A DNA stretch of 64,000 nt from Allobosea sp. LC85 (lineage in GTDB: Bacteria > Pseudomonadota > Alphaproteobacteria > Rhizobiales > Beijerinckiaceae). The notes under the pieces are model-generated. The model had not been told where the DNA came from. It saw only the letters and a program-made list of their open reading frames with translations, and did not search any database. Location: contig NZ_JPKG01000033.1 in the NCBI RefSeq assembly GCF_000735605.1, forward strand, positions 1-64,000, read 5' to 3'. Position numbers and translations under genes: made by a program. Shown here piece after piece: positions 1 through 64,000 of the stretch. Every line of letters starts with the position of its first letter. Position 1 is the stretch's first letter.

Positions 1-514
1 CCCAAAAACCGCCATAATGGGGGTGGTCGCCAAACCACCTATTTCCATCGCCTCCTTGCCCACCGATGCCACCCGTCCCCGGCCCCTGGGAGGAATTGAC
101 GGGGGTCGACCCGCCACCGCCGCCACCGCCCGCCAGTCCACCAGACCCTGCGGCGCCGCCGGCGCCACCCAAGCCACCATTCATATTGCTGCCACTGGCT
201 CCAGCCTGGCCGCCATTTCCGCCGGCCCCGGCGCCTGGAGTTCCGTCCGCGTTGTCCCCGGCACCTCCTCCACCTCCGCCAAGACCGCCGCTTCCACCGG
301 GCACGAAGAAGCCGTTTGGAGTGTTGCCGCCTCCGCCATGGCCGCCGCCGCTTTCGAAGGGGGCTGCATGGCCTGGCTGATACAGTCCGGTCAGCAAGAC
401 GAGGATTGAAACAGAGCTGGAGAAGGCACCAAGATTGTTTCGGGTGGGGCCTGCGTCATTGGAAGAGCGTGATGCCGACGGACGCGCCCACGAACTTGAG
501 CCAATAGTGTGCAC
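1..514 (-). CDS. Glycine-rich exported protein, N-terminal part (cut by window edge)
   Basis: The minus strand is open from 514 to the left edge. I chose GTG at 514 because AGGAGA lies 8 bases upstream; a TTG at 520 would sit too close to that site. After about 36 polar residues comes a hydrophobic segment (VSILVLLTGLY) ending in GHA-AP, which looks like a signal peptide with an unusually long n-region. The rest is dominated by Gly-Gly-X runs with Asn, Ser and Ala. The proline-rich plus-strand reading is its antisense shadow. The family resembles low-complexity surface proteins; no function can be assigned and the C-terminus is outside the window. Confidence 0.5.
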   Translation of the reverse strand, partial: MHTIGSSSWARPSASRSSNDAGPTRNNLGAFSSSVSILVLLTGLYQPGHAAPFESGGGHGGGGNTPNGFFVPGGSGGLGGGGGGAGDNADGTPGAGAGGNGGQAGASGSNMNGGLGGAGGAAGSGGLAGGGGGGGSTPVNSSQGPGTGGIGGQGGDGNRWFGDHPHYGGFW

Positions 515-853
515 GTCCAATTCTCCTCGTGATGGTCAGCGAGGCTCATTGATCGTGACGCGATCGCCGCTGCTGAACTTACAGGGGCCAGAGCGCCGCA
601 AAAATACGGCATATGCCGTAGTTCGGTACGCCGTCGGGTGAAAAATGCGGGATATCGACGGGGGCGTTCACCATCCGGCGAAGCCGGCGAGGGCGCGCAG
701 CCGTTCGCCTGCCGGGCATCGCCCCCCCTGGCATCACCGTCCTGGCATCACTGTCTTGGCATATTCGGCCGCTATAGGAGCCGCGGGTTCACGCTGAAGC
801 TCCATTTGCGCTTGCGGACCCCGAAAGGCCCACCGAAGCTGGAAGGCCTGGCC
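515..853. other. Gap with no supported gene
   Basis: Short overlapping reading frames occur on both strands but none has a convincing ribosome binding site or conserved motif. The stretch must hold the promoter of the minus-strand glycine-rich gene and of the small gene that follows. Confidence 0.4.
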
Positions 854-1093
854 ATGCATGATGCTCGTGAACAACAGCGCATAATCACGCTCGCCCGCGC
901 CATGTGCCGCTCCCATCTGCTCGATCCCGATCGTCCCCTCGACGGCCCGGCGTCCGAAGTGCATTGGCCGGTTCCGGTCATTGCCGCCGTTCCCAATGTC
1001 GATCTGCCGGCATGGATCCTGTTCGTCGACCAGGCGGCGCACGAAGTTCGGCAGGACGCCGGCGCAGCGTCGATGCAGGATCAGCGGGACTGA
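854..1093 (+). CDS. Small hypothetical protein (79 aa)
   Basis: I do not recognise this protein. The frame opens further upstream, but composition becomes protein-like only from ATG 854 (MHDAREQQRIITLARAMC). The sequence has an amphipathic N-terminal helix, a central PVIAAVPNVDLPAWILFV stretch that could be a beta strand or a buried helix, and a charged tail. No strong Shine-Dalgarno sequence precedes 854. It sits just upstream of the arsenate reductase gene on the same strand, with about 190 bases between. A minus-strand frame at 734-1174 is Arg-rich and reads like a shadow. Confidence 0.4.
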   Translation: MHDAREQQRIITLARAMCRSHLLDPDRPLDGPASEVHWPVPVIAAVPNVDLPAWILFVDQAAHEVRQDAGAASMQDQRD

Positions 1094-1284
1094 CCTCCCG
1101 TCGGGGCCGGAGGCGTTGAAAGCGACGCTGCATGCCGGTCTCCGCCTCTTGCGAGGAGGGCGCAGAGCGCGCATTTTGAGATGGATCGGGCCCGGTCCAT
1201 CGAACGGCGGCGCAGCTCAATTCCTGCCGACCGCAAGCGGTGATCCCGGTTGAGCCCCTTGTGCCGGTAGGGAGGTCTCAGCCC

Positions 1285-1794
1285 ATGCCTGCCCAGCCTC
1301 ACACCGTGCTCTTCCTGTGCAACCATAATTCTGCGCGGTCGATCATGGCCGAGGCTCTGCTGAACCATCTCGCCGATGGCCGCTTTCGGGCTTTCTCCGC
1401 AGGGATCCAGCGCAGTGAGGGCCCGCATCCGATGGCGCTCAAGGTCCTGGACGCGGAGGGGATAGCGACGGCCGGCCTCGCCTCGAAACAATGGGAAGTC
1501 TTTAGCCGGCCGGATGCCCCCGTCATCGACATGCTGATCACCGTCTGCGACGAGGCCGCCGGGGAGGCATGTCCGGTCTGGCCCGGTCACACCATCATGG
1601 CCCATTGGGGCATCGAGGATCCCTCGCTCATGGAGGGAGCCGAGATCGAACGCGAACGGGCCTTCGTCACGGCGCTCCGCTATTTGCGCAATCGCGTCAA
1701 GGTCCTGCTCTCATTGCCCGTTGCCAGCCTCGTCACCTTGACGGCGCGGGTCCGTCAGATCGGCGAACTCGAAGGAGCATCAGTCCGCCGGTGA
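1285..1794 (+). CDS. arsC: Arsenate reductase, low-molecular-weight phosphatase fold
   Basis: The 169-residue protein starts with the phosphatase P-loop CNHNSAR (Cys12, Arg18) directly after the first strand, as in LMW tyrosine phosphatases and thioredoxin-coupled ArsC. Cys88 and Cys96 in ITVCDEAAGEACPVWPG match the second and third redox cysteines of the arsenate-reductase branch, and HWGIEDPS follows, also typical of that branch. The likely reaction is cytoplasmic reduction of arsenate to arsenite through a disulfide cascade. ATG 1285 has GGGAGG nine bases upstream; the frame extends to 1240 without a better start. No arsR, acr3 or arsB lies nearby, so a phosphatase role cannot be excluded. 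Confidence 0.75.
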   Translation: MPAQPHTVLFLCNHNSARSIMAEALLNHLADGRFRAFSAGIQRSEGPHPMALKVLDAEGIATAGLASKQWEVFSRPDAPVIDMLITVCDEAAGEACPVWPGHTIMAHWGIEDPSLMEGAEIERERAFVTALRYLRNRVKVLLSLPVASLVTLTARVRQIGELEGASVRR

Positions 1795-1943
1795 GCGGTT
1801 GGATGCTGCGGACATGGGATTCAGGCTAGGTTTCGCCGAGACCGGGTTCCAGTGCAGGTGCTTCAGCCGCTGCGGGATGTACTTTGCGCCCGAATCCTGC
1901 GCGCCCGAAACGAGCGCGCAGGAGAGGGAGCCGAACTCAGGCG

Positions 1944-2372
1944 TCAGCGATAGTAGCGGTAGTCGTAAGCCGGGGCATAATAGCGCCTGCCATAGACCGG
2001 CGCGGCATAGACGGGCCGGCCATAGACCGGTGCTCCGTAGACCGGCGCGCCATAGCCGTAGCCATCGTCGTAATAGTACGGGTCAGCATAGGCGCGGCGG
2101 TTCGCGGCTATCGCTGCGGCACCCAGAATTCCGAGGCCAATGGCGCCCGCCACGGCTGCGCCACGGTTGCCACGCCAGCCGCTGCGGTAGCCACGATATC
2201 CACCGCCATACCCGCGGTAATAACCGCGATATTGCGTATATTCCGCCGCTGCCTTGTCCAGCCGCGAGGCATCCACGAGCGGACGCGCTTCACCAGCCAA
2301 GACCGGCGAGCCTGCCGAGATCACGCTCACGGAAGCCAGCGCGACGATGGCGGTTTTCCTGAGAGACATCAT
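1944..2372 (-). CDS. Exported Gly/Tyr-rich repeat protein
   Basis: This is a 142-residue protein starting at ATG 2372 with AGGAGA seven bases upstream; a second ATG follows immediately. Residues 1-26 form a clear Sec signal (KTAIVALASVSVISAGSPVLA-GEA). The middle has RGYYRGYGGGYRGY-type repeats, then a short hydrophobic Ala/Gly/Ile segment (AAVAGAIGLGILGAAAIAA) and a tail of PVYGAPVYG-like Tyr/Pro repeats. Such small exported proteins are common in rhizobia and are usually annotated only as hypothetical; a cell-envelope role is a guess. Confidence 0.7.
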   Translation of the reverse strand: MMSLRKTAIVALASVSVISAGSPVLAGEARPLVDASRLDKAAAEYTQYRGYYRGYGGGYRGYRSGWRGNRGAAVAGAIGLGILGAAAIAANRRAYADPYYYDDGYGYGAPVYGAPVYGRPVYAAPVYGRRYYAPAYDYRYYR

Positions 2373-2858
2373 GATCGTATCTCCTGTTTTCGGGCTCTTC
2401 TCCCGAAGCTGAGGACAGGTTCGCGCCGGCCAGTTGAATGGCGCGTGAACCAATCGCGGCTGCATTGCGGCGTAAAGCCGTCTGCCGCGTGCCCCCGAGC
2501 CGCCGTGAAGGAAGCGATCAACGCCTCCGAACGCAGCTCCTGTATATCAACGAAGAGCGGGACCGGTTGTTCCGGATCGCCGGGGATGAGGCATGGATCC
2601 TGGGCCAAGCGCCGCCCGACCTGGAAGATTTCCGGGTATTCAAGGCCAGGACTTCTCTGAACGCATTCACGAATTCGACCGAAGACGTGCAAGTCACAAG
2701 ATCATCGGACCGGAAACCGTATCCGGTCCGACGATCTAATCCTCCGCCTGGGAGCGATAACGCGACTTCATCTGATGTCGAGATGGGTCTCGATCACTTC
2801 GCTGCGGGGCGCACCGTTTCGATCTCGCGAGCCGGTCCTGTTTCCGTGACCGTCGGCT
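2373..2858. other. Gap with no supported gene
   Basis: This holds the upstream region of the Tyr-rich gene and one copy of palindromic repeat A. A plus-strand frame at 2438-2980 spans it, but its composition and the lack of a ribosome binding site argue against a gene. Confidence 0.35.
2699..2737. repeat. Palindromic repeat A, copy 1
   Basis: An imperfect palindrome with arms AGATCATCGGACCGGA and TCCGGTCCGACGATCT around a short loop. Near-identical copies occur at 18998 and, more degenerate, at 34485, 52514 and 57432. Confidence 0.75.
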
Positions 2859-3062
2859 TCACCCAAGCCCTTCCTGCAGCATGCGCTCTGCAAGCTCGCC
2901 GCATCTGGCGGGGCGCGCGCCGTGCGTTGCGGCAAGATCCGCGAGGCGTTTCACCATGGGCAGGCGCGCGGCGCGGCTAATCCCGATATCGGCGCGCGGA
3001 TGAAAGGTGAGGCAGGCATAGCCCTCGACAGCAAGCAGCGCAGTGAGTTCCTCGTTCAGAAT
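2859..3062 (-). pseudogene. 3' remnant of a polysaccharide deacetylase-like gene
   Basis: The minus-strand reading ends GYACLTFHPRADIGISRAAR, then PMVKRLADLAATHGA and CGELAERM. The order HP-R-G-R-pMv-rL...GEiAe is the pattern I know from the C-terminal end of NodB-type polysaccharide deacetylases. Nothing upstream encodes the catalytic TFDDG or HS-HxxxH motifs; instead the frame runs straight into the end of the DUF1254 gene. I read this as a truncated relic of about 67 codons. The family assignment rests on a short segment. Confidence 0.4.
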
Positions 3063-3118
3063 GCTCCTTGGCGGGCTTTCGTTCCCCAGCGTCGGTCCGT
3101 TTCCTCGACTCGTTGCCG

Positions 3119-4639
3119 TCAACTCGTCTTTTGCACCGCCGGCGGCGTCCAGGATCCATCCACGGCCGGGGCTTTCGGCCAATAGGCACGGACATACAGC
3201 GAAAACTCGCCTTTCGGGGCCGGCAGCCAGTTGGCCCGTTGAACAGGGTCGGCTGGCGCATCGGGCTGCACGTAGATCGTCAGCGACCCGTCGGCCGCAA
3301 GCCTGAGATCCTTGTTCTTCGTGCCGACCGAGAAGCGGTTGATCGGGTTGGCGACGAAGAAATGGTGCTGGTTATAGATCGAGAGCGACCAGAAGCCGTT
3401 CACTGGTGGCGTGCCTTCCTTGGCGAACGTCACGATGTAACGGTTCGTGCTGTTGAGACGTGCTCCCGAGGAATCGAGGTCCTGGTAGTAATATTTCGTT
3501 TCATTTGGCGAATTGACCAGGATGTTCGACTTCGCAACTGCTGTGCGCGTAAAATAATCCGTTCCGAACGCGGATTCGTTGGAGATCGTGCTCCAGTGAT
3601 GCGGCAATTGCTGACCGTAATTGCGGAACTGGAACAGCGGATTCACGAGCTTCTCTTCGGCATCCCTGGCGGCCTCAATCATGGCCTGCTTTAGGTTCGG
3701 CTGGTCCTGGGCTGCGGCGAGCACGGCGAGCACCTGCGCGTAGCGCGCTTCTTCGCCAGGCAGCGGCGGCGCGTCAGTGAGCACCGCCGGAAGCTCGTCG
3801 AAGAACTTTTCAGGGAACACCCACCGCGTTTCCTCTTCGCCATGCGGGGCGCCGGGCACTTTGGGCAGCGTGCTCCACCCCATCGTTTTCATGCGCCCGT
3901 CATACTCCGCGAGCGGATACATCACGATGCCGGTCAGCACCTTCTGGATCGCCCGCTTGTCGTCCGGCGTGTCGTCCTGGAAGACGCGCGGCGCGACAAG
4001 GCCCGTTCCCGTCGATGCGCGAAACATCCGGGTGATTCCCTTGGGCACATTGCCCTGCCAGTTGGGCCCGGCCAGCAGGTAGAAGCCAGGCGTGGTGCCG
4101 TACATCCTGCCGAGCTGAACGAAGCTGTCGGTGCGGAGATCGACGATCTGATAGACCCAGAACCGGTCGCCGAAATCCGGCACCTGGATCACCACCGGGG
4201 AGACATCCAGCGCAAGCAGGCCCAGGCCATAGACCACGTCCTGGTTCGGGCAAGCGACATTGCGCTCTTCCGGATCGACATAGTCCATCAGCATGGTGAG
4301 CCGGTTCAGCGGTGCTTCAAGCAGCGGGCCGGTGTATCTGTTTTCCGTCATTTTCGAGAAGGCCAGGCGGCGGTTGTACATGTTGACCAGCGGCCAGGCC
4401 CAGAAGAAGGCGTCGCGCGCGACATGGGCGGCATAGGCTTCGGTGATCTTCACGCGGGCATCCGGGCCGGGCGGCAGCGCACGAGCCCAGCCCGGCGAGG
4501 GCGGCAGTGGCTGCGGGTTGAGCGACGAGGTTTGCGCGCGCGCGACGGACGGCGCGCTGGTGACGAACGTCGAAGCGGCTGCGAGCGTCGCTCCCGTCAG
4601 CAGGAGGTTGCGCCGATCAAGCCCGCTCTTCTCGCTCAT
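3119..4639 (-). CDS. DUF1254/DUF1214 protein with Tat-type signal
   Basis: A 506-residue protein. ATG 4639 is preceded by GGAGG with five bases of spacing; the upstream ATGs have no such site. The N-terminus LDRRNLLLTGATLAAASTF followed by VARA-QT looks like a twin-arginine signal. The body has DUF1254 features (FFWAWPLVNMYNR, NVACPNQDVVYG, YQIVDLRTDSFVQLG, FYLLAGPNW) and the C-terminal DUF1214 block (NPINRFSVG, DGSLTIYVQPD, NWLPAP, FSLYVRAYWP). Family function is unknown; members are periplasmic. A second DUF1254 gene lies 130 bases upstream on the same strand and a third at 20792. Confidence 0.85.
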   Translation of the reverse strand: MSEKSGLDRRNLLLTGATLAAASTFVTSAPSVARAQTSSLNPQPLPPSPGWARALPPGPDARVKITEAYAAHVARDAFFWAWPLVNMYNRRLAFSKMTENRYTGPLLEAPLNRLTMLMDYVDPEERNVACPNQDVVYGLGLLALDVSPVVIQVPDFGDRFWVYQIVDLRTDSFVQLGRMYGTTPGFYLLAGPNWQGNVPKGITRMFRASTGTGLVAPRVFQDDTPDDKRAIQKVLTGIVMYPLAEYDGRMKTMGWSTLPKVPGAPHGEEETRWVFPEKFFDELPAVLTDAPPLPGEEARYAQVLAVLAAAQDQPNLKQAMIEAARDAEEKLVNPLFQFRNYGQQLPHHWSTISNESAFGTDYFTRTAVAKSNILVNSPNETKYYYQDLDSSGARLNSTNRYIVTFAKEGTPPVNGFWSLSIYNQHHFFVANPINRFSVGTKNKDLRLAADGSLTIYVQPDAPADPVQRANWLPAPKGEFSLYVRAYWPKAPAVDGSWTPPAVQKTS

Positions 4640-4769
4640 GAGATCCTCCATCTTCAGAATCGAAATTAGGCGGCTGCGGGAATCGAGCGCGCGCCACGTC
4701 CCGAGCGCCCGGTTGATGGTCACCGGCCTGCCGTCCCGGTCGTTGAGACCCGCCATCGCGGTCAGGAGT

Positions 4770-6098
4770 TCACTGCCGTCTCACCAGCGCAGGCGGGAAA
4801 TAGGTAGCATTGGCAACCCCTTCCGTCGGCCGGTAGAATCGGAATGTGAGCCGATAATTCGACCCTTTCGGCGTCGGCAGCCAGTTGCCGTCGGGCGCAT
4901 CGGCAGGCTTCTGATCGGCAAAATAGAGCGTCAGCGAGCCGTCCGCGCCGTATTGCAGCTTCGACTGGTTGTTGATCAGGAACCGGTTGATCGGATTGGG
5001 CAGGACATGGAAACGCACGCCGTCGACAGCGATCACTGACCAGAAGAACGTGGCGAACTGGGCGGGGAGCTGATCCCTGGGGAAGGTCAGCGTATAGACC
5101 TGGTCGCTGCTGAGATCATCCCCGGCCTGGTCTTTGTTGCCCCGGTAATACAGCACTTCCGGCTTGATGTTGGCCCAGATGCCGCCATTGTTGACCAGGG
5201 TCCGCGCGAGGTAGTCGAGGCCGTATTCGCCGACGACACCGGGTCGGGCCCAGCCGTTCAGCGTCGTGCCGTGGCCGATGATGGCGCCCGCTTTGGCGAG
5301 ATCGGCGAAGGCCCGCGTGCGGATCACCTGATCGACGCGGGCGCGCTCGGCCGGGTCTTTGACTGATTTGGCCACGGCGCGGGCTTTCTCCTGCATCGGC
5401 TCGAGGCCGACGCTGAGATCGGGCTCGCTGTCGAGCGCGGCATCGGCGGCCTCGAAGGCTTCGACGCCCGGCAACGCTTCCAGCTCGAAAATCGGTGTCT
5501 TCGGAATCTCCGGAAGCTTCGGTGTCCCAGTCGCCCGGAAGGTGAACTGGTGCTGCAGGGCAATGGCGCTCTCCGGATCGGAGCCGAGTTCGACCCGCGC
5601 CAGCACCCGGGAATATTTCACCGGGAGATCGATGCGCGTCGCTCCCGCAGGGATCGCGACATTGGCGCCCCTCAGGCACATCGCGAACTCCCCGAACGGC
5701 CGCTTTGGAAAGAGGCGCTCGTTGATATTGGCAATGGTCTCGCCCCAGCCATTGAGGAAATGGACCGTGTAGTAACGGCCCTCGACCTTCGGCACGGTGA
5801 CGATCGTGCAACTGCCCTCGTCGACCGCCACCCACGCTTCGGAATAGGCCACATCGAGATTGGGATTGGGCCAATCCACCGCGCCGGGCTTGCGATGCAC
5901 CAGCTCGTTCCACTTGAACCCTTCCTGGAAATCGAGCTGCTGCTGCCGCGCAACCAGCAGGCGGCCGAGCAGGTAGATATACGCGTCGCTGATGTCTTGA
6001 TCTGAATTGCGGGCGGGCTGCTGAGCGTTCGTCGCCGCCGCCGCGAACATGATCATGGCCGCAAGCAGGGTTCTTCTGGCGAGTCTTCTGGTGGTCAT
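4770..6098 (-). CDS. DUF1254/DUF1214 exported protein
   Basis: A 442-residue protein from ATG 6098, preceded by AGGGAGAG. Residues 1-25 (RRLARRTLLAAMIMFAAAATNA) form a signal peptide. The N-terminal half has DAYIYLLGRLLVARQ and WPNPNLDVAYSEAWVAVD; the C-terminal DUF1214 block is LPNPINRFLINNQS, GADGSLTLYFAD, NWLPTPKG and LTFRFYRPT. It is shorter than its downstream neighbour and only distantly similar, so the two are probably paralogues rather than a recent duplication. They likely share a transcript. The biochemical role is unknown. Confidence 0.85.
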   Translation of the reverse strand: MTTRRLARRTLLAAMIMFAAAATNAQQPARNSDQDISDAYIYLLGRLLVARQQQLDFQEGFKWNELVHRKPGAVDWPNPNLDVAYSEAWVAVDEGSCTIVTVPKVEGRYYTVHFLNGWGETIANINERLFPKRPFGEFAMCLRGANVAIPAGATRIDLPVKYSRVLARVELGSDPESAIALQHQFTFRATGTPKLPEIPKTPIFELEALPGVEAFEAADAALDSEPDLSVGLEPMQEKARAVAKSVKDPAERARVDQVIRTRAFADLAKAGAIIGHGTTLNGWARPGVVGEYGLDYLARTLVNNGGIWANIKPEVLYYRGNKDQAGDDLSSDQVYTLTFPRDQLPAQFATFFWSVIAVDGVRFHVLPNPINRFLINNQSKLQYGADGSLTLYFADQKPADAPDGNWLPTPKGSNYRLTFRFYRPTEGVANATYFPPALVRRQ

Positions 6099-6576
6099 TC
6101 AACTCTCCCTGCGCTGCGGCTTTTTTCTTAATCGCCGAGCCTGGAACCAATCAGCATCACTGGCCGTTTTCCATGACCTTCGCCACAGCGATTCTGGTTC
6201 ATCTGCGGCATCCGACGGCTCATGTTCGCCTGCCCGCCAAGGTCGGACATCGGAGCGACCGAGATGGACCTGGGAGCAGCTTGGCCCAAGCCGACATCAT
6301 GTCTGTTCCGGGGTCAAGATCGGCGATGGCAAAGGGTGCAGCCGATGTCCGACTTGGGTCGCGACCGAGGCAGCGATCATGTGCAGGCAATGACCGCTCT
6401 CGAGCGGCGGTCCACGTTTCGCTTAACGGCGCTGCGCTGCCTCGAAGCATTCACGACCACCCGACGACTGGCTTGGGTGGGCAGCGGCCATTTCCATGGC
6501 ATATTCTTGACGGCTCGACCTCATGCGGCTGCTACGGGGAGCAACTGCACAGAGCGCCGCATCACGGCTTGTTGCT
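6099..6576. other. Gap with no supported gene
   Basis: Frames at 6173, 6220 and 6222 compete without start signals. The stretch near 6235-6420 (GACATCGGAGCGACC ... CCGATGTCCGACTTGGGTC) has an inverted look like rhizobial intergenic repeats, but no second copy is in the window. Confidence 0.35.
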
Positions 6577-6672
6577 AGAGCATCGGACCGAAAAGTGGAA
6601 TCCGGTTTTCGGAAAAACCCGATGCTTAAACAAAGAGATAGATCGACCATCCTGCGTCCGAATGGACGCACG
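6577..6672 (+). repeat. Repeat B, long form, copy 1
   Basis: About 96 bases opening AGAGCATCGGACCGAAAAG and closing TGCGTCCGAATGGACGCAC. The last part is itself a small inverted repeat. The same long form occurs inverted at 11047-11144. Confidence 0.75.
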
Positions 6673-6855
6673 GCGGTCTAGCGGCCTTTGGTGCGCGAGA
6701 CGCGCATTGACCCTCATCCTGCACAGCGTGAGAGTGCCGGAACGTCACTGTCTGTGACGTCGCCATCGCCGCGCGAGCCCGGCCCCTGCCGCCATCGGGC
6801 CTCGTCAATCCCCAGCCGATCGGCTATCCCAGACCCGCCTGCACGAGGAGATGTC

Positions 6856-7728
6856 ATGGTCCGGCCCTATAAAGTCGTCGATGCGTTTTCCGCGAAGCCG
6901 CTGCTCGGTAATCCGGTGGCGGTCATTCTCGATGGCGCGGGCCTCAGCGACGCTGCGATGCAGGCGGTCGCGCAGTGGACCAATCTCTCCGAGACCACCT
7001 TCGTCCTGCCGCCGACGCGCAGTGACGCCGATTACCGGCTGCGCATCTTCACGCCCGGAAGCGAGCTCCCCTTTGCCGGCCATCCGACGCTCGGCAGCGC
7101 CCATGCGGTGATCGAGGCCGGGCTCGTCACCCCGCGCAGCGGCAAGCTGGTGCAGGAATGCGGCGTCGGTCTCGTCGAGATCACGGTTGCGGGGGAGGGC
7201 GCGGAACGCCGGCTGATCCTTGCGCTGCCGCCGGCGACCGTCACGACCCTGCCCGCCGGCGAGGTCGACGAGTTGGAGGCCATCCTCGGCCATGACATCG
7301 TCCGCGAGGCGAGCCCGGCCATCGTCGATGTCGGCGCGGTCTGGCTCATCGCCGAGATCGCCAGCGCCGAGGCGCTGCTTGCGCTGAAACCCGATTTTGC
7401 GCGCTCGGCTGCCTTCGAACGCCGCCTGGGCGTCACCGGCATCACGCTCTTTGCCAGGCGCGAGGGGGGCGGGCCCGAGATCGAGGTCCGCTCCTTCGCG
7501 CCCTCCTGCGGGGTGAACGAGGACCCGGTCTGCGGCAGCGGCAATGGCAGCGTCGCGGTGTTCCGGGCCGCGCGCGGTCTCCTGCCTGCCGGCGGCGCGC
7601 GTTACGAGGCGGCGCAGGGCCGCTGCCTCGGACGCGACGGCACGATCGCCATCTCGGTGGATGCCGGCGGCAAGGTCCAGGTCGGCGGCGCCTGCGTCAC
7701 GACCGTGAACGGCTCGCTCCTGCTCTGA
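6856..7728 (+). CDS. PhzF-family isomerase/epimerase-like protein
   Basis: A 290-residue protein from ATG 6856 with GAGGAG five bases upstream. It shows the PhzF pattern: VVDAFSAKPLLGNPVAV at the N-terminus, Glu46 in NLSETTFVL (the catalytic acid in PhzF), RIFTPGSELPFAGHPTLGSA, and in the second domain EDPVCGSGNGSVA. The length is normal for the family. Most bacterial PhzF homologues outside phenazine clusters act on unknown substrates, and no other phenazine genes are here. It converges on the polyketide operon; no functional link is evident. Confidence 0.85.
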   Translation: MVRPYKVVDAFSAKPLLGNPVAVILDGAGLSDAAMQAVAQWTNLSETTFVLPPTRSDADYRLRIFTPGSELPFAGHPTLGSAHAVIEAGLVTPRSGKLVQECGVGLVEITVAGEGAERRLILALPPATVTTLPAGEVDELEAILGHDIVREASPAIVDVGAVWLIAEIASAEALLALKPDFARSAAFERRLGVTGITLFARREGGGPEIEVRSFAPSCGVNEDPVCGSGNGSVAVFRAARGLLPAGGARYEAAQGRCLGRDGTIAISVDAGGKVQVGGACVTTVNGSLLL

Positions 7729-7760
7729 GGGCTTTCGGCCGCCCTGTGCTGCCAGGCCGC

Positions 7761-9320
7761 TCAGACGCGAACCTGATCGCCGATTGGCACCTTCCGGGCG
7801 AACGGAACAAACGCCAAGGCTGCGATCGTGAGGACGGCAACCAGTCCCCAGGCCTCGTTGATCGACAGGACCAGAGCGGCCTTCTCAACCAGTGGCTGAA
7901 GCAGCGCCTGGGCCTGAGCGTCGAGCGGCCCGGGCGGACGCATGGCCATGAGTCCCAGGGGCACACCGATGAACTTCGCCGTCTCGACCTCGCCTCTTTG
8001 CAGCCGCTCCATGATCGCCGTTCCGTGCATGGGCGAGCGACTGAAGATGACGGTGTCGATCAGGGCGAGACCGATCGCGCCGCCGAGGTTTCGCATCAGG
8101 TTGAACAGGCCGCTGGCGTCTGGAACGCGCATCGGTGGAAGCTGCCCCAATGCGAGACGCGTCGGTGGCAGAAGGCAAAACATGATTGCCGTGCCACGGA
8201 CAAGCTGCGGCCAGAACATCGCGTCATAGTCGGTCTGCGGGGTCTGAAGCGCACTCAGTCCCAGGCCGAGGGCGAAGAGGGTAAAGCCGATGCCGGTCAA
8301 CAGGCGGGCATCGACACGACGCTCCAGAGCGACGGCGACCGGCGCGATGGCAAGTTGGGCGATGCCGGTCACCAGCATGATCTGACCGATCTCGAGCGCA
8401 TTGTGATCGCGCACGAAGGCCAGGAAGACCGGCATCAGATAGACCGATCCAAACAGCCCGATGCCGAGAACAAAGCTGAGGATGCTGCCGATCATGAAAT
8501 TTCGGTCCGCAAAATGTCTCAGATCGACGATCGGATCGTCGGCTTGCAACACCCGCTTGATGAAGCCGAAACCGCTCGCCAGGCTCAGCGCGATAAGCCC
8601 GAGGATCAGGCCCGAGGTCCAGCCGCGCTGAGGCGCCTCCTTCAGTGCGATCTCGATCGCTGCCAGCGCGATCGCCATCATCACCAGAGACAGGGCATCG
8701 AGCTTGCGCGCTTCGGTGAGACTCGGCTTGTCACGTGGCAGGAGGAAAGCAGCAAGTCCTGCCGAGAGGATGCCGGGAACGACGTTGATTAGGAACAGCC
8801 AATGCCAGGAATATGTCTGGGTGATCCAACCGCCGACGATCGGCCCGACCGTTGGCGCCAACACGGCAAAGACGCCAGCCACCGTCGTCGCGATCGGCTG
8901 CTTGCCCGGCGGGAACAGCAAGAAGACAGCCGAAAAGACCGCGGGAATCAGAGTGCCGCCTGAAAACTCCTGGAGGACGCGCCAGGCGATCAGGGCTGGA
9001 AACGACTGACTCGCCGCGCAGCCGATGGAGGCTGCGGTAAAGACGGCGAGCGCCACGACGAACAGCCAGCGCATCGAGAGAACGCGCGTCAGGAAACCCG
9101 TCAGCGGAATCGCGATGACCTCGGCGATGAGATAGGCGGTCTGGACCCAACTCATCCGGTCGGGCGGAATGTCCAGTGCGCTCTGGATCGTCGGCAGGGA
9201 CGTGACGACGACCTGCACGTCGAGGATCGCCATGAACATGCCGATGCACATGGCGGCAAAGCCGGTCCATGTCGCCGCGGTGACGCGCCTTTCGCCCCTC
9301 GCATCAGCCGGTGGCGGCAT
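7761..9320 (-). CDS. DHA2-family MFS exporter (EmrB/QacA type)
   Basis: A 519-residue, roughly 14-helix transporter. Helix 1 carries MFMAILDVQVVVTSLPTI, the Asp-containing signature of drug:H+ antiporters with 14 helices; motif C follows as LAPTVGPIVGGWI. The first helices are preceded by a short soluble N-terminus. I chose ATG 9320, which overlaps the end of the methyltransferase gene by 17 bases and has GAAGAGG upstream; the longer frame from 9449 reads through that gene. As the last gene of the polyketide synthase operon it may export the product, which is inference from position. Confidence 0.85.
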   Translation of the reverse strand: MPPPADARGERRVTAATWTGFAAMCIGMFMAILDVQVVVTSLPTIQSALDIPPDRMSWVQTAYLIAEVIAIPLTGFLTRVLSMRWLFVVALAVFTAASIGCAASQSFPALIAWRVLQEFSGGTLIPAVFSAVFLLFPPGKQPIATTVAGVFAVLAPTVGPIVGGWITQTYSWHWLFLINVVPGILSAGLAAFLLPRDKPSLTEARKLDALSLVMMAIALAAIEIALKEAPQRGWTSGLILGLIALSLASGFGFIKRVLQADDPIVDLRHFADRNFMIGSILSFVLGIGLFGSVYLMPVFLAFVRDHNALEIGQIMLVTGIAQLAIAPVAVALERRVDARLLTGIGFTLFALGLGLSALQTPQTDYDAMFWPQLVRGTAIMFCLLPPTRLALGQLPPMRVPDASGLFNLMRNLGGAIGLALIDTVIFSRSPMHGTAIMERLQRGEVETAKFIGVPLGLMAMRPPGPLDAQAQALLQPLVEKAALVLSINEAWGLVAVLTIAALAFVPFARKVPIGDQVRV

Positions 9321-9810
9321 GACGAGCCTCTTCAAGCGCAGCATTCTCCGCGCGGATGCGGACCGCCAGGACGAGGCCGTTGGCGATCGAAAAGACAAGC
9401 GCGAACCATGGCAGGCCAAGGCAGAGCGGCAAGACAGCGATCTCGCCAATGACGACGATGTAGTTCGGATGCGACACGAACCGATAAGGGCCCCGTGTCA
9501 CGAGCGTCTCGCCGGGTGTCACGATGATGCGGGTCGTCCAACGTCGGCCCAGCGTCACCAGCACCCAAAGGCGCAACCCCTGAAGCAGGCAGAAGACCGC
9601 GAGCCAGCCGAGATGGATCGCCTGTGCCCAACCCAGCACCCAAAGCCCGATCAGCCAGGCTGCGTGCAGCAGGACGATCAGCGGATAGTGGCCGGCAGCC
9701 TTCTCCACTGCGCCCCTGGCGAGCAGGGCAGACGTGTTTCTGTTCGCGTGCCAGAGTTCTCCGATCCGCTCGGCCGTCACCAGGGCCAGCAACACCATGG
9801 CCGGCGTCAT
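9304..9810 (-). CDS. ICMT-family methyltransferase (isoprenylcysteine carboxylmethyltransferase-like)
   Basis: A 168-residue membrane protein with four to five hydrophobic segments. The C-terminal block VTRGPYRFVSHPNYIVVIGE is the ICMT/PEMT signature that binds S-adenosylmethionine, and RAENAALEE follows. The start at ATG 9810 overlaps the stop of the polyketide synthase as ATGA. In Bacillus the type III synthase BpsA is paired with the ICMT-like BpsB, which O-methylates its alkylpyrones; the same pairing here suggests that this protein methylates the polyketide rather than a prenylated protein. Confidence 0.8.
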   Translation of the reverse strand: MTPAMVLLALVTAERIGELWHANRNTSALLARGAVEKAAGHYPLIVLLHAAWLIGLWVLGWAQAIHLGWLAVFCLLQGLRLWVLVTLGRRWTTRIIVTPGETLVTRGPYRFVSHPNYIVVIGEIAVLPLCLGLPWFALVFSIANGLVLAVRIRAENAALEEARHAATG

Positions 9811-10859
9811 GCCGCTTGCCTCAAGGAGGCGCAACTCACGGTGAAGCCCGGCCCCATCGCCGTCAGGAGCGTGCGCGAGGGCAGGCCCGCCGCGATCGCA
9901 CGCTGGAGGACGAAGAGGGCCGTCGGCGCTGACATGTTGCCATAGTCGGACAGGACGGAACGTTCATGGTCGAGCGCTCCTTGCCGGAGTGACAACGCGG
10001 TTTCCAGGGCCTCGATCACCTTCTTCCCGCCGGGATGACAGGCAAAGAGATCGACGTCGGAAAGCGATAGCCCTTCACGCTCCAGGATCCCTGCAATGGC
10101 GGGATTGATCCGCTCCTCCGCGAAGGGCGGGATCGCCCGGTCGAAGATCACGCCAAAGCCCTGGGGATCGACAGTCCAGCCCATGATATCCAGCGTGTCG
10201 GGCCACATGTGCTGCCCGGTCATCTCGACCGTGGCGATACCATCCAGTCCTGCCTTCAGGATGCAGGCTGCGGCGCCATCGCCGAACAAGGCGGTCGCGA
10301 CGATGTTGGCCTTCGTCAAAAGATCGAGCCGGAAAGCCAGCGTGCAGATCTCGACAGCCACGAGCAGGATTGCCGAACCAGGGCGGGACGCGGCCAATCG
10401 GGACGCGATCGAGAATCCCGATACGCCGCCGGCACATCCCAGGCCGAACACCGGGACACGTTCGGCATCGCTTCGGAAACCAAGTCTCTCGGCGACACGG
10501 GCATCGAGGCTGGGGGTCGCTATGCCCGTCGATGAGACCGTCACGATCGTATCGATCTCGGACGCCTGAAGGCCGGCGGCGCCCAGCGCCTTCGTCGTTG
10601 CATCCACGAACAGGTCGCAAGCGCCGGCGATATAGGCGGCGCTGCGCTCGGGCCATCCTAATGGCTGCAGATACCACTCGATCGGCCGGACAGCATATCG
10701 GCGGCTAATGCCCGAATTTTCGAAGACGCGCGCCAGCTGCTCGAAATCGGGATAGCGGCCGGCAAAACTCCGATGGGCGGCTGCTGCCACATCGCGCTGG
10801 CTAAACTCATGGGGCGGGACAGCCGTCGCGACGGAAACGAGCTTGACTGGGTGAGCCAT
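9807..10859 (-). CDS. Type III polyketide synthase (chalcone/stilbene synthase family)
   Basis: A 350-residue ketosynthase-fold enzyme. The catalytic triad is complete: Cys142 in VFGLGCAGGVSG, His275 in LFACHPGGKK and Asn308 in SDYGNMSAPT. The C-terminal motif GPGFT is present in GPGFTVSCASL. ATG 10859 has GGAAG six bases upstream; the frame extends 37 codons further without a better site. Such enzymes elongate an acyl-CoA starter with malonyl-CoA to alkylpyrones or alkylresorcinols; the starter cannot be read from sequence. It heads a three-gene coupled operon with a methyltransferase and an exporter. Confidence 0.9.
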   Translation of the reverse strand: MAHPVKLVSVATAVPPHEFSQRDVAAAAHRSFAGRYPDFEQLARVFENSGISRRYAVRPIEWYLQPLGWPERSAAYIAGACDLFVDATTKALGAAGLQASEIDTIVTVSSTGIATPSLDARVAERLGFRSDAERVPVFGLGCAGGVSGFSIASRLAASRPGSAILLVAVEICTLAFRLDLLTKANIVATALFGDGAAACILKAGLDGIATVEMTGQHMWPDTLDIMGWTVDPQGFGVIFDRAIPPFAEERINPAIAGILEREGLSLSDVDLFACHPGGKKVIEALETALSLRQGALDHERSVLSDYGNMSAPTALFVLQRAIAAGLPSRTLLTAMGPGFTVSCASLRQAA

Positions 10860-11046
10860 GGCCACTTCCAGGCATGGCGCGGTGCCGCCCGATGCGGGCG
10901 GACCTGCAACGCCTTCCCAACTATGCTTCAGCGAGCACTCAAGTTCCAGCGGTTGCTCAGACGCGTTCACCCGATTTCGGCTGCCGCACCGGCCCCTCTG
11001 TCACCGCGAATCTGTGCTGAACTCGCAATCGCCCGCGGCTAAATCG
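10860..11046. other. Promoter-side gap of the polyketide operon
   Basis: The region upstream of the polyketide synthase contains only antisense or short frames. Together with the repeat that follows it makes a gap of about 300 bases. Confidence 0.3.
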
Positions 11047-11144
11047 CCGTGCGTCCATTCGGACGCTAGATGGGCGATCCAGCTCTTTGTTTGAGCATCG
11101 GATTCTTCCGAAAACCGATTCTACTTTTCGGTCCGATGCTTTAG
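11047..11144 (-). repeat. Repeat B, long form, copy 2 (inverted)
   Basis: The reverse complement matches the 6577 element: it begins CCGTGCGTCCATTCGGACGC and ends TTCGGTCCGATGCTTTAG. The two copies face each other across the PhzF and polyketide genes. Confidence 0.75.
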
Positions 11145-11163
11145 CGCCCCAGCACGCCGCTCA

Positions 11164-11688
11164 CTATGGGCACACGTCCCAGAAGCCCTGGCGGCGCTGC
11201 GGATCGGTATAGTACCAGCAATAGCCGGGCGCCGGAGGCTGGGAGGCCGCGTAGGCCGAAGCAGCCGCTGCCGTCACGAAACCGATTGCGGCTCCCGAGG
11301 CAACGGCCATTCCCGGGCGCCACCAATAGGCGGCCGGGCGCGCCCAACCGCCGCGGACGGCGACCGGCCGATAGGGACGGTAGCCGGGGCGCACGATCGC
11401 TCCGCGCCGTCCGGCGACAACGGCTCCTCGCGGGCCGCGAGCGACATAGCCCCGATCGGCCACGGCGCCCCTGGGACCGCGCGCGACGTAACCGCGGCGG
11501 GCAACTGCGCCTCCCCTCGGGCCAACCGCCACTCCGCCCCGGGCGACCATTCCGCGTCGCTGCACGGTCTCCACGAAGTCAGGGGCGGCGGCCTTGACGC
11601 CCCAGACGATCGGCATCGACTGAGCCTCGAGCGGCAAGAGCAACAGCATGGCGGCCAACACGGCGCTCGACATCCGAACCGACTTCAT
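11164..11688 (-). CDS. Exported Arg/Gly-rich repeat protein
   Basis: A 174-residue protein starting at ATG 11688, seven bases after AGGAGA. Residues 1-24 are a Sec signal (SSAVLAAMLLLLPLEAQS). The middle carries tandem GYVARGPRGAV repeats and similar RG-rich units, then a hydrophobic glycine-rich segment (GMAVASGAAIGFVTAAAASAYA) and a C-terminal YCWYYTDPQRRQGFWDVCP with two cysteines that could pair. The tail is a pattern seen in small exported rhizobial proteins. Function is unknown. Confidence 0.7.
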   Translation of the reverse strand: MKSVRMSSAVLAAMLLLLPLEAQSMPIVWGVKAAAPDFVETVQRRGMVARGGVAVGPRGGAVARRGYVARGPRGAVADRGYVARGPRGAVVAGRRGAIVRPGYRPYRPVAVRGGWARPAAYWWRPGMAVASGAAIGFVTAAAASAYAASQPPAPGYCWYYTDPQRRQGFWDVCP

Positions 11689-11795
11689 TGGGCTTCTCCT
11701 GCTGATCATGGTGGGCTCGACGGAACTCGGGAATTCCGCGTCGGAAATGGAGCGTAAACCTGATGCGATTGAAGGTGTTCCTACCCCGTGCCCAA

Positions 11796-12068
11796 CTATG
11801 ACGGCGATTTTTTCAACCTAGAAGGGACTTCTTCGCATACCTGCCACATCGCTGGAGACCGGCGTTTCCCTTTGGGCATGAACGGCCCAACGCGTGCGGA
11901 AAGAACGGCGTCGAGATGGCGCGAGAGCCGGAGTTCAGCGCATTCCGGGATGAGAAGCTCAGGAGATGCGAAGCGGAACCGCGAGCGCAGATCGACAGCG
12001 GCTTGGGAGCCTTCTTCTTCCACGACCCATTTTATCGCGACGCTGGCATCGATGATCAACGCCTCCAT
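11796..12068 (-). pseudogene. Truncated VapC-like PIN-domain toxin
   Basis: The reading starts at ATG 12068, sharing a base with the antitoxin stop (TGATG). Its first 45 residues match a PIN domain: LIIDASVAIKWVVEEEG with the first catalytic Asp, then ASPELLIPECA. After that the family should continue with NxLWK and two further Asp motifs across about 85 residues, but the frame runs into unrelated Arg/Ser-rich sequence and ends at 90 codons. The later acidic residues are missing, so the toxin is probably inactive. Confidence 0.6.
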
Positions 12069-12307
12069 CAACGTTCGTCTCGGCCTTCCCGCATGAGTTC
12101 TTCGGAGGGGGTCTGCTTACGGGAAGCGGTCAATTTCCTCAGATCCGCTGCCAGACCTTCGAAGTCAGGCTCCGTTTCGTTTTGCAGAACCTGACGCAGA
12201 ATTTCTCGATGTTCGGCTTCCGCCGAACGGCCGTGGCGGGCGGCGCGCATTTTCAGTTTCACAATCAGGTCGTCGTCCAGATTGCGGACATGGAGGTTTC
12301 CCGCCAT
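12068..12307 (-). CDS. FitA/VapB-type ribbon-helix-helix antitoxin
   Basis: A 79-residue protein from ATG 12307 with GGAGG seven bases upstream. LHVRNLDDDLIVKLKMRAAR followed by HGRSAEAEHREILRQVL is the strand-helix-helix DNA-binding pattern of FitA-like antitoxins, with the characteristic SaEaEhReIL. The C-terminal half (FEGLAADLRKLTASR) would wrap the toxin. It overlaps the truncated vapC frame, so the pair was once a type II toxin-antitoxin operon. The antitoxin itself looks intact. Confidence 0.8.
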   Translation of the reverse strand: MAGNLHVRNLDDDLIVKLKMRAARHGRSAEAEHREILRQVLQNETEPDFEGLAADLRKLTASRKQTPSEELMREGRDER

Positions 12308-12438
12308 CACGATGCCTCCAGTGATCTCATTGAGATCAAAGCGATTGCGCCACGATAGCGCAAGGACGGGCGGTTCCACCCGGGATGCCCGGCGTCAAAG
12401 CCGCGCAATTCCCTCAACGCTCGCAAACCATCCAGAAT

Positions 12439-13476
12439 TTACTGCGGCCCGAGGTCAATGTCGAAGCGTCGCTCCAGCACCGGGGTTCCGTTCTGCGTCA
12501 CCGTATATGTCGCCTGATAGGCGCCTTTGGCCCAGCCGGCCGCCGGCTGCTTGACGCCTGCGAAGATCAGGCTCTGCGCGCGATTGCGTTCGAGTGGCGG
12601 AGCTTGATTTTCAGCAAGGGTCCGGCCCGAAGGGTCCTTCAGGACCAGCGATTGGACGTCGCCGGTCTTGAGGCCGATCCCACGCGCATAGGCGACGAGC
12701 GCGGGGGCGCCGAAATCCGGCAGGTTTTGCTCCGTCTCGCCCGCTTCCAGCGCCGCCATCGACACGGGTGTGGAGGCAAAGCCAGCATTCAGGATGCTCC
12801 GCTGCCGATAGGCGAGTGCCGGCCCCAGTGCGGGATCCCACAAGCTCTGGCCAGCGCCACACGCCTGAGCCGGAGCCTCGTAGGCGAACGGGTCGACGAT
12901 CTGGCCGTGACGACGGACGATGAAATGGAGATGCGGATACTCGGTCAGGCCGGAGAGGCCGACCTTGCCGATCGGCTGGGGCGCCCTGACGAGATCGCCG
13001 ACATTGACCTGCAGGCTGCCCTGCGCCATGTGGCAATATTGCGTCTGCCATCCGTCGGCATGCTCGATGACGACGCCGTTGCCGCACTCGGAACCTTGAA
13101 CCGCTGCACGGCCGGTGTCGCGCACGGACGCATCCGCACTTCCGTCACGCAGCCGAACGACCCGGCCGTCGGCGGCGGCAAGGACATCGACGCCGGCTCG
13201 CTGCGCAGTCATCGTCGCGAGGCGGAAATCCGTCCCGTTATGCTTGTCATAGGACAGGCTGCCGCATGCGTAGTCCTTGGCCGAAGACGTCGGATCGGCA
13301 TCGACATAGTTCTGGATGAAGCAGTTGCGTCCGACTTCGCAACTGAGCGGCAATACGAAACGCGGCAGGTCTTCACGCGGCAAGCCTTCACGCGGCAGGT
13401 TTTCCGCGAGCGCGGCAGTCGCCAGTGCAAGGAGAAGCGGAGCGCTCGACTTGCAGACATTGCTTGCTCTTGTCAT
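12439..13476 (-). CDS. M23-family peptidase (LytM domain), exported
   Basis: A 345-residue protein starting at ATG 13476 with a signal peptide (SAPLLLALATAALA). Right after it comes a short repeat, LPREGLPREDLPRF, encoded by 15-base units. The LytM domain carries both zinc motifs: HNGTDFR and PHLHFIV, plus YCHM between them. The C-terminal third looks like a beta-rich domain (QSLVLKDPSGR, YTVTQNGTPV). The enzyme would cut peptidoglycan cross-bridges in the periplasm. The Shine-Dalgarno is weak (AAAGG), so the start is moderately certain. The plus-strand 390-codon frame is its shadow. Confidence 0.85.
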   Translation of the reverse strand: MTRASNVCKSSAPLLLALATAALAENLPREGLPREDLPRFVLPLSCEVGRNCFIQNYVDADPTSSAKDYACGSLSYDKHNGTDFRLATMTAQRAGVDVLAAADGRVVRLRDGSADASVRDTGRAAVQGSECGNGVVIEHADGWQTQYCHMAQGSLQVNVGDLVRAPQPIGKVGLSGLTEYPHLHFIVRRHGQIVDPFAYEAPAQACGAGQSLWDPALGPALAYRQRSILNAGFASTPVSMAALEAGETEQNLPDFGAPALVAYARGIGLKTGDVQSLVLKDPSGRTLAENQAPPLERNRAQSLIFAGVKQPAAGWAKGAYQATYTVTQNGTPVLERRFDIDLGPQ

Positions 13477-13633
13477 GCCTTTGCACTCGCTCTCAATGCA
13501 AGGGTTCTGAGGATGCAAGGGGTGCGGCCGTGCGGCCCGCAGGCGGGTCCGACATGAAGCCTCTCGACGTGATGGATTCTCCGCCGACGGCGATGGGCGG
13601 CAGCCGATCCCGGCCGCCGCCCGCCGCAACCTG

Positions 13634-15406
<1,773 letters not shown>

Positions 15407-16059
15407 GAGAACCTCCCATGGGTTCTGACACGGCCTTGGTCGAACGCGACAGCGAAGCGAACGCGCCGGGTGCTGCGTGGCTGTCGGGTTGACGGCGACC
15501 GGGATGCGTTCTGCCGAGCCTACGCGAGGTCAACCTCCTTCATAATCCCCAATTGGTGACAGAAATGAATGACGGCACGTGGCGCGGAAATCCCGCGGGC
15601 GGGGCGGCGCTGCTGCGCGCTCCGCATTATTCTCACGCCAGCCTTACAAATGTGGCTGCCATTCCCCATGTTCAAAGCTCGGTCGCCGAGAACAAGCCGC
15701 CTTGCGGTTGATCTGTTCCGGCGTGGCCGCATTTGAGAAAACTGCTGGCTTGTTCGAGCAATCCGAGATCCGCCGTGGCGCACCTGATCGCCGCGCGCGG
15801 GATGTGCCGCATCTCCATGACGTCCGAGGCCGTATCATGTCCGGCGTTCCAGGATCCTCCGCAGGTTTTCTTGCCTCCGCAGGTTTTCTTGCCTCCGCAG
15901 GTTTTATTGCCCCCGAATCTGTTCCTGCCGGAATGGCGCATGTGAGAGCTGGCCTCTCATGATGCCGCTCGGGCCGCAGGCGCAACCATCGCGGGGGGCC
16001 GGCGAGGGAGTTCCGCATTGGCTTCACGTTGCGCTCTTGAAACCAGAAGGAGCCTGACG
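15407..16059. other. Gap holding an 18-base tandem repeat
   Basis: Frames of 60-130 codons exist on both strands. One on the minus strand (15672-15941) contains MEMRHIPRAAIRCATADLG and LEQASSFLKCGHAGTDQ, which could be protein, but neither it nor the plus-strand frame 15733-15945 has a clear ribosome binding site. I leave both uncalled. Confidence 0.3.
15856..15927. repeat. 18-base tandem repeat, three good units plus one degenerate
   Basis: The unit CCTCCGCAGGTTTTCTTG is repeated at 15856, 15874 and 15892 (last with one change), then a decayed unit at 15910. Being a multiple of three it keeps frames open on both strands. Confidence 0.85.
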
Positions 16060-16323
16060 ATGAGTCTCGATTTTCCCAATTCTGTCCGCTGCTTCGATGC
16101 GGGGCGCTCCTGTGTCAGCTTCTGGGGTTCCGACGCATCTCTGGAGGTCGCCTTCCAGATCGATTTCGCTGCCTTGCGCAAGCTCGGTCCCGATGCGAGA
16201 GCGGTTGAAGAAGAGGCGCTTCGCATCTTCGACCAGAACCGCGACGCGATTTACCAGGCCGCCCGCTCCGCCTATGCCCGGAATCGAGGCGGCTTTCATC
16301 GGCTGACGGCGGAGAACTTTTGA
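16060..16323 (+). CDS. DUF1488-like small protein
   Basis: An 87-residue protein from ATG 16060 with AGAAGGAG seven bases upstream. The N-terminal MSLDFPNSVRCFDAGRSCV and FWGSDASLEVAFQIDFAAL match the DUF1488 pattern (start of protein, then strands F-x-G and vxFxid). The rest is helical, with RAVEEEALRIFDQNRDAIYQ. Family function is unknown. It is the first of four small same-strand genes (16060-17109) that look like one transcript. Confidence 0.75.
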   Translation: MSLDFPNSVRCFDAGRSCVSFWGSDASLEVAFQIDFAALRKLGPDARAVEEEALRIFDQNRDAIYQAARSAYARNRGGFHRLTAENF

Positions 16324-16350
16324 CGCCCCGCCTGCAAGGAGAATGAAGAC

Positions 16351-16563
16351 ATGACCGCCATCGCCTACAAGGCAGGAGACCTCCTCAGCCTTTCCCCTGA
16401 CATGGTCAATCGGCCGCGCCCGGGCCCGTTCGAGGTGCTGCGCGTCATGCCGTCGCGCGACAATGCCGAGGAGCAGTATCGCGTCCGGGGGCCCGATGGC
16501 CGCGAGCGCGTGATCGGGCATCACGAGATCGTCGGGAATGGCGGCGCCGGCGCCAAGATCTAG
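16351..16563 (+). CDS. Small conserved hypothetical protein (70 aa)
   Basis: ATG 16351 lies eight bases after AAGGAG. The sequence YKAGDLLSLSPDMVNRPRPG with FEVLRVMPSRDNAEEQYRV and ERVIGHHEIV reads as a small beta barrel, SH3-like, as in many rhizobial proteins of this size. No enzyme motif is present. It lies 27 bases after the DUF1488-like gene. Confidence 0.65.
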   Translation: MTAIAYKAGDLLSLSPDMVNRPRPGPFEVLRVMPSRDNAEEQYRVRGPDGRERVIGHHEIVGNGGAGAKI

Positions 16564-16572
16564 GAGCAATCC

Positions 16573-16803
16573 ATGTCGGATCAATCCAGGCAGCGGACCG
16601 ATGCGGATAATGCGTTCCTGAGAACGCAGACCCAGTCATCCGTGCGCAACCGGATCCTCTCCGAAGCGGAGAGTGCGAGCCAGGCGCGCGACGCCAAGAC
16701 GGCGAGGCTCAAGGCCGAGCGGCTCGCCAAGGAGGCCGCGGACCGCGAGCTCCTCGCAGCCGAACCGCCGAAGCCGAAGAAGCGCCGGCCTGCCACCCCG
16801 TGA
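16573..16803 (+). CDS. Small Lys/Arg-rich helical protein (76 aa)
   Basis: ATG 16573 follows TAGGAG by six bases, and the gene begins nine bases after the stop of its neighbour. The protein is one long charged helix (ARDAKTARLKAERLAKEAAD) ending in a basic KPKKRRPATP tail. It may bind nucleic acid, but nothing specific supports that. Confidence 0.6.
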   Translation: MSDQSRQRTDADNAFLRTQTQSSVRNRILSEAESASQARDAKTARLKAERLAKEAADRELLAAEPPKPKKRRPATP

Positions 16804-16845
16804 AGGGACGATCGCCAGAGCCATCCCGGTCATAGCGAGTGCTTC

Positions 16846-17109
16846 GTGGATATCACCGTCACCCAGAGACCCGATGAAGCCGTCTGGCTGCTGACCGACC
16901 TGCTCGGCCGGCCGATGGGCGAGATCACCGAAAACCCTGTGGGCGAGTTCCGGCTTGTCACGGCGGGCCAGGCGCTGGAGACGATGAAGGCCATGAAACA
17001 TGGTCCTTTCCCCAGCCTGGATGCGGCGCTCGCCGAGATCGAGCGCTTCACGCGCAGCAGCTGCCGCCGGGCAGCGCCGAAACGGGAGAATGGCAAAGTA
17101 CCCGCCTGA
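16846..17109 (+). CDS. Small hypothetical protein (87 aa)
   Basis: The best start is GTG 16846; no in-frame ATG lies near the beginning of the conserved-looking part. Sequence MDITVTQRPDEAVWLLTDL, then GEFRLVTAGQALETM and FPSLDAALAEIERFTRSSCR, suggests an alpha/beta fold with a C-terminal helix. I do not recognise the family. Repeat B starts directly after the stop. Confidence 0.55.
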   Translation: MDITVTQRPDEAVWLLTDLLGRPMGEITENPVGEFRLVTAGQALETMKAMKHGPFPSLDAALAEIERFTRSSCRRAAPKRENGKVPA

Positions 17110-17110
17110 A

Positions 17111-17220
17111 GCATCGGCTCGAAACGTGGATTGCGGTTTTCGGGCAAGCCGATGCGAACGCACAGAGCATCGGCCCGAAACGTGGATTGCGGTTTTCGGG
17201 CAAGCCGATGCAAACACGGA
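17111..17220 (+). repeat. Repeat B, two tandem copies
   Basis: Two copies of GCATCGGCTCGAAACGTGGA-type sequence about 56 bases apart, each ending in the complementary CCGATGC. They sit between convergent genes and could form hairpins at the transcript ends. Confidence 0.8.
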
Positions 17221-17240
17221 AGGTGCGATTATCCGCTGAC

Positions 17241-17690
17241 CTAGCCCGGCTTGCAGGCGCCCAGAACATTCTCCGGTTTGACTTTCTGCAGCAGCGCCGA
17301 GCAGACGATGGCCCGGCCGCGAAGAGAGATACCGGCGCTGGGCAGCGTCTTGGCCGTCCTGGTGATTTCGGGGGCGGTGATCCTGCTCGGAGGTGGGATC
17401 AGCAGGCCGCTCTGGACCGCCTCGAGGAATGCAGCGCTGTCCGCCCAGGCGCTTGCGGGAAGCTCGAACAAAACCTGGGTGACGACGTTCTTGCGGTCGC
17501 GCTGGATGTACAGCCAATGCTTTTCCGAACCATCGGACAGATAGCAGAATTCCGGCCTGCAACCGCGGTCACGAAGACCGAGTTCCGCGTGCCCGACGAT
17601 GCCGGCCACGAATTTCTCGACCGTCACCCCGAAATCAGCCGCTGCCGGCCCCGCGACCAGCATGATCCCGACCACTGCCAGCACGCGCAT
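17241..17690 (-). CDS. Small exported protein (149 aa)
   Basis: ATG 17690 is five bases after GGGAGG; upstream in-frame ATGs give unlikely sequence. Residues 1-18 are a signal peptide (RVLAVVGIMLVAGPAAA). Two cysteines in GCRPEFCYLSDG and two near the end (IVCSALL, GACKPG) could form disulfides in the periplasm. The sequence HWLYIQRDRKNVVTQVLFEL looks like adjacent beta strands. I do not recognise the family. Confidence 0.6.
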   Translation of the reverse strand: MRVLAVVGIMLVAGPAAADFGVTVEKFVAGIVGHAELGLRDRGCRPEFCYLSDGSEKHWLYIQRDRKNVVTQVLFELPASAWADSAAFLEAVQSGLLIPPPSRITAPEITRTAKTLPSAGISLRGRAIVCSALLQKVKPENVLGACKPG

Positions 17691-17873
17691 CGAAGCCTCC
17701 CGCATTTTTTGGGGGGAGTGAGGCCGGCCGAAGGATTCGGGACCGCCCATGGCATTCAAGCTACTGTATCGGAATGGAGATCGTCGGCATCTCGGTGTCG
17801 GCCATCGAACGCCAGAGAACAGTACCGGTTCCCGGATGTCGATCAACTCATTCATATTGCATATTGAACATGA

Positions 17874-18182
17874 CAGGTCAGGGCGATCCTCGATCCGCAG
17901 AAGGTCGGTCGGGGGACCGTGGTCTTCATCCAGGTCCGCCTCGACGACACGGCCCCGCATATCTTCGAGCGGTTTTCGCAGGCGATCTCACAGGCACCGG
18001 AAGTCCTGGAATGCCACATGGTCATCGGCGGCTTCGACTATCTCGTGAAAGCCAGAATTGCCGACATGTCCCTGTTCCAGGACTTTCTGGAGCGGGTGAT
18101 CTTGCCTTTGCCCGGTGTCGGGGAGACCCATACCTACGCATCGGTGGCCGATGTGAAGCCTGATGCCCTGCTGCCGATCTGA
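17874..18182 (+). pseudogene. Lrp/AsnC regulator remnant lacking its DNA-binding domain
   Basis: The frame encodes RAILDPQKVGRGTVVFIQV, APEVLECHMVIGGFDYLVK and LPGVGETHTYASV, which is the ligand-binding (RAM) domain of Lrp/AsnC regulators almost complete. A stop codon at 17871 cuts the frame exactly where the linker to the helix-turn-helix should be, and no wHTH is found upstream in any frame. Translation could begin at GTG 17919, giving a stand-alone RAM-type protein of 87 residues; such SARD-like proteins exist, so expression is possible. Confidence 0.65.
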
Positions 18183-18276
18183 GGCATCGCCGCATGGCTC
18201 CCGCGCGCGGCAGCGATCCAGGCGGAACCCTGAGGTGGGTGGCCCGTTGAAGGGGTTTGAACTGGGAGACAAGGTC

Positions 18277-18999
18277 ATGGCCGACGGTTCTGCTCTGCAA
18301 CCCGCCGCTGCGATCGCTCACAAGAACCGCGCCCGCCAACCGAACGAGAGCGCCGAGTACCGCAAGGCGCGCGAGGCCCTGTTGGTCGAGGAGATCGAAC
18401 TCAACCGCCACATCGCGCGCGTCGCCGCCCAGCGTCGCGCCTTGCCGCCCGGCGGCGAGGTGAAGGGCGACTATCAGTTCATGGGCGAAGCCAGCAGTGT
18501 GGCCGGGGCCAATCCAGTCGGCTTCGAGGCGCTCTTCGGCGATAAGGACACCCTGTTCGTCTACAACTGGATGTACGGCCCCAAGCGCCAGCGCCCTTGC
18601 CCCATGTGCACCGCGCTTCTGAGCTGCCTGGACGGCAACGCCGATCACCTCCGCCAGCGGATCGCGCTTGCCGTCGTCGGTCTTTCGGCCATCGAGCGGC
18701 AGATCGCCTTCAAGGTCGAGCGTGGCTGGAAGAACCTGCTGCTCTATGCCGACGTCAACGGGAATTTCAGCCGGGACTACCACGCCATCATGGATGATGG
18801 GATCGACACCGCCGCCGAGAACGTCTTCACACGGCGCGACGGGACCATCCGGCACTTCTGGGGCGCGGAGCTGGGTTTCGAGTCGGCCGATCCGGGCAAG
18901 GACCCGACCACCGAGCCGGACCTGATGATGCTGTGGAACGTCCTGGACTGGACGCCGGAAGGCCGCGGGACCGACTGGTACCCGAAGATCACCTACTAG
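18277..18999 (+). CDS. DUF899 thioredoxin-like protein
   Basis: A 240-residue protein from ATG 18277, seven bases after GGGAGA. The order SAEYRKAREALLVEEIELNR, VKGDYQF, LFGDKDTLFVYNWMYGP, then CPMCTALLSCLDG and FWGAEL matches the DUF899 family, a thioredoxin-fold group whose CxxC is in the helix-capping position. RGTDWYPKITY is the usual C-terminus. The reaction is unknown; the family may act in oxidative stress. Its stop codon lies inside repeat A. Confidence 0.85.
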   Translation: MADGSALQPAAAIAHKNRARQPNESAEYRKAREALLVEEIELNRHIARVAAQRRALPPGGEVKGDYQFMGEASSVAGANPVGFEALFGDKDTLFVYNWMYGPKRQRPCPMCTALLSCLDGNADHLRQRIALAVVGLSAIERQIAFKVERGWKNLLLYADVNGNFSRDYHAIMDDGIDTAAENVFTRRDGTIRHFWGAELGFESADPGKDPTTEPDLMMLWNVLDWTPEGRGTDWYPKITY

Positions 19000-19036
19000 A
19001 TCATCGGACCGGAAATCGTATCCGGTCCGATGATCT
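18998..19036. repeat. Palindromic repeat A, copy 2
   Basis: Arms AGATCATCGGACCGGA and TCCGGTCCGATGATCT. It starts on the stop codon of the DUF899 gene, so the transcript would end in a strong hairpin. Confidence 0.8.
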
Positions 19037-19043
19037 AGCCCTT

Positions 19044-19099
19044 GGTGTTTGCATCGGCTTTCCCGAAAACCGCAATCCACTTTTCGGGCCGATGCGTTA
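19044..19099 (-). repeat. Repeat B, inverted, joined to repeat A
   Basis: GTGTTTGCATCGGCTTTCCC to TTTTCGGGCCGATGC. It is separated from repeat A by eight bases, the same arrangement as at 34485-34581. Confidence 0.8.
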
Positions 19100-19128
19100 G
19101 TGGGGATGTCTGGAGCCGCAAATCACGC

Positions 19129-19192
19129 CTATCGCACGCTGCCGCCTGAGAAGACGTCAGCGTGCGAGCCGAGGTCGAAGGGGCAAAATCGA
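19129..19192 (+). repeat. Repeat D, copy 1
   Basis: About 64 bases beginning CTATCGCACGCTGCCGCCTG and ending GGTCGAAGGGGCAAAATCG. Related copies are at 20608, 34258 and 34705. Confidence 0.7.
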
Positions 19193-19218
19193 CGGATATC
19201 TGCCCTTGGACACCCCAT

Positions 19219-20319
19219 TCAGATCTCACGCTGATGAACCTTCACGGCATCCTCGTCCCAGGACAGGCCGACGCCGGGAGTGTTGGGAATCCGCAACAGC
19301 CCCCCGTCGAGACCGAACGGCTCCTGAAGAATGGGATCGGCCCAATTCTGCCATTCGAGCCAGTGGGCGGTCTCGGTCACCCGCATCACGTGCGCCGCGA
19401 CTTCGGGGTAGAGATGCGTGGAGATGGGCACGCCGGCAGTGCCCGCCATCGCCGCGGCCCGCAACCACCCCGTCACCCCGCCGATGCGCATGAAGTCCGG
19501 CATGACGTAGTCGCACGCTTTCATCTGGAGGGCGCGGTACAGGTCGCGTGGGCCATAGAAATTCTCTCCGATCTGGATCGGCGTCTTCAGCTCCGCGGCA
19601 AGCCGCGCATGACCCTCGAAGTTCTCGTAGACGACCGGCTCCTCGATCCAGGCGAGGCCGAACGCGTCGATCGCGTGGCAACGCTCCAATGCCTCGCCGA
19701 GGTTCAGGCCCTGATTGAAGTCGACCATCAGCGAGACGTCTCCGCCGACGGCGCTGCGGACGGCTTCAAGTGTCGCGATATCGTCCCGAAGGCGCTCGCG
19801 CCCGAGACGCAGTTTGAGGCCTTCGAACCCGCCTTCGTCGCGCAGCTCGATGGCCTCCGCCGCGACGGCCTGCGGTTCCTGCAGCCACAGCCCATTGCTG
19901 TTATAGGCCCGCACCGGGCCGACGGATCCGCCGAGGAGCACGCAGAGTGGCAGGTTCGCCGCCTTCGCGAGCGCGTCCCATGCCGCCATGTCGAGACCGG
20001 AGACGGCAATCTGGGACACCCCCTGGTACCCGACGAAATGCAGCGACTTGCGCGCCAGATCATAGAGATCGAGCGGCGAGACCCGACGCCCCTTGAGCAG
20101 ATCCCCGAAATCCAGGATGGCGGGGACCAGGTAGCGCATCGCCTTGATCGTGTACGGCTCGAGGTAGCTTCTGCCGACAATGCCTTCCTCGGTGGTCAGA
20201 TCGATGAGGACGAGGGGCCATTCCGTGATGGTGGCGATGCGCGCCACCACCGGGCGTCTGAGCTTCAGGACGACCGCGCGGGCCGTTATGCTTGCGAAGG
20301 TGAGCGGGGGTACCGTCAT
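19219..20319 (-). CDS. Enolase-superfamily enzyme (mandelate racemase/muconate lactonizing type)
   Basis: A 366-residue protein. ATG 20319 is seven bases from AGGAGG; ATG 20325 would be too close. The metal ligands are present: Asp200 (LMVDFNQ), Glu226 (WIEEPV) and Glu252 (IGENF). Asp275 (MPDFMRIGG) and His302 (ISTHLYPE) form the His/Asp base dyad of the mandelate racemase subgroup. The KxK motif reads Lys169-Leu-Arg171, so the second lysine is arginine. It likely dehydrates or epimerises a hydroxy acid. It stands alone, with no transporter adjacent. Confidence 0.85.
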   Translation of the reverse strand: MTVPPLTFASITARAVVLKLRRPVVARIATITEWPLVLIDLTTEEGIVGRSYLEPYTIKAMRYLVPAILDFGDLLKGRRVSPLDLYDLARKSLHFVGYQGVSQIAVSGLDMAAWDALAKAANLPLCVLLGGSVGPVRAYNSNGLWLQEPQAVAAEAIELRDEGGFEGLKLRLGRERLRDDIATLEAVRSAVGGDVSLMVDFNQGLNLGEALERCHAIDAFGLAWIEEPVVYENFEGHARLAAELKTPIQIGENFYGPRDLYRALQMKACDYVMPDFMRIGGVTGWLRAAAMAGTAGVPISTHLYPEVAAHVMRVTETAHWLEWQNWADPILQEPFGLDGGLLRIPNTPGVGLSWDEDAVKVHQREI

Positions 20320-20607
20320 TCGCATCCCTCCTGGCCCCATGTCGCTGGCCCCATGTCGGCGATCGCACGGCAAGTCTTGCGCGCCAAGCCAAGTATTGCG
20401 CGCCAAGCATTGCGCGCTTGACACGCCCATGACGCATCAGCCCTGCGGGGCAAGGGGCTTTGTGCCCATCAACTGCCTTGCTGTCCCGTGCGGCGGAGCG
20501 CACGTTTTCTCGTTGGGGTTCTTCGCGACGACAACTCTCGTCGGAAACGACCCGCTGCGCAACGGCTTCGCGCGGATCTGGATGGAGGCGGAGAGGCGAA
20601 GTCCGGG
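20320..20607. other. Gap upstream of the enolase-superfamily gene
   Basis: A tandem TTGCGCGCCAAGC repeat lies near 20376-20420, just upstream of the gene. No reading frame is convincing. Confidence 0.4.
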
Positions 20608-20791
20608 CTATCGGACGCTGCCGCCTGATGAAATGTCAGCTAGCGAACCGAGATCGAAGGGGCAAGATCGACCCAAACCGGACGGCTGCCTGGCCGGAAG
20701 GCGCCAGCAGCCATCTCTCAGCGAAATCGATCCAGTCTACTCCGGGGCCGGAAGCCCCGGATATGTCCGGCAACGGGGTTGCCGTTAGCGT
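20608..20791 (+). repeat. Repeat D, copy 2, extended to the DUF1254 stop
   Basis: Begins CTATCGGACGCTGCCGCCTG. Its right half (CATCTCTCAGCGAAATCG, ACTCCGG) is matched at 34411-34484, and the similarity continues into the end of the adjacent DUF1254 gene. Confidence 0.75.
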
Positions 20792-22309
20792 TCACTGCCT
20801 GACGAGTTCGATCTCGCCCGGCTTCCAGGTCTTGTCGAACCACGGTTCCAGCGGGCCATAAAGGCGAAGGATCATGAACCAGCCCTTGCCTGGAATCGTC
20901 TGCACCCAGTTGTTCTCCAGTCCCGCCGGGGCCTTGGGTCCGAAGTGGACATCCACCGAACCATCCGCATTGACCTTGACCCCCTTGTTCTGGCTGCTGA
21001 CGCTTGGGGCTTGCTGGTCGGTTTGCACCATCGAGCGGGTCTGGTTGTCGTAGACGATGACCGACCAGAAATCCTTGACCGGGACATTCGGCGGCAGGCG
21101 CAGCTTGTAAGTCTTGCCGCCATCAAAGGGATTTCCATTCGAATCCTGAACCGACCATGGATATTGCGAGCCCTTGCCCACCATCTTCTCCTCCATCGCC
21201 GGCGTGACGCCGATGGCGAAGTAATAGTAGAAGACAGCACCATCCAGGTTGCTGACACCGGGCGCCGCCTCGAACTTGTAGCCGCCGAAAAACGGCAGGC
21301 GCCACGTACTGTCCGGATAGAAATACGCGTCCTTCGCGCGAACCTTGAAGGCGATCGTCCGCGCCGTCACGGCGCCGATATTGGCGGCGTCGGTGAGGAT
21401 CTTCTTCATCCGCTCATCGGGATTGAAGGGCTGGCCCTTGACGATGCCGATCGAGGCGAACAGGCCCAAGGTGGTGGGATCGGAACCGTCCGCCGGCTCT
21501 TCCTGGATGACCTGGTTCAACAGGCTCCAGAACGAGTAGTCACCCGGTGCGACGAAGTTCGATGGAATTCCCGAGGCGTTGACGAATTTCATCGGCGGCG
21601 GGTTGGCGGCCTCGTCCAGGCGATAAATCCGCAAATTCTTCTTGACCGAGTCGACCCCGGGTTTGGTGGAACCGTCCACGACGAAGGCGCGAAAGACAAG
21701 GTAGTTGCCGAAGGTGCTCGGCCGCACGACATGATACCCCGGTGGTATGTCGCCCTTGTATCCCGGCGGCAGCAGGAGGTACTTGCCGCCTTCGCCCTTG
21801 TCGGCGCCGGTGATGCCGATATCGGCCACCCACTTGTACCAGAAGTCGTCGACCATCCCGAGAACCTTGGGCGGTATCTCGGCCACCAACGGTCCCTTGC
21901 TCGTGTCGACCCAGACGTAGTTATAGATCGTGTTGTCGTTGGCCGTCAGCTCGACGGTTCGCGGATCGACCAGGTTTTCCCAGATCACGTCGGTCTGGTT
22001 GTCAGGCCCGAACTTGCGTATCGAGTCGCGCATGCCGGCCTGATTGACGATCGGAATCGCCAGCAGATAAGCCTGTAGCGCGCGCGAACGGTCCAGGTTG
22101 TCGTAGATTTTCTCGACGGTATCGGCCGAGGGGTAGCCGTAATCGAGATTCAGCGTCCCGATCGAGGACTCGATCTTGTCCGGCACCGCGACGCCCGATG
22201 CGAAAGGCGTCGTCATTTTCATCTTCGGCACCGTGTCGGCGGAAGCGGTGGCCAGGCCCATCAGCACCAACGCGGCGGCGGCGGAAAGCAGTCTCGTCGT
22301 GCGCATCAT
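20792..22309 (-). CDS. DUF1254/DUF1214 exported protein
   Basis: A 505-residue protein from ATG 22309 (a second ATG follows) with GGAAAGAG upstream. Residues 1-25 are a signal peptide (RLLSAAAALVLMGLATASA). DUF1254 features are AYLLAIPIVNQAGMRD, NDNTIYNYVWVDTSKGPLV and GKYLLLPPGYKG; the DUF1214 end has FWSVIVYDNQTRSM, GSVDVHFGPKAP and WFMILRLYGPLEPWF. It is the third DUF1254 gene of the window. Its last codons are duplicated at 34582-34660. Confidence 0.85.
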   Translation of the reverse strand: MMRTTRLLSAAAALVLMGLATASADTVPKMKMTTPFASGVAVPDKIESSIGTLNLDYGYPSADTVEKIYDNLDRSRALQAYLLAIPIVNQAGMRDSIRKFGPDNQTDVIWENLVDPRTVELTANDNTIYNYVWVDTSKGPLVAEIPPKVLGMVDDFWYKWVADIGITGADKGEGGKYLLLPPGYKGDIPPGYHVVRPSTFGNYLVFRAFVVDGSTKPGVDSVKKNLRIYRLDEAANPPPMKFVNASGIPSNFVAPGDYSFWSLLNQVIQEEPADGSDPTTLGLFASIGIVKGQPFNPDERMKKILTDAANIGAVTARTIAFKVRAKDAYFYPDSTWRLPFFGGYKFEAAPGVSNLDGAVFYYYFAIGVTPAMEEKMVGKGSQYPWSVQDSNGNPFDGGKTYKLRLPPNVPVKDFWSVIVYDNQTRSMVQTDQQAPSVSSQNKGVKVNADGSVDVHFGPKAPAGLENNWVQTIPGKGWFMILRLYGPLEPWFDKTWKPGEIELVRQ

Positions 22310-22482
22310 TCTCTTTCCCCTTGGACAGCCACAGCAACCATCGGTCGTTTCCCATGAGGCAGTCAATCGCGACAGATACCTTCTTGCGCCGCGACGGCGT
22401 TGCGCCACCACTCATTTTGCGCCAGGCCTGAAGTGCCCTCGACCTCGGTCCCACGAAGCCGACGCTCCCGTGGCGTGTGATC

Positions 22483-23901
22483 TCACGCGGCGAGGACGGC
22501 GCCTGGATTGAGGATGCCAAGCGGGTCGAAGGCGTGCTTCACGCGCCGCATCAATGCGAGAGCCTCGGGCTGCGCAGCTTGCGCAAACGCGCCGACCAGC
22601 GAGTGGCCGATGCCGTGCTCGGCCGTGATGCTGCCGCCGAGCCGCGTGACGATATCGAAGACGCAGGCATTCACCGCGGCCGCAGTGGCAGCGAAGGCTG
22701 CGGCGTTGGGGACCTCGGCCTTCGGGAACAGCAGGGTCACATGGATGTTGCCGTCGCCGATATGGCCGACGAAGAGCGGGCGCGCGCTCGGAAAGCAGCG
22801 GGCGGCGGCCTGCTCGACGGCCGTGATCAGCGCCGGAACATCGGCGGTGGCGACGCTGGTGTCGTGCGGGACGCTGGGTCCGGCGAGCCGGTTCGCCTCC
22901 GCCACAGCCAGGCGGATCGTCCAGATCGCCTGGGCCTGCGCCTCGCTGCTGGCGATGACGGCATCCGTCAGAACCTCCGCCTCCAGCGCTGCTCCCAGAA
23001 CCTCGGTGAGGATGCGCTCGACATCGGCCTCGCGGTCGCTGTCGGCGATCTCGATGAAGCCATACCAGGGATGGCGCTCGCCGAGGGGCAGGGTGGTCGT
23101 CGGCACGAGCGCAAGCGTCAGCCCCATCTCGGCATCGCACATCAGTTCGAAGCTGGAGATGCGCGCGCCGGCGACGCTCCGCAACCGGTGCAGCACCTGC
23201 AGCGCTGCAGCGGGGCTGGCGAAACCGCAAAGCGCGGTCGCGCTCACGCTCGGCCGCGCGAACAGTTTGAACGCGGCGGCCGTGATGATGCCGAGCGTCC
23301 CCTCCGAGCCGATCAGCATGTCGCGCAGGGCGTAGCCGGCATTGTCCTTGCGCAGGGGTTTCAGACCCCGGATCACGGCGCCGTCGGCCTGCACGAACTC
23401 CAGCCCAAGCACGAGATCGCGCACCGTGCCGTAGCGAATGACGTTGATGCCGCCGGCATTGGTCGCGACGATGCCGCCGATCTGGCATGAGCCCTCGCTG
23501 CCGAGGCTGAGCGGAAACAGCCGGTCGGCCTCGGTGGCCGCCCGCTGAACATCGGTCAGCACGCAGCCGGCCTCCGCGACCAGCGTATCGCCGAGGACAT
23601 CGACCGAGCGGATTTGGTTGAGCCGGCCGAGCGAGAGCATGATCGCCTCGCCAGAACCGTCAGGCGTCGCGCCGCCCGACAGGCCGGTGTTGCCGCCCTG
23701 GGGCACGACGGGCGTGCGGGTCTGCGTCGCCCAGCGCATGATCGCCGACACCTCCTCGACCGTGCGCGGACGCAGGATCGCTTGGGCCCGGCCGTGTCGG
23801 CGCCCGCGCCAGTCGCTGAGATAAGGCGCCATCGCGGCCGGCTCGGTCACGATCCCGGCTGGGTCGAGCACGGCTTCGAGCGGCTGGAGCTTTGCTGACA
23901 T
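22483..23901 (-). CDS. FAD-binding oxidase/dehydrogenase, GlcD/D-2-hydroxyacid type
   Basis: A 472-residue flavoprotein. The PCMH FAD-binding domain (about 25-210) has VVPQGGNTGLSGGATP and SEGSCQIGGIVATNAGG; the C-terminal FAD-linked oxidase domain ends with VGHIGDGNIHVTLLFP and ITAEHGIGHSL, with DPLGILNPG as terminal motif. These are the hallmarks of D-lactate, glycolate and D-2-hydroxyglutarate dehydrogenases. ATG 23901 lies one base after the stop of the SDR gene. As last gene of the sugar-acid operon it probably oxidises a 2-hydroxy acid intermediate. Confidence 0.85.
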   Translation of the reverse strand: MSAKLQPLEAVLDPAGIVTEPAAMAPYLSDWRGRRHGRAQAILRPRTVEEVSAIMRWATQTRTPVVPQGGNTGLSGGATPDGSGEAIMLSLGRLNQIRSVDVLGDTLVAEAGCVLTDVQRAATEADRLFPLSLGSEGSCQIGGIVATNAGGINVIRYGTVRDLVLGLEFVQADGAVIRGLKPLRKDNAGYALRDMLIGSEGTLGIITAAAFKLFARPSVSATALCGFASPAAALQVLHRLRSVAGARISSFELMCDAEMGLTLALVPTTTLPLGERHPWYGFIEIADSDREADVERILTEVLGAALEAEVLTDAVIASSEAQAQAIWTIRLAVAEANRLAGPSVPHDTSVATADVPALITAVEQAAARCFPSARPLFVGHIGDGNIHVTLLFPKAEVPNAAAFAATAAAVNACVFDIVTRLGGSITAEHGIGHSLVGAFAQAAQPEALALMRRVKHAFDPLGILNPGAVLAA

Positions 23902-23902
23902 C

Positions 23903-24667
23903 TCAGACTGTCCCGGCATCGACGATGAAGTTCTGGCCCGTGCACATGCGCGAGACATCCGAGGCGAGGAACAACGCCATTGCGGCGATGTCTGCGGGCA
24001 GGATCTCGCCTTTGAGCGCCTGCGCGCGCTGCGCTGCCTGCGAGCGCTCCGGCGTCATGTGAAGGCGTCGTTGGCGCTCGGTCATGACCCAGCCCGGCGT
24101 CAGGCAGTTCACGCGGATATTGTCGCTCCCGAGTTCGCGCGCCAGCGAACGGGTGAAGCCGAGCACTGCGGCCTTTGCCGTCGTATAGGCGATCATGCCA
24201 GGCGCCCCCTTCATCCAGGAGGTCGAGCCCAGATTGATCAGCGAGCCGCCGCCGAGCGCCTTCATGTCGGCAGCCAGGTTTTGAGCGACGAACATCATCG
24301 GGCGAAGATTGACCGCGAAACGGTCGTCCCAATAGTCCGGCGTCACGGCGTCGAAGGCGTGGCGCTCGTCATGACCGGCATTGTTGATGCCGATCGCGAA
24401 CGGGCCACAGACGGTGCGCGCCGAGGCGATCGCGGCTTGCGTCATTGCGATATCGCGCAGGTCGACGGCATGGAACGAGACCGCCGCGCCGTTCTCCGTC
24501 AGCCGCTTTGCAAGCGCCTCACCGCGCTCCTTGTCCACGTCGAGCGACGCGACCCTCACCTTCTGGCACGCCAGCGCCTCGACGATCGCCTGCCCGATGC
24601 CATCGGCACCGCCGGTCACCAGCGCGGCCTTTCCCGCAAGATCAGGATAGATCGCTGCCAACGCCAT
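23903..24667 (-). CDS. Short-chain dehydrogenase/reductase (SDR)
   Basis: A 254-residue classical SDR. Cofactor motif VTGGADGIGQ (TGxxxGxG) near the start, Asp in SLDVDKERG favouring NAD, NNAG, catalytic Ser in LGSTSWMKG and YxxxK in YTTAKAAVLGF; the C-terminal PGWVMTERQ and QNFIVDAG are standard. ATG 24667 overlaps the stop of the IclR-SMP-30 gene as ATGA. It likely oxidises a sugar or sugar acid in the same pathway, with the substrate unknown. Confidence 0.9.
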   Translation of the reverse strand: MALAAIYPDLAGKAALVTGGADGIGQAIVEALACQKVRVASLDVDKERGEALAKRLTENGAAVSFHAVDLRDIAMTQAAIASARTVCGPFAIGINNAGHDERHAFDAVTPDYWDDRFAVNLRPMMFVAQNLAADMKALGGGSLINLGSTSWMKGAPGMIAYTTAKAAVLGFTRSLARELGSDNIRVNCLTPGWVMTERQRRLHMTPERSQAAQRAQALKGEILPADIAAMALFLASDVSRMCTGQNFIVDAGTV

Positions 24668-26418
24668 CAGCCGAATTCCGCCGCCGGCAGTCCGGGCACA
24701 TCGACCGGCAGCGTGAACAGCCCGCCGGAGAAGGGCGCCTCCGTCAGGATGCGCGACGGCAACCGCACCCGCGCACTGGTGATGAACAGCGTCTTCAGGT
24801 CGTCGCCGCCGAAGGCGATGCTGGTCGGGCGCGGGATCGGCAGCTTGACCTCGCGCACGAGCGAGCCGTCGGGCGCATAGCGATGCAGGCACCAGCCATC
24901 CCAGATCGCGCACCAGACAAAGCCCTCGGCATCGACCGCCAGCCCATCGGGGCGGCCCGAAGCCGCGTCGATCTCGACAAAAATCCGGCGGCGCTTCAGC
25001 TGTCCCGCAGTCTCGTCGAAATCATAGGCATAGATCCGGCCCGGCGCGGAATCCGCGAAATAGAATGTCCGCCCGTCCGGGCTCCAATCCAGGCCGTTGG
25101 CGACGGTCAGTCCGCTCTCATGGCGCTCCCAGGACAAATCGGGCTTGATCGCATAGAGCGAACCGCTGGTCCGGCTGGCGTCGAGCCGCATCGTCCCCGC
25201 CCAGAGCCGGCCCTGCCGATCGCATTTGCCGTCGTTGAAGCGGTTGTCGGAAATCTCGGCTTCGGGATCGACGAGAGGCGTCAGCGTGCCGCTGGCGAAG
25301 TCGAAGCCTTCGAGTCCGGCTTGCGTCAGCGCCATCAGGCCGCCATCGCGTCGACCGACCACGGCGCTGACCAGGCGCGGCAGCACGACCTCCTCATTGG
25401 CACCCGTCGCAGGGTCGAAGCGATTGATCGAGGGCGCCAGGATATCGACCCAATAGAGCCGCTTCTCGCGCACCGACCAGACCGGTCCCTCGGCCAGATG
25501 CGCGCCCCAGGGCAGGACGCATTCGACCTGCGGATCCGAGGCGCGGCCCGAGCGCGTGCTCGGCGTGATGTTCATCGGCGTCGCGCCGACATTGCCGGAA
25601 ATCTGGCGCGCAGCCGCCATCAGATCGCGGCCGGTGACATGCAGCCGGTCGCGGGTCAGGCGCGAACTCGGCCCGAACACGCCGATCGCCGCGACCGCCC
25701 GGCCGGTATGGTCGAAGATCGGTGCCGCGACCGAGGAGACCCCCGCGACATGCTCCTCGAGCGAGACCGCATAGCCGCGCGCACGGCTCAGCGCGAGATC
25801 GGCCAGCAAGGCGTCCTCCTGCGTGAAGGTCACATCGGTGAAGCCGGTCAGCATCATCCGATCGAAGATGGCGCGCTGCTCATGCGGCTGGGCGAAGGCG
25901 AGCAAAGCCTTGCCGCCGGCGGTGCAATGCAAGGGCGCGCGCCGGCCGATCTCGATGCGGAAGCCATAGGCTCCGCCCCGGCTGCGCTGGTCGATATAGA
26001 GCACCTCGTCATTATCGATCGCGCACAGAGCCGCCGTCTCGCGCGTCTCCTCGGCGAGGCGATCGAGCACCGGAGCTGCCGCCCCGCGCAGATCGAAGGA
26101 TTCCCAGACGCGATGGGCCAGCTCGAACAGGCGATGGCCCAGCCTGTAGGTGTTGTCGCTGTCCTCCTGCCGGATCAGCCGGAACAGCACGAGCGTGTTG
26201 AGCAGGCGCGCCAGCGTGCCCTTGGGCAGGCCGGTCGCGGCCTGGAGGTCCTTGAAGCGCGGGGGTGTCGCGGCCTCGCCGATCACGTCGAGCAGATAGA
26301 GCCCCTTGGCCAGGGCCGCCGCGCCGGTCGGGACATCGCGCTCGTCCGGCTTCAGGACGCGCGTGTCGCCTGCGCCTGCGCCTGCGCCGCCTCGTTCATC
26401 ATGCGCTCGAACGTCCAT
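24667..26418 (-). CDS. IclR-type regulator fused to SMP-30/gluconolactonase
   Basis: A 583-residue two-part protein. Residues about 33-85 are an IclR winged helix (LYLLDVIGEAATPPRFKDL, GLPKGTLARLLNTL); about 90-280 are the IclR effector domain (RRAPLHCTAGGKALLAF, GYAVSLEEHVAGVSSVAAPI). From about 300 to 575 follows an SMP-30 beta propeller with its metal ligands: Glu310 (HLAEGPVW), Asn in FNDGKCD, Asn441 (VANGLDW) and Asp491 (RPDGLAVD). The only in-frame ATG, 26418, overlaps the previous gene by 67 bases and has no strong binding site. It could sense an acid and hydrolyse a lactone. Confidence 0.8.
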   Translation of the reverse strand: MDVRAHDERGGAGAGAGDTRVLKPDERDVPTGAAALAKGLYLLDVIGEAATPPRFKDLQAATGLPKGTLARLLNTLVLFRLIRQEDSDNTYRLGHRLFELAHRVWESFDLRGAAAPVLDRLAEETRETAALCAIDNDEVLYIDQRSRGGAYGFRIEIGRRAPLHCTAGGKALLAFAQPHEQRAIFDRMMLTGFTDVTFTQEDALLADLALSRARGYAVSLEEHVAGVSSVAAPIFDHTGRAVAAIGVFGPSSRLTRDRLHVTGRDLMAAARQISGNVGATPMNITPSTRSGRASDPQVECVLPWGAHLAEGPVWSVREKRLYWVDILAPSINRFDPATGANEEVVLPRLVSAVVGRRDGGLMALTQAGLEGFDFASGTLTPLVDPEAEISDNRFNDGKCDRQGRLWAGTMRLDASRTSGSLYAIKPDLSWERHESGLTVANGLDWSPDGRTFYFADSAPGRIYAYDFDETAGQLKRRRIFVEIDAASGRPDGLAVDAEGFVWCAIWDGWCLHRYAPDGSLVREVKLPIPRPTSIAFGGDDLKTLFITSARVRLPSRILTEAPFSGGLFTLPVDVPGLPAAEFG

Positions 26419-27338
26419 CGCGGCTCATATCCCAGTTCGGTCCGAATCCTGGCGTTCGACGTCTCGTAGAAGACGCCGGCGCCCGGCAGGTCGATGGTCT
26501 TCAGGGGCAGTCCCGTCAACTCGGCCATGCGCGGCAGGGCCTCGGCGAAATCGACGGGGTCGGTCGCGCCGAGATTATAGGTCCGGCCCGCCGCGCCTTG
26601 ATGATCGAGCGCCAACAGGATGCCGTCGACCATGTCGCGGGTGTCGGTGATGTGCATGCGGAAGGGCCGGCCCGCCTCGTTGCGCGAGAGAACCAGGGCC
26701 TCGCTGCCATCATCGGCCTGCTTCAGCAGGGCGACCGCCGCGGCATTGCCAAAGCCCTCCTGCTGCCGGATTTTCGGGTGCAGGAAGAAGCGCGGCCCGG
26801 AAAAGAAGCTGGCGGGATCGAGCAGCTCGGTCGCGTCCTGGGTATGCGAGAAGCGCAGGATCGTCGCCGGCGTGCCGCTGGTCCGCTCGAAGAAGCGCAC
26901 GAGTTCCTCGCCGATCAGCTTCGTCAGCCCATAGGGCGAGCGCGGCCTGAGGGGATGCGCCTCGTCGACCGGGAGATAGTCCGGCACGTTCTCGGGATAG
27001 ACCTCGCCGGAGCTGGCGAAGAGGAAGCATTTCAGCTTCAGCCTTGCGGCCTCCTCGAGGATCACCCTCGTGCCCTCGACATTGGCGGAGAACAGCCTGT
27101 CGCGATCGGCCGGGAGCCAGGACATGAACGCGCCGAGATGCAGGATCGCATCAGTGCCCGCGACCGCTTCGGCCGCCTTGGCGCGATCGTCGAAGCCGCC
27201 GACGACCTCGCGATAAGCCGGATGCGAGATGCCGGCCGAGCGCAGGTCGAACCCCGTGACAGGGCGGCCGGCATCGAGCAGGCGCTTCACCACGCGCGAG
27301 CCGACGCGCCCGGCGCTGCCGGTGACCAGGACACTCAT
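26352..27338 (-). CDS. NAD-dependent epimerase/dehydratase-family protein, uronate-dehydrogenase-like
   Basis: A 328-residue extended SDR. The nucleotide motif VTGSAGRVGSRVVKRL and Asp in VTGFDLRS favour NAD; the active site has SSGEVYPEN and YGLTK. Short, simple nucleotide-binding domains of this kind include uronate dehydrogenase, which oxidises galacturonate or glucuronate to the aldarolactone. The lactonase domain and enolase-type dehydratase in the same operon fit that, but UDP-sugar-like epimerases share these motifs. ATG 27338 overlaps the ABC ATPase stop as ATGA. Confidence 0.8.
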   Translation of the reverse strand: MSVLVTGSAGRVGSRVVKRLLDAGRPVTGFDLRSAGISHPAYREVVGGFDDRAKAAEAVAGTDAILHLGAFMSWLPADRDRLFSANVEGTRVILEEAARLKLKCFLFASSGEVYPENVPDYLPVDEAHPLRPRSPYGLTKLIGEELVRFFERTSGTPATILRFSHTQDATELLDPASFFSGPRFFLHPKIRQQEGFGNAAAVALLKQADDGSEALVLSRNEAGRPFRMHITDTRDMVDGILLALDHQGAAGRTYNLGATDPVDFAEALPRMAELTGLPLKTIDLPGAGVFYETSNARIRTELGYEPRWTFERMMNEAAQAQAQATRAS

Positions 27339-28459
27339 CGGATAGCACCTTGCGTCGTGGCGTCGAAGACATGCAGCCGGGCCGGATCGAACGACAGGGT
27401 CAGGCGCTCGCCCGGTGGCCGCCCCTCGGGATTGATCAGTCTCGCGATCAGCGAATGGCCGCGCGCATCGTCGTCTGCGACCGCCTGGCCGACGCGCACG
27501 CGGTTTTCCGCCGGCAGGTCGACATAGACATATTGCTCGCTGCCCAGGCTCTCGACGAGGCGCGGCTGGACCTCGAAGGTCACGGGCCCGGGCCCGGCCG
27601 CGATATGCTCGGGCCTCAGGCCGACGATGACATCCTTGCCGACAAGCGCTCCGGCGTTCCCCAACCGCAGCGCCACATCCCTCCCGAACAGACGCACCTC
27701 CGTTCCGCCTGCAGCCGCCGTGACCGGCGATTGCAGGAAGTTCATGCCGGGCGAACCGATGAAGCCGGCGACGAAGAGGTTGGCCGGCTCGCGGAACATC
27801 CTGTCGGGGTGGGCGATCTGCTGGATCTCGCCATCCTTCATGATGACGATGCGGTCGGCCATCGTCATGGCTTCGGTCTGGTCGTGGGTGACATAGATCG
27901 TGGTGACGCCGAGCCGCTTGTGCAACGCGCTGATCTCGGCCCGGGTATGGACGCGCAGCTTGGCGTCGAGGTTCGACAGCGGCTCGTCCATCAGGAAGGC
28001 CTGCGGTTCGCGCACAATCGCGCGCCCCAGGGCGACGCGCTGGCGTTGCCCACCCGAGAGCGCGCGCGGGCGCCTGTCGAGGAGATGGTCGATGCCGAGG
28101 ATTTTTGCGGCTTCAGCGACACGGCGCTCGATCTCGCCGGCCTCGGTGCCGCGCATCTTCAGGCCGAAGCCCATGTTTCTGGCGACCGTCAGATGCGGAT
28201 AGAGCGCGTAGTTCTGGAAGACCATGGCGATGTCGCGGTCGCCGGGCGCGAGATCGGTGACGTCGCGCTCTCCGATCGAGACCTTGCCCGACGAAGCCTC
28301 TTCAAGACCGGCGAGGATCTTCAGCATTGTCGACTTGCCGCAGCCCGACGGTCCGACCAGCACGACGAACTCGCCGTCGGCGATATCGAGCGAGAAGTCC
28401 TTGAGCACGGCGAGGCTGCCATAGGATTTGGTGACGTGCTCGATTTTGATGCCGGCCAT
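27335..28459 (-). CDS. Sugar ABC transporter ATPase (MalK/UgpC type)
   Basis: A 374-residue ATPase: Walker A GPSGCGKST, Q-loop VFQNYALYPHL, signature LSGGQRQRVALGRA, Walker B AFLMDEPLSNLDAK and H-loop VTHDQTEAM. A C-terminal OB-fold regulatory domain (VIVGLRPEHI) marks it as a CUT1-family carbohydrate importer subunit. It powers the two permeases encoded immediately upstream in the operon. ATG 28459 starts 19 bases after the second permease gene. Confidence 0.93.
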   Translation of the reverse strand: MAGIKIEHVTKSYGSLAVLKDFSLDIADGEFVVLVGPSGCGKSTMLKILAGLEEASSGKVSIGERDVTDLAPGDRDIAMVFQNYALYPHLTVARNMGFGLKMRGTEAGEIERRVAEAAKILGIDHLLDRRPRALSGGQRQRVALGRAIVREPQAFLMDEPLSNLDAKLRVHTRAEISALHKRLGVTTIYVTHDQTEAMTMADRIVIMKDGEIQQIAHPDRMFREPANLFVAGFIGSPGMNFLQSPVTAAAGGTEVRLFGRDVALRLGNAGALVGKDVIVGLRPEHIAAGPGPVTFEVQPRLVESLGSEQYVYVDLPAENRVRVGQAVADDDARGHSLIARLINPEGRPPGERLTLSFDPARLHVFDATTQGAIR

Positions 28460-28478
28460 GTGGTGAACAGTCCCAGGC

Positions 28479-29309
28479 TTATTTCTCGGCGCCGGCCGTG
28501 AGGCCGCCGACGAGATAGCGTTCGAGGAAGAGGTAGATCAGCAGGATCGGCAGGGCGATGAGGATCGAGGCTGCCGATATGTCGCTCCAGTTGCTGACAT
28601 ATTCGCCCTTCATCGTGGTGATGCCGAGATTGGCGGTCCAGTTGCCCTGGGCGTTGGTCAGGAAGGTGCGCGCATAGGCGTAGTCCGACCAGGACAGCAC
28701 GAAGCCGTAGAGCGCGGTCGCCGCCAATCCCGGCGCCGAGACCGGCAGGATCACCCGGAACATCGCGCCGAGCGGCGAGCAGCCATCGACCATCGCCGCC
28801 TGCTCCAGCTCACGCGGGATCGTGTCGAAATAGCCTTTCAGCATCCAGGTCGTGAAGGGGATGATCAGCGTGGCGTGGGCCAGGATGATCGACCACAGGC
28901 TGCCGATCAGTTCGAGCTGGCGGAAGATGCCGAAGAGCGGGATCACCAGCAGCGTCGCCGGCAGCATCTTCGCGGTCAGGATGAACAGGCCGAGCGACTG
29001 GCCGCCGCGCACCTTGAACCGCGACAGGCTGTAGCCCGCCAGCACCGAGACGACCATCGAGAGCGTCACCGCGCCGATCGCGGCGAGCGCCGAATTTCCG
29101 AGCCAGAGCAGGATCGGCCGCTCGGCCAGGATCTGCCCGAACACGCCCCAGCGCGGGTGGTCGGGCCAGAAATTAGGCGGCAGCTGGCGCAGCTGGTCGG
29201 GCTCCGACAGCGCCGTGACGACGAGCCAGTAGATCGGGAAGACCAGCAGCGCGCAGGTGATCAGGACCGTGGCGTAGAGGATGATGCTGTCGCGGGGTTT
29301 GCGTCTCAT
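28479..29309 (-). CDS. Sugar ABC transporter permease, MalG type
   Basis: A 276-residue protein with six predicted helices, starting at ATG 29309. The EAA loop that contacts the ATPase is EQAAMVDGCSPLGAMFRVIL. N-terminal ALLVFPIYWLVVTALS and GYSLSRF are typical of the MalG side of CUT1 transporters. It is separated from the MalF-type gene by 10 bases. Confidence 0.92.
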   Translation of the reverse strand: MRRKPRDSIILYATVLITCALLVFPIYWLVVTALSEPDQLRQLPPNFWPDHPRWGVFGQILAERPILLWLGNSALAAIGAVTLSMVVSVLAGYSLSRFKVRGGQSLGLFILTAKMLPATLLVIPLFGIFRQLELIGSLWSIILAHATLIIPFTTWMLKGYFDTIPRELEQAAMVDGCSPLGAMFRVILPVSAPGLAATALYGFVLSWSDYAYARTFLTNAQGNWTANLGITTMKGEYVSNWSDISAASILIALPILLIYLFLERYLVGGLTAGAEK

Positions 29310-29319
29310 GGCAGCGGCC

Positions 29320-30225
29320 TCACATCGTGTCCGGAGCGCGCGAGATCAGCAGCCGGCTGGCGATGACGCAGACGATCAGCGTGATGACGCCGATGGCCGA
29401 GGCATAGCCCATCTTGAAGAAGCCGAAGGCCTGCTCATAGGTCATGATCGAAAGGCTTTGCGTGGCTTTCAGCGGCCCGCCGCCGGTCAGCACGTAGATG
29501 ATCGAGAAATCCCGGAAGACCCAGAGCATCACCAGCACGAGCGTGACGCCCAGCACCGGCATCAGCGAGGGAATGGTGATATGGGTGAGCCGCTGCCAGG
29601 CGCTGGCGCCGTCGACGCGGGCGGCGTTGTAGAAATCCTCGGGGATCGACTGCAGCCCCGCCAGCATCATGATCGAGACGAAGGGATAGCCCTTCCAGAC
29701 CATGACGACGCAGACCACCGCAAACGACGCGCTCGGCGAGGAGAACCAGTTGATCGTGGTGTCGATGAGGCCGAGCTTGATGAAAACCCAGTTCATCAGG
29801 CCGAAGGACGAATCGAACAGCCAGGCGAAGATCACGACCGCGATCACCTCCGGCACCGCCCAGGGCAGGGCGACCAGAAGCCTCGCCAGGGCCTGCCCCT
29901 TGAAGCGGTTGTTGACCAGAAGCGCGGTCGACAGGCCCAGTACGAAGCAGAAGAAGCTGACGATGGTGACCAGCTTGAAGGTCACCCAGCAGGCATTCCA
30001 GAAATCCTCCGAGGCGAACAGGCGCTCGTAATTGAGCGTGGTGAAGGGCCGGCGCGGCTGGTCGAGCCGCGCGATGTTGACGTTCTGGAACGAGAGGTCG
30101 ACCGACACGAACAGGGGATAGACGATGATCAAGCCGATCAGCAGCACCGCCGGCGCAAGCAGGAGATAGCCGAGCCAGTGGCGCCGGCTTGGCCTTGCGA
30201 GATCGAGGAAGGCTGATCGGGACAT
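29320..30225 (-). CDS. Sugar ABC transporter permease, MalF type
   Basis: A 301-residue permease from ATG 30225, six bases after AGGAGA. Six helices are visible; the first is LLLAPAVLLIGLIIVYPLF. The EAA loop is YNAARVDGASAWQRLTHITI. LTGGGPLKATQSLSIMTYE is the classical MalF-family motif. It forms the heterodimeric channel with the MalG-type subunit. Confidence 0.92.
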   Translation of the reverse strand: MSRSAFLDLARPSRRHWLGYLLLAPAVLLIGLIIVYPLFVSVDLSFQNVNIARLDQPRRPFTTLNYERLFASEDFWNACWVTFKLVTIVSFFCFVLGLSTALLVNNRFKGQALARLLVALPWAVPEVIAVVIFAWLFDSSFGLMNWVFIKLGLIDTTINWFSSPSASFAVVCVVMVWKGYPFVSIMMLAGLQSIPEDFYNAARVDGASAWQRLTHITIPSLMPVLGVTLVLVMLWVFRDFSIIYVLTGGGPLKATQSLSIMTYEQAFGFFKMGYASAIGVITLIVCVIASRLLISRAPDTM

Positions 30226-30315
30226 CGGTGTCTCCTGTCGCTCGCCGTCATTTTCGGGCGGCGCGCAGCGTCGACCCAAAGACGCTCATGATGAGCCGGC
30301 ACGGGTTTCCGAGAT

Positions 30316-30358
30316 GGCCGGGTCAAGCCCGGCCAAAAGCCCGGCCAAAAGCCCGGCC
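30316..30358 (-). promoter_or_regulatory. GC-rich hairpin with tandem arms between binding-protein and permease genes
   Basis: On the transcribed minus strand GGCCGGGCTTGACCCGGCC forms a seven-pair stem with a five-base loop, preceded by two further 12-base units GGCCGGGCTTTT. There is no U-run on the far side. Such a structure between a solute-binding-protein gene and its permeases usually protects the upstream message and lowers downstream expression. That role is inference. Confidence 0.55.
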
Positions 30359-30371
30359 ATGACGAATGGAG

Positions 30372-31649
30372 TCACTGCTTCTGCAGCGCCTCGGCCTTCT
30401 TCTGCATGGTGGCGGCGACGACCTTCGGGTCGAGGTCCTGGATGATCATCCGCTGCGATTCCTCCATGACCATCTTGGCGAACTCGTTGAAGGAGAGTTC
30501 CAGCCCCTTGGGGATGCGGTCGACCTTGGCTTCGGCAGCCGTCCTGGTCGCCCTTACCAGCAGGTCGAAATGCGGTGTGTCCTTCGAGGCGGCCGAGGTG
30601 TCGGCGCGCGGGCTCGGCGGCGGCGAGGCGCCCAGGGTCGCGTAGCTCGCCTGGAACTTGTCGGAGGTCGCGATCTGGATGAAGTCCCAGACCAGCTTCT
30701 TGTTCTCCTTGGGCGCGTCGGCTGCGATGCCGAGCACGTTCGACGACCCGCCCATCGGGGGGTTGAACGGCACCATGCCGAGCTTGATCTGGTCCTTGGC
30801 CTTGCCCTTCTGGATGATCGGCCAGAGCCAGGGACCGTCGCTCTTGAGCGCGATCTTGCCGTCGGCGAACATCTGGCGGACTTCGCCGGCTGCAAGGTCG
30901 CGCGGCGTCAGGCTATCCTTGACGATGGTCTTCCAGCGCGACAGGCCTTCGACCATCTGCGGAGTGTCGATGGTGACCTTGCCCGCATCATTGGTCCAGC
31001 GGCCGCCGGCATCGAGCGTGTAGTTCATCATCTCGCTCATATACTGGCCGCCGCCGCCCTTGGTCTCGTGGCCGGTGCCGAACTGGTCGACGATGCCGTC
31101 GCCGTTCAGATCCTTGGTCAGCTTGCGCGCGGCGGCGAGGAATTCGGCATAGTTCTTGGGAACCTCGATGCCTTCCTTCTTCAGCAAGTCCTCGTTGTAG
31201 GCGAAGATGTTGCCGAAATAGAGCATCATCGTGCAGACGGTCTGCTTGTTCCAGACGCAGGTGTCCTGGCCGGCCCAGCCCTTCATGTCGAGCTTGGCGT
31301 CCTTGACGTAGCCGTCGAGCGGGTCCAGCCAGCCATTATCGGCGAATTTCTGGAACTCGAAGGAGGCGAGGTGGACGATGTCGGGTGGCTTTCCGCCGGC
31401 AAACAGCGTCGTCATCGTGTCGGCATAGGCGCCGCGCTCGACCTTGGTCCATTCGATCTTGACGCCGGGATGCGTCGCCTCGAACTCCTTGATCACGGAA
31501 GCCCACCAATCGCCAACGCCGCGCTCGTCCTTCTGCCAGGACACGAATTTGAGCACCTTGCCCTGGGCAAGCGCGGCGCTCGAGGTGAAGCCCGCGCCCA
31601 AGGCCAGAGCGAGCGCGGCGGCGGAGAGAAACAACCTTGTCTTCGGCAT
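30372..31649 (-). CDS. Sugar ABC transporter substrate-binding protein
   Basis: A 425-residue periplasmic protein starting at ATG 31649 with GGGAG upstream. Residues 1-28 are a Sec signal (FLSAAALALALGAGFTSSAALA). The family-1 binding-protein pattern is clear: LKFVSWQKDERGVGDWWASV, FEATHPGVKIEW, GGKPPDIVHLASFE, and LTKDLNGDGIVDQFG. It should deliver a sugar, oligosaccharide or sugar acid to the MalFG-type permease. The ligand cannot be named from sequence. Confidence 0.92.
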   Translation of the reverse strand: MPKTRLFLSAAALALALGAGFTSSAALAQGKVLKFVSWQKDERGVGDWWASVIKEFEATHPGVKIEWTKVERGAYADTMTTLFAGGKPPDIVHLASFEFQKFADNGWLDPLDGYVKDAKLDMKGWAGQDTCVWNKQTVCTMMLYFGNIFAYNEDLLKKEGIEVPKNYAEFLAAARKLTKDLNGDGIVDQFGTGHETKGGGGQYMSEMMNYTLDAGGRWTNDAGKVTIDTPQMVEGLSRWKTIVKDSLTPRDLAAGEVRQMFADGKIALKSDGPWLWPIIQKGKAKDQIKLGMVPFNPPMGGSSNVLGIAADAPKENKKLVWDFIQIATSDKFQASYATLGASPPPSPRADTSAASKDTPHFDLLVRATRTAAEAKVDRIPKGLELSFNEFAKMVMEESQRMIIQDLDPKVVAATMQKKAEALQKQ

Positions 31650-31681
31650 GACGTGATCTCCCTGGTCCCTGGTTTTTGTTT

Positions 31682-32851
31682 TTAGTGTTTTCGCAGAAGC
31701 TCCAGCGCCTCTCGCGACGGCGCGACGCCCAGCCCCGCACCCGTCGGAAGGGTGTAGAGGCCCTGGCTACAATCCATGTCGCCAACGAGCAGCCGGCGGT
31801 TGGGCTCGAAGATCGAGTGCTGGTATTCGTGGCATTCCACCGCCGACAAGGCGGAGCTGGCATGCAGGCTCGCGGCCAGGAACAGGCCGATGCCGATGGT
31901 CGCGTGCGGGATCACTTTGAGATGATGCGCCTGCGCGTAAAGCCCGATGCGCATGAACTCGGTCACGCCCTTGTGCCCCATCTCGGGCTGGACGATGGCG
32001 CAGGCCCGGCGCGAGACGCGCGGCACCATGTCGTAGACGGTGCGCCACTCCTCGCCGACCGCGATCGGGGTCGAGACATGGGCCGCGACATGAGCAAGCC
32101 CGTCGAGATCCTCCGGCTTCACCGGCGCCTCGGCGAACCAGAGCCCGTGCGGTTCCATCGCCCTGATCATCGCGACCGCTTCCTCGCCGCCATGGGCCCA
32201 GTGCATGTCGCAGGCGATGCGCGCGCCCGGGCCCAGTCGCGCGCGCAAGGTCTCGATCTCGGCGACGACGCCGTCATCGGCGACAGGCGCGGCGAACTTG
32301 AAGCTGTCGAAACCCTTGGACTGCCATTCCACCGCGAACGCGGCGCGCTCGCTGCGGCTCGATTTCGGCAGGCCGGAGATGTAGGCCGGCAGGCGCTCAT
32401 GGCGCTGCCCGCCGAGCAGCTTGACCAGCGGCAGGTCGGCGAGCCTGCCGCAAATATCCCAGAGCGCGATGTCGATCGCCGCCAGCGCGTCGAGATAGAA
32501 GCCGCCGGTGTAACCGCGCACCCGCATCAGATCATAGAGATCGTCATGGATCACGCTGACGTCGCGCGGATCGCGACCGACCACGAAAGGTCCGAGCAGG
32601 TCGTCGATGATCGCGATCACCGCGCCCGGCGCGACGATGCCATAGGTCTCGCCCCAGCCGACTGCTCCGCTCGCTGTCTCCACGCGCACGACCACGGTCC
32701 GGTCGAACACCGGATAGACGGTGCGATTGCCCTTGCGCACGACATAGCCGCGCTCGTTGACGGTCTCGCCCTCGCGCAGCGCGCCGAGATAGGGCGTATC
32801 GCGCGGGATGGTGATCGAGAAGACTTCGACCCTGGCGACCCGCTCGCTCAT
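31682..32851 (-). CDS. Enolase-superfamily sugar-acid dehydratase-like protein
   Basis: A 389-residue protein. Metal ligands are Asp215 (ACDMHWAHG), Glu241 (WFAEAP) and Glu267 (VGEEW); Lys185 (FKFAAP) and His316 (IPHATIG) are likely acid/base residues. The second lysine of a KxK motif is Ala187, so the chemistry probably relies on the single Lys and the His. Members with DMHW and PHATIG are usually annotated as sugar-acid dehydratases. ATG 32851 overlaps the stop of the DapA-family gene as ATGA, so lyase and dehydratase are coupled. Confidence 0.85.
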   Translation of the reverse strand: MSERVARVEVFSITIPRDTPYLGALREGETVNERGYVVRKGNRTVYPVFDRTVVVRVETASGAVGWGETYGIVAPGAVIAIIDDLLGPFVVGRDPRDVSVIHDDLYDLMRVRGYTGGFYLDALAAIDIALWDICGRLADLPLVKLLGGQRHERLPAYISGLPKSSRSERAAFAVEWQSKGFDSFKFAAPVADDGVVAEIETLRARLGPGARIACDMHWAHGGEEAVAMIRAMEPHGLWFAEAPVKPEDLDGLAHVAAHVSTPIAVGEEWRTVYDMVPRVSRRACAIVQPEMGHKGVTEFMRIGLYAQAHHLKVIPHATIGIGLFLAASLHASSALSAVECHEYQHSIFEPNRRLLVGDMDCSQGLYTLPTGAGLGVAPSREALELLRKH

Positions 32852-33777
32852 CCGCGAACTCCGGCGGTTCGCGCCCGCGGAGCCGCATCAGACATCAGAT
32901 CGGCCGACGCATCGAGCCAGGCATCGATCTCGGCGATGTCATGGGCATCCATGTCAGGCACCTTCGCGCGGACGATGGTGTTGTCGAGGATGCCCCGGCG
33001 CGACAGCACATGCTTGGTGAAGGCCATGCGGAAATTCGCCTGAATCACCAGCAGCGGCAGCGTGCGCATGTAGAGCTCCCGCGCCCGGCCGATATCGCCG
33101 GCCCGGAAGGCGCGGTCCATCGCGACATGGACATCGGCAAGCTCGATCGCCGGCATCGCCCCGCAGGCGCCGCGATTGTACTCGTCGACGAAATAGCGCG
33201 CCCCGCCGCCACCGATCACGCCCTTGAGATGGGCGGGCTTGCCGGCGATCAGCGCCGAGATCGCCAGCCCCGAAGGCAGCGTCTCTTCCTTGACATAGGT
33301 GATCGCGGGATTGTCGCGCACGATGTCCAGAATGGTCTGCGGCTTCAAATCCGAGCCGCGCGGGGCCGGCGCATTCTGCAGCACGATCTCGCAGCCCGGC
33401 AGGGCCTCGGCGATCGTCCTGTAGAAGGCCGCGACGGCTTCAGTGCCCGCGCCGACGCTCTTGGGCGCCTGGATCATGAAGGTCGAGACGCCCTCGGCCA
33501 GCGCCTCGCGCGCATGCGCGATCGCCAGTTCGGCGCTCGGCGCGCTGGCGCCCGCCACGACCGGGATGCGGCCGCCGACCCGGCCGACGACCGCCTTCAG
33601 CAGGGCCGCGCGCTCCGGGCCGCTGAGCTCGTCGACCTCGCTGGCGAAACCTGGAAACACCACGCCGTCGACCCCGGCCCCGATCGCGAAATCGGTAATC
33701 CGCGCCATGGCGGCGGCGTCGATCTCGCCGCTCCAGGTGAACGGCGTCGGCAGGACAGGCAGAATTCCCGTAAGCAC
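32848..33777 (-). CDS. DapA/NanA-family class I aldolase or dehydratase
   Basis: A 309-residue TIM barrel. GTG 33777 sits six bases after GGGAGG; the TTG two codons earlier touches that site. GILPVLPTPFT, GVDGVVFPGFASE and the Schiff-base Lys163 in ITYVKEETLPSG define the family. The usual Tyr of the YNxP motif is Gln134 (VLQNAPAPRG), so this is not a standard dihydrodipicolinate synthase. In sugar-acid operons such proteins act on 2-keto-3-deoxy acids, often as dehydratase/decarboxylase. It is the first gene of the operon. Confidence 0.85.
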   Translation of the reverse strand: MLTGILPVLPTPFTWSGEIDAAAMARITDFAIGAGVDGVVFPGFASEVDELSGPERAALLKAVVGRVGGRIPVVAGASAPSAELAIAHAREALAEGVSTFMIQAPKSVGAGTEAVAAFYRTIAEALPGCEIVLQNAPAPRGSDLKPQTILDIVRDNPAITYVKEETLPSGLAISALIAGKPAHLKGVIGGGGARYFVDEYNRGACGAMPAIELADVHVAMDRAFRAGDIGRARELYMRTLPLLVIQANFRMAFTKHVLSRRGILDNTIVRAKVPDMDAHDIAEIDAWLDASADLMSDAAPRARTAGVRG

Positions 33778-33792
33778 GGCCAACCTCCCGTT

Positions 33793-33834
33793 TGATCCAT
33801 ATATTGGATCAATTGTTATTTAATATGGACCATA
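33793..33834. promoter_or_regulatory. Palindromic operator candidate of the sugar-acid operon
   Basis: TGATCCA-N5-TGGATCA is a perfect 7-5-7 inverted repeat at 33793-33811, only about 15 bases upstream of the GTG start of the first gene. A second, smaller near-palindrome TATGGACCATA lies at 33824-33834 in an AT-rich stretch. The IclR part of the fusion protein encoded in the operon is the natural candidate to bind here. Confidence 0.5.
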
Positions 33835-33990
33835 CCTTGGGGATGCGCGCCTCGTCAATCGCAGCCGCGGCTGGTCGGCCGGTCACCGAACATGCCAGGC
33901 TCGGCGCGTCTTATCGCGGCCATCCGCGAAGCGCCGTGCCCTTGTTGGCGCATCTGGGCCAACCCGGCGGCTCACGGGACGTGCAGCGTC
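33835..33990. other. Start of a 1.3 kb gap filled with repeats
   Basis: From here to 35141 no frame is supported. The stretch holds repeats E, D, A and B, a copied gene end and a short unique part (34769-35141). Confidence 0.5.
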
Positions 33991-34220
33991 CCACCTCCTG
34001 CGACCTTCGGAACGTCTGCTCATGGGCAATTCCCTGGCGGCTTTCCGCGCACCGGGAGGGCGGTCGCAGGTGCGAGCCAAGCGCTCGATTTGATCCGCTG
34101 AGACGTCGGCCAGGTCGCGCCATTTCCAGGCCCAGGCTCAGGCCGTCGACCGAACAAACCCTGGGTTTTGGAACTTGTCCGCCAGGCCGTTCGTTCCCTG
34201 CTGTCCGGGCGTCGACAAGG
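33991..34220 (+). repeat. Repeat E, copy 1
   Basis: About 230 bases from CCACCTCCTGCGACCTTCGG to CCCTGCTGTCCGGGCGTCG. The second copy is at 37275-37500 in the same orientation, with matching landmarks GAACGTCTGCTCATGGGC, CAGGTCGCGCCATTT and AGGCCGTTCGTTCCCTGCTG. Confidence 0.75.
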
Positions 34221-34257
34221 TCCGGTTCGGCCTGATCTTTAATTTGCCAGGTGCGGG

Positions 34258-34484
34258 CTGTCGCACGCTGCCGCGGGATAAAAACGTCAGCTTGCGAACC
34301 GAGGTCGAAGGGGCAGGATCGACTCAAACCGGACGGCTGCCCAGCCAGGAGGCGCAGGCCTCGGCTTGGTCTGGCTATGCAGCAACGTGATTGCTGCCCA
34401 CGCTGGCTGTCATCTCTCAGCGAAATCGGTCTGGCTTACTCCGGTCCGGAAACCCCGGATCTATCCGATCATGAGGTCACCGTT
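34258..34484 (+). repeat. Repeat D, copy 3
   Basis: Matches 20608-20791 at both ends (ACCGAGGTCGAAGGGGCA; CATCTCTCAGCGAAATCGG) with a divergent or inserted middle, and is broken at CCGTTAG by the A+B composite. Confidence 0.75.
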
Positions 34485-34522
34485 AGATCATGGACCGGAT
34501 CTCGTATCGGGTTCGATGATCC
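34485..34522. repeat. Repeat A, copy 3 (degenerate)
   Basis: AGATCATGGACCGGATCTCG then TATCGGGTTCGATGATCC; two or three mismatches per arm compared with the 18998 copy. Confidence 0.65.
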
Positions 34523-34530
34523 AAACTTCT

Positions 34531-34581
34531 GTGTTTGCATCGGCTTTTCCGAAAACCGCAATCCACTTTTCGGGCCGATGC
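34531..34581 (-). repeat. Repeat B, inverted, joined to repeat A
   Basis: GTGTTTGCATCGGCTTTTCC to TTTTCGGGCCGATGCC, same order and spacing to repeat A as at 18998-19099. Confidence 0.8.
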
Positions 34582-34660
34582 CTTCGTGTTCACTGCCAGA
34601 CGAGTTCGATCTCGCCCGGCTTCCAGGTCCTGTCGAACCATGGTTCGATGGGATCCGATT
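34582..34660 (-). pseudogene. Copied 3' end of a DUF1254 gene
   Basis: The minus strand encodes EPWFDRTWKPGEIELVWQ followed by a stop, against EPWFDKTWKPGEIELVRQ and stop at the end of the intact gene at 20792. The DNA flanking on the stop side is also similar. Only about 20 codons remain, so a second copy of the gene or of its end once stood here. Confidence 0.75.
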
Positions 34661-34704
34661 TCTGCGACGCGGTTTGGCATGATCCTTGATCTGCCAGCTA
34701 CCGG

Positions 34705-34768
34705 CTATCGCAGGCTGCCGCCGGATAGAACGTCAACTTGCGAACCGAGGCCGAAAGGGCAAAGTCGA
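34705..34768 (+). repeat. Repeat D, copy 4
   Basis: CTATCGCAGGCTGCCGCCGG to GGCCGAAAGGGCAAAGTCG, directly after the copied DUF1254 end. Confidence 0.65.
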
Positions 34769-35141
34769 CCCAACTTGGACATTTGCTTCACGCTCAACGC
34801 GCCCTGGATAGTTCTATGCTAGCGTTGGCAACGCCGGCCTAGGCGCAATCCGGATTGGCAAAGGAGCAACTGTCGGGATTGGCTGAGGGCGGAATTCTGG
34901 AGATCCGCTTGGTAACCCAACCCGAACTGGCGCCTCTTAGGGCCGCCACGTCGCCCCGCCGAGGTTCCCTCAAGCGTAGTGGATCGTCACCGCCTCAGCA
35001 GGCCGTGCAGTCCGCCCTTTCTGCGGCTTCCAGTGGGCCTTCTTGATCAAAGTGCGACATCGGAGACCTCAACCTCCAGGTCATGCCCCTTAGACAATAG
35101 CGGTCGCATATCGATATAATTCCATCGAGTCATAAAATATT
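34769..35141. other. Gap with no supported gene
   Basis: Base composition becomes clearly richer in A and T towards 35141. A 63-codon frame at 34855 has no start signal. Confidence 0.4.
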
Positions 35142-36236
35142 TCAGCGCTTAAAACTATCAAAAGGCGCATGATGATACGTAGAGCCTGTCATTTTATAAT
35201 TGGTATCTTCAAACACAAATGTAAATGACCTCATAGCAGATGAGCCTCCCTCCTTAAAAACTAATGTTACGTTATCGCTTTTCCAATTTTGTTGGTATCG
35301 ACTCGAAGTTTGGCCGCGAAAATTATTTCCAGAAACGATTCCATCGATCTGAAAAAACGTTCTGTTAGGTTCCAAGCTCGATCTAGGGCCAAGATCTTCC
35401 CATATCTCGCATTCGAAATGCATTTTTGCATCAACAGCGCACTTAAATTCTAGTTTTAATTCAGACCGAGAAGATTTATTGGTTTGAACACTCGCGCCGG
35501 AATAGATCCCGGTGAATTTTAAGTTCCAAGCAGGTGCTGTCTTCGAATGAGTTGCGGCGGGAAGGCACGGCTCGATCTTCCCCGGCTCAACGACCATGGT
35601 TCTCCTGCGAATGAGGTCGAGGGCGACCGCGATGGGGACAAAGTCATTGGCCTGTGCGCCAGCAATGGTTCCGCCTTGGACGATACCGGTTGCTTCGCCG
35701 CTTTCGTTGAGAACCGGCCCGCCGCTGTAGCCAGGCTGGAGAAGGCCATTTCCGCGGATCAACCCTGTCCGGGTTGAAGGATTTTGGATGGACAGCGGAT
35801 TGGGGGTCAACCCCGCGTCGCCGGGGAAACCAACGGCTAGCACCCCGTCGAAAACCTTTGGTTGGGTCGCGCTTAGCGGGATCACATGCCGGCAACTCGA
35901 GGACTGCGGCAACTGCCAGACCGCAACGTCCTTTTCAATATTCATCTCTCTGGGGTCAAGTTGGAAACGCACCCCCTGACGAGCGCCGATGACGGCGAAC
36001 AGCTTCGCAGCGCCGTCAGAGAAGTTATGCGCAACCGTAACGACATAGCCGTCCCTTGAAACGATGAACCCCGTTCCCGTTATAAGAACTTTCCCCTGAG
36101 TGTCCTGTGCTTCGAGGAAGACGATAGCTTCTGCAGATTCTGCCAGAATATCATGCGGCGATTTAGCGCTCGCAGCGGTATGAATTGAAACGCATGCAAT
36201 CGCCAGAAGAAGTGTGGCGCTTATCCAACGGACCAT
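35142..36236 (-). CDS. Trypsin-like serine protease, exported
   Basis: A 364-residue protein with signal peptide (ISATLLLAIACVSIHTAASA). The S1 triad is His in YVVTVAHNFSDG, Asp in IEKDVAVWQL and Ser in LLQPGYSGGPVLN. The protease part covers about 30-215; the remainder (LKFTGIYSGASVQTNKSSR onward) is a beta-rich domain I do not recognise, perhaps substrate binding. The DNA is visibly poorer in GC than the surroundings, a sign of transfer. It pairs with the hydrolase gene 12 bases upstream. Confidence 0.8.
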   Translation of the reverse strand: MVRWISATLLLAIACVSIHTAASAKSPHDILAESAEAIVFLEAQDTQGKVLITGTGFIVSRDGYVVTVAHNFSDGAAKLFAVIGARQGVRFQLDPREMNIEKDVAVWQLPQSSSCRHVIPLSATQPKVFDGVLAVGFPGDAGLTPNPLSIQNPSTRTGLIRGNGLLQPGYSGGPVLNESGEATGIVQGGTIAGAQANDFVPIAVALDLIRRRTMVVEPGKIEPCLPAATHSKTAPAWNLKFTGIYSGASVQTNKSSRSELKLEFKCAVDAKMHFECEIWEDLGPRSSLEPNRTFFQIDGIVSGNNFRGQTSSRYQQNWKSDNVTLVFKEGGSSAMRSFTFVFEDTNYKMTGSTYHHAPFDSFKR

Positions 36237-36248
36237 GAAAGTCTCCCG

Positions 36249-37019
36249 TTACACAATTTCTAGGTAACTATTCAACTTCATGATAGATGGGACCCGTTTA
36301 CCTTCGACAGTTCGGTAGACGTTCTTGTCGAGTGTTGAGAACGCCTTCACGCAAACCAAGCTCGACCGCCCGTCGCGGGCGGTATTTCCGCTCAGAAGCT
36401 GAATGCTGTTGTCGGCGGCAGGCCCCTTATAAAATCCGACATGCCCTAGTCCGAGCGACTTTCCAGTCATATCGTAGCAGGTCCAGATGACCAGATTCCC
36501 TGGTCTCGGATTGTCCGTCCTGCGGTAGTAGTCCTTGTTGGCCGGACTGACGAATGATTGGGAAGCCGCGCTATTGCTGCTGTGCTTGCCAGCGCGCTTG
36601 ATGCACCAATTCGCGAAAGCGGCGCACCAGTCGACCATGTCGTTGTTAACCTTCAAGCTCGTTGCCTCGTTGAAGAAACGAACGATCAAAGGATTCCAGT
36701 TCGATGGTGCTGGCCATTGGGATATCGCATCACGATCAGTGTAGTAAAAACGATCAATAAAGCTTTGCGCAACTTCAAGCGGCGTTGCTCCCGTTGTTTC
36801 GGCAATAATTCTATCTGTTTTATTGATCTGATCAGGTGTAGCTGGCTTATATCCGAATTTTACGGGAGATTCGATTGCTTCCAGCGGCGGATTGGATAGC
36901 TGAGAGAATTCGGCTTCGTCTGGCTCCAATTCTTGAGCATAAACTGGAATCCGAGCTGAAGTTGCGACGGTAATTGAGCTTGCCGCTGCCGCGACAAATA
37001 CTGATCTGCGAGAAAGCAT
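36249..37019 (-). CDS. CHAP/NlpC-like cell-wall hydrolase (TIGR02594-like)
   Basis: A 256-residue protein from ATG 37019 with AAGGAG upstream and a Tat-like N-terminus (LSRRSVFVAAAASSITVA). The catalytic region has Cys in DWCAAFANWCIKRAG, then NPRPGNLVIW and the His motif LGHVGFYKGPA, with QLLSGNT following. This order is that of TIGR02594-type proteins, related to CHAP amidases. A peptidoglycan target in the periplasm is likely. Like its neighbour it is AT-richer than the genome, and the two may form one transcript. Confidence 0.75.
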   Translation of the reverse strand: MLSRRSVFVAAAASSITVATSARIPVYAQELEPDEAEFSQLSNPPLEAIESPVKFGYKPATPDQINKTDRIIAETTGATPLEVAQSFIDRFYYTDRDAISQWPAPSNWNPLIVRFFNEATSLKVNNDMVDWCAAFANWCIKRAGKHSSNSAASQSFVSPANKDYYRRTDNPRPGNLVIWTCYDMTGKSLGLGHVGFYKGPAADNSIQLLSGNTARDGRSSLVCVKAFSTLDKNVYRTVEGKRVPSIMKLNSYLEIV

Positions 37020-37274
37020 CGTTTTGGCTCCTTAACCTCTACCTGGTCAATTGCGTTTCCGCACCAGGAGTTCCTCCGGCGGATTTTTGCGCGTGAGAGT
37101 CGAACCGCCTTCGGGATATTGCGCGTCCCAGTCCACATCCCCACACCGTGCGTTTGGTTCCAGCATAGCAAGTCGACTTCCTTAGCGGTAGGCCGTCCAC
37201 GAACGTCATCTTTGCGGCAAGCCTGCGAAGACCGCGTAACCTGCGCACGTGGAGACTGCGTGACCAAGTCCGCT
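37020..37274. other. Gap upstream of the hydrolase gene
   Basis: No gene is seen. This is the 5' region of the hydrolase-protease pair up to repeat E. Confidence 0.4.
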
Positions 37275-37500
37275 CCCCCCTCCTGCGACCCTCGGAACGT
37301 CTGCTCATGGGCGAGGCCCTGGCGACCACCGGAAGCGCGGTCGTAGGCGGGCACCAAACGCTCGATTTGAGCCGCCGGGATGTCGGCCAGGTCGCGCCAT
37401 TTTCCGGTCCAGGCTCAGGCCGTCGCCCGTACAAGCCCCTGGATTTTGGAACTTGTCGGCCAGGCCGTTCGTTCCCTGCTGTCAGGGCTTCGACAAGGGT
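37275..37500 (+). repeat. Repeat E, copy 2
   Basis: From CCCCCCTCCTGCGACCCTCG to CTGTCAGGGCTTCGACAAGG. It ends seven bases before the ABC membrane gene and keeps that frame open upstream, which could mislead start prediction. Confidence 0.75.
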
Positions 37501-37506
37501 CCTTCC

Positions 37507-38502
37507 GTGAGCAGCATCTTCCTTCCGCTTCTGCGACGGATCAGGCCAGGCGAGACGTCAGCCGCGACGATCGCGTCCGACCAGACGCTGAGCGGGTTCG
37601 TCTGGCGCGCCAGCGGCGCCCATCAGTTCTATGTCGGCCTGATCGCGATGACGGTGGCCTTGCTCAACTTCGTGCCGATCGATCTCCAGAGACGAATCGT
37701 GGACGTGGCGATCGCCAACAAGGACGTGCGGACGTTGCTTTTTCTGGGCGCGCTCTATCTCGCGATCGTCCTGCTCCAGGCGGCCCTGAAATATGCGCTT
37801 CTCCTCTATCAGGGCTGGGTCAGCGAAAGCGTCGTGAAGACATCGCGCGAGCAATTGACCATCGTTGCCTCCGAGAGGGCAGCGCCGGACGAGAACACGA
37901 GCGGACAGACGGTCAATGTCATCGGCCGGGAAATCGACGGGGTCGGCGGCTTCGTCGGGGTCGGCATCTCGGAATTCGTCGTCAACCTGACGTTCCTTTT
38001 CGTGATCTTGGCTTACATGCTCTACATCCAGCCGCTGATCGCGCTGATCGGCATGGTCTTCCTGCTGCCGCAGGTCTTTCTCGCGCTCTCCATGCAGTCA
38101 GACCTCAACACATTGGTCGAGCGGCAGGTCGGGCTGGTGCGCAAGCTCGGCGATGAAACCGTCGCCCAGGCCGGGATCCAGAGCGGTCCACAGCCCAAGC
38201 CGACCCCGACGGAATCCTCCACGATCCATGCGATCTTTCGCAATCGGATTCGGTTCTACTTTCTCAAATACGGGCTCAAGACCTTGCTGAACCTCGCGAA
38301 CGCGATCGGACCGCTGATGGTTCTCGTGGTCGGGGGCTGGATGGTGATCCAGGGCCAGACCACGATCGGCACCGTCGTCGCGTTCATTTCGGGCCTTGAG
38401 CGTCTTTCCAGCCCCTTGCGTGACCTGCTCAATTTCTACCGGGAGTATCAGCAGGCGAAAGTTCAGTACCAGATGATCGGACGCTGGGTCGAAGGCGCCT
38501 GA
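37507..38502 (+). CDS. ABC exporter transmembrane domain without an ATPase domain
   Basis: A 331-residue protein from GTG 37507 (AAGGG seven bases upstream). The sequence follows a type IV ABC exporter membrane domain: FYVGLIAMTVALLNFVPIDL, a helix pair around LLFLGALYLAIVLLQAAL, SEFVVNLTFLFVILAYMLY, and the late helix with GLERLSSPLRDLLNFYREYQ. It stops where the linker to the nucleotide-binding domain should begin, and no ATPase gene follows. It may pair with an ATPase elsewhere or do another job. Confidence 0.7.
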   Translation: MSSIFLPLLRRIRPGETSAATIASDQTLSGFVWRASGAHQFYVGLIAMTVALLNFVPIDLQRRIVDVAIANKDVRTLLFLGALYLAIVLLQAALKYALLLYQGWVSESVVKTSREQLTIVASERAAPDENTSGQTVNVIGREIDGVGGFVGVGISEFVVNLTFLFVILAYMLYIQPLIALIGMVFLLPQVFLALSMQSDLNTLVERQVGLVRKLGDETVAQAGIQSGPQPKPTPTESSTIHAIFRNRIRFYFLKYGLKTLLNLANAIGPLMVLVVGGWMVIQGQTTIGTVVAFISGLERLSSPLRDLLNFYREYQQAKVQYQMIGRWVEGA

Positions 38503-38631
38503 TCCGCGCGCATCAGGCCCCGTTGCCCTTCTCCTGTTCGGCATTCCCCAAGACAAGCACGGCGCCAGGCAGGGAACTCCGGCCGGCGGAAGGGGTTCAT
38601 CGCGAACAAAGTCCATTCCGCTGGAGCCACC

Positions 38632-38952
38632 ATGCCGACGCAGATGACGAACCCGACCCCGCCAACGATCCGCGACGAGCCCGAGAATAATCGCCTGGTC
38701 ATGGACGTTCCGGGCGGCCAGGCGTTCGCGACCTACCGGCGCATCGATGGCTCTCTCGTGATCTCCTATACCGAGGTTCCGGCGGCTCTGCGCGGCCGCG
38801 GTCTCGGCTCCGAACTCGCCTTGGGGGTATTCGATTTTGCCCGCAGCCGGGGCGAAAAGATCGTGCCGGCCTGCTCCTTCCTGGCAAACTGGGCAAGCCT
38901 CCATCCCGAGTACCGGGACGTTCTCGCCGGCAGCGCGGAGGCCGCACGATGA
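38632..38952 (+). CDS. GNAT-like N-acetyltransferase, YjdJ type
   Basis: A 106-residue protein from ATG 38632. FATYRRIDGSLVISYTEVP then LRGRGLGSELALGVFDFAR contains the acetyl-CoA loop (RGxGxxSxL), and PACSFLANWASLHPEYRDV matches the short YjdJ branch that often acts on small molecules or polyamines. It shares ATGA with the following VOC gene. Confidence 0.85.
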   Translation: MPTQMTNPTPPTIRDEPENNRLVMDVPGGQAFATYRRIDGSLVISYTEVPAALRGRGLGSELALGVFDFARSRGEKIVPACSFLANWASLHPEYRDVLAGSAEAAR

Positions 38953-39326
38953 TCGATCACGTCTCGGTCGGAACGAATGACGTCGCCAGGGCGCGCGCCT
39001 TCTATGACGCGGTTCTCGCGGAACTCGGCCTGCGGTGTCTCAGCAGCAGCGAGCGGTCGGCGGATTATGGCGTGAGCACGATCCTGTTCAGCATCGAAAC
39101 CCCGCATGACGGCCGGCCCGCGAGCACGGGCAATGGAAGCCATATCGCCTTTGCCGCCGGCAAGCGTGCCATCGTCGACGCCTTCTATCGCGCCGCGTTG
39201 GCGAATGGCGGCACTGACGCCGGTCCGCCCGGCCTGCGCCCGGAATACGACGCCCATTACTACGGCGCCTTCGTCCTCGATCCCGACGGCAACAAGATCG
39301 AGGCCGTCACCCACTCATCCCAGTAG
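38949..39326 (+). CDS. VOC-family (glyoxalase/bleomycin resistance-like) protein
   Basis: A 125-residue protein starting in the ATGA overlap with the acetyltransferase gene. MIDHVSVGTNDVARARAFYD is the VOC start with metal His3, and YYGAFVLDPDGNKIEAV carries the distal Glu. GSHIAFAAGKRA and DAHYYGAF fill the usual positions. The substrate is unknown; VOC proteins of this length bind metal and small hydrophobic ligands. Confidence 0.85.
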   Translation: MIDHVSVGTNDVARARAFYDAVLAELGLRCLSSSERSADYGVSTILFSIETPHDGRPASTGNGSHIAFAAGKRAIVDAFYRAALANGGTDAGPPGLRPEYDAHYYGAFVLDPDGNKIEAVTHSSQ

Positions 39327-39338
39327 AAGGAGGATGCC

Positions 39339-39527
39339 ATGCCTGCGAAATCAGCCGCCCAGCAGAAGGCCGCCGGCGCCGCGCTCGCGGCCAAGCGCGG
39401 AGACATGAAGAAGAGCGCACTCAAGGGAGCCTCGAAATCGATGGAGAAATCGATGAGCGAGACCGAGCTGGAGAAGATGGCCTCGACCAAGCGCAAGGGA
39501 AAGCCCGAGCACAAGGCCAAGCATTGA
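39339..39527 (+). CDS. DUF3008-family small basic protein
   Basis: A 62-residue protein with GAAGGAGG ahead of ATG 39339. PAKSAAQQKAAGAALAAKRG and SMSETELEKMASTKRKGKPEH match DUF3008, a family of short lysine-rich proteins common in Proteobacteria. Function is not known. It is the third gene of a compact plus-strand group. Confidence 0.85.
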   Translation: MPAKSAAQQKAAGAALAAKRGDMKKSALKGASKSMEKSMSETELEKMASTKRKGKPEHKAKH

Positions 39528-39577
39528 ACGCTGCCAGGAATCGGCGTCTGAAATCGATAATCAGCGTCTGAAACCGA

Positions 39578-40429
39578 TCAGCCGCGAGCGCTGATGAACG
39601 CGACGACGTCATCAAGGACCGGCGCGCGCCATCGCAGCGGGGCGGAGATCGCGGTGACGGTCTCGGCATGGCCGAGCCCGGGATAGATCTTGAGCGCGAC
39701 GGATTTCGCACCCGCCTGTTTCAGCGCGTCGGCGAGCCGTTTGCTGTTGCGCGGCGGAACCGTGGTGTCATCGGAACCCGTCGCCAGGAAGATCGGCGGC
39801 GCATCCCGACGGGCAAAGCTGATCGGCTGGGTTTGGGCCGGGTCGCGGGCATTCCCGAACGCGGCCTTTGTGATGTCGAGGTTGAGCGGGAAATCATAGG
39901 GGCCGGAGAGCCCGACGGCGGAGCGGATCGTGCCTGAGCCAAGCCCGACGGCCGCGAGGTATCTCCGGTCCAGAGTCAGCATCATGGCGTCATAGGCGCC
40001 GGCCGAGTGTCCGACCAGTTCGATCCGCTGAGGCGTGCCGCCATATCGGCTGATAGTGTCGTGCACGAAGCGAAGCGCCCGTGCCCCGTCTTCGATGAAC
40101 GAGGGGAAGCGGACCTCGGGCACGAGGCGATAATCTGCGATCACGGTGACGAACCCGCGCTCCGAAAACGCCTCGCCAACGAAGGCATAGGTCTCTTTCG
40201 CGCCGCTCGCCCACGCGCCGCCATAGATGAAGAAGACCACGGGACTGGCAGCGCCGCCGCCTTGCGGAACATAGACATCCATCCGCTGTCTGGGATGACG
40301 ACCATAGGGGACATCGCGCGCCCCTTGCGTCAGGACCCCGGGGCGGAGCGTCGCGCAGCCGGCAAGTGCTCCGACTGCTCCGGCCGCAAGCAGGGGGACG
40401 ATCGCACGGCGGGAGAGCTCGGTCGTCAT
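39578..40429 (-). CDS. Alpha/beta hydrolase (HSL/feruloyl-esterase-like), probable lipoprotein
   Basis: A 283-residue protein from ATG 40429 with GAGGGG upstream. The N-terminus has an Arg pair (LSRRAIVPLLAAG) and a lipobox GALAGC, so it may be exported and lipidated. The oxyanion region reads YGGAW rather than HGGxW; the nucleophile elbow is GHSAGAYD, with Asp in GSDDTTVPP and His in GLGHAETV completing the triad. Esterase activity is likely. Confidence 0.8.
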   Translation of the reverse strand: MTTELSRRAIVPLLAAGAVGALAGCATLRPGVLTQGARDVPYGRHPRQRMDVYVPQGGGAASPVVFFIYGGAWASGAKETYAFVGEAFSERGFVTVIADYRLVPEVRFPSFIEDGARALRFVHDTISRYGGTPQRIELVGHSAGAYDAMMLTLDRRYLAAVGLGSGTIRSAVGLSGPYDFPLNLDITKAAFGNARDPAQTQPISFARRDAPPIFLATGSDDTTVPPRNSKRLADALKQAGAKSVALKIYPGLGHAETVTAISAPLRWRAPVLDDVVAFISARG

Positions 40430-40721
40430 GGTCGCCAACCCCTCTAGCCCCGCCGGCCAGGAAACTGCGGACTAAGCCTTTGGTTCCACGAACATTTGTT
40501 CATTCTCGGAAGCCAATTCGCGGGGGCATCGCAGTGGGTGCACCTGCCCGGGGAAGGGCGGCTGTCGCAGGCAGAACGCGAGATTTGATGGAACAGACGG
40601 GGATGCAGCGCGTTCTCTTGGTGTGCAGCCTCGCTCTCCAGCAGGCTGTACGGCCCAGGGGCCCCGCCGGAATCGTCAACCCATCCGACGGGGCCACTCT
40701 TTTGCAGGAATGGGGCATGCG

Positions 40722-40967
40722 ATGGCTCCGTCCCCCGATGACGCTGCTGAGATCTGGACGAGCGAGGTCCTGATCCCGATAGCCGGGCGGCACTTCCTGG
40801 CCCGGCTCGAGGCGATGGAGCGATGGCTGAGCGAATGGAGCATTCCGTATCAGGTTGTTCACCCGGCACTGGACGATTCAGTGCTCGTGCTGCGCTTCCC
40901 CAGGGAACGGTTCGCCCGCGCCTTTGTCGCCATGCCGCTCAGGGATATGGGCCCGGCAGAGAGGTAA
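40722..40967 (+). CDS. Small hypothetical protein (81 aa)
   Basis: ATG 40722 starts APSPDDAAEIWTSEVLIPIA, then LEAMERWLSEWSIPYQVVHP and DDSVLVLRFPRERFARAF. The composition and helix-strand alternation are protein-like. A start at 40710 is possible. I do not recognise the family. Confidence 0.5.
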   Translation: MAPSPDDAAEIWTSEVLIPIAGRHFLARLEAMERWLSEWSIPYQVVHPALDDSVLVLRFPRERFARAFVAMPLRDMGPAER

Positions 40968-41218
40968 AGGCGTTCGCCGATTTCAAGCTGGACGACAGCG
41001 AGGTCGATGGTGCGCGGCTGCGTCTGAGATATGGGGGTACGAAGCCGCCCGTCCTGCACGGACATCCGCGAACCCACGTGCGCCTGGTAACACGCTACCG
41101 GCCGGGGAGGGCGGGAGCCTGTGTGCAGGGATGTTCGTTCCCTGCTGCCCGGGCCTCGACGAGCGGTCTCGCGAGTTCAGGTGTCCGGCAGTGGATGCGA
41201 CAACCATCCAGGCTTCGT

Positions 41219-42298
41219 TCAAACGAGCCTGCGACTGTTCAGGAAGGCGCGCTCGGCAATATCGCTCCACTCCATGATCGAGGCGCGGAATTGTTGGTAG
41301 CTTGCGTAGACCTTCCGGGAAAGCTCATCGCCCGATCCGGCCTCCGCGACGACCTCCTGACTTGTCTTGATGAACGCTCTCAGCAGGGAGTCGTCGAACT
41401 TCTGAATCGTGACGGTGCCTTCCTCGCGCAGTTTGCGCAGCCATAGGGCGTTATTGGCGTTGAATTCGGCCAGGGAGCGCGAGTATTCGCCTGCCGCGCA
41501 AGCCTCGATCAGCCGTTGATCGCTCGGACTGAAGCTTTCCCACACGCGCCGATTGATCCCGAGGGTCAGGCCAGTGCCTGGCTCGTGGAACCCCGGATAG
41601 TAGAAGTAGCGCGCAGCCTTATGCAGGCCCAAGGCCATGTCGAGCCAGGGGCCGACCCATTCGGCGGCGTCGAGGGCGCCGGACCTGATCGACCGTGCAA
41701 TCTCGCCGCCTGGCACATTCACAACGATTGCGTCCATGCGCCGGAGCACCGCCGCGCCAAGCCCGGGTATCCGGTAGCGCAACCCCCTGAAGCCGTCCGG
41801 CGAGGTGATCTCGTCGACAAACCAGCCGCCGCTCTGGGTGCCGGTATTGCAGCAGAGGAACTGCTTCAAGCCAAATTGGCCGCTGAGTTCGTCCCACAAT
41901 TCCTGCCCGCCGCCATAGTGCACCCAGGCGAAGAGTTCGTCCGCGGTGTAGCCGAAAGGCACGGCCGTAAAGAAGTTGAACGCCGGCGACTTTGCCTCGA
42001 AATAATAATCCGCCGAGTGAAACATCTCGGCGACGCCGGCGGCCACCGCGTCAAAGGTCTCGAACGGTCGAACCAACGCGCCGGCAGGAAACACCTCGAT
42101 TGCGATGCGACCGTTACTCACCTCGCTGATCGTCTTCGCCAGACGCATCGCGCTGCTTTGAAGCCCGGGAGAGCCTTCAGGCCAGTCGGTCACCAGCTTG
42201 AGTTGTCGGATGCCCTGCGCGAGGGCAGGGGCCGGGAAGCCCGACATCGCGCCCGCAGCGATCGATCCGGCCCCCGCCAGAAGATCCCGCCGTCTCAT
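41219..42298 (-). CDS. TRAP-type periplasmic binding protein (DctP family)
   Basis: A 359-residue protein from ATG 42298 with GGAGG upstream. The N-terminus RRRDLLAGAGSIAAG is a twin-arginine signal. LKLVTDWPEGSPGLQSSAMR, GRIAIEVFPAGALVRPFETF, and SGALDAAEWVGPWLDMALG with GLRYRIPGLGAAVL match TRAP binding proteins for carboxylates or keto acids. No dctQ or dctM gene is present; the neighbour is a divergent histidine kinase, which suggests a role as ligand-presenting sensor. Confidence 0.85.
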   Translation of the reverse strand: MRRRDLLAGAGSIAAGAMSGFPAPALAQGIRQLKLVTDWPEGSPGLQSSAMRLAKTISEVSNGRIAIEVFPAGALVRPFETFDAVAAGVAEMFHSADYYFEAKSPAFNFFTAVPFGYTADELFAWVHYGGGQELWDELSGQFGLKQFLCCNTGTQSGGWFVDEITSPDGFRGLRYRIPGLGAAVLRRMDAIVVNVPGGEIARSIRSGALDAAEWVGPWLDMALGLHKAARYFYYPGFHEPGTGLTLGINRRVWESFSPSDQRLIEACAAGEYSRSLAEFNANNALWLRKLREEGTVTIQKFDDSLLRAFIKTSQEVVAEAGSGDELSRKVYASYQQFRASIMEWSDIAERAFLNSRRLV

Positions 42299-42436
42299 GA
42301 GGAATGACCTCCAAGGACATAGGTCCCCGCACCCGCCCAACTGTGCGGCCGGCAATTTTCGGTCGATCTTCGATTGTTTCTCGCAACGATCTGCTTAGAC
42401 CATGCTAGGCTGAACCGCAATCTTGTCGAAGGTTGG

Positions 42437-45400
42437 GTGCGGTCGACCGTGACAGCATTATCAACCGATAAGGCGGACGTTCGACCGTATCTGGCTCGGA
42501 GCCTCGGCGTACGCGCGCGGCTGCTGCTCGCGTTCTTCGGGATAAGCGCCTTTGCCGTGCTGGCGGCGGCCGCGGGAATCTACGCCTTCCGTGAGGTTGG
42601 CGAGCGGCTCGGCGTCGTCGATCGGCGGGTTTCACCGACTTTGACGTCGCTGGAGCTCTCACGCTCTGCCGAACGCATCATCGCAGCCGCACCGTCCCTG
42701 CTGGCCGCCCCGGACCGGAAGCGTCGGGACGCGGTCAAGATCCAGCTTGAGGACGAGGTCGGTCGTCTCAACAGCAAGCTGATCGAACTGAAGAACGATC
42801 GAATGGAGGCGTTGCCGCTCCTCAGGATCGAACCGATCATATCATCGCTGACGGTCAATCTCGCGGGGCTCGAGGGCGTGGTCGCGCGCCGGCTCGATGC
42901 CAATGAACGCCTCAAGACATTGCTGCGCGGTGTCTTCCAGACGAATGAGGAGACCGGACGCCTGCTCTCGAACTGGTTGACGGTCGTGGACCGCCAGGTG
43001 TCCCAGCTCGTCCTGGGCCTGCGCAAGGCGGAGCCCAGTACTGAGGCGACGCAGCGGCTGGCATCGCTGATCGACTTGCGCCGGCCGGCGCAAACGGCGC
43101 AACAGCAGTTTTCCGAAGCCGTGGACATGCTGGCTGAAGCCTCGACCACGGACCAGGATCGACGCCTTTCCGTTCTGGCTTTCCAGCTCGGCCGGGCGTT
43201 GCGCGATCTCGACGTCACGGCGGGCGGGATGGATCCAAAGCTGCGGCCTCTGTTCCTGGAACAGGTCGCCAAGTTGGGGGAGTACATTGCCGGGCCCAAT
43301 GCCATGGCGGAGGCTCGCAAGCAGGAACTTGCGCTGATCGGGGACGGCGAAGGGCGGCTCGCGGAGAATGCCAGCCTGGCGCTGCAACTCACCGCTGCGG
43401 TCGATCAACTCGTGACTGCAGCCAAGCAGGACATCGGCGCTGCGACCCAGGATGCGCTGTCGGTCCAGCGCCTGAGCACCCGCGTTCTGGTTGCTGCCGT
43501 GGCACTGAGCCTGCTGAGCTCCATTCTGATCGTGTGGCTTTACGTTGGCCGCAATATCGTCCGCCGCCTGACGGCTCTGAGCGACGGCATGCTGGCCATC
43601 GCCGGCGGCAGGCTCGATGTCCAGGTTGCCGCGCAAGGCACTGACGAGATCGCCGCGATGGGGCAGGCGGTCGAGGTGTTTCGGCGCAATGCCATCGAGC
43701 TCGAGCATCTGCTGGAGGAACGAAAGCAGGCGGCGGCCCGGCTTGAGCAGGTGGTCGATGAGCGGACCAGGGAGCTTGAGCAACGCGGCTCCCTGCTGCG
43801 TGTCACATTCGACAACATGGGGCACGGTGTCGTGATGTTCGATCGCGACCGGCGGATGGTGGCCTGGAACCACCGCTTCCAGGAGCTTCTGGAGCTGCCG
43901 GACAACCAGGTCGGAGCCAATGTCTCGTTCGAGGATTTCATTCGTTTTCTCGCCGAACGCGGGGAATTCGGCCCCTGCAATGTCCAGGACGAAGTCAAAC
44001 GGCGTCTGGTATCCCTGGACCGGTCCTTCACCGATGTCCGGACCCGGCCCAACGGCACGGTGCTCGAAATCCGACGCAATCCGGTCCGGAGTGGCGGGTT
44101 TGTTTCGATCTACGCCGATGTCACCGAGCAGAGAACAGCCCAGGCCCTTGTCGAATTGGCGCGTGCGCGCCTCACCGATGCGATCGAGAGCATCTCGGAC
44201 GGTTTCGCCCTTTGGGACAGTGAAGATCGGCTCGTGACCTTCAACAGCCGCTGTCAGGACCTGCTCGATGCTTCGGATCTGTTCATCGTCGGCGTTCGCT
44301 TCGAAGAGCTTCTGCGGGCCTTCAGCGACAGTGGCCGATACGGTTCGTCGCAGGAAGGCGACCGCGCCGCATGGCTGGAGAGCCGGTTGTCCCTGCACCG
44401 CGACGCTCCGAGCGCTTGCGAAGTCCACCTCGCCAGCGGGCGCTGGCTTCGCGTCAGCGAGTATCGCACCCAGGAAGGCGGAACCGTCACGATCTGGGCT
44501 GATGTGACCGTCGCAAAACAGCGCGAACGTGATCTCGAGGCGGCCCGCGATACGGCCTCCGAAGCAAGCCGGACAATGGAGGAGGCCTATCGCGAGCTGA
44601 AAGCCGCCCAGGCCAATCTGGTCCATGCCGAAAAGATGGCCTCGCTCGGCCAACTCACGGCCGGCATCGCCCATGAAATCAAGAATCCGCTGAACTTCGT
44701 CAATAATTTTGCCGATCTGTCCCAGGAGCTGTTGAGCGAGCTCAAGGAGGCGCTCGGGCCGACCTTGCACGGCTGCGAGACGCAGGCCCTCGCGGATACC
44801 GACGATCTCATGGTCACGTTGACCGGTAACCTGGCCAAGATCGCGGAGCATGGGCGACGAGCGGATGGAATCGTGAGGAGCATGCTGCTTCATTCGCGCG
44901 GTGGCAGGGGCGAGCGCCAGAGCGTCAACCTCAACGCGTTGATCGAGGAAGCGCTGAATCTCGCTTACCACGGGGCCCGCGCGCGGGATCAGACCTTCAA
45001 CGTCACCCTGGAGCGCGACCTCGATCCCGGGCTCGGCCCGCTCGAACTCGTTCCTCAGGATATGACGCGCGTGTTTCTCAACCTGTTTGGGAACGGCTTT
45101 TATGCGACCACCGAACGCCAGCGCGATCGTCGAACGGCCTCAGACTACCGTCCGACCCTGAGTGTGGTCACGCGCGATCTCGGGGATCAGGTGGAAGTGC
45201 GCGTGCGCGACAACGGCATCGGCATGACGCCGGAGGTGCGGGCGAAACTCTTCACGCCGTTCTTCACCACCAAGCCGACCGGAGAAGGGACCGGGCTGGG
45301 CCTCTCGATCAGTTACGACATCGTGGTTCAGGAGCATGGTGGTATGGTGAGGGTCGACAGCAACCCCGCCGAGTTCACCGAATTCGTTATCCGATTGCCG

Positions 45401-45454
45401 CGCGCCGCAGCGCGGGCACGCAAGCGGCAGATCAGCATGGGAGCAAGGTCATGA
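42437..45454 (+). CDS. Transmembrane sensor histidine kinase (HAMP, two PAS, HisKA, HATPase)
   Basis: A 1005-residue kinase; GTG 42437 (GAAGG upstream) is my start, though the frame opens at 42374. Helix 1 about 28-49, a helical periplasmic domain about 50-348 resembling the TorS sensor bundle, helix 2 about 350-370, HAMP to about 425, PAS domains about 455-565 and 579-700. His746 in [12 protein letters not shown] is the phospho-acceptor. The ATPase has Asn886 (FGNGFYAT), RDNGIGM and [10 protein letters not shown]. Its stop overlaps the receiver gene as ATGA. The divergent TRAP binding protein is its probable partner. Confidence 0.9.
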
Positions 45455-45846
45455 CGGTCAGCCTTCTGGTCGTCGACGACGAGCCGGATGTCGCCGAGCT
45501 GTTTTCCCAGCGGTTCCGCCGCGAGGCGCGCAACGGCGACTATGCGCTGCATTTTGCCGGATCGGGCGAGAATGCCCTGCTGCAACTCAGGAATGGTATA
45601 CGTCCCGAACCGGTCTTCATCCTCTCCGATATCAACATGCCGGGGATGGACGGTCTGCAGTTGCTGCACGAGATCGGGCTGGGATGGCCGCATCTGCCGG
45701 TCATGATGGTGACGGCCTATGGCGACGAGGATCGACGGCGCCAGGCCAGCGCGAAGGGCGCGGTCGACTTTCTCAGCAAGCCGGTCGATTTCGATTATCT
45801 GAAGCAACGGCTGCGCGCTTTCGCCGTTGCCGGCTCGTCCCCATGA
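45451..45846 (+). CDS. Single-domain response regulator
   Basis: A 131-residue receiver with Asp9-Asp10, phospho-acceptor Asp60 in LSDINMPGMDG, Thr in MVTAYGD and Lys in FLSKPVD. There is no output domain, so it may act as a phosphate relay or on a partner protein. It overlaps the kinase upstream and the cyclase downstream, both as ATGA. Confidence 0.92.
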   Translation: MTVSLLVVDDEPDVAELFSQRFRREARNGDYALHFAGSGENALLQLRNGIRPEPVFILSDINMPGMDGLQLLHEIGLGWPHLPVMMVTAYGDEDRRRQASAKGAVDFLSKPVDFDYLKQRLRAFAVAGSSP

Positions 45847-47009
45847 GCGCCGTCCCCATGAGCGCCCCCTCCCGCATCCTCGTGGTCGATGATGAGGCGG
45901 ATGTCGAACTGCTGATCAGCCAGCGCTTTCGGCGTCAGGTCCGCGCCGGCGAGTTTGCCTTCGTGTTTGCGCGCGACGGCGAGCAGGCCTTGCGCCTGCT
46001 CCAGCATGATGATGCCGCGATCGACCTGATGCTGCTGGACATCAACATGCCGGTGATGGATGGCCTCACCTTGTTGGCCCGGCTGCGCGACCTGCATGCG
46101 CCGGTGCGAGCCATCATCGTGTCCGCTTACGGCGATATGCCGAATATTCGGACCGCCATGAACCGCGGCGCGTTCGACTTCGTCACGAAGCCCATCGACA
46201 TGGTGGATCTCGAGGTGACGATCCGCAGGACTCTGGACGACATTGCCAAGCTGCGCGAGATCGAGCAGCGGCGCGCCGCCGCCGAGCGGGCGCGCAGCAA
46301 TCTGGCGCGCTATTTTTCGCCCAATCTCGTCGAGATGCTGGCAGAGCGCGACGAGCCCTTCGGGCCGGTCCGGCGACAGAATGTGGCTGTGTTGTTTGCC
46401 GATATCGTCGGCTTCACGGCGCTGTCCGAGCGGATGGGGCCGGAAGACGTCATGCTCCTCCTGCGGCAGTTCCACGAAAGGATGACGACGCGGATCTTCG
46501 CGTGCGGGGGCACGGTCGAGAAATATATCGGCGACGCCATTCTCGCGATTTTCGGCGTGCCCACGACGACCGACCAGGACGCGGGCCAGGCGCTCAAATG
46601 CGCCGACGGGATGATGGCGGCCCTCTGCGACTGGAACCGTGAGCGCAAGGCTGCCGGAGAAACGCTGCTGGGCATGGGCATCGGGGTCAATTTCGGCCCG
46701 GCGGTGGTCGGCGATGTCGGCAGCGCGCGCAACATGTCGTTCACGGTCATCGGCGACACCGTCAACATCGCAAGCCGCCTGCAAACCCTGACGCGCACCG
46801 CTCAGACCCCGCTCCTGGTGGCCGACGGGGTTGTCCAGGCCGCCAGGGCGCAGTGCGACGATGAGCTTGCAGAGATCCTTCACCGGCTGAAGGATGGCGG
46901 CGAGCAGGCGGTGCGCGGCCGCCACGAGGTTGTCCGCGTGTGGCTCGGCATGGAGCGTCGGTCCGCCCACGGGCAGGGGCTAGAGATCGGCGTCGGCGGT
47001 TTGCGTTAA
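45843..47009 (+). CDS. Response regulator-class III adenylate cyclase
   Basis: A 388-residue protein. Receiver 1-125 with Asp66 (LLDINMPVMDG) and Lys in VTKPID, then a coiled linker to about 175 and a class III cyclase domain. Metal Asp187 (FADIVGFT) and Asp231 (YIGDAILAIFG), substrate Lys227 in VEKYIGD, and the VIGDTVNIASRLQ motif point to ATP as substrate. Phosphorylation by the upstream kinase would thus change cAMP. The start overlaps the previous gene as ATGA. Confidence 0.92.
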   Translation: MSAVPMSAPSRILVVDDEADVELLISQRFRRQVRAGEFAFVFARDGEQALRLLQHDDAAIDLMLLDINMPVMDGLTLLARLRDLHAPVRAIIVSAYGDMPNIRTAMNRGAFDFVTKPIDMVDLEVTIRRTLDDIAKLREIEQRRAAAERARSNLARYFSPNLVEMLAERDEPFGPVRRQNVAVLFADIVGFTALSERMGPEDVMLLLRQFHERMTTRIFACGGTVEKYIGDAILAIFGVPTTTDQDAGQALKCADGMMAALCDWNRERKAAGETLLGMGIGVNFGPAVVGDVGSARNMSFTVIGDTVNIASRLQTLTRTAQTPLLVADGVVQAARAQCDDELAEILHRLKDGGEQAVRGRHEVVRVWLGMERRSAHGQGLEIGVGGLR

Positions 47010-47010
47010 G

Positions 47011-47060
47011 GCATCGGCCCGAAAAGTGGATTGCGGTTTTCGGGAAGGCCGATGCAAACA
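47011..47060 (+). repeat. Repeat B
   Basis: GCATCGGCCCGAAAAGTGGA to GGCCGATGC, one base after the cyclase stop codon. Confidence 0.8.
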
Positions 47061-47218
47061 TACAAGGTTGCCTGTCGAGGCTCGCCGGCACAAACTCTCC
47101 AGCCATGTCGAGGCAGCGCGCCTGACGACGAACTATCTCTCGCTTTTCAGCAACTGCGCGCGCCCCGCTACGCTCAGCGCATTTCGGGGTGTGCCCACCA
47201 GAGCGCTCGTATGGGGCG

Positions 47219-48136
47219 TTACTCCGAAGGTATTGTCGACCCTTGGCGGCTGAAGAACTCGATAATCCGAGTATTGGAGGGGCCGGGCGTCTCCAGATGC
47301 ACAAAATGGCCCGCGCCTTCGGCTATCTCCAGGATCGGGGAGGCGAAATATTCCGACAGGCGGTCCATCCAGGCGCATCGGATAATTGGATCGTGCCGCC
47401 CCCAATAAAAGCGGCTCGGCACTTCGATCTTTGGCATGGCCGGCGCCCCGTCGCGCACCAGCGCCATCCGGGACGCATTCGTGGCGCGATACCAGGCGAA
47501 GCCGGACTCGATGTTCCCGGGCTGCATGAAATTGTCGACGAAATGCTCGATCAGGCCGTCGAGCGCGCCCTGCGCGTGCACCCAATGCCTTAGAATGCCC
47601 TCGAAATAAATCCGGCAGGTTTCGCGGGTATGGCCCACCAACTGCGCCGCCCAAGGCTGCTGGTTGAAGGACTGATACCAGATTTCCTGCACCTGCTCTG
47701 GATCCACCCAGCGGCGCCCGATGCCGGGATAGGGGCAATTGAAAAAGAACAGCCCCGACAGCCGATCCGGGCTCAGCCGGGCGACCTGCTGTGCGACATA
47801 GGAACCGACATCATGGGCCACCAGGCCGAAGCGTCTCAGGCCCAGCGCATCAGCCAGTGCCAGGATGTCGCGGGCATGGGTGTCGGCGCCAGCATGCTCT
47901 GGGCCGCGCACCCGCGTCTGGCCGAAGCCGCGAAGATCCGGGGCAATCACGTCGAAATGCGCGGCGAGTGCCGGAATGTTGCGGTGCCATCCCCACCAGA
48001 ATTCGGGCCAGCCATGCAGCAGGATCAGCGATTGGCCCTGCCCCTCGCGGACGAGGTGCATGTCGAGATCGTCGATCCGAACCGAATGGTGGTTCCAGTT
48101 GCCATCAGGGCGGGAGAGATCGCGTTTTGTGCTCAT
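47219..48136 (-). CDS. Epoxide hydrolase-like alpha/beta hydrolase
   Basis: A 305-residue protein. ATG 48136 overlaps the stop of the dehalogenase gene as ATGA. The oxyanion motif is HGWPEFWWGW, the nucleophile is Asp in VAHDVGSYVAQ (Asp rather than Ser marks epoxide hydrolases and haloacid dehalogenases), then GRHDPIIR and catalytic His in GAGHFVHLE. The cap segment has YQSFNQQPW and YFEGIL with candidate Tyr residues. Coupling to a halohydrin dehalogenase favours epoxide hydrolysis over haloacetate dehalogenation. Confidence 0.85.
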   Translation of the reverse strand: MSTKRDLSRPDGNWNHHSVRIDDLDMHLVREGQGQSLILLHGWPEFWWGWHRNIPALAAHFDVIAPDLRGFGQTRVRGPEHAGADTHARDILALADALGLRRFGLVAHDVGSYVAQQVARLSPDRLSGLFFFNCPYPGIGRRWVDPEQVQEIWYQSFNQQPWAAQLVGHTRETCRIYFEGILRHWVHAQGALDGLIEHFVDNFMQPGNIESGFAWYRATNASRMALVRDGAPAMPKIEVPSRFYWGRHDPIIRCAWMDRLSEYFASPILEIAEGAGHFVHLETPGPSNTRIIEFFSRQGSTIPSE

Positions 48137-48807
48137 CGTGTCACCCACCCTCCGGAAAAGGGGAAAATCTGCCCGACGAAGAAATTACTTTCGTTGCCGG
48201 CGAGGAAGAGGGCCAATGCTGCCGCCTCCCAGCCATAGGCCAGACGCCCCAGCGGCGCCCCCTTGATGCGCTCCTTGAATTCGGTGGTCGCCTGATAACT
48301 TGCGGGGAAATAGGTAGGGTTCTCTACGAAGGTCTGCGCAATCGCGTTGACATGAACGTTGTGCGGCGCGACCTCGGTGCCGACATCCTGGACATAGGCG
48401 AGTTGCGCGCCCCGAGCGGAACCGTAAGCGGAATAGTTCGGCATGCCCTTGAGGGCAGAGGCACTTCCCATCACAACGATCTTTCCCTGTCGACGGGAAA
48501 TCATCATCGGCAGGACGGCCCGCACCAGTCGGTGGAGCGGAAAGACCATCGCTTCGTACATCGCCTGAAATGTCCCGTCATCGGTATCCAGGACCGAGGT
48601 TCGCGGCTGCGCCGCCGCGAGATTGGCGATCAAGACATCGACATGGCCGGCTTCCGCGATGAGCGCCTCCGCCGCGCCTTGGACCTTCAAGTCGCGATCA
48701 TCGGCGATGAGAATGGCTCCTTCGGCGCTGAATCGATCGACCAGATCCTTCCCCATGAAGGCGCTGGTCTGCGTGATGACCACTCGTTTCCCGTTCATCT
48801 GCGTCAT
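48133..48807 (-). CDS. Halohydrin dehalogenase (SDR-related, Ser-Tyr-Arg)
   Basis: A 224-residue protein from ATG 48807 with GGGGAGA six bases upstream. It has an SDR fold but not its cofactor or catalytic motifs. T12-x4-F17-x-G19 (TQTSAFMG) replaces the glycine-rich loop, and Ser115-x12-Tyr128-x3-Arg132 (AYGSAR) replaces YxxxK. These two motifs define halohydrin dehalogenases. FVENPTYFP and [13 protein letters not shown] also match that group. The reaction is reversible closure of vicinal halohydrins to epoxides with halide release. It is sandwiched between coupled dehydrogenase and hydrolase genes. Confidence 0.85.
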
Positions 48808-50150
48808 GTCCGTCTCCCCACTGACTCGGATGCGTTGCGGTACGGCGCCGCCCCGCCGTAGGGAACGTTGACGCCACCGTAGCGGCGAACACGGACGTTG
48901 CATTGCTCGGCATGCCCGACGAAACCCTCGAGGATGCACAGACGCGAGCCATATTCGCCTATCCTGACAGCCGCCTGATCGGTGACGATCTTCTGATAGC
49001 TGTGCGTCTTGATGAACTTGCCGACCCAGAGCCCACCTGTGTACCGGCCCGCTCTTTTGGTCGGTAGCGTGTGATTGGTGCCGATCACCTTGTCGCCATT
49101 TGCGACATTGGTACGGGGACCGAGGAACAGCGCCCCGTAGGAATGCATGTTCTCAAGAAACCAATCGTCCCGGTCCGTCATCACCTGGACATGCTCGGAG
49201 GCAGTCTCGTTCGCGACTGCGAGCATTTCCTGATAGGTGTCGCAGACGATCACCTCGCCGTAATCCTCCCAACTACGGCGTGCCGTTTCGGCCGTGGGAA
49301 GCATCTCGAGGAGCCGGTTGATCTCGACAAGGGTCGCTTCGGCCAGGTCGCGGCTGTTTGTCAGGAGGATGGCCGGCGAGTTGTAGCCATGTTCGGCCTG
49401 GCCGAGCAGATCCGTCGCGCAGACCTCTGCATCGGCGGCGGTTTCGTCGGCGATCACCATCGTCTCGGTGGGGCCGGCAAGGAGGTCGATGCCGACGCGA
49501 CCAAAGAGCTGCCGCTTGGCTTCAGCCACATAGGCATTGCCGGGGCCCACGAGCATATCGACCGGCCGGATCGTCGCTGTGCCGAGCGCCATGGCGCCGA
49601 TGGCCTGGATCCCGCCGAGGACATAGATCTCGTGCGCGCCTCCCATGTGTATGGCCGCGATCACGCCCGGGCTCGGCTCGCCCTTGAAGGGCGGGGTTGC
49701 GGCGACAATTCTCGGGACGCCTGCAACTGAGGCCGTCGCCACCGACATATGACCAGAGGCAATCATTGGGAACTTGCCGCCCGGGACATAGCAACCGACC
49801 GACTGAACGGGAATGTTCCTGTGGCCAAGGATGACGCCGGGCAGTGTTTCGATCTCGAGGTCCTTCATCGAGGCACGTTGGGCGCGGGCGAAATGGCTTA
49901 CCTGATCATGCGCGAAGCGGATATCTGCCATTTCCCGATCGGACACCTTGCTCACGATCGCTTCGATCTCGCCCGGGGACAGGCGAAAGGAGGGCGGCGC
50001 ATACCGGTCGAACCTCTGGCTCATTTCGCGCACGGCCTGATCGCCCCGCGCCTCAATGTCGCTCAGAAGGGTCTCGACGGTGTTTCGGGTTCTGGAATCG
50101 TCATCCGCGCGCTCATTGGCGGAACGAGATGTCTTGAGATGGCTGATCAT
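48804..50150 (-). CDS. HisD/HpsN-family zinc-dependent alcohol dehydrogenase
   Basis: A 448-residue member of the histidinol dehydrogenase family: [51 protein letters not shown], metal-site Gln and His in [13 protein letters not shown], and [17 protein letters not shown]. No other his genes are here, and [17 protein letters not shown] resembles the sulfopropanediol dehydrogenase branch (HpsN), which oxidises a diol to a hydroxy acid with NAD. It is the first gene of the operon and overlaps the dehalogenase gene as ATGA. Confidence 0.85.
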
Positions 50151-50182
50151 GTTGCTTTCCCGTCAAGCCGGCGTTGCGGTTT

Positions 50183-50224
50183 TTAACGTAGTGTCAAAAA
50201 TACAGGTTATTGACGCGTCGTCAA
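50183..50224. promoter_or_regulatory. Paired TetR operator candidates
   Basis: TTGACG-CGT-CGTCAA at 50210-50224 is a perfect palindrome; TTAACG-TAG-TGTCAA at 50183-50197 is a two-mismatch version, centres 27 bases apart. Both lie in the 132-base gap between the divergent dehydrogenase and TetR genes. Confidence 0.6.
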
Positions 50225-50282
50225 ATACAATTACGGCGATGGCAGGAGAGGCTATAAGTGGCCGCTGCTGGAGAGAGGTCTC

Positions 50283-50885
50283 ATGCGCCCCAGACTGTTT
50301 GACGAGAATGCCGTCCTTACTGTCGCCTTTGACCAATTCTGGCGGAAGGGTGTCCGTGGCACATCCCTGTCGGATATTGCGCGGGATGTCGGAATGCAGC
50401 GCGGCTCGCTCTACAATGCCTATGGCACCAAGGAGGCGCTGTTTCTCCGGGCTTACGCCCGTTACGCCGACGACTATCTTGCAGCCGTCGCGTCCGCGCT
50501 GGCCGTGGGCAAGCTCCGTGAGCGGCTGGAGCGCTTCTTCGATGTTGCGATCCGCAATTTCTCCATCGGAACACCGCCACGCGGTTGTCCGACGACGCGC
50601 GGTCTCATGGAAGTGGCGTCAATCGAGGGGGACGAACTGGCCGAAGAGGTCCGGACGGCCTTTGCCGGCCTGCTAAGTCGGTTGACCGGGTTTCTCCGGG
50701 AGGCTTTTGCCCAAGGGGTTGCATCGGGGGAGTTTTCGGGCTCGCCGGATGCGGCGGCCGAACATGTGCTAACCATTGCGCGCGGTCTTGTGGTGCTCGA
50801 AAGCGCATATCATGATGAAGCCATGCTCCAGCGTGTTGCAGCGAATACGGTCGATATTCTACTTGGCGCCGGGCATGATATTTAA
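50283..50885 (+). CDS. TetR/AcrR-family regulator
   Basis: A 200-residue protein from ATG 50283 (GAGAGG upstream). The N-terminal helix-turn-helix is FDQFWRKGVRGTSLSDIARD and GMQRGSLYNAYGTKEALF. The ligand domain has CPTTRGLMEVASIEGDELA, where Cys and the flanking segment match regulators of the TetR_C group near oxidoreductases. It is divergent from the halohydrin operon and should repress it from the palindromes in between; a halohydrin, epoxide or diol could be the inducer. Confidence 0.9.
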   Translation: MRPRLFDENAVLTVAFDQFWRKGVRGTSLSDIARDVGMQRGSLYNAYGTKEALFLRAYARYADDYLAAVASALAVGKLRERLERFFDVAIRNFSIGTPPRGCPTTRGLMEVASIEGDELAEEVRTAFAGLLSRLTGFLREAFAQGVASGEFSGSPDAAAEHVLTIARGLVVLESAYHDEAMLQRVAANTVDILLGAGHDI

Positions 50886-50998
50886 GCTACTAAATAATAT
50901 TCATCTATCATCGTTGGCGCGATAACCGTTTTGGAGTGACACATTGTTCGTGGTGTCGCGGCAGCGCGCCTGATCACCGTTCTTCACGGACGACCACC

Positions 50999-51418
50999 TC
51001 AACGCGGCGTCAGGATCGGGCGACCTGCCAGAACGAGGCGAAACCGCCCGCGCTCGATCGGCTCGATGCGCATGGGAAACCCCTTGTCCTCGAGGCGGCG
51101 ACGCAGCAGGAGCAGCCGTGTTTCAAGGTTGTCCTTGAAATCGGGCAGCTTGATCCCTTCTGCGAGACGGATCTCCCTGTTGGTGAATTCGGTGCGACCG
51201 TCTTCGATCGACCGCTCGATCAGATAACGCAGGAGGCGGCCGGCCAGCGTCGCCGAAGCGCGGGCCCGCCGGGACCGTGGGGAGCTCCCCTCATTGCATG
51301 GCGCAGCGCTCTCCTTCGCGGCGCTCGCCGGTGTCGCACCTCGACCGGAGCGCTGGCCGATGGCCTGAGCAATGGGCCGTTGTCGCCGACGAGCTTCCGC
51401 CTGGAAGGGCCGGCCCAT
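50999..51418 (-). CDS. Winged-helix-like small protein (139 aa)
   Basis: The C-terminal half (GRLLRYLIERSIEDGRTEFT, REIRLAEGIKLPDFKDNLE, RRRLEDKGFPMRIEPIERG) has the helix pattern of a winged-helix DNA-binding domain as found ahead of some TolB/TPR regulators. The first 50 residues are Arg/Ala-rich and may not be translated. No ribosome binding site is visible at ATG 51418, so the true start may lie inside. It converges on the TetR gene. Confidence 0.45.
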   Translation of the reverse strand: MGRPFQAEARRRQRPIAQAIGQRSGRGATPASAAKESAAPCNEGSSPRSRRARASATLAGRLLRYLIERSIEDGRTEFTNREIRLAEGIKLPDFKDNLETRLLLLRRRLEDKGFPMRIEPIERGRFRLVLAGRPILTPR

Positions 51419-51695
51419 TGCGCCGAGGCTCCGCAGCGCCTGGCCCGCGAATTCGCCATGGCCTCGATTTCGGAGCGCTCGGGGAATCGGCGCGTCGCGG
51501 ATGGGAGCCCCGAATCCGCCAGCGATGTCACAGTGGCACGTCTCGCGAGTGGCACGTCTCGCTCTTGGCCGGCCTCTGCCGGGCGATCTCCCGTTCGCGA
51601 GACGTCAGCAGAATCCCGTCCGGTGCCGTCGCTCATGAAACATCTGGGCGACATTTCAGTTGGACGGGAACATCTCACGCTCGAAGGCATCTGCC
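51419..51695. other. Gap with no supported gene
   Basis: Several overlapping frames run through this stretch on both strands; none is conserved-looking or has a start signal. Confidence 0.3.
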
Positions 51696-51815
51696 ATGCG
51701 CAGCGACATTCTCCCCGGCGCCCGGTTTCCGGATGACGGACTGCCCGACCACACCAAGGTGCTCCGGCGGCTCTCGGACTTGCGGAGCGACCAGACAATG
51801 GTCCGGCCGGATGGG
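51696..51815 (+). pseudogene. Redoxin (AhpC/TSA-like) gene remnant
   Basis: From ATG 51696 the reading DILPGARFPDDGLPDHTKV followed by RRLSDLRSDQTMV matches the start of redoxins of the form LPDHTG-xRxLSDL. The following LVLSRGxxCPxDRxQH with the active cysteine is absent; sequence becomes unrelated after about 38 codons. I take it as a truncated relic. Confidence 0.45.
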
Positions 51816-51989
51816 GATTCGACGGCACCGGACGGCATGGGAGCGCGGCGATCGGTTCTGGCCATACGGCAGCATGTCGATGGGCCGGACGCTTACCGAA
51901 ATGGCCGGAGCAATCGATCCATACGCCGGTCGTGCAGAGTCTGAAACCGGCGTTTCCGGCCCAACCCGCGGACAGAAAGGAGATGAGAC

Positions 51990-52454
51990 ATGACGCTGAC
52001 CTTGACCTCCAGGGCCTTCGCCGAAGGCCAGGCGATACCCTCCAAATTCGCGCGGGACGGCGAGAACCTGATGCCGGAATTGTCCTGGACGGGCGTTCCC
52101 GACGGAACCGCAAGTCTTGCGCTGATCGTCGAGGATCCGGATGCCCCGAGCGGGACATTCCGGCATCTCGCAGTCTACAATATCCCGCCCGACTGGAACG
52201 GCCTGCCGAGGAGTGTGGACACCGGCTCGGACAACAATCTGCGCTTTGCCAGGAACGACTTCGGCAACGCCCAATATGACGGCCCGCAGCCGCCGAAGGG
52301 GCATGGCCCGCATCACTATCATTTCCGCCTCGCAGCCCTCGACGTGCCGACCATCAACCTCCCGCCCGATGTCGGGGCGGAGCGGATCCTGCAGGAGGCG
52401 CGCAAACACGCGATCGAGGAGGCGGAGCTCGTTGGAATTTACGAGCGGCACTAA
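51990..52454 (+). CDS. YbhB/YbcL (PEBP/Raf kinase inhibitor-like) protein
   Basis: A 154-residue PEBP-fold protein from ATG 51990 with AAAGGAG upstream. LTSRAFAEGQAIPSKFARDG, PELSWTGVPDGTASLALIVE, DPDAPSGTFRHLAVYNIPPD and the anion pocket GPQPPKGHGPHHYHFRL are all in order. In bacteria these cytoplasmic or periplasmic proteins have no settled role. Repeat B starts at its stop. Confidence 0.9.
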   Translation: MTLTLTSRAFAEGQAIPSKFARDGENLMPELSWTGVPDGTASLALIVEDPDAPSGTFRHLAVYNIPPDWNGLPRSVDTGSDNNLRFARNDFGNAQYDGPQPPKGHGPHHYHFRLAALDVPTINLPPDVGAERILQEARKHAIEEAELVGIYERH

Positions 52455-52455
52455 A

Positions 52456-52507
52456 GCATCGGCCCGAAAAGTGGATTGCGGTTTTCGGAAAAGACGATGC
52501 AAACACA
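52456..52507 (+). repeat. Repeat B
   Basis: GCATCGGCCCGAAAAGTGGA to GACGATGCAAACAC, two bases after the PEBP stop codon. Confidence 0.8.
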
Positions 52508-52513
52508 AAGGCT

Positions 52514-52545
52514 TAGATCATCGGGCCGGATGCGGTTTCCCCGCC
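52514..52545 (+). repeat. Repeat A, partial
   Basis: TTAGATCATCGGGCCGGATG with a degenerate second arm (GCGGTTTCCCCGCC). Order B then A is the reverse complement of the 18998 composite. Confidence 0.55.
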
Positions 52546-52749
52546 GAACCTCATTGTGGAACGTAGACACGACAAGCGAGTTTCCGAAGTGGAGGGCGTG
52601 GCGACACGTCGGCTCCGGGTTGCGCCCTCATCGCTTGCCCCTCGTCGCTCTTGGCAGCGGCCGGACAGGTGGAAGGCGCCCATCCCCGCCAGGCCCGAAC
52701 GCCTCCCGAGCAGGGGCGGCGCTGAACAGATGCAGCCGGACTGAAGATC

Positions 52750-54762
52750 ATGACCATCACCTTTTCAGATCGACGCGAGGCCGGACGGCAGCTTGCCGGC
52801 AAGCTGACCCACTACCGTGGGCGCGATGACGTCATCGTATTGGCACTGCCGCGGGGCGGCGTGCCGGTCGGCTACGAGGTGGCACGAGCCCTGAAAGCAC
52901 CGCTCGACGTCTTCGTCGTGCGCAAGCTCGGCGTCCCCGGTTATGAGGAACTGGCCATGGGGGCGATCGCAACCGGGAGCGTGCGCGTTCTGAACGACGA
53001 GATCGTCAGCACTCTCGCGCTCCCGCCTCATGTCATCGACGCGGTCACCACCCAGGAGGAGAAGGAACTTCTGCGCCGCGAGCGCCTCTATCGCGGCGGA
53101 CGGGCCCCGCTCCAGGTGAATGGACGAACCGTCATCCTCGTGGATGATGGACTTGCGACTGGGGCGACGATGCGGGCTGCCATCAAGGCGCTCCGGGATG
53201 GCCGTCCGGCCCGCATCGTCGCCGCCGTTCCGGTCGGCAGCCCCGACATCTGCGATGCGATGCGGGCAGATGGGGACGAGGTCGTCTGCGCGAGGACGCC
53301 GCAGCCGTTTCTCGGCGTCGGACGCTGGTATGCGGACTTCTCCCAGACGAGCGACGAGGAGGTGCGCGCGCTTCTCGCCAGGTCTGTGCTTCTCGCCAAT
53401 TCCGTGCTTGGCGCCCCTGCATCAGAAGAGGAATTCGCCGAGGATGCGGCCGTTGGCCCGTTGCGCAGGCGCATCGCTCGGCTCACCGGCGGAGCGCGAG
53501 ATTATGACCGGCTCCTGGAGGCGATCGGCGACGCGCGCTTCGTGCTGCTCGGCGAAGCCTCGCACGGCACGCATGAGTTCTACGAGGAACGGGCCCGGAT
53601 CACGCGTCGGCTGATCGAGGAGAAGGACTTCACAGCCGTCGCCATCGAGGCCGATTGGCCCGACACATGCCGGGTCAACCGCTACGTCCAGCGCATGAGC
53701 GAGGATCTCGACGCCGAGGAGGCGCTCTCCGACTTCCGACGCTTCCCGGCATGGATGTGGCGAAACAAGGTGGTCGTCGACTTCGTCGAATGGCTGCGCC
53801 GGCACAACGAGGCGCCGGGCGAGCGCGGACCGATGGTCGGGTTCTACGGACTCGATCTTTACGCCCTGCATGGCGCGATGAAAGCGGTGCTACGCTATCT
53901 CGAAAAGGTCGATCCGGCGGCGGCGGAGGCCGCGCGCCATCGCTATGCCTGCTTCGACCATTTCGGGCCGGACCCGCAAGCCTATGGGTTCATTGCCGGC
54001 AACGAGGTCGAGAAATCCTGCCAGGAGGCCGTGGTCGCGCAGCTGGTCGAGATGCTCAAGCGCCGTCCGTTGGCGGCCCGGTTCGGGGAAAGCGTGGACG
54101 AGGACGAACTCTTCACAGCTCAGCAGAACGCCCGCCTCGTAAGGAATGCCGAGGCCTATTATCGCGCGATGTTCCTGGCGCCGGAATCCACCTGGAACCT
54201 GCGCGACCGGCACATGGCCGAGACCTTCGAGGCGCTCGTCGCCCATCTCGAACACCAGGGACAGCCCGCGAAAATCGTCGTCTGGGCCCATAATTCCCAT
54301 CTCGGTGATGCCAGGGCGACGGACAGGAGCCGGTTCGGCGAGATCAATCTGGGGCAGCTCATCCGCGAGATGCATGAGCGCGAGACCTTCCTGGTCGGCT
54401 TTACGACCCATCACGGGACGGTGACGGCCGCCTCGAGCTGGGGCGGCCCGGCGGAGCGCAAGACGGTCCGGCCCGCCCTGGCGCGCAGCTATGAGGCCTT
54501 GCTGCATGCCGTTTCTTCCGATCGCTTCCAGCTCGATCTGCGCGATATTGGCGAAGATTTGCCGCGACGGCTTCGCGAGCGCGCGATCGGCGTCATCTAT
54601 CGGCCGGAAACGGAGCGGGTCAGCCATTATTTCCAGGCCGATCTTGCTGCGCAGTTCGACGTGCTGCTGCATTTCGACGAGACCAGCGCCGTCGAGCCGC
54701 TGGAGCGCACGTCCGAGTGGGACGCCGGCGAACTCGCGGAAACCTATCCGTCCGGCGTGTAG
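52750..54762 (+). CDS. Phosphoribosyltransferase-erythromycin esterase fusion
   Basis: A 670-residue protein. Residues 1-215 are a type I PRTase-like domain (VIVLALPRGGVPVGYEVARA, FVVRKLGVPGYEELAMGAIA) with the PRPP loop ILVDDGLATGATM. From about 235 follows an erythromycin-esterase domain: LLGEASHGTHEFYEERARIT, VAIEADWPDTCRVNRYVQ, WAHNSHLGDARATD, keeping the Glu and His residues of the active site. Such fusions occur in soil Proteobacteria with no proven substrate; macrolide resistance should not be assumed. A hydrolase gene follows at 54787. Confidence 0.85.
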   Translation: MTITFSDRREAGRQLAGKLTHYRGRDDVIVLALPRGGVPVGYEVARALKAPLDVFVVRKLGVPGYEELAMGAIATGSVRVLNDEIVSTLALPPHVIDAVTTQEEKELLRRERLYRGGRAPLQVNGRTVILVDDGLATGATMRAAIKALRDGRPARIVAAVPVGSPDICDAMRADGDEVVCARTPQPFLGVGRWYADFSQTSDEEVRALLARSVLLANSVLGAPASEEEFAEDAAVGPLRRRIARLTGGARDYDRLLEAIGDARFVLLGEASHGTHEFYEERARITRRLIEEKDFTAVAIEADWPDTCRVNRYVQRMSEDLDAEEALSDFRRFPAWMWRNKVVVDFVEWLRRHNEAPGERGPMVGFYGLDLYALHGAMKAVLRYLEKVDPAAAEAARHRYACFDHFGPDPQAYGFIAGNEVEKSCQEAVVAQLVEMLKRRPLAARFGESVDEDELFTAQQNARLVRNAEAYYRAMFLAPESTWNLRDRHMAETFEALVAHLEHQGQPAKIVVWAHNSHLGDARATDRSRFGEINLGQLIREMHERETFLVGFTTHHGTVTAASSWGGPAERKTVRPALARSYEALLHAVSSDRFQLDLRDIGEDLPRRLRERAIGVIYRPETERVSHYFQADLAAQFDVLLHFDETSAVEPLERTSEWDAGELAETYPSGV

Positions 54763-54786
54763 GCGGCCGGCTTGACGGAGGCGGAC

Positions 54787-55485
54787 ATGAGCTCAGCTTC
54801 GGCCAGGACGAACGAGCGGATCGTGCGTGTCCCCGCGGGGCCGATCACGCTTGAAGGCAACCTGACCTTGCCCTCGGATGCCCGCGGGCTCGTGCTCTTC
54901 GCCCATGGCAGCGGCAGCAGCCGCCACAGCCCGCGCAACCGCTCCGTGGCCGGAGCGCTGAACGAGGCGAGGCTCGCCACCCTGCTCCTGGACTTGCTCA
55001 CGACCGAGGAGGATCGGCTCGATCAGGTCACGGCTGCGCTGCGCTTCGACATCCGCCTGCTCGCCAACCGCCTGGTCTACGCCACGGATTGGCTGGATGC
55101 GTTCAAAGACACGACCGCGCTGCGCCTTGGCTATTTCGGCGCGAGCACCGGTGCGGCCGCCGCCCTGATGGCGGCCGCCGAGCGTCCGGACCGGGCTGCC
55201 GCCGTCGTTTCGCGGGGAGGGCGCCCCGATCTTGCGGCGTCGGTCTTGCCGGGCGTCCGGGCACCGACCTTGCTCATCGTCGGCGGCGCCGATACGCAGG
55301 TGATCTCGTTCAACAGGTCGGCGCTGGCGGCGCTGCGTTGTGAAAAGGACCTCGTGATCGTCCCCGACGCGACGCATCTTTTCGAGGAGCCCGGCGCGCT
55401 GGACGACGTCGCGGATCTCGCGGCCCGATGGTTCCTGCGGCACCTGATACCGGAGACAGGGATGTCTGCGCTTCGGCAGGCATGA
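54787..55485 (+). CDS. Dienelactone hydrolase-like alpha/beta hydrolase
   Basis: A 232-residue protein; ATG 54787 is five bases after GGAGG, 24 bases beyond the fusion gene. LVLFAHGSGSSRHSPRNRSV is the start of this hydrolase group, LRLGYFGASTGAAAALMAA holds the nucleophile Ser (GASTGA), then VGGADTQV (Asp) and DATHLFEEPG (His). Hydrolases of this type are often fused to, or adjacent to, phosphoribosyltransferases, matching the neighbour. The substrate is unknown. Confidence 0.85.
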   Translation: MSSASARTNERIVRVPAGPITLEGNLTLPSDARGLVLFAHGSGSSRHSPRNRSVAGALNEARLATLLLDLLTTEEDRLDQVTAALRFDIRLLANRLVYATDWLDAFKDTTALRLGYFGASTGAAAALMAAAERPDRAAAVVSRGGRPDLAASVLPGVRAPTLLIVGGADTQVISFNRSALAALRCEKDLVIVPDATHLFEEPGALDDVADLAARWFLRHLIPETGMSALRQA

Positions 55486-55603
55486 CGGGGATCAGGATCG
55501 ATGTGCCAGGATCAATCAGGTCGTCGGCGCGTTGGGAATTCCTATAGGACCGCGACGGCACGCCCGCAGTCCGAACGCTCGTCGCAGCAATGGGAGAATG
55601 GCG

Positions 55604-56056
55604 ATGCCGGACAGGAAAACCATCGAGAAGGCTCGGAAGGACAAGCGCGAAGGCAAGTCGCCGAGCACGCAGGCCGGCGAGTTCGTGCGCGAGGAGATCG
55701 AGAAGATCCGCCATGGCGAGCATGGCGCGCACTCGACGCAGCAGGCCATCGCCATCGGGTTGTCCGAGGCAAGGCGGGCAGGCGTGGACCTGCCACCGCC
55801 CAAGAAGGGCAAGGTCAAGGAGAGCACCCGCAAGAGCGCCGAATACGCCTATGAGGTAGGCCAGGGCGAGCGCACGCCGAAACGCCGCCCGCGTGTCTCG
55901 AAGGCCGTCACCGAGGTCCTCAAGCACGAGCCGACGAGCACGGCCTCGCCCGAGGCGCTCTCTCGGCAGGCGAAGCGGGCGGCGTCCCGCCGTACCGCCG
56001 AGGAGCGCTCGGCCGCTGCGAAGAAGGCCGCCGAGACGCGCGCGCATCGCAGCTAG
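55604..56056 (+). CDS. DUF6496-like basic protein
   Basis: A 150-residue protein; ATG 55604 is six bases after GGGAGA, which itself runs into another ATG at 55598. PDRKTIEKARKDKREGKSPS, GEFVREEIEKIRHGEHGAHS and QQAIAIGLSEARRAGV match small lysine-rich proteins annotated DUF6496. The second half (SRQAKRAASRRTAEERSAAA) is histone-H1-like. A DNA-binding or nucleoid role is possible but unproven. Confidence 0.8.
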   Translation: MPDRKTIEKARKDKREGKSPSTQAGEFVREEIEKIRHGEHGAHSTQQAIAIGLSEARRAGVDLPPPKKGKVKESTRKSAEYAYEVGQGERTPKRRPRVSKAVTEVLKHEPTSTASPEALSRQAKRAASRRTAEERSAAAKKAAETRAHRS

Positions 56057-56258
56057 CAGAGCGGGTTCATTCACCTGAAAGTCGGGAGACCGGGAAGGAG
56101 CGCGCCTTGGACCGCACGACCCGGCCCTCGGTCCTGGGGCGGTCGGGGCGGCTGCGCAATTTAAACCAACTCCGCGTAGCGTGCTGGCGTCGCGCCCGGC
56201 GATCCACTAGCATTTGCCCGGATCACTCCGCGAGGGCGGGTCAATCCCTGGGGGCCCG

Positions 56259-57272
56259 GTGAACCATCTCGGCGTGGAGATCGGCCAGCAATCGCCCGAC
56301 AAGACCTGGTTCAACCTCGCGTTGAAGTTGAAGCTGACCGCCCTGGCCCTGGGCTGCCCCACCAACAAGGAACTCTGCGCGCGCTTTGCGGCGATCAATC
56401 CGGCGACCTTGTTCGTGACCCAGAATGCCTACAAATGGCTCTCGGGCAAGGCGATGCCGCGTGCCGCCAGCGTCTATGAGGATTGGTCGAAGGTGCTGGG
56501 CGGTTCGCTGACGGCGCCTTTCCTGGCCTCGTCCTCCTTCGAGGAGTTCCAGCACGCGATCTGCGCCCATTTCGGCGTGCCCGATACCGTGCTTGCGACG
56601 CTCAGGCGGGAGGCCGGTCTGCCGCCGGTGCCGGCACCGAGCCCGGTTGCACCAGCCGCGGCCCGCGCGGGCGCACGACAGCCCGGCGAGCATTGGCTGG
56701 CCGGATCCTATCTCGCCATTTCGCCGGCCTGGTCGCGTGTCGAGGTCGGCAAGCTGATCATCGGCGCGATGCGGATCTGCGCTGACCCGATGCAGCAGCT
56801 GCAGATCAGCTACAGCGAAAACCTGTTCAACCGCCCGGTCGCGATGGAAGGGCACCTGCTCAGCGACGGCCGAACGGCGCAGAGCGCGCTGACATGTTCC
56901 TATACCCACCGCCTGTTCTTTCTGGCGCTGAACGTGCCCACGCCGCCCGCCAATCTGATCGGCGGCATTCTCAGCGGCGCGGCAGTCCATGATCCCAATG
57001 CCCGCGCTGTCGCCTGCCGCATCCTGTTCCTGCGAGCGCATGATCGCAGCATCGCGGATCTGGCCGCGCGCATGGGCTATCTCGACGCTGACGAGGACGG
57101 AATCGAGACGGAGCTGGCCGGCCTGGGCTACCGCGCCGATGCCGCCCGGCTGGAGCTCGCCGCGAATATCGTCACCTCGCTCGGCATGCATTCACCTTCC
57201 GCCCTGTGCGAAGCCGCACCCAGGGATTTCGCCGAGATCGAGCTGACGCTCGACCGGCTGGCGCCCAGCTGA
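56259..57272 (+). CDS. Conserved hypothetical protein with N-terminal HTH-like segment (337 aa)
   Basis: I do not recognise this family with certainty. GTG 56259 is the most plausible start; the frame opens at 56214. Residues about 15-75 (LALGCPTNKELCARFAAIN, NAYKWLSGKAMPRAASVYED) have the helix spacing of a Cro/C1-like HTH with a KWLSGKAxP recognition part. The rest includes HWLAGSYLAISPAWSRVEVG, TCSYTHRLFFLALNVPTPPA and IGGILSGAAVHDPNARAVAC, which could be a ligand-binding fold. No membrane helix is clear. It stands alone before a repeat array. Confidence 0.6.
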   Translation: MNHLGVEIGQQSPDKTWFNLALKLKLTALALGCPTNKELCARFAAINPATLFVTQNAYKWLSGKAMPRAASVYEDWSKVLGGSLTAPFLASSSFEEFQHAICAHFGVPDTVLATLRREAGLPPVPAPSPVAPAAARAGARQPGEHWLAGSYLAISPAWSRVEVGKLIIGAMRICADPMQQLQISYSENLFNRPVAMEGHLLSDGRTAQSALTCSYTHRLFFLALNVPTPPANLIGGILSGAAVHDPNARAVACRILFLRAHDRSIADLAARMGYLDADEDGIETELAGLGYRADAARLELAANIVTSLGMHSPSALCEAAPRDFAEIELTLDRLAPS

Positions 57273-57278
57273 GGCCAA

Positions 57279-57420
57279 GCATCGGCCCGAAAAGTGGATT
57301 GCGGTTTTCGGGACAGCCGATGCGCGCGCACAGAGCATCGGCCCGAAAAGTGGATCGCGGTTTTCGGGACAGCCGATGCGAGCGCACAGGTCATCGGTCC
57401 GAAAAGTGGATCGCGCGAAC
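57279..57420 (+). repeat. Repeat B, two and a half tandem copies
   Basis: Units start at 57279, 57334 and about 57391 with GCATCGGCCCGAAAAGTGGA or close variants; the last is truncated. Confidence 0.8.
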
Positions 57421-57431
57421 ACGGAAGGTCA

Positions 57432-57468
57432 GGTCATCGGGCCGGAGACGTATCAGGTCCGCCGATCT
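57432..57468. repeat. Repeat A, overlapping the end of the sugar-porter gene
   Basis: GGTCATCGGGCCGGAGACG, then TATCAGGTCCGCCGATCTGG. The stop codon (57434-57436) and last codons of the transporter gene lie inside it, so the repeat supplied the C-terminus. Confidence 0.6.
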
Positions 57469-58837
57469 GGCCGCCGAGCTGGCGCAAGGGGCGTCCTGCC
57501 AGCACCGCCGTCTCGATATCCTCGAGACGGGCTCCGCGCGTTTCCGGCACGAAGGCAAGGCAGAAGATCACCGAGAGCAGGCATATCGCCAGGAACAATC
57601 CGATTGTGCCCGACAGTCCGAACGCCGCGACCATGCTGAGGAATGTGAAGGCGATCAAGGCGTTGAACAGCCAGCTCGTTGCCGAAGCCATGGCGATGCC
57701 GGATTCGCGGACCTCCGACGGGAACAATTCCGACATCAGGACATAGGGAAGCGGGCCCAGGCTGAGCGCGAAGGCGGCAATGAAGATCGCGAGGCCGGCG
57801 AGGCCAAGCCATGGCAGATCGAACCCGGCGGCCAGGATGACGGCGGCGAGCCCGGCGGCCATCGCAGCCGAGCCGAGGATCAGGAGCGGCCTGCGGCCAA
57901 GCCGATCGACCAGGGCGATCGCCGCGATCGTGGCCAGCACATTGACCAGGCCAAGGCCGAAGGTGGCGGCAAGAGCGGCGGTCCCGGCCGGGAAACCGAG
58001 CTCCTGGAAGATGCGCGGGGCATAATAGAGGATGCCGTCGATGCCGCTGAGATTTTGCAGCACGAACAGCGCGCTGCACAGGAACAGCACCGCGTTGACG
58101 CTGCCGCGCCGGATCATGCCATGGCCAGCGTTGGCGGGATTCCCGGTGCTCACTCGATCGAATGATGGCGGGGATGCCTGCCACTCCCCGGCGAGGCCGA
58201 GCGCTTGCACGGCGGCACGTTCGCCCTCCCGATCTCCCTTCGCCGCCAGCCAGCGCGGACTCTCGGGCAGCAGCAGGGTGATCAGCGCGCAAAGGCAGAC
58301 GGGAAGGATGCCGAGACCGAGCAGGATCGGCCAGGGCAGGGCGCCTGCAAAGGCGAGCGGGGCGCCATAAGCAGCGAGAATGCCTAGCGTGATCGCCAGC
58401 TGAAACAGCGAGACCACCGCCCCGCGATGGCGCGCCGGCGTCGTCTCTGCCGCATACATCGGGACGACCATCGAGAGCAGGCCGATGCACAATCCGGCGA
58501 AGCTGCGCCCGACGAGCAGGCCGCCCAACCCGTAGCCGGCGGGGATGAGCGCGTAGCCAAGCGCCCCGCATCCGGCCGCCAGCAGGATCGTTGGCCGCCG
58601 GCCCCATCGGGCAGAAACCGGGCCGGCGATCGACGCGCCGACGAAACAGCCGAGGACCAATACGCCGACGATCGCTTGTTCGCTCATTTCTGAAAGATTG
58701 AAGTCAATTTTTATTAGATCTAGCACGCCTGATATCGATGCTATTCCAAATCCGAACGTCAGTCCGCCAGATATGACCAGGTATATTATTCTTAAAATTG
58801 GGGAATATAGTGCATATTTCCAATAGTTTCTAATCAT
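57434..58837 (-). CDS. MFS sugar porter (12 helices)
   Basis: A 467-residue transporter. SARWGRRPTILLAAG, PESPRWLAAKGDREG, the sugar-porter motif NLSGIDGILYYAPRIF (Q replaced by N in QLSGI), VDRLGRRPLLI and PETRGARLEDIE are in order. The first 60 residues and the 5' DNA are much AT-richer than the rest. It is divergent from the aminotransferase gene. It shares about the same layout as the second sugar porter at 60360, so both may import related cyclitols or sugars. Confidence 0.88.
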   Translation of the reverse strand: MIRNYWKYALYSPILRIIYLVISGGLTFGFGIASISGVLDLIKIDFNLSEMSEQAIVGVLVLGCFVGASIAGPVSARWGRRPTILLAAGCGALGYALIPAGYGLGGLLVGRSFAGLCIGLLSMVVPMYAAETTPARHRGAVVSLFQLAITLGILAAYGAPLAFAGALPWPILLGLGILPVCLCALITLLLPESPRWLAAKGDREGERAAVQALGLAGEWQASPPSFDRVSTGNPANAGHGMIRRGSVNAVLFLCSALFVLQNLSGIDGILYYAPRIFQELGFPAGTAALAATFGLGLVNVLATIAAIALVDRLGRRPLLILGSAAMAAGLAAVILAAGFDLPWLGLAGLAIFIAAFALSLGPLPYVLMSELFPSEVRESGIAMASATSWLFNALIAFTFLSMVAAFGLSGTIGLFLAICLLSVIFCLAFVPETRGARLEDIETAVLAGRPLRQLGGQIGGPDTSPAR

Positions 58838-58978
58838 TTCAAACTTCTTCTAAAAATAGAAGCCGACTTAAAGCAGTCGTTTCATGCTATAAACTCTGCG
58901 GTGGGTGGGATCAATCTCCTGCCTTTTACTCTGGCCGGCGCTCGCTCGTCGGCCTGCAGCCGCTTGCAGGAGATCCGC

Positions 58979-60313
58979 ATGACTCTCGCCGAAAGTGAAC
59001 CGCGGATCGGGCAGGAGCGCGCCAATCGGCTCGCCATCGACGGCGGCACCCCGGTTCGGCAGGAGCCGCTGCCCTGGGAACTGCCGGGCGTGCACTGGAT
59101 CGGCGAGGAGGAGCGCGAACTGGTCGACCGCGTCGTGCGCTCGCGCAGCCCGTTCCGCTTCTATGGGCCCGATCCCCAGCACATGGTCGAGACCCTGGAG
59201 CGCGAGTGGTGCGAGGCCTTCGGACATCGCCACGCGCTGGCGGTGTCGTCAGGCACGGCCGCGCTGACGATTGCGCTCTCGGCGCTTGGCGTCGGGCCGG
59301 GCGACGAGGTCTTCGTGCCGGGCTATCTCTGGGTGAGTTGCCTCTCGGCCGTGGTGCGGGTCGGCGCCATTCCGCGCCTGGTCGATATCGACGCGACGTT
59401 CTGCATCGATCCCGAGGATCTGCGGCGCAAGATCGGCCCGCATAGCCGCGCCGTCCTGTGCGTGCATATGAGCGGGGCCCCCGGCCGCATCGCCGAAATC
59501 GCCGAGATCTGCCGCGCCCATGGCCTGGACCTGGTCGAGGACTGCGCCCAGGCGGCCGGAGCCCGGGTCGGCGATCGCGCCGTCGGTTTGTTCGGCGACA
59601 TCGGTATCTTCAGCTTCCAGCTCAACAAGAACATGACCTCCGGCGATGGCGGGATGATCGTCGCCGAAGACGATGCACTGTTCCGGCGGATCGCGGCGCT
59701 GCACGATCTCGGCTATCCCCGCAACGACAAGGGCCGGCTCGACGCCTCGGACGAGGCCTGCCAGCTCTGGGGCATGGGCGCGCGCATGTCGGAGCTCGCA
59801 GGCGCGATGGCCTTGGCGCAGATGCGCAAACTGCCGCTCATCACGGCCGCGATGCGCGGTTCGAAATGGCGCATTCGCGAGCAGCTGGCCGATCTCAGCG
59901 GCATCCAGTTCCGCGAAATCCCCGACCCGGCCGGAGATACCGGGCCCTTCCTGCTGATGCTGCTGCCCGATGCCGCCCTGGCACGACGCTTCGTCGAAGC
60001 CTTGCGCGCCGAGGGGATTGCCGGTCCGCCCGGCAGCCTCTCCTGCATCACCATGCAGGAATGGGGCATGCACTGGTATTTCAACGTGCCGAGCCTGGTC
60101 CAGCGCCGGTCGAACAGCTCCGACGGCTTTCCCTGGACGCATCCGGCCAACGCTTTCGCTGCAAGCTACGATTACAACGCGGGAGCGCTGCCGTTCTGCG
60201 ACGATGTCCATGCCCGCGGAGCGCTTCTTGCCATCGGATCGACCCTGACCGAGGCTGACGAAAGCGACATCGTCACCGCCTTCCGCAAGGTCGCCCACAG
60301 CCTGCTGCCGTGA
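58979..60313 (+). CDS. DegT/DnrJ/EryC1/StrS-family aminotransferase
   Basis: A 444-residue PLP enzyme from ATG 58979 (CAGGAGA upstream). ALAVSSGTAALTIALSALGV binds the cofactor phosphate, VEDCAQAAGA carries the PLP-stacking region, and Lys in FSFQLNKNMTSGDGG forms the Schiff base. The length and CITMQEWGMHWYFN segment are typical of the branch including L-glutamine:scyllo-inosose aminotransferase. Between two sugar porters, a role in making or using an amino sugar or aminocyclitol is plausible but unproven. Confidence 0.88.
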   Translation: MTLAESEPRIGQERANRLAIDGGTPVRQEPLPWELPGVHWIGEEERELVDRVVRSRSPFRFYGPDPQHMVETLEREWCEAFGHRHALAVSSGTAALTIALSALGVGPGDEVFVPGYLWVSCLSAVVRVGAIPRLVDIDATFCIDPEDLRRKIGPHSRAVLCVHMSGAPGRIAEIAEICRAHGLDLVEDCAQAAGARVGDRAVGLFGDIGIFSFQLNKNMTSGDGGMIVAEDDALFRRIAALHDLGYPRNDKGRLDASDEACQLWGMGARMSELAGAMALAQMRKLPLITAAMRGSKWRIREQLADLSGIQFREIPDPAGDTGPFLLMLLPDAALARRFVEALRAEGIAGPPGSLSCITMQEWGMHWYFNVPSLVQRRSNSSDGFPWTHPANAFAASYDYNAGALPFCDDVHARGALLAIGSTLTEADESDIVTAFRKVAHSLLP

Positions 60314-60359
60314 TGCGCCACGCCAAGCCAAACAAGGCAAGCCAAACAAGGCAGGGATC

Positions 60360-61736
60360 ATGATCTATTACGTAGCTGCCATCGCCGGCATCGCCGGGTT
60401 CCTCTTCGGCTTCGACGAGGGCGTCATCGCCGGCGCGCTGCATCTCCTGCGCGGCGAGTTCACGATCAGTCCCTTCTCCGAGGGGCTGATGACGGCTGCA
60501 GTCCCGCTCGGCGCGCTCGTCGGGGCGGTGCTGGCGGGGCGCACCACCGAAACCTATGGACGGCGTGCCCTGCTGCTGGCGGCTGCCGTGCTCTTCGCGA
60601 TTGGAGCGCTGTTCTCGGCCGGGGCGACCACCATCTGGATGCTGACGGCGGCGCGTCTGTTGCTGGGCCTGGCCGTCGGTATCGCGGCCATGGTGGCGCC
60701 GCTCTACATTTCCGAGAGCGCTCCGGCCGAGAAGCGCGGCATGCTCGTCTCGATCTACCAGCTCGCGATCACGCTCGGCATTCTCGGGGCCTATCTGGTC
60801 GACTTCGTCTTCGCCGAGTCCTGGCGGCTGATGTTCGCGATGGGCGTCGTGCCGGCCATCGCCCTGCTCGTCGGCATGTATCGCATGGGCGATACGCCGC
60901 GCTGGCTCGCCCTTCAGGGCCGGACCGAGGAGGCTCGCCTGGCCATCGGGCGGATCCGCGAGCTTTCCCCGCGTGATCCGGCCGTCGATGCCGAGCTCGC
61001 GGGCATCCGGCGGGCGGCCGAGCAGCGCACCCGGCCGGCAACCTGGGCGGACCTGCTCAGTCCGACGGTCCGGCCGGCCCTGGTCGTCGGCATGGGCCTG
61101 TTCTTCCTGCAGCAGCTCAGCGGCATCAATGCCGTGATCTATTACGCGCCGACCGTCTTCAAGGAATCCGGCTTCGATTCCACCTCCACCCAGATCCTGG
61201 CGACGGTCGGGATCGGCATTGTCAATGTCGCGATGACCTTCGTCGGAATGTATCTGATCGACCGGATCGGACGGCGGCGGCTGCTCTTCATCGGTTTCGC
61301 CGGAACGGCCCTCAGCCTCGGCATGATCGCCATCGCGGCGATGACCGATGCGGAGGCGCTGGATCTGCTCGCGACGATCGGCCTCGTGCTCTATGTCGCG
61401 GCCTTCGCCGCCAGCATCGGTCCGCTGCCCTGGGTGATGATGTCCGAGATCTTTCCGCTCAAGGTGCGGAGCCTCGGCATGAGCGTGGCCTCGCTGGCCA
61501 ACTGGGCGTTCAACTTCCTGGTCGTGTTCTCATTCCCCATGCTGGTCACCAGCTTCGGACTCGGCGGGGTTTTTGCCCTCTACGCGGCGGTCTGCGCCGC
61601 CGGTCTGATCTTCACCCATCTGCTGGTTCCCGAGACGGCCGGTGTCTCGCTCGAGGATATCGAGCGGCATCTGGAATCGGGAAAGCCCCTGCGCGCGCTC
61701 GCCGCTGCAACCCCTCCGAGGCTGGTGACGGCATGA
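60360..61736 (+). CDS. MFS sugar porter (12 helices)
   Basis: A 458-residue transporter starting at ATG 60360. GFLFGFDEGVIAGALHLLRG, GRTTETYGRRALLLAAA, GDTPRWLALQGRTEEARLAI, LQQLSGINAVIYYAPTVFK and PETAGVSLEDIERHLESGKP are the full sugar-porter signature. It follows the aminotransferase by 46 bases, containing a direct repeat of AAGCCAAACAAGGC. The next gene starts inside its stop codon. Confidence 0.93.
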   Translation: MIYYVAAIAGIAGFLFGFDEGVIAGALHLLRGEFTISPFSEGLMTAAVPLGALVGAVLAGRTTETYGRRALLLAAAVLFAIGALFSAGATTIWMLTAARLLLGLAVGIAAMVAPLYISESAPAEKRGMLVSIYQLAITLGILGAYLVDFVFAESWRLMFAMGVVPAIALLVGMYRMGDTPRWLALQGRTEEARLAIGRIRELSPRDPAVDAELAGIRRAAEQRTRPATWADLLSPTVRPALVVGMGLFFLQQLSGINAVIYYAPTVFKESGFDSTSTQILATVGIGIVNVAMTFVGMYLIDRIGRRRLLFIGFAGTALSLGMIAIAAMTDAEALDLLATIGLVLYVAAFAASIGPLPWVMMSEIFPLKVRSLGMSVASLANWAFNFLVVFSFPMLVTSFGLGGVFALYAAVCAAGLIFTHLLVPETAGVSLEDIERHLESGKPLRALAAATPPRLVTA

Positions 61737-62065
61737 CCCTTCCGTCGCCCGCATGCGAGGCCGATGACGCCGCCCGTGATGCGGAGAAATTCGTCGCCGC
61801 GCTGATCGCGCTCAGTCCCTATCGGGCTGTGCTCCAGCCGCTCCTGCCGGATATCGCGCGGATCGCCAGAGGCAATCGGCAGATCAGGACCGCGCTCGCC
61901 GCCGTCAAGCAGCGCGCCGATTTCTCCCGGACGCAGCGTTTGCGCCGCGCCGATCTTGGCCCCGACAAGGGCACCCTGTTCACCTTCCTGGAATATATCC
62001 GGTTCGCCTCTCCCGATTTCCTCGGCTCGGTCGGCGAATGGCCCATGGGAGACAGGCGCGGGTGA
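61733..62065 (+). CDS. Small hypothetical protein (110 aa)
   Basis: The start overlaps the sugar-porter stop as ATGA, so it is co-translated. The sequence AEKFVAALIALSPYRAVLQP, LPDIARIARGNRQIRTALAA and LFTFLEYIRFASPDFLGSV reads as four helices without a membrane segment. I do not recognise it. Confidence 0.6.
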   Translation: MTLPSPACEADDAARDAEKFVAALIALSPYRAVLQPLLPDIARIARGNRQIRTALAAVKQRADFSRTQRLRRADLGPDKGTLFTFLEYIRFASPDFLGSVGEWPMGDRRG

Positions 62066-62220
62066 GGCGGAACGGCGAGGCAGCCGGCGGCAGCTCTCTC
62101 CCGAAGGGCGCGCTCAGCAGGCATGGAAGCGTGAGGCATCCAGGGCCAGGCCGCTTTCAGCAGGGCAAGGTCCGGGGTGAAGACGTGACCTGCTCGGTCG
62201 GCTCCAGTGCGGGCATGGAG

Positions 62221-62326
62221 CTAGAGCATTTCCGTGTTTCTCCGAAACGCGGAAATGCTCTAGCTCTTTGTTTTATCGCATTTTCTTCACGCGAACCGGT
62301 GTCCACTTCGCTCGAAAATGCTCTAG
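62221..62326. repeat. Repeat F: CTAGAGCATTT element
   Basis: Starts CTAGAGCATTTCCGTGTTTC and ends CGAAAATGCTCTAG, so the ends are inverted repeats; an internal CGGAAATGCTCTAG pairs with the start as well. It matches the style of rhizobial intergenic mosaic elements. The rest of the 62066-62409 gap has no supported gene. Confidence 0.75.
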
Positions 62327-62409
62327 CCTCACTTGCCCCGGACGACGAAGCTCGCCTGAGCTGAATTCGCATTGCCTTGAAGCCGCGCAGAACCGCAAGG
62401 GACCCTGCC

Positions 62410-63609
62410 ATGTGCCTTCTGACCAGAACGATGCGTCTCGCGGCCGTTGCTGCCCTGGTCCCGCTGACCCTGCCGGGCGCGGCCCGGGCGGAAACACCGG
62501 CAACCCCGACGCAGGGCGTGACCTTGACGGGGCTCGTCGGCAAGGTCCTGTTCACGCCACAGCCCGTGCTGGGCTCCGATGGTCGCCAGCATATCGTCTA
62601 CGAACTGCAGCTCTCGAACGTGACCGGCGAGCGCGTCGTGGTGAAGCGGCTCACGCTCTTCGGCGACGACGACAAGGAGCCGCTTGCGACGCTTGACGAG
62701 GCCGAGATCGCGCGGCGTTTCTCCCCCGCTGGCCGGCGCGGCAATGAGTCGGCGGAACTGGGCGCCTTCCAATATGGGGTTGCCTTTCTCCATATCTCGC
62801 TGCCGGCGGGACGCTCGGCTCCGCGACGGCTGACACATCAGGTCGATGCCTGGTTTGATCAGTTCAAGGCGGATGCCGCGATCCAGCTGGGCGCGGCCGC
62901 GGTTGCGACCGCGGCGCCCCCGGTTCTGGGGCCGCCGCTTCGGGGCGATAACAATATCGCGGGCGACGGCTGCTGCGATTCGACCCGCCATGTCCGGGCG
63001 CTGCTGCCGTTGAACGGGGCGTTTCGCCTGTCTCAACGCTTTGCCATCGATTGGGAGAAACTGGGCGGGGATGGCCGGCTGTTCGCGGGCGATCGGAAAC
63101 TGGTCGGCAGCTATCACATCTATGGCCAGCCCATCCTGGCGGTGAGCGACGGCACCATCGTCGATATGCGCGGCGATCTTGCCGACCAGGTTCCCGGAGC
63201 GCTTCCCGACGGGCTGCCGGTCGGCGAGGCTGACGGGAACTTCGCGGTCCTGGATATGGGCGGCGGTGCCTTCGTGCTCTACGCCCATATGAAGCCGGGC
63301 AGCGTCCGCGTCAAAATCGGCGACAGGGTGCGCCGCGGCGATGTCATCGGCGCGGTCGGCAATACCGGCAACAGCTCGGAGCCGCATCTGCATCTGCATG
63401 TCATGGACGGGCCCTCGCCACTTCTCGCCAATGGCCTTCCCTACGTCTTCGAGGCCGCCACGGTGAAAGCGATCGATCTGGCGGGCACCGCGGATTTCGA
63501 CCGGGCAGCGGAAACCGGCTCGCCGGTGAGCCTGACGCCGTTCGTGCCCCCTCTGGCGCTCAAGCGCGCGCTGCCGCTCGATCTCACCGTGGTCGACTGG
63601 GGCAACTGA
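62410..63609 (+). CDS. Exported M23-like peptidase, possibly lacking one zinc ligand
   Basis: A 399-residue protein from ATG 62410 (AAGGGA seven bases upstream) with signal peptide (RLAAVAALVPLTLPGAARA). Residues about 30-160 form a beta-rich domain (LQLSNVTGERVVVKRLTLFG). The LytM-like domain follows: QRFAIDWEKL, YHIYGQPILAVSDGTIVDMR, FVLYAHMKPGSVRVKIGD and SSEPHLHLHVMDGP. In relatives the first motif is HRFAIDW; here the zinc-binding His is Gln. It may be a non-catalytic binding protein. Confidence 0.8.
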   Translation: MCLLTRTMRLAAVAALVPLTLPGAARAETPATPTQGVTLTGLVGKVLFTPQPVLGSDGRQHIVYELQLSNVTGERVVVKRLTLFGDDDKEPLATLDEAEIARRFSPAGRRGNESAELGAFQYGVAFLHISLPAGRSAPRRLTHQVDAWFDQFKADAAIQLGAAAVATAAPPVLGPPLRGDNNIAGDGCCDSTRHVRALLPLNGAFRLSQRFAIDWEKLGGDGRLFAGDRKLVGSYHIYGQPILAVSDGTIVDMRGDLADQVPGALPDGLPVGEADGNFAVLDMGGGAFVLYAHMKPGSVRVKIGDRVRRGDVIGAVGNTGNSSEPHLHLHVMDGPSPLLANGLPYVFEAATVKAIDLAGTADFDRAAETGSPVSLTPFVPPLALKRALPLDLTVVDWGN

Positions 63610-63672
63610 AAAGCCGCGGCGAGGGCAGGGCGACAAGCCGAGCTTCACCAATGAACGGAGGGAAAGCCAGAC

Positions 63673-63744
63673 ATGAGCGACATGTCCGGCTACGATGAGG
63701 CACACCCGACAGGCGTTTCGGCCATGTGCTCGAAAGCCGGATGA
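63673..63744 (+). CDS. Very short ORF (23 aa) overlapping ubiA start
   Basis: ATG 63673 is preceded by GGAGGGAAA, and the stop TGA overlaps ATG 63741 as ATGA. The peptide is MSDMSGYDEAHPTG followed by VSAMCSKAG. It may be a leader that couples translation to ubiA, or a chance frame. Confidence 0.35.
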   Translation: MSDMSGYDEAHPTGVSAMCSKAG

Positions 63745-64000
63745 CGAAGCGCGCCATGACGACACTGAGCCGCCCCGATCTGACCGACATTCACAAGGGA
63801 GATTGGGTCGATCGTCGGCTGCCACCCCTATGGCGGCCCTATATCCGGCTTGCACGGCTGGACAGGCCGGTCGGCATCTGGCTCACGCTCTTCCCGTGCT
63901 GGGCTGCGCTGATTCAGGCCGCGCAGGGCATTCCCGACATTCGGCATCTGGTGGTCTTCACGCTCGGGGCGTTCGTGATGAGAAGCGCCGGGTCCACGAT
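63741..64000 (+). CDS. ubiA: 4-hydroxybenzoate polyprenyltransferase, N-terminal part
   Basis: The frame from ATG 63741 (a second ATG is at 63756) runs off the right edge. PPLWRPYIRLARLDRPVGIW followed by LTLFPCWAALI and VFTLGAFVMRSAGSTI is the start of UbiA, the membrane prenyltransferase of ubiquinone synthesis; RSAGST lies just before its first Asp-rich motif. It would attach the polyprenyl chain to 4-hydroxybenzoate. About two thirds of the gene is outside the window. Confidence 0.9.
   Translation, partial: MTKRAMTTLSRPDLTDIHKGDWVDRRLPPLWRPYIRLARLDRPVGIWLTLFPCWAALIQAAQGIPDIRHLVVFTLGAFVMRSAGST

Follow-up and report, generated by a model that had tools for sequence, protein, structure and literature searches.

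A predicted halohydrin dehalogenase of a distinct branch shares its operon with a HisD/HpsN-like dehydrogenase and an epoxide hydrolase, suggesting a natural route for halogenated alcohols

Does the protein of 224 aa encoded on the minus strand at 48133..48807 of the window, i.e. of the whole 64,000 nucleotide stretch analysed here, belong to the halohydrin dehalogenases (HHDHs), and what would such an enzyme do in the company of its neighbours? A preliminary description had taken it for an HHDH hidden among SDR proteins. As far as sequence and modelling can tell, this assignment is borne out by motifs, matches to solved structures, a tree and the predicted fold, and the gene looks like that of a genuine HHDH rather than of an ordinary oxidoreductase.

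HHDHs are defined, according to passages of a 2016 review (PMC4989007), by the nucleophile-pocket motif T-x4-[F/Y]-x-G and the catalytic triad S-x12-Y-x3-R. Both are present in the translation. The first appears as T12QTSAFMG19, with T12, F17 and G19 exactly where the preliminary description had read them, and the second as S115, Y128 and R132, likewise at the residues named there; FVENPTYFP and a further stretch of 13 residues that had been pointed out were also found. As a control for chance occurrence, we examined the SDR-like proteins that this genome encodes besides the HHDH, i.e. 43 of the 44 matches. None of them (0/43) combines the two motifs. A string resembling the first motif is present anywhere in the sequence in 4/43 and S-x12-Y-x3-R in 0/43, while the ordinary S-x12-Y-x3-K is found in 29/43. 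Both motifs are shared by 89 of the 94 HHDH relatives read from genome loci, a sample with a few repeats in which one genome comes from two collections (e.g. L036 and L089), and by 114 of the 120 protein-database matches listed, at least two of the other six being cut-off pieces.

The highest matches of the HHDH among solved structures are 8xxb, 7b73 and 4zd6 (226, 213 and 202 bits, respectively). After an HheB mutant, the next are the “dehalogenase” 6a41 with 97 bits and then the best NAD-dependent SDR with 94 bits. An AlphaFold2 model of the protein (mean pLDDT 86) was compared with known structures by Foldseek, and ranks 1–9 are all occupied by HheD or HheB chains. In a VIA-align comparison, what follows after the HHDHs is largely plain SDRs, which reflect the shared fold only.

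For the phylogenetic tree, rooted at the midpoint, we combined 35 HHDH-like rows (HheB, HheD2 and HheD8 among them) with 24 of the 43 SDRs from the same genome. Examined with HheC and SDR outgroups, as had been recommended, the HHDH groups with characterised HHDHs and not with SDRs. The 35 HHDH-like rows are separated from the 24 SDRs with support of 97/92, and HheC joins the HHDH group on a long branch (91/94). The window HHDH is placed in its own clade of 10 rows (100/99) beside the B- and D-type references but outside the reference clades of both types (the D clade has 12 rows, 100/100), in a tree that is without E- or F-type references and has weak deeper forks (bootstrap 83–90). Because of this position, filing of the enzyme as D-type was dropped. 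HheD2 (7b73) and HheD8 (8xxb) have the same motifs, belong to the same length class and are 47–51% identical to the window HHDH in structure alignments, while the latter stays outside their clade. HheB of Corynebacterium sp. N-1074 (4zd6) is on a branch separate from it.

The HHDH gene is part of a tight operon. Upstream of it, as the first operon gene, is that of a HisD/HpsN-like dehydrogenase of 448 aa, NAD-dependent by family (48804..50150, minus strand), and its stop codon overlaps the HHDH start by 4 bases (ATGA). Downstream, an alpha/beta-fold epoxide hydrolase of 305 aa (47219..48136, minus strand) starts with another ATGA overlap of 4 bases at the HHDH stop. The overlaps at both junctions suggest one transcript with coupled translation. 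A gene for a TetR-family regulator (50283..50885, plus strand) is divergent from the operon and starts 132 bases away. This arrangement is flanked by a response regulator with an apparent cyclase domain (45684-47009, plus strand) and, from 52750 on, by a gene resembling phosphoribosyltransferases. Neither is evidently linked to the pathway proposed below, their roles having been read from the sequence and not from a search. A DctP-type solute-binding protein (PF03480) is encoded about 5 kb beyond the operon, at 41219-42355 on the minus strand.

The epoxide hydrolase is most similar to solved structures 8hgu (268 bits), isobutylene epoxide hydrolase 9c2g (186 bits) and the related soluble epoxide hydrolase 1ehy (182 bits), which we take to be EchA. 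Assuming residue roles as in the catalytic site of EchA, the protein has the features of this type, including the HGxP oxyanion motif, the Asp/His/Asp triad and two cap tyrosines. HGWP 41-44, D109, Y154, Y216, D249 and H277 are invariant in 49/49 hydrolase sequences, its own included. HheC and EchA are paired in one strain, Agrobacterium radiobacter AD1, and there an HHDH and an epoxide hydrolase likewise lead from halohydrin through epoxide to diol. HheC is distant from the window HHDH, as its long branch indicates, and to our knowledge there is no HisD-type third step in the AD1 system.

The dehydrogenase encoded by the first gene has HpsN/DHPS dehydrogenases as its foremost matches among solved structures, the best being HpsN, the (R)-DHPS 3-dehydrogenase of Cupriavidus pinatubonensis (8v35, 381 bits), followed by histidinol dehydrogenases (252 bits). 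Its score against TIGR00069 is 419 (cut-off 243.8). Two further members are present in the genome, with 39% and 44% identity; the former groups with three other rows far from the HisD-like family (100/100) and would be the likelier biosynthetic histidinol dehydrogenase. Zn ligands and the catalytic Glu, His and Asp are common to HpsN and the window enzyme, in which Q248, H251, E318, H319, D352 and H411 of HpsN correspond to Q251, H254, E319, H320, D353 and H413, and H360 and K354 are also kept in comparison with CpHpsN. The two proteins differ in that His126 and Ser226 of HpsN are replaced with Met129 and Thr228, and in that the loop GRYAH of HpsN (motif GRY[A/S]H) reads GKFPM in the window protein. 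According to a part of the source on HpsN (PMC11382572), His126 binds the sulfonate and distinguishes HpsN from HisD. The G-R-Y-A/S-H motif ending in this residue is thus absent from the HisD-like protein, and its identification as a DHPS dehydrogenase was rejected for the missing His126. GKFPM was found in 120/120 HisD-like homologues listed (the best of 8000 scored, its own row included) and is replaced with GKYPM or GKYPL in more distant members. This conservation indicates that they make up a large separate family.

Close relatives of the HHDH were searched for in a genome collection (best 80 of 89 considered). Three loci exceed 70% identity, and they belong to Bradyrhizobium erythrophlei GAS478 (L009), Hwanghaeella (L010) and Roseomonas MO-31 (L011). 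The fourth close relative, L143 (genome G1181), is from the genus of L009, in which 3/242 genomes matched at E 1e-60, GAS478 included. The gene order HisD-HHDH-hydrolase is shared between the window and the two genomes of this genus. In L143, an SDR and a tautomerase precede the HisD-like, HHDH and hydrolase genes, while in L009 a tautomerase is followed by the HisD-like gene, HHDH, a fusion of hydrolase and haloalkane dehalogenase, and another tautomerase. The fusion (L009:10672-12558, plus strand) is natural and in-frame, 628 aa long, with the epoxide hydrolase first and a LinB-type haloalkane dehalogenase second; the dehalogenase part scores 409 bits to 7pw1 and 476 against its NCBIfam model (cut-off 241). 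L010 has the TetR gene and the HHDH-hydrolase pair, and L011 has TetR, HHDH and then a haloalkane dehalogenase, both without a HisD-like gene beside HHDH. The L011 haloalkane dehalogenase (311 against a cut-off of 265) matches 2xt0 with 350 bits and 1edb, presumably DhlA, with 318 bits, and by its sequence appears DhlA-like.

Some other genes accompany these operons. The tautomerase genes beside the operon in both relatives of the Bradyrhizobium genus are located at L009:8361-8648, L009:12692-13129 and L143:7115-7552. Tautomerase_3 is matched by the first of them, which is a short copy, and by the one in L143, and we assume that the family includes cis-3-chloroacrylate dehalogenase. In L010, the HHDH-hydrolase pair is followed on the opposite strand (L010:11667-12750, minus) by genes for a MarR-type regulator and for a flavin reductase of a type that partners monooxygenases.

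Within 3 kb of HHDH, the hydrolase was found in 3/4 close relatives, the HisD-like gene in 2/4 and TetR in 2/4. Among 81 more distant loci, hydrolase-like genes occur in 3/81 (weak matches of 27–34% identity), HisD-like in 0/81 and TetR in 0/81. These 81 loci comprise 77 from the genome scan and four refetched from thirteen further distant loci with short flanks (the remaining nine were uncounted); 58 of the 81 have 3 kb on both sides, and one genome may be represented twice. In L018, a HisD-like match of 36% is about 5.5 kb from HHDH, outside the 3 kb counted. Counts of haloalkane dehalogenase neighbours (4/4 and 2/4 in close relatives, 1/81 and 2/81 in others) were set aside because the queries also matched other hydrolases; in L023, one of the 81 distant loci, a haloalkane-dehalogenase-like match has 107 bits. 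Searching for conserved neighbours revealed, besides HHDH, no cluster in more than six of the 63 loci where the gene finder kept HHDH.

Pairing of the HHDH and the hydrolase was also followed through contig sizes. Ten sizes, each with a common source label, are present both in the 81 HHDH matches (at least 70% identity) and in the 49 best hydrolase matches: 86787, 19819, 5263, 3772, 5720, 7553, 2990, 4430, 6097 and 767740, the last of which is L010. The pairing therefore probably recurs in metagenomes, as judged from sizes in all cases except 767740. Sizes 3104, 1055 and 1324, common to HHDH and weaker hydrolase matches, were dropped as they have no common source label. An HHDH entry (P0123, 97% identical) and a HisD-like entry (P0004, 98% identical, without a source label) have the same contig size of 13408. 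Plasmid searches disclosed one distant match for HHDH (48%, E limit 1e-30) and eight records matching the hydrolase, all below 60% (E limit 1e-60).

We have also addressed the region between the TetR gene and the operon. A perfect candidate operator, TTGACGCGTCGTCAA (TTGAC-N5-GTCAA), is located at 50210..50224 and overlaps the promoter-like -35 of the operon, and a second one with one mismatch, TTAACGTAGTGTCAA at 50183..50197, abuts the promoter-like -10. The promoter-like pair under the candidate operators (50224/50197) is weak, one being found against 1.1 expected. The pattern was read by eye from gaps of the window, L010 and L011 and then tested on whole loci, and since it was chosen after viewing the sequences, the position of the sites outweighs their number. 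Allowing up to one mismatch, there are three matches in the 64 kb window, of which two, including a perfect one, are in the 132-base region, and two each in L010 and L011. All four sites in L010 and L011 are inside the TetR/HHDH gap, provided that the TetR gene is given the start it has in the window; operator-like pairs are present in this gap in 3/3 loci having that TetR. Numbers expected by chance in the whole sources are 0.96 for the window, 0.52 for L010 and 0.07 for L011; the counts were reached in 5/100, 9/100 and 0/200 shuffles, respectively, and are not extreme in the window and L010. The pattern was not detected in L009 or L143, which are without this TetR in the stretch examined. 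When the TetR gaps were scanned for inverted repeats in general, the signal was weak, the best arm being reached by 58/300 shuffles for the window and 16/300 for L010, with no arm of 6 in the L011 gap.

In our opinion, the operon is probably a regulated three-step cassette in which the HHDH, the hydrolase and the HisD-like enzyme, under TetR control, would convert halohydrin to epoxide, diol and finally hydroxy acid. For the first two steps, good support comes from enzyme families and intact residues, from which the activities are deduced. From residues and gene order we infer the third step, the oxidation of the diol, from the recurrence of candidate sites the regulation by TetR, and in a similar manner the order of the steps. 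In the proposed mechanism, Tyr128, activated by Arg132, would deprotonate a vicinal halohydrin held by Ser115, and this would close to the epoxide with the halide expelled into the pocket of the T-x4-F-x-G loop. The hydrolase would then form a vicinal diol, pulling the reversible HHDH step forward, and the HisD/HpsN-like enzyme would oxidise its primary alcohol twice, with NAD each time, yielding a hydroxy acid able to enter central metabolism. The divergent TetR repressor would occupy the two TTGAC-N5-GTCAA sites over the promoter, and the operon would be switched on in the presence of substrate, the sensed compound being one of the halohydrin, epoxide, diol or hydroxy acid. As the natural substrate, our best guess would be a halohydrin that is small and uncharged, for instance a chloropropanol.

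The third step could be questioned, as the halohydrin link of the HisD-like enzyme may be incidental in a family that is widespread and usually without HHDH. An HHDH is present in 0/11 fetched HisD-like loci, in one of which (L133) the gene finder missed the HisD-like gene itself. The working unit would then be composed of the HHDH and the epoxide hydrolase only, and the HisD-like gene would be an accidental co-transcript from a different diol or polyol pathway of the HisD/SDR kind. We find this explanation possible, if rather doubtful. Consistent with it, an SDR of one family is located near the HisD-like gene in 8/11 contexts without HHDH (L128-L132 and L134-L136; 42–53% identical to the SDR in L143), and the HisD-like gene is missing next to HHDH in half of the close relatives. 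The genome of L010 has no HisD-like gene closer than 37% anywhere, and that of L011 has two at 66–68%, away from HHDH. Against it are the gene order kept between the window and both genomes of the L009 genus and the ATGA overlap between the HisD-like gene and HHDH. We read the HisD-like enzyme and the SDR as an older diol-oxidising module that later became attached to the halohydrin operon; in plan, the module resembles HpsN and the SDRs that accompany it, HpsO and HpsP. In the HisD tree, the window copy is not grouped with operon copies of Bradyrhizobium; one clade is not rejected (p-AU 0.146), and double independent recruitment of the gene, which was considered, is not claimed.

It is unlikely, in our estimate, that the operon is devoted to epoxides as such, with the HHDH as a reversible opener or buffer and the hydrolase as the main sink in detoxification of alkene-derived epoxides. 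HHDHs are indeed reversible and open epoxides with several anions, as stated in a part of the 2016 review (PMC4989007). Isobutylene epoxide hydrolase is the second-best solved match of the hydrolase, and a monooxygenase-type flavin reductase is encoded shortly after the hydrolase in L010, on the other strand (L010:12223-12750). In addition, querying the genome of the window with the haloalkane dehalogenases of L009 and L011 disclosed no clear enzyme of this kind, the best partial matches having 50 and 63 bits at one place. Nevertheless, haloalkane dehalogenases accompany HHDH in 2/4 close relatives, which points to halogenated substrates, and no monooxygenase was found among the window neighbours that were searched. 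For the three-step cassette, the result of the haloalkane dehalogenase search implies that the pathway in this genome would start from a halohydrin or a chlorinated epoxide.

A carboxylated natural substrate, e.g. 4-halo-3-hydroxybutyrate, converted to 3,4-dihydroxybutyrate and malate, seems improbable. The HisD-like enzyme keeps Lys354, comparable to Lys353 of HpsN that contributes to sulfonate binding in the relevant part of PMC11382572, and an acidic group may thus be recognised; malate, we infer, would enter central metabolism directly. However, the acid-binding His126 of HpsN is changed to Met129, and haloalkane dehalogenases of the relatives suggest neutral haloalkanes.

The enzyme itself is of a known kind, and what is new is the HHDH branch with its operon. 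The preliminary remark that few natural operon contexts of HHDHs have been described agrees with the 2016 review, in which the passages concerned report only two then-known HHDH genes in an operon with an epoxide hydrolase and leave other physiological functions open (PMC4989007). Literature naming HHDH together with histidinol dehydrogenase was not found in a search that mostly excluded subscription papers. One branch of HHDHs repeatedly keeps the pairing with the hydrolase. In some members this is extended by a putative third enzyme or by a regulator whose operators can be read, and in two by haloalkane dehalogenases. The operon suggests a natural route for degrading halogenated alcohols, and the inducer of the regulator offers a way to the natural HHDH substrate.

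A combination of haloalkane dehalogenase, haloalcohol dehalogenase and epoxide hydrolase is described, in part of PMC5539299, as an engineered pathway for 1,2,3-trichloropropane. Natural aerobic growth on this compound was absent and the genes very rare according to a portion of a 2012 review (PMC3414701), and no natural aerobic degrader was known in 2017 either, as far as the corresponding part of PMC5539299 goes. The three kinds of enzymes of the synthetic pathway also occur together in L009. The synthetic pathway, with glycerol as its end product, is a laboratory construct, whereas the natural cluster adds the HisD-like enzyme; a haloalkane dehalogenase is included in the former and missing from the window. 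As a tentative extension, we propose that the distinct HHDH branch serves natural TetR-controlled operons in which halohydrins or vicinal haloalkanes would be converted, by way of epoxide and diol, to hydroxy acid. The diol would be oxidised by a third kind of HisD-fold dehydrogenase, in which the sulfonate-binding His is now Met and which would accept an uncharged, possibly halogenated, 1,2-diol, and the Bradyrhizobium version with the fusion may correspond in nature to the man-made trichloropropane pathway. Trichloropropane and other halogenated propanes could be tried with the natural sets of enzymes that these operons supply.

It is extremely improbable that 48133..48807 encodes a plain NAD(P)-dependent SDR oxidoreductase, and this largely refuted reading was rejected on motifs, tree and structure. 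General SDR models do match the HHDH, which is no surprise for a branch of the SDR superfamily, and its relatives are named “SDR family oxidoreductase”, “2-keto-3-deoxy-L-fuconate dehydrogenase” and similar in databases, just as had been guessed for automatic annotation. However, of the 200 SDR models that match, the 25 shown all stay below their curated cut-offs, other residues stand in place of the cofactor loop and of the catalytic Lys, and both tree and structure place the protein with HHDHs.

Several HHDH-like proteins deviate from the common pattern. Those in L013, L014, L023, L036 and L089 (the last two look the same) are 55–56% identical to the window HHDH and have Ala instead of the catalytic Ser and Leu instead of the aromatic residue in the first motif, with Tyr and Arg kept; their function is possibly altered. 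A tandem pair of HHDH-like genes, with 53% and 55% identity to the window HHDH, was observed at L012:9321-10660. Finally, an HHDH that is 83% identical (P0148) has its entry under a chromosome of Streptomyces, a genus remote from the proteobacterial members, and suggests horizontal transfer.
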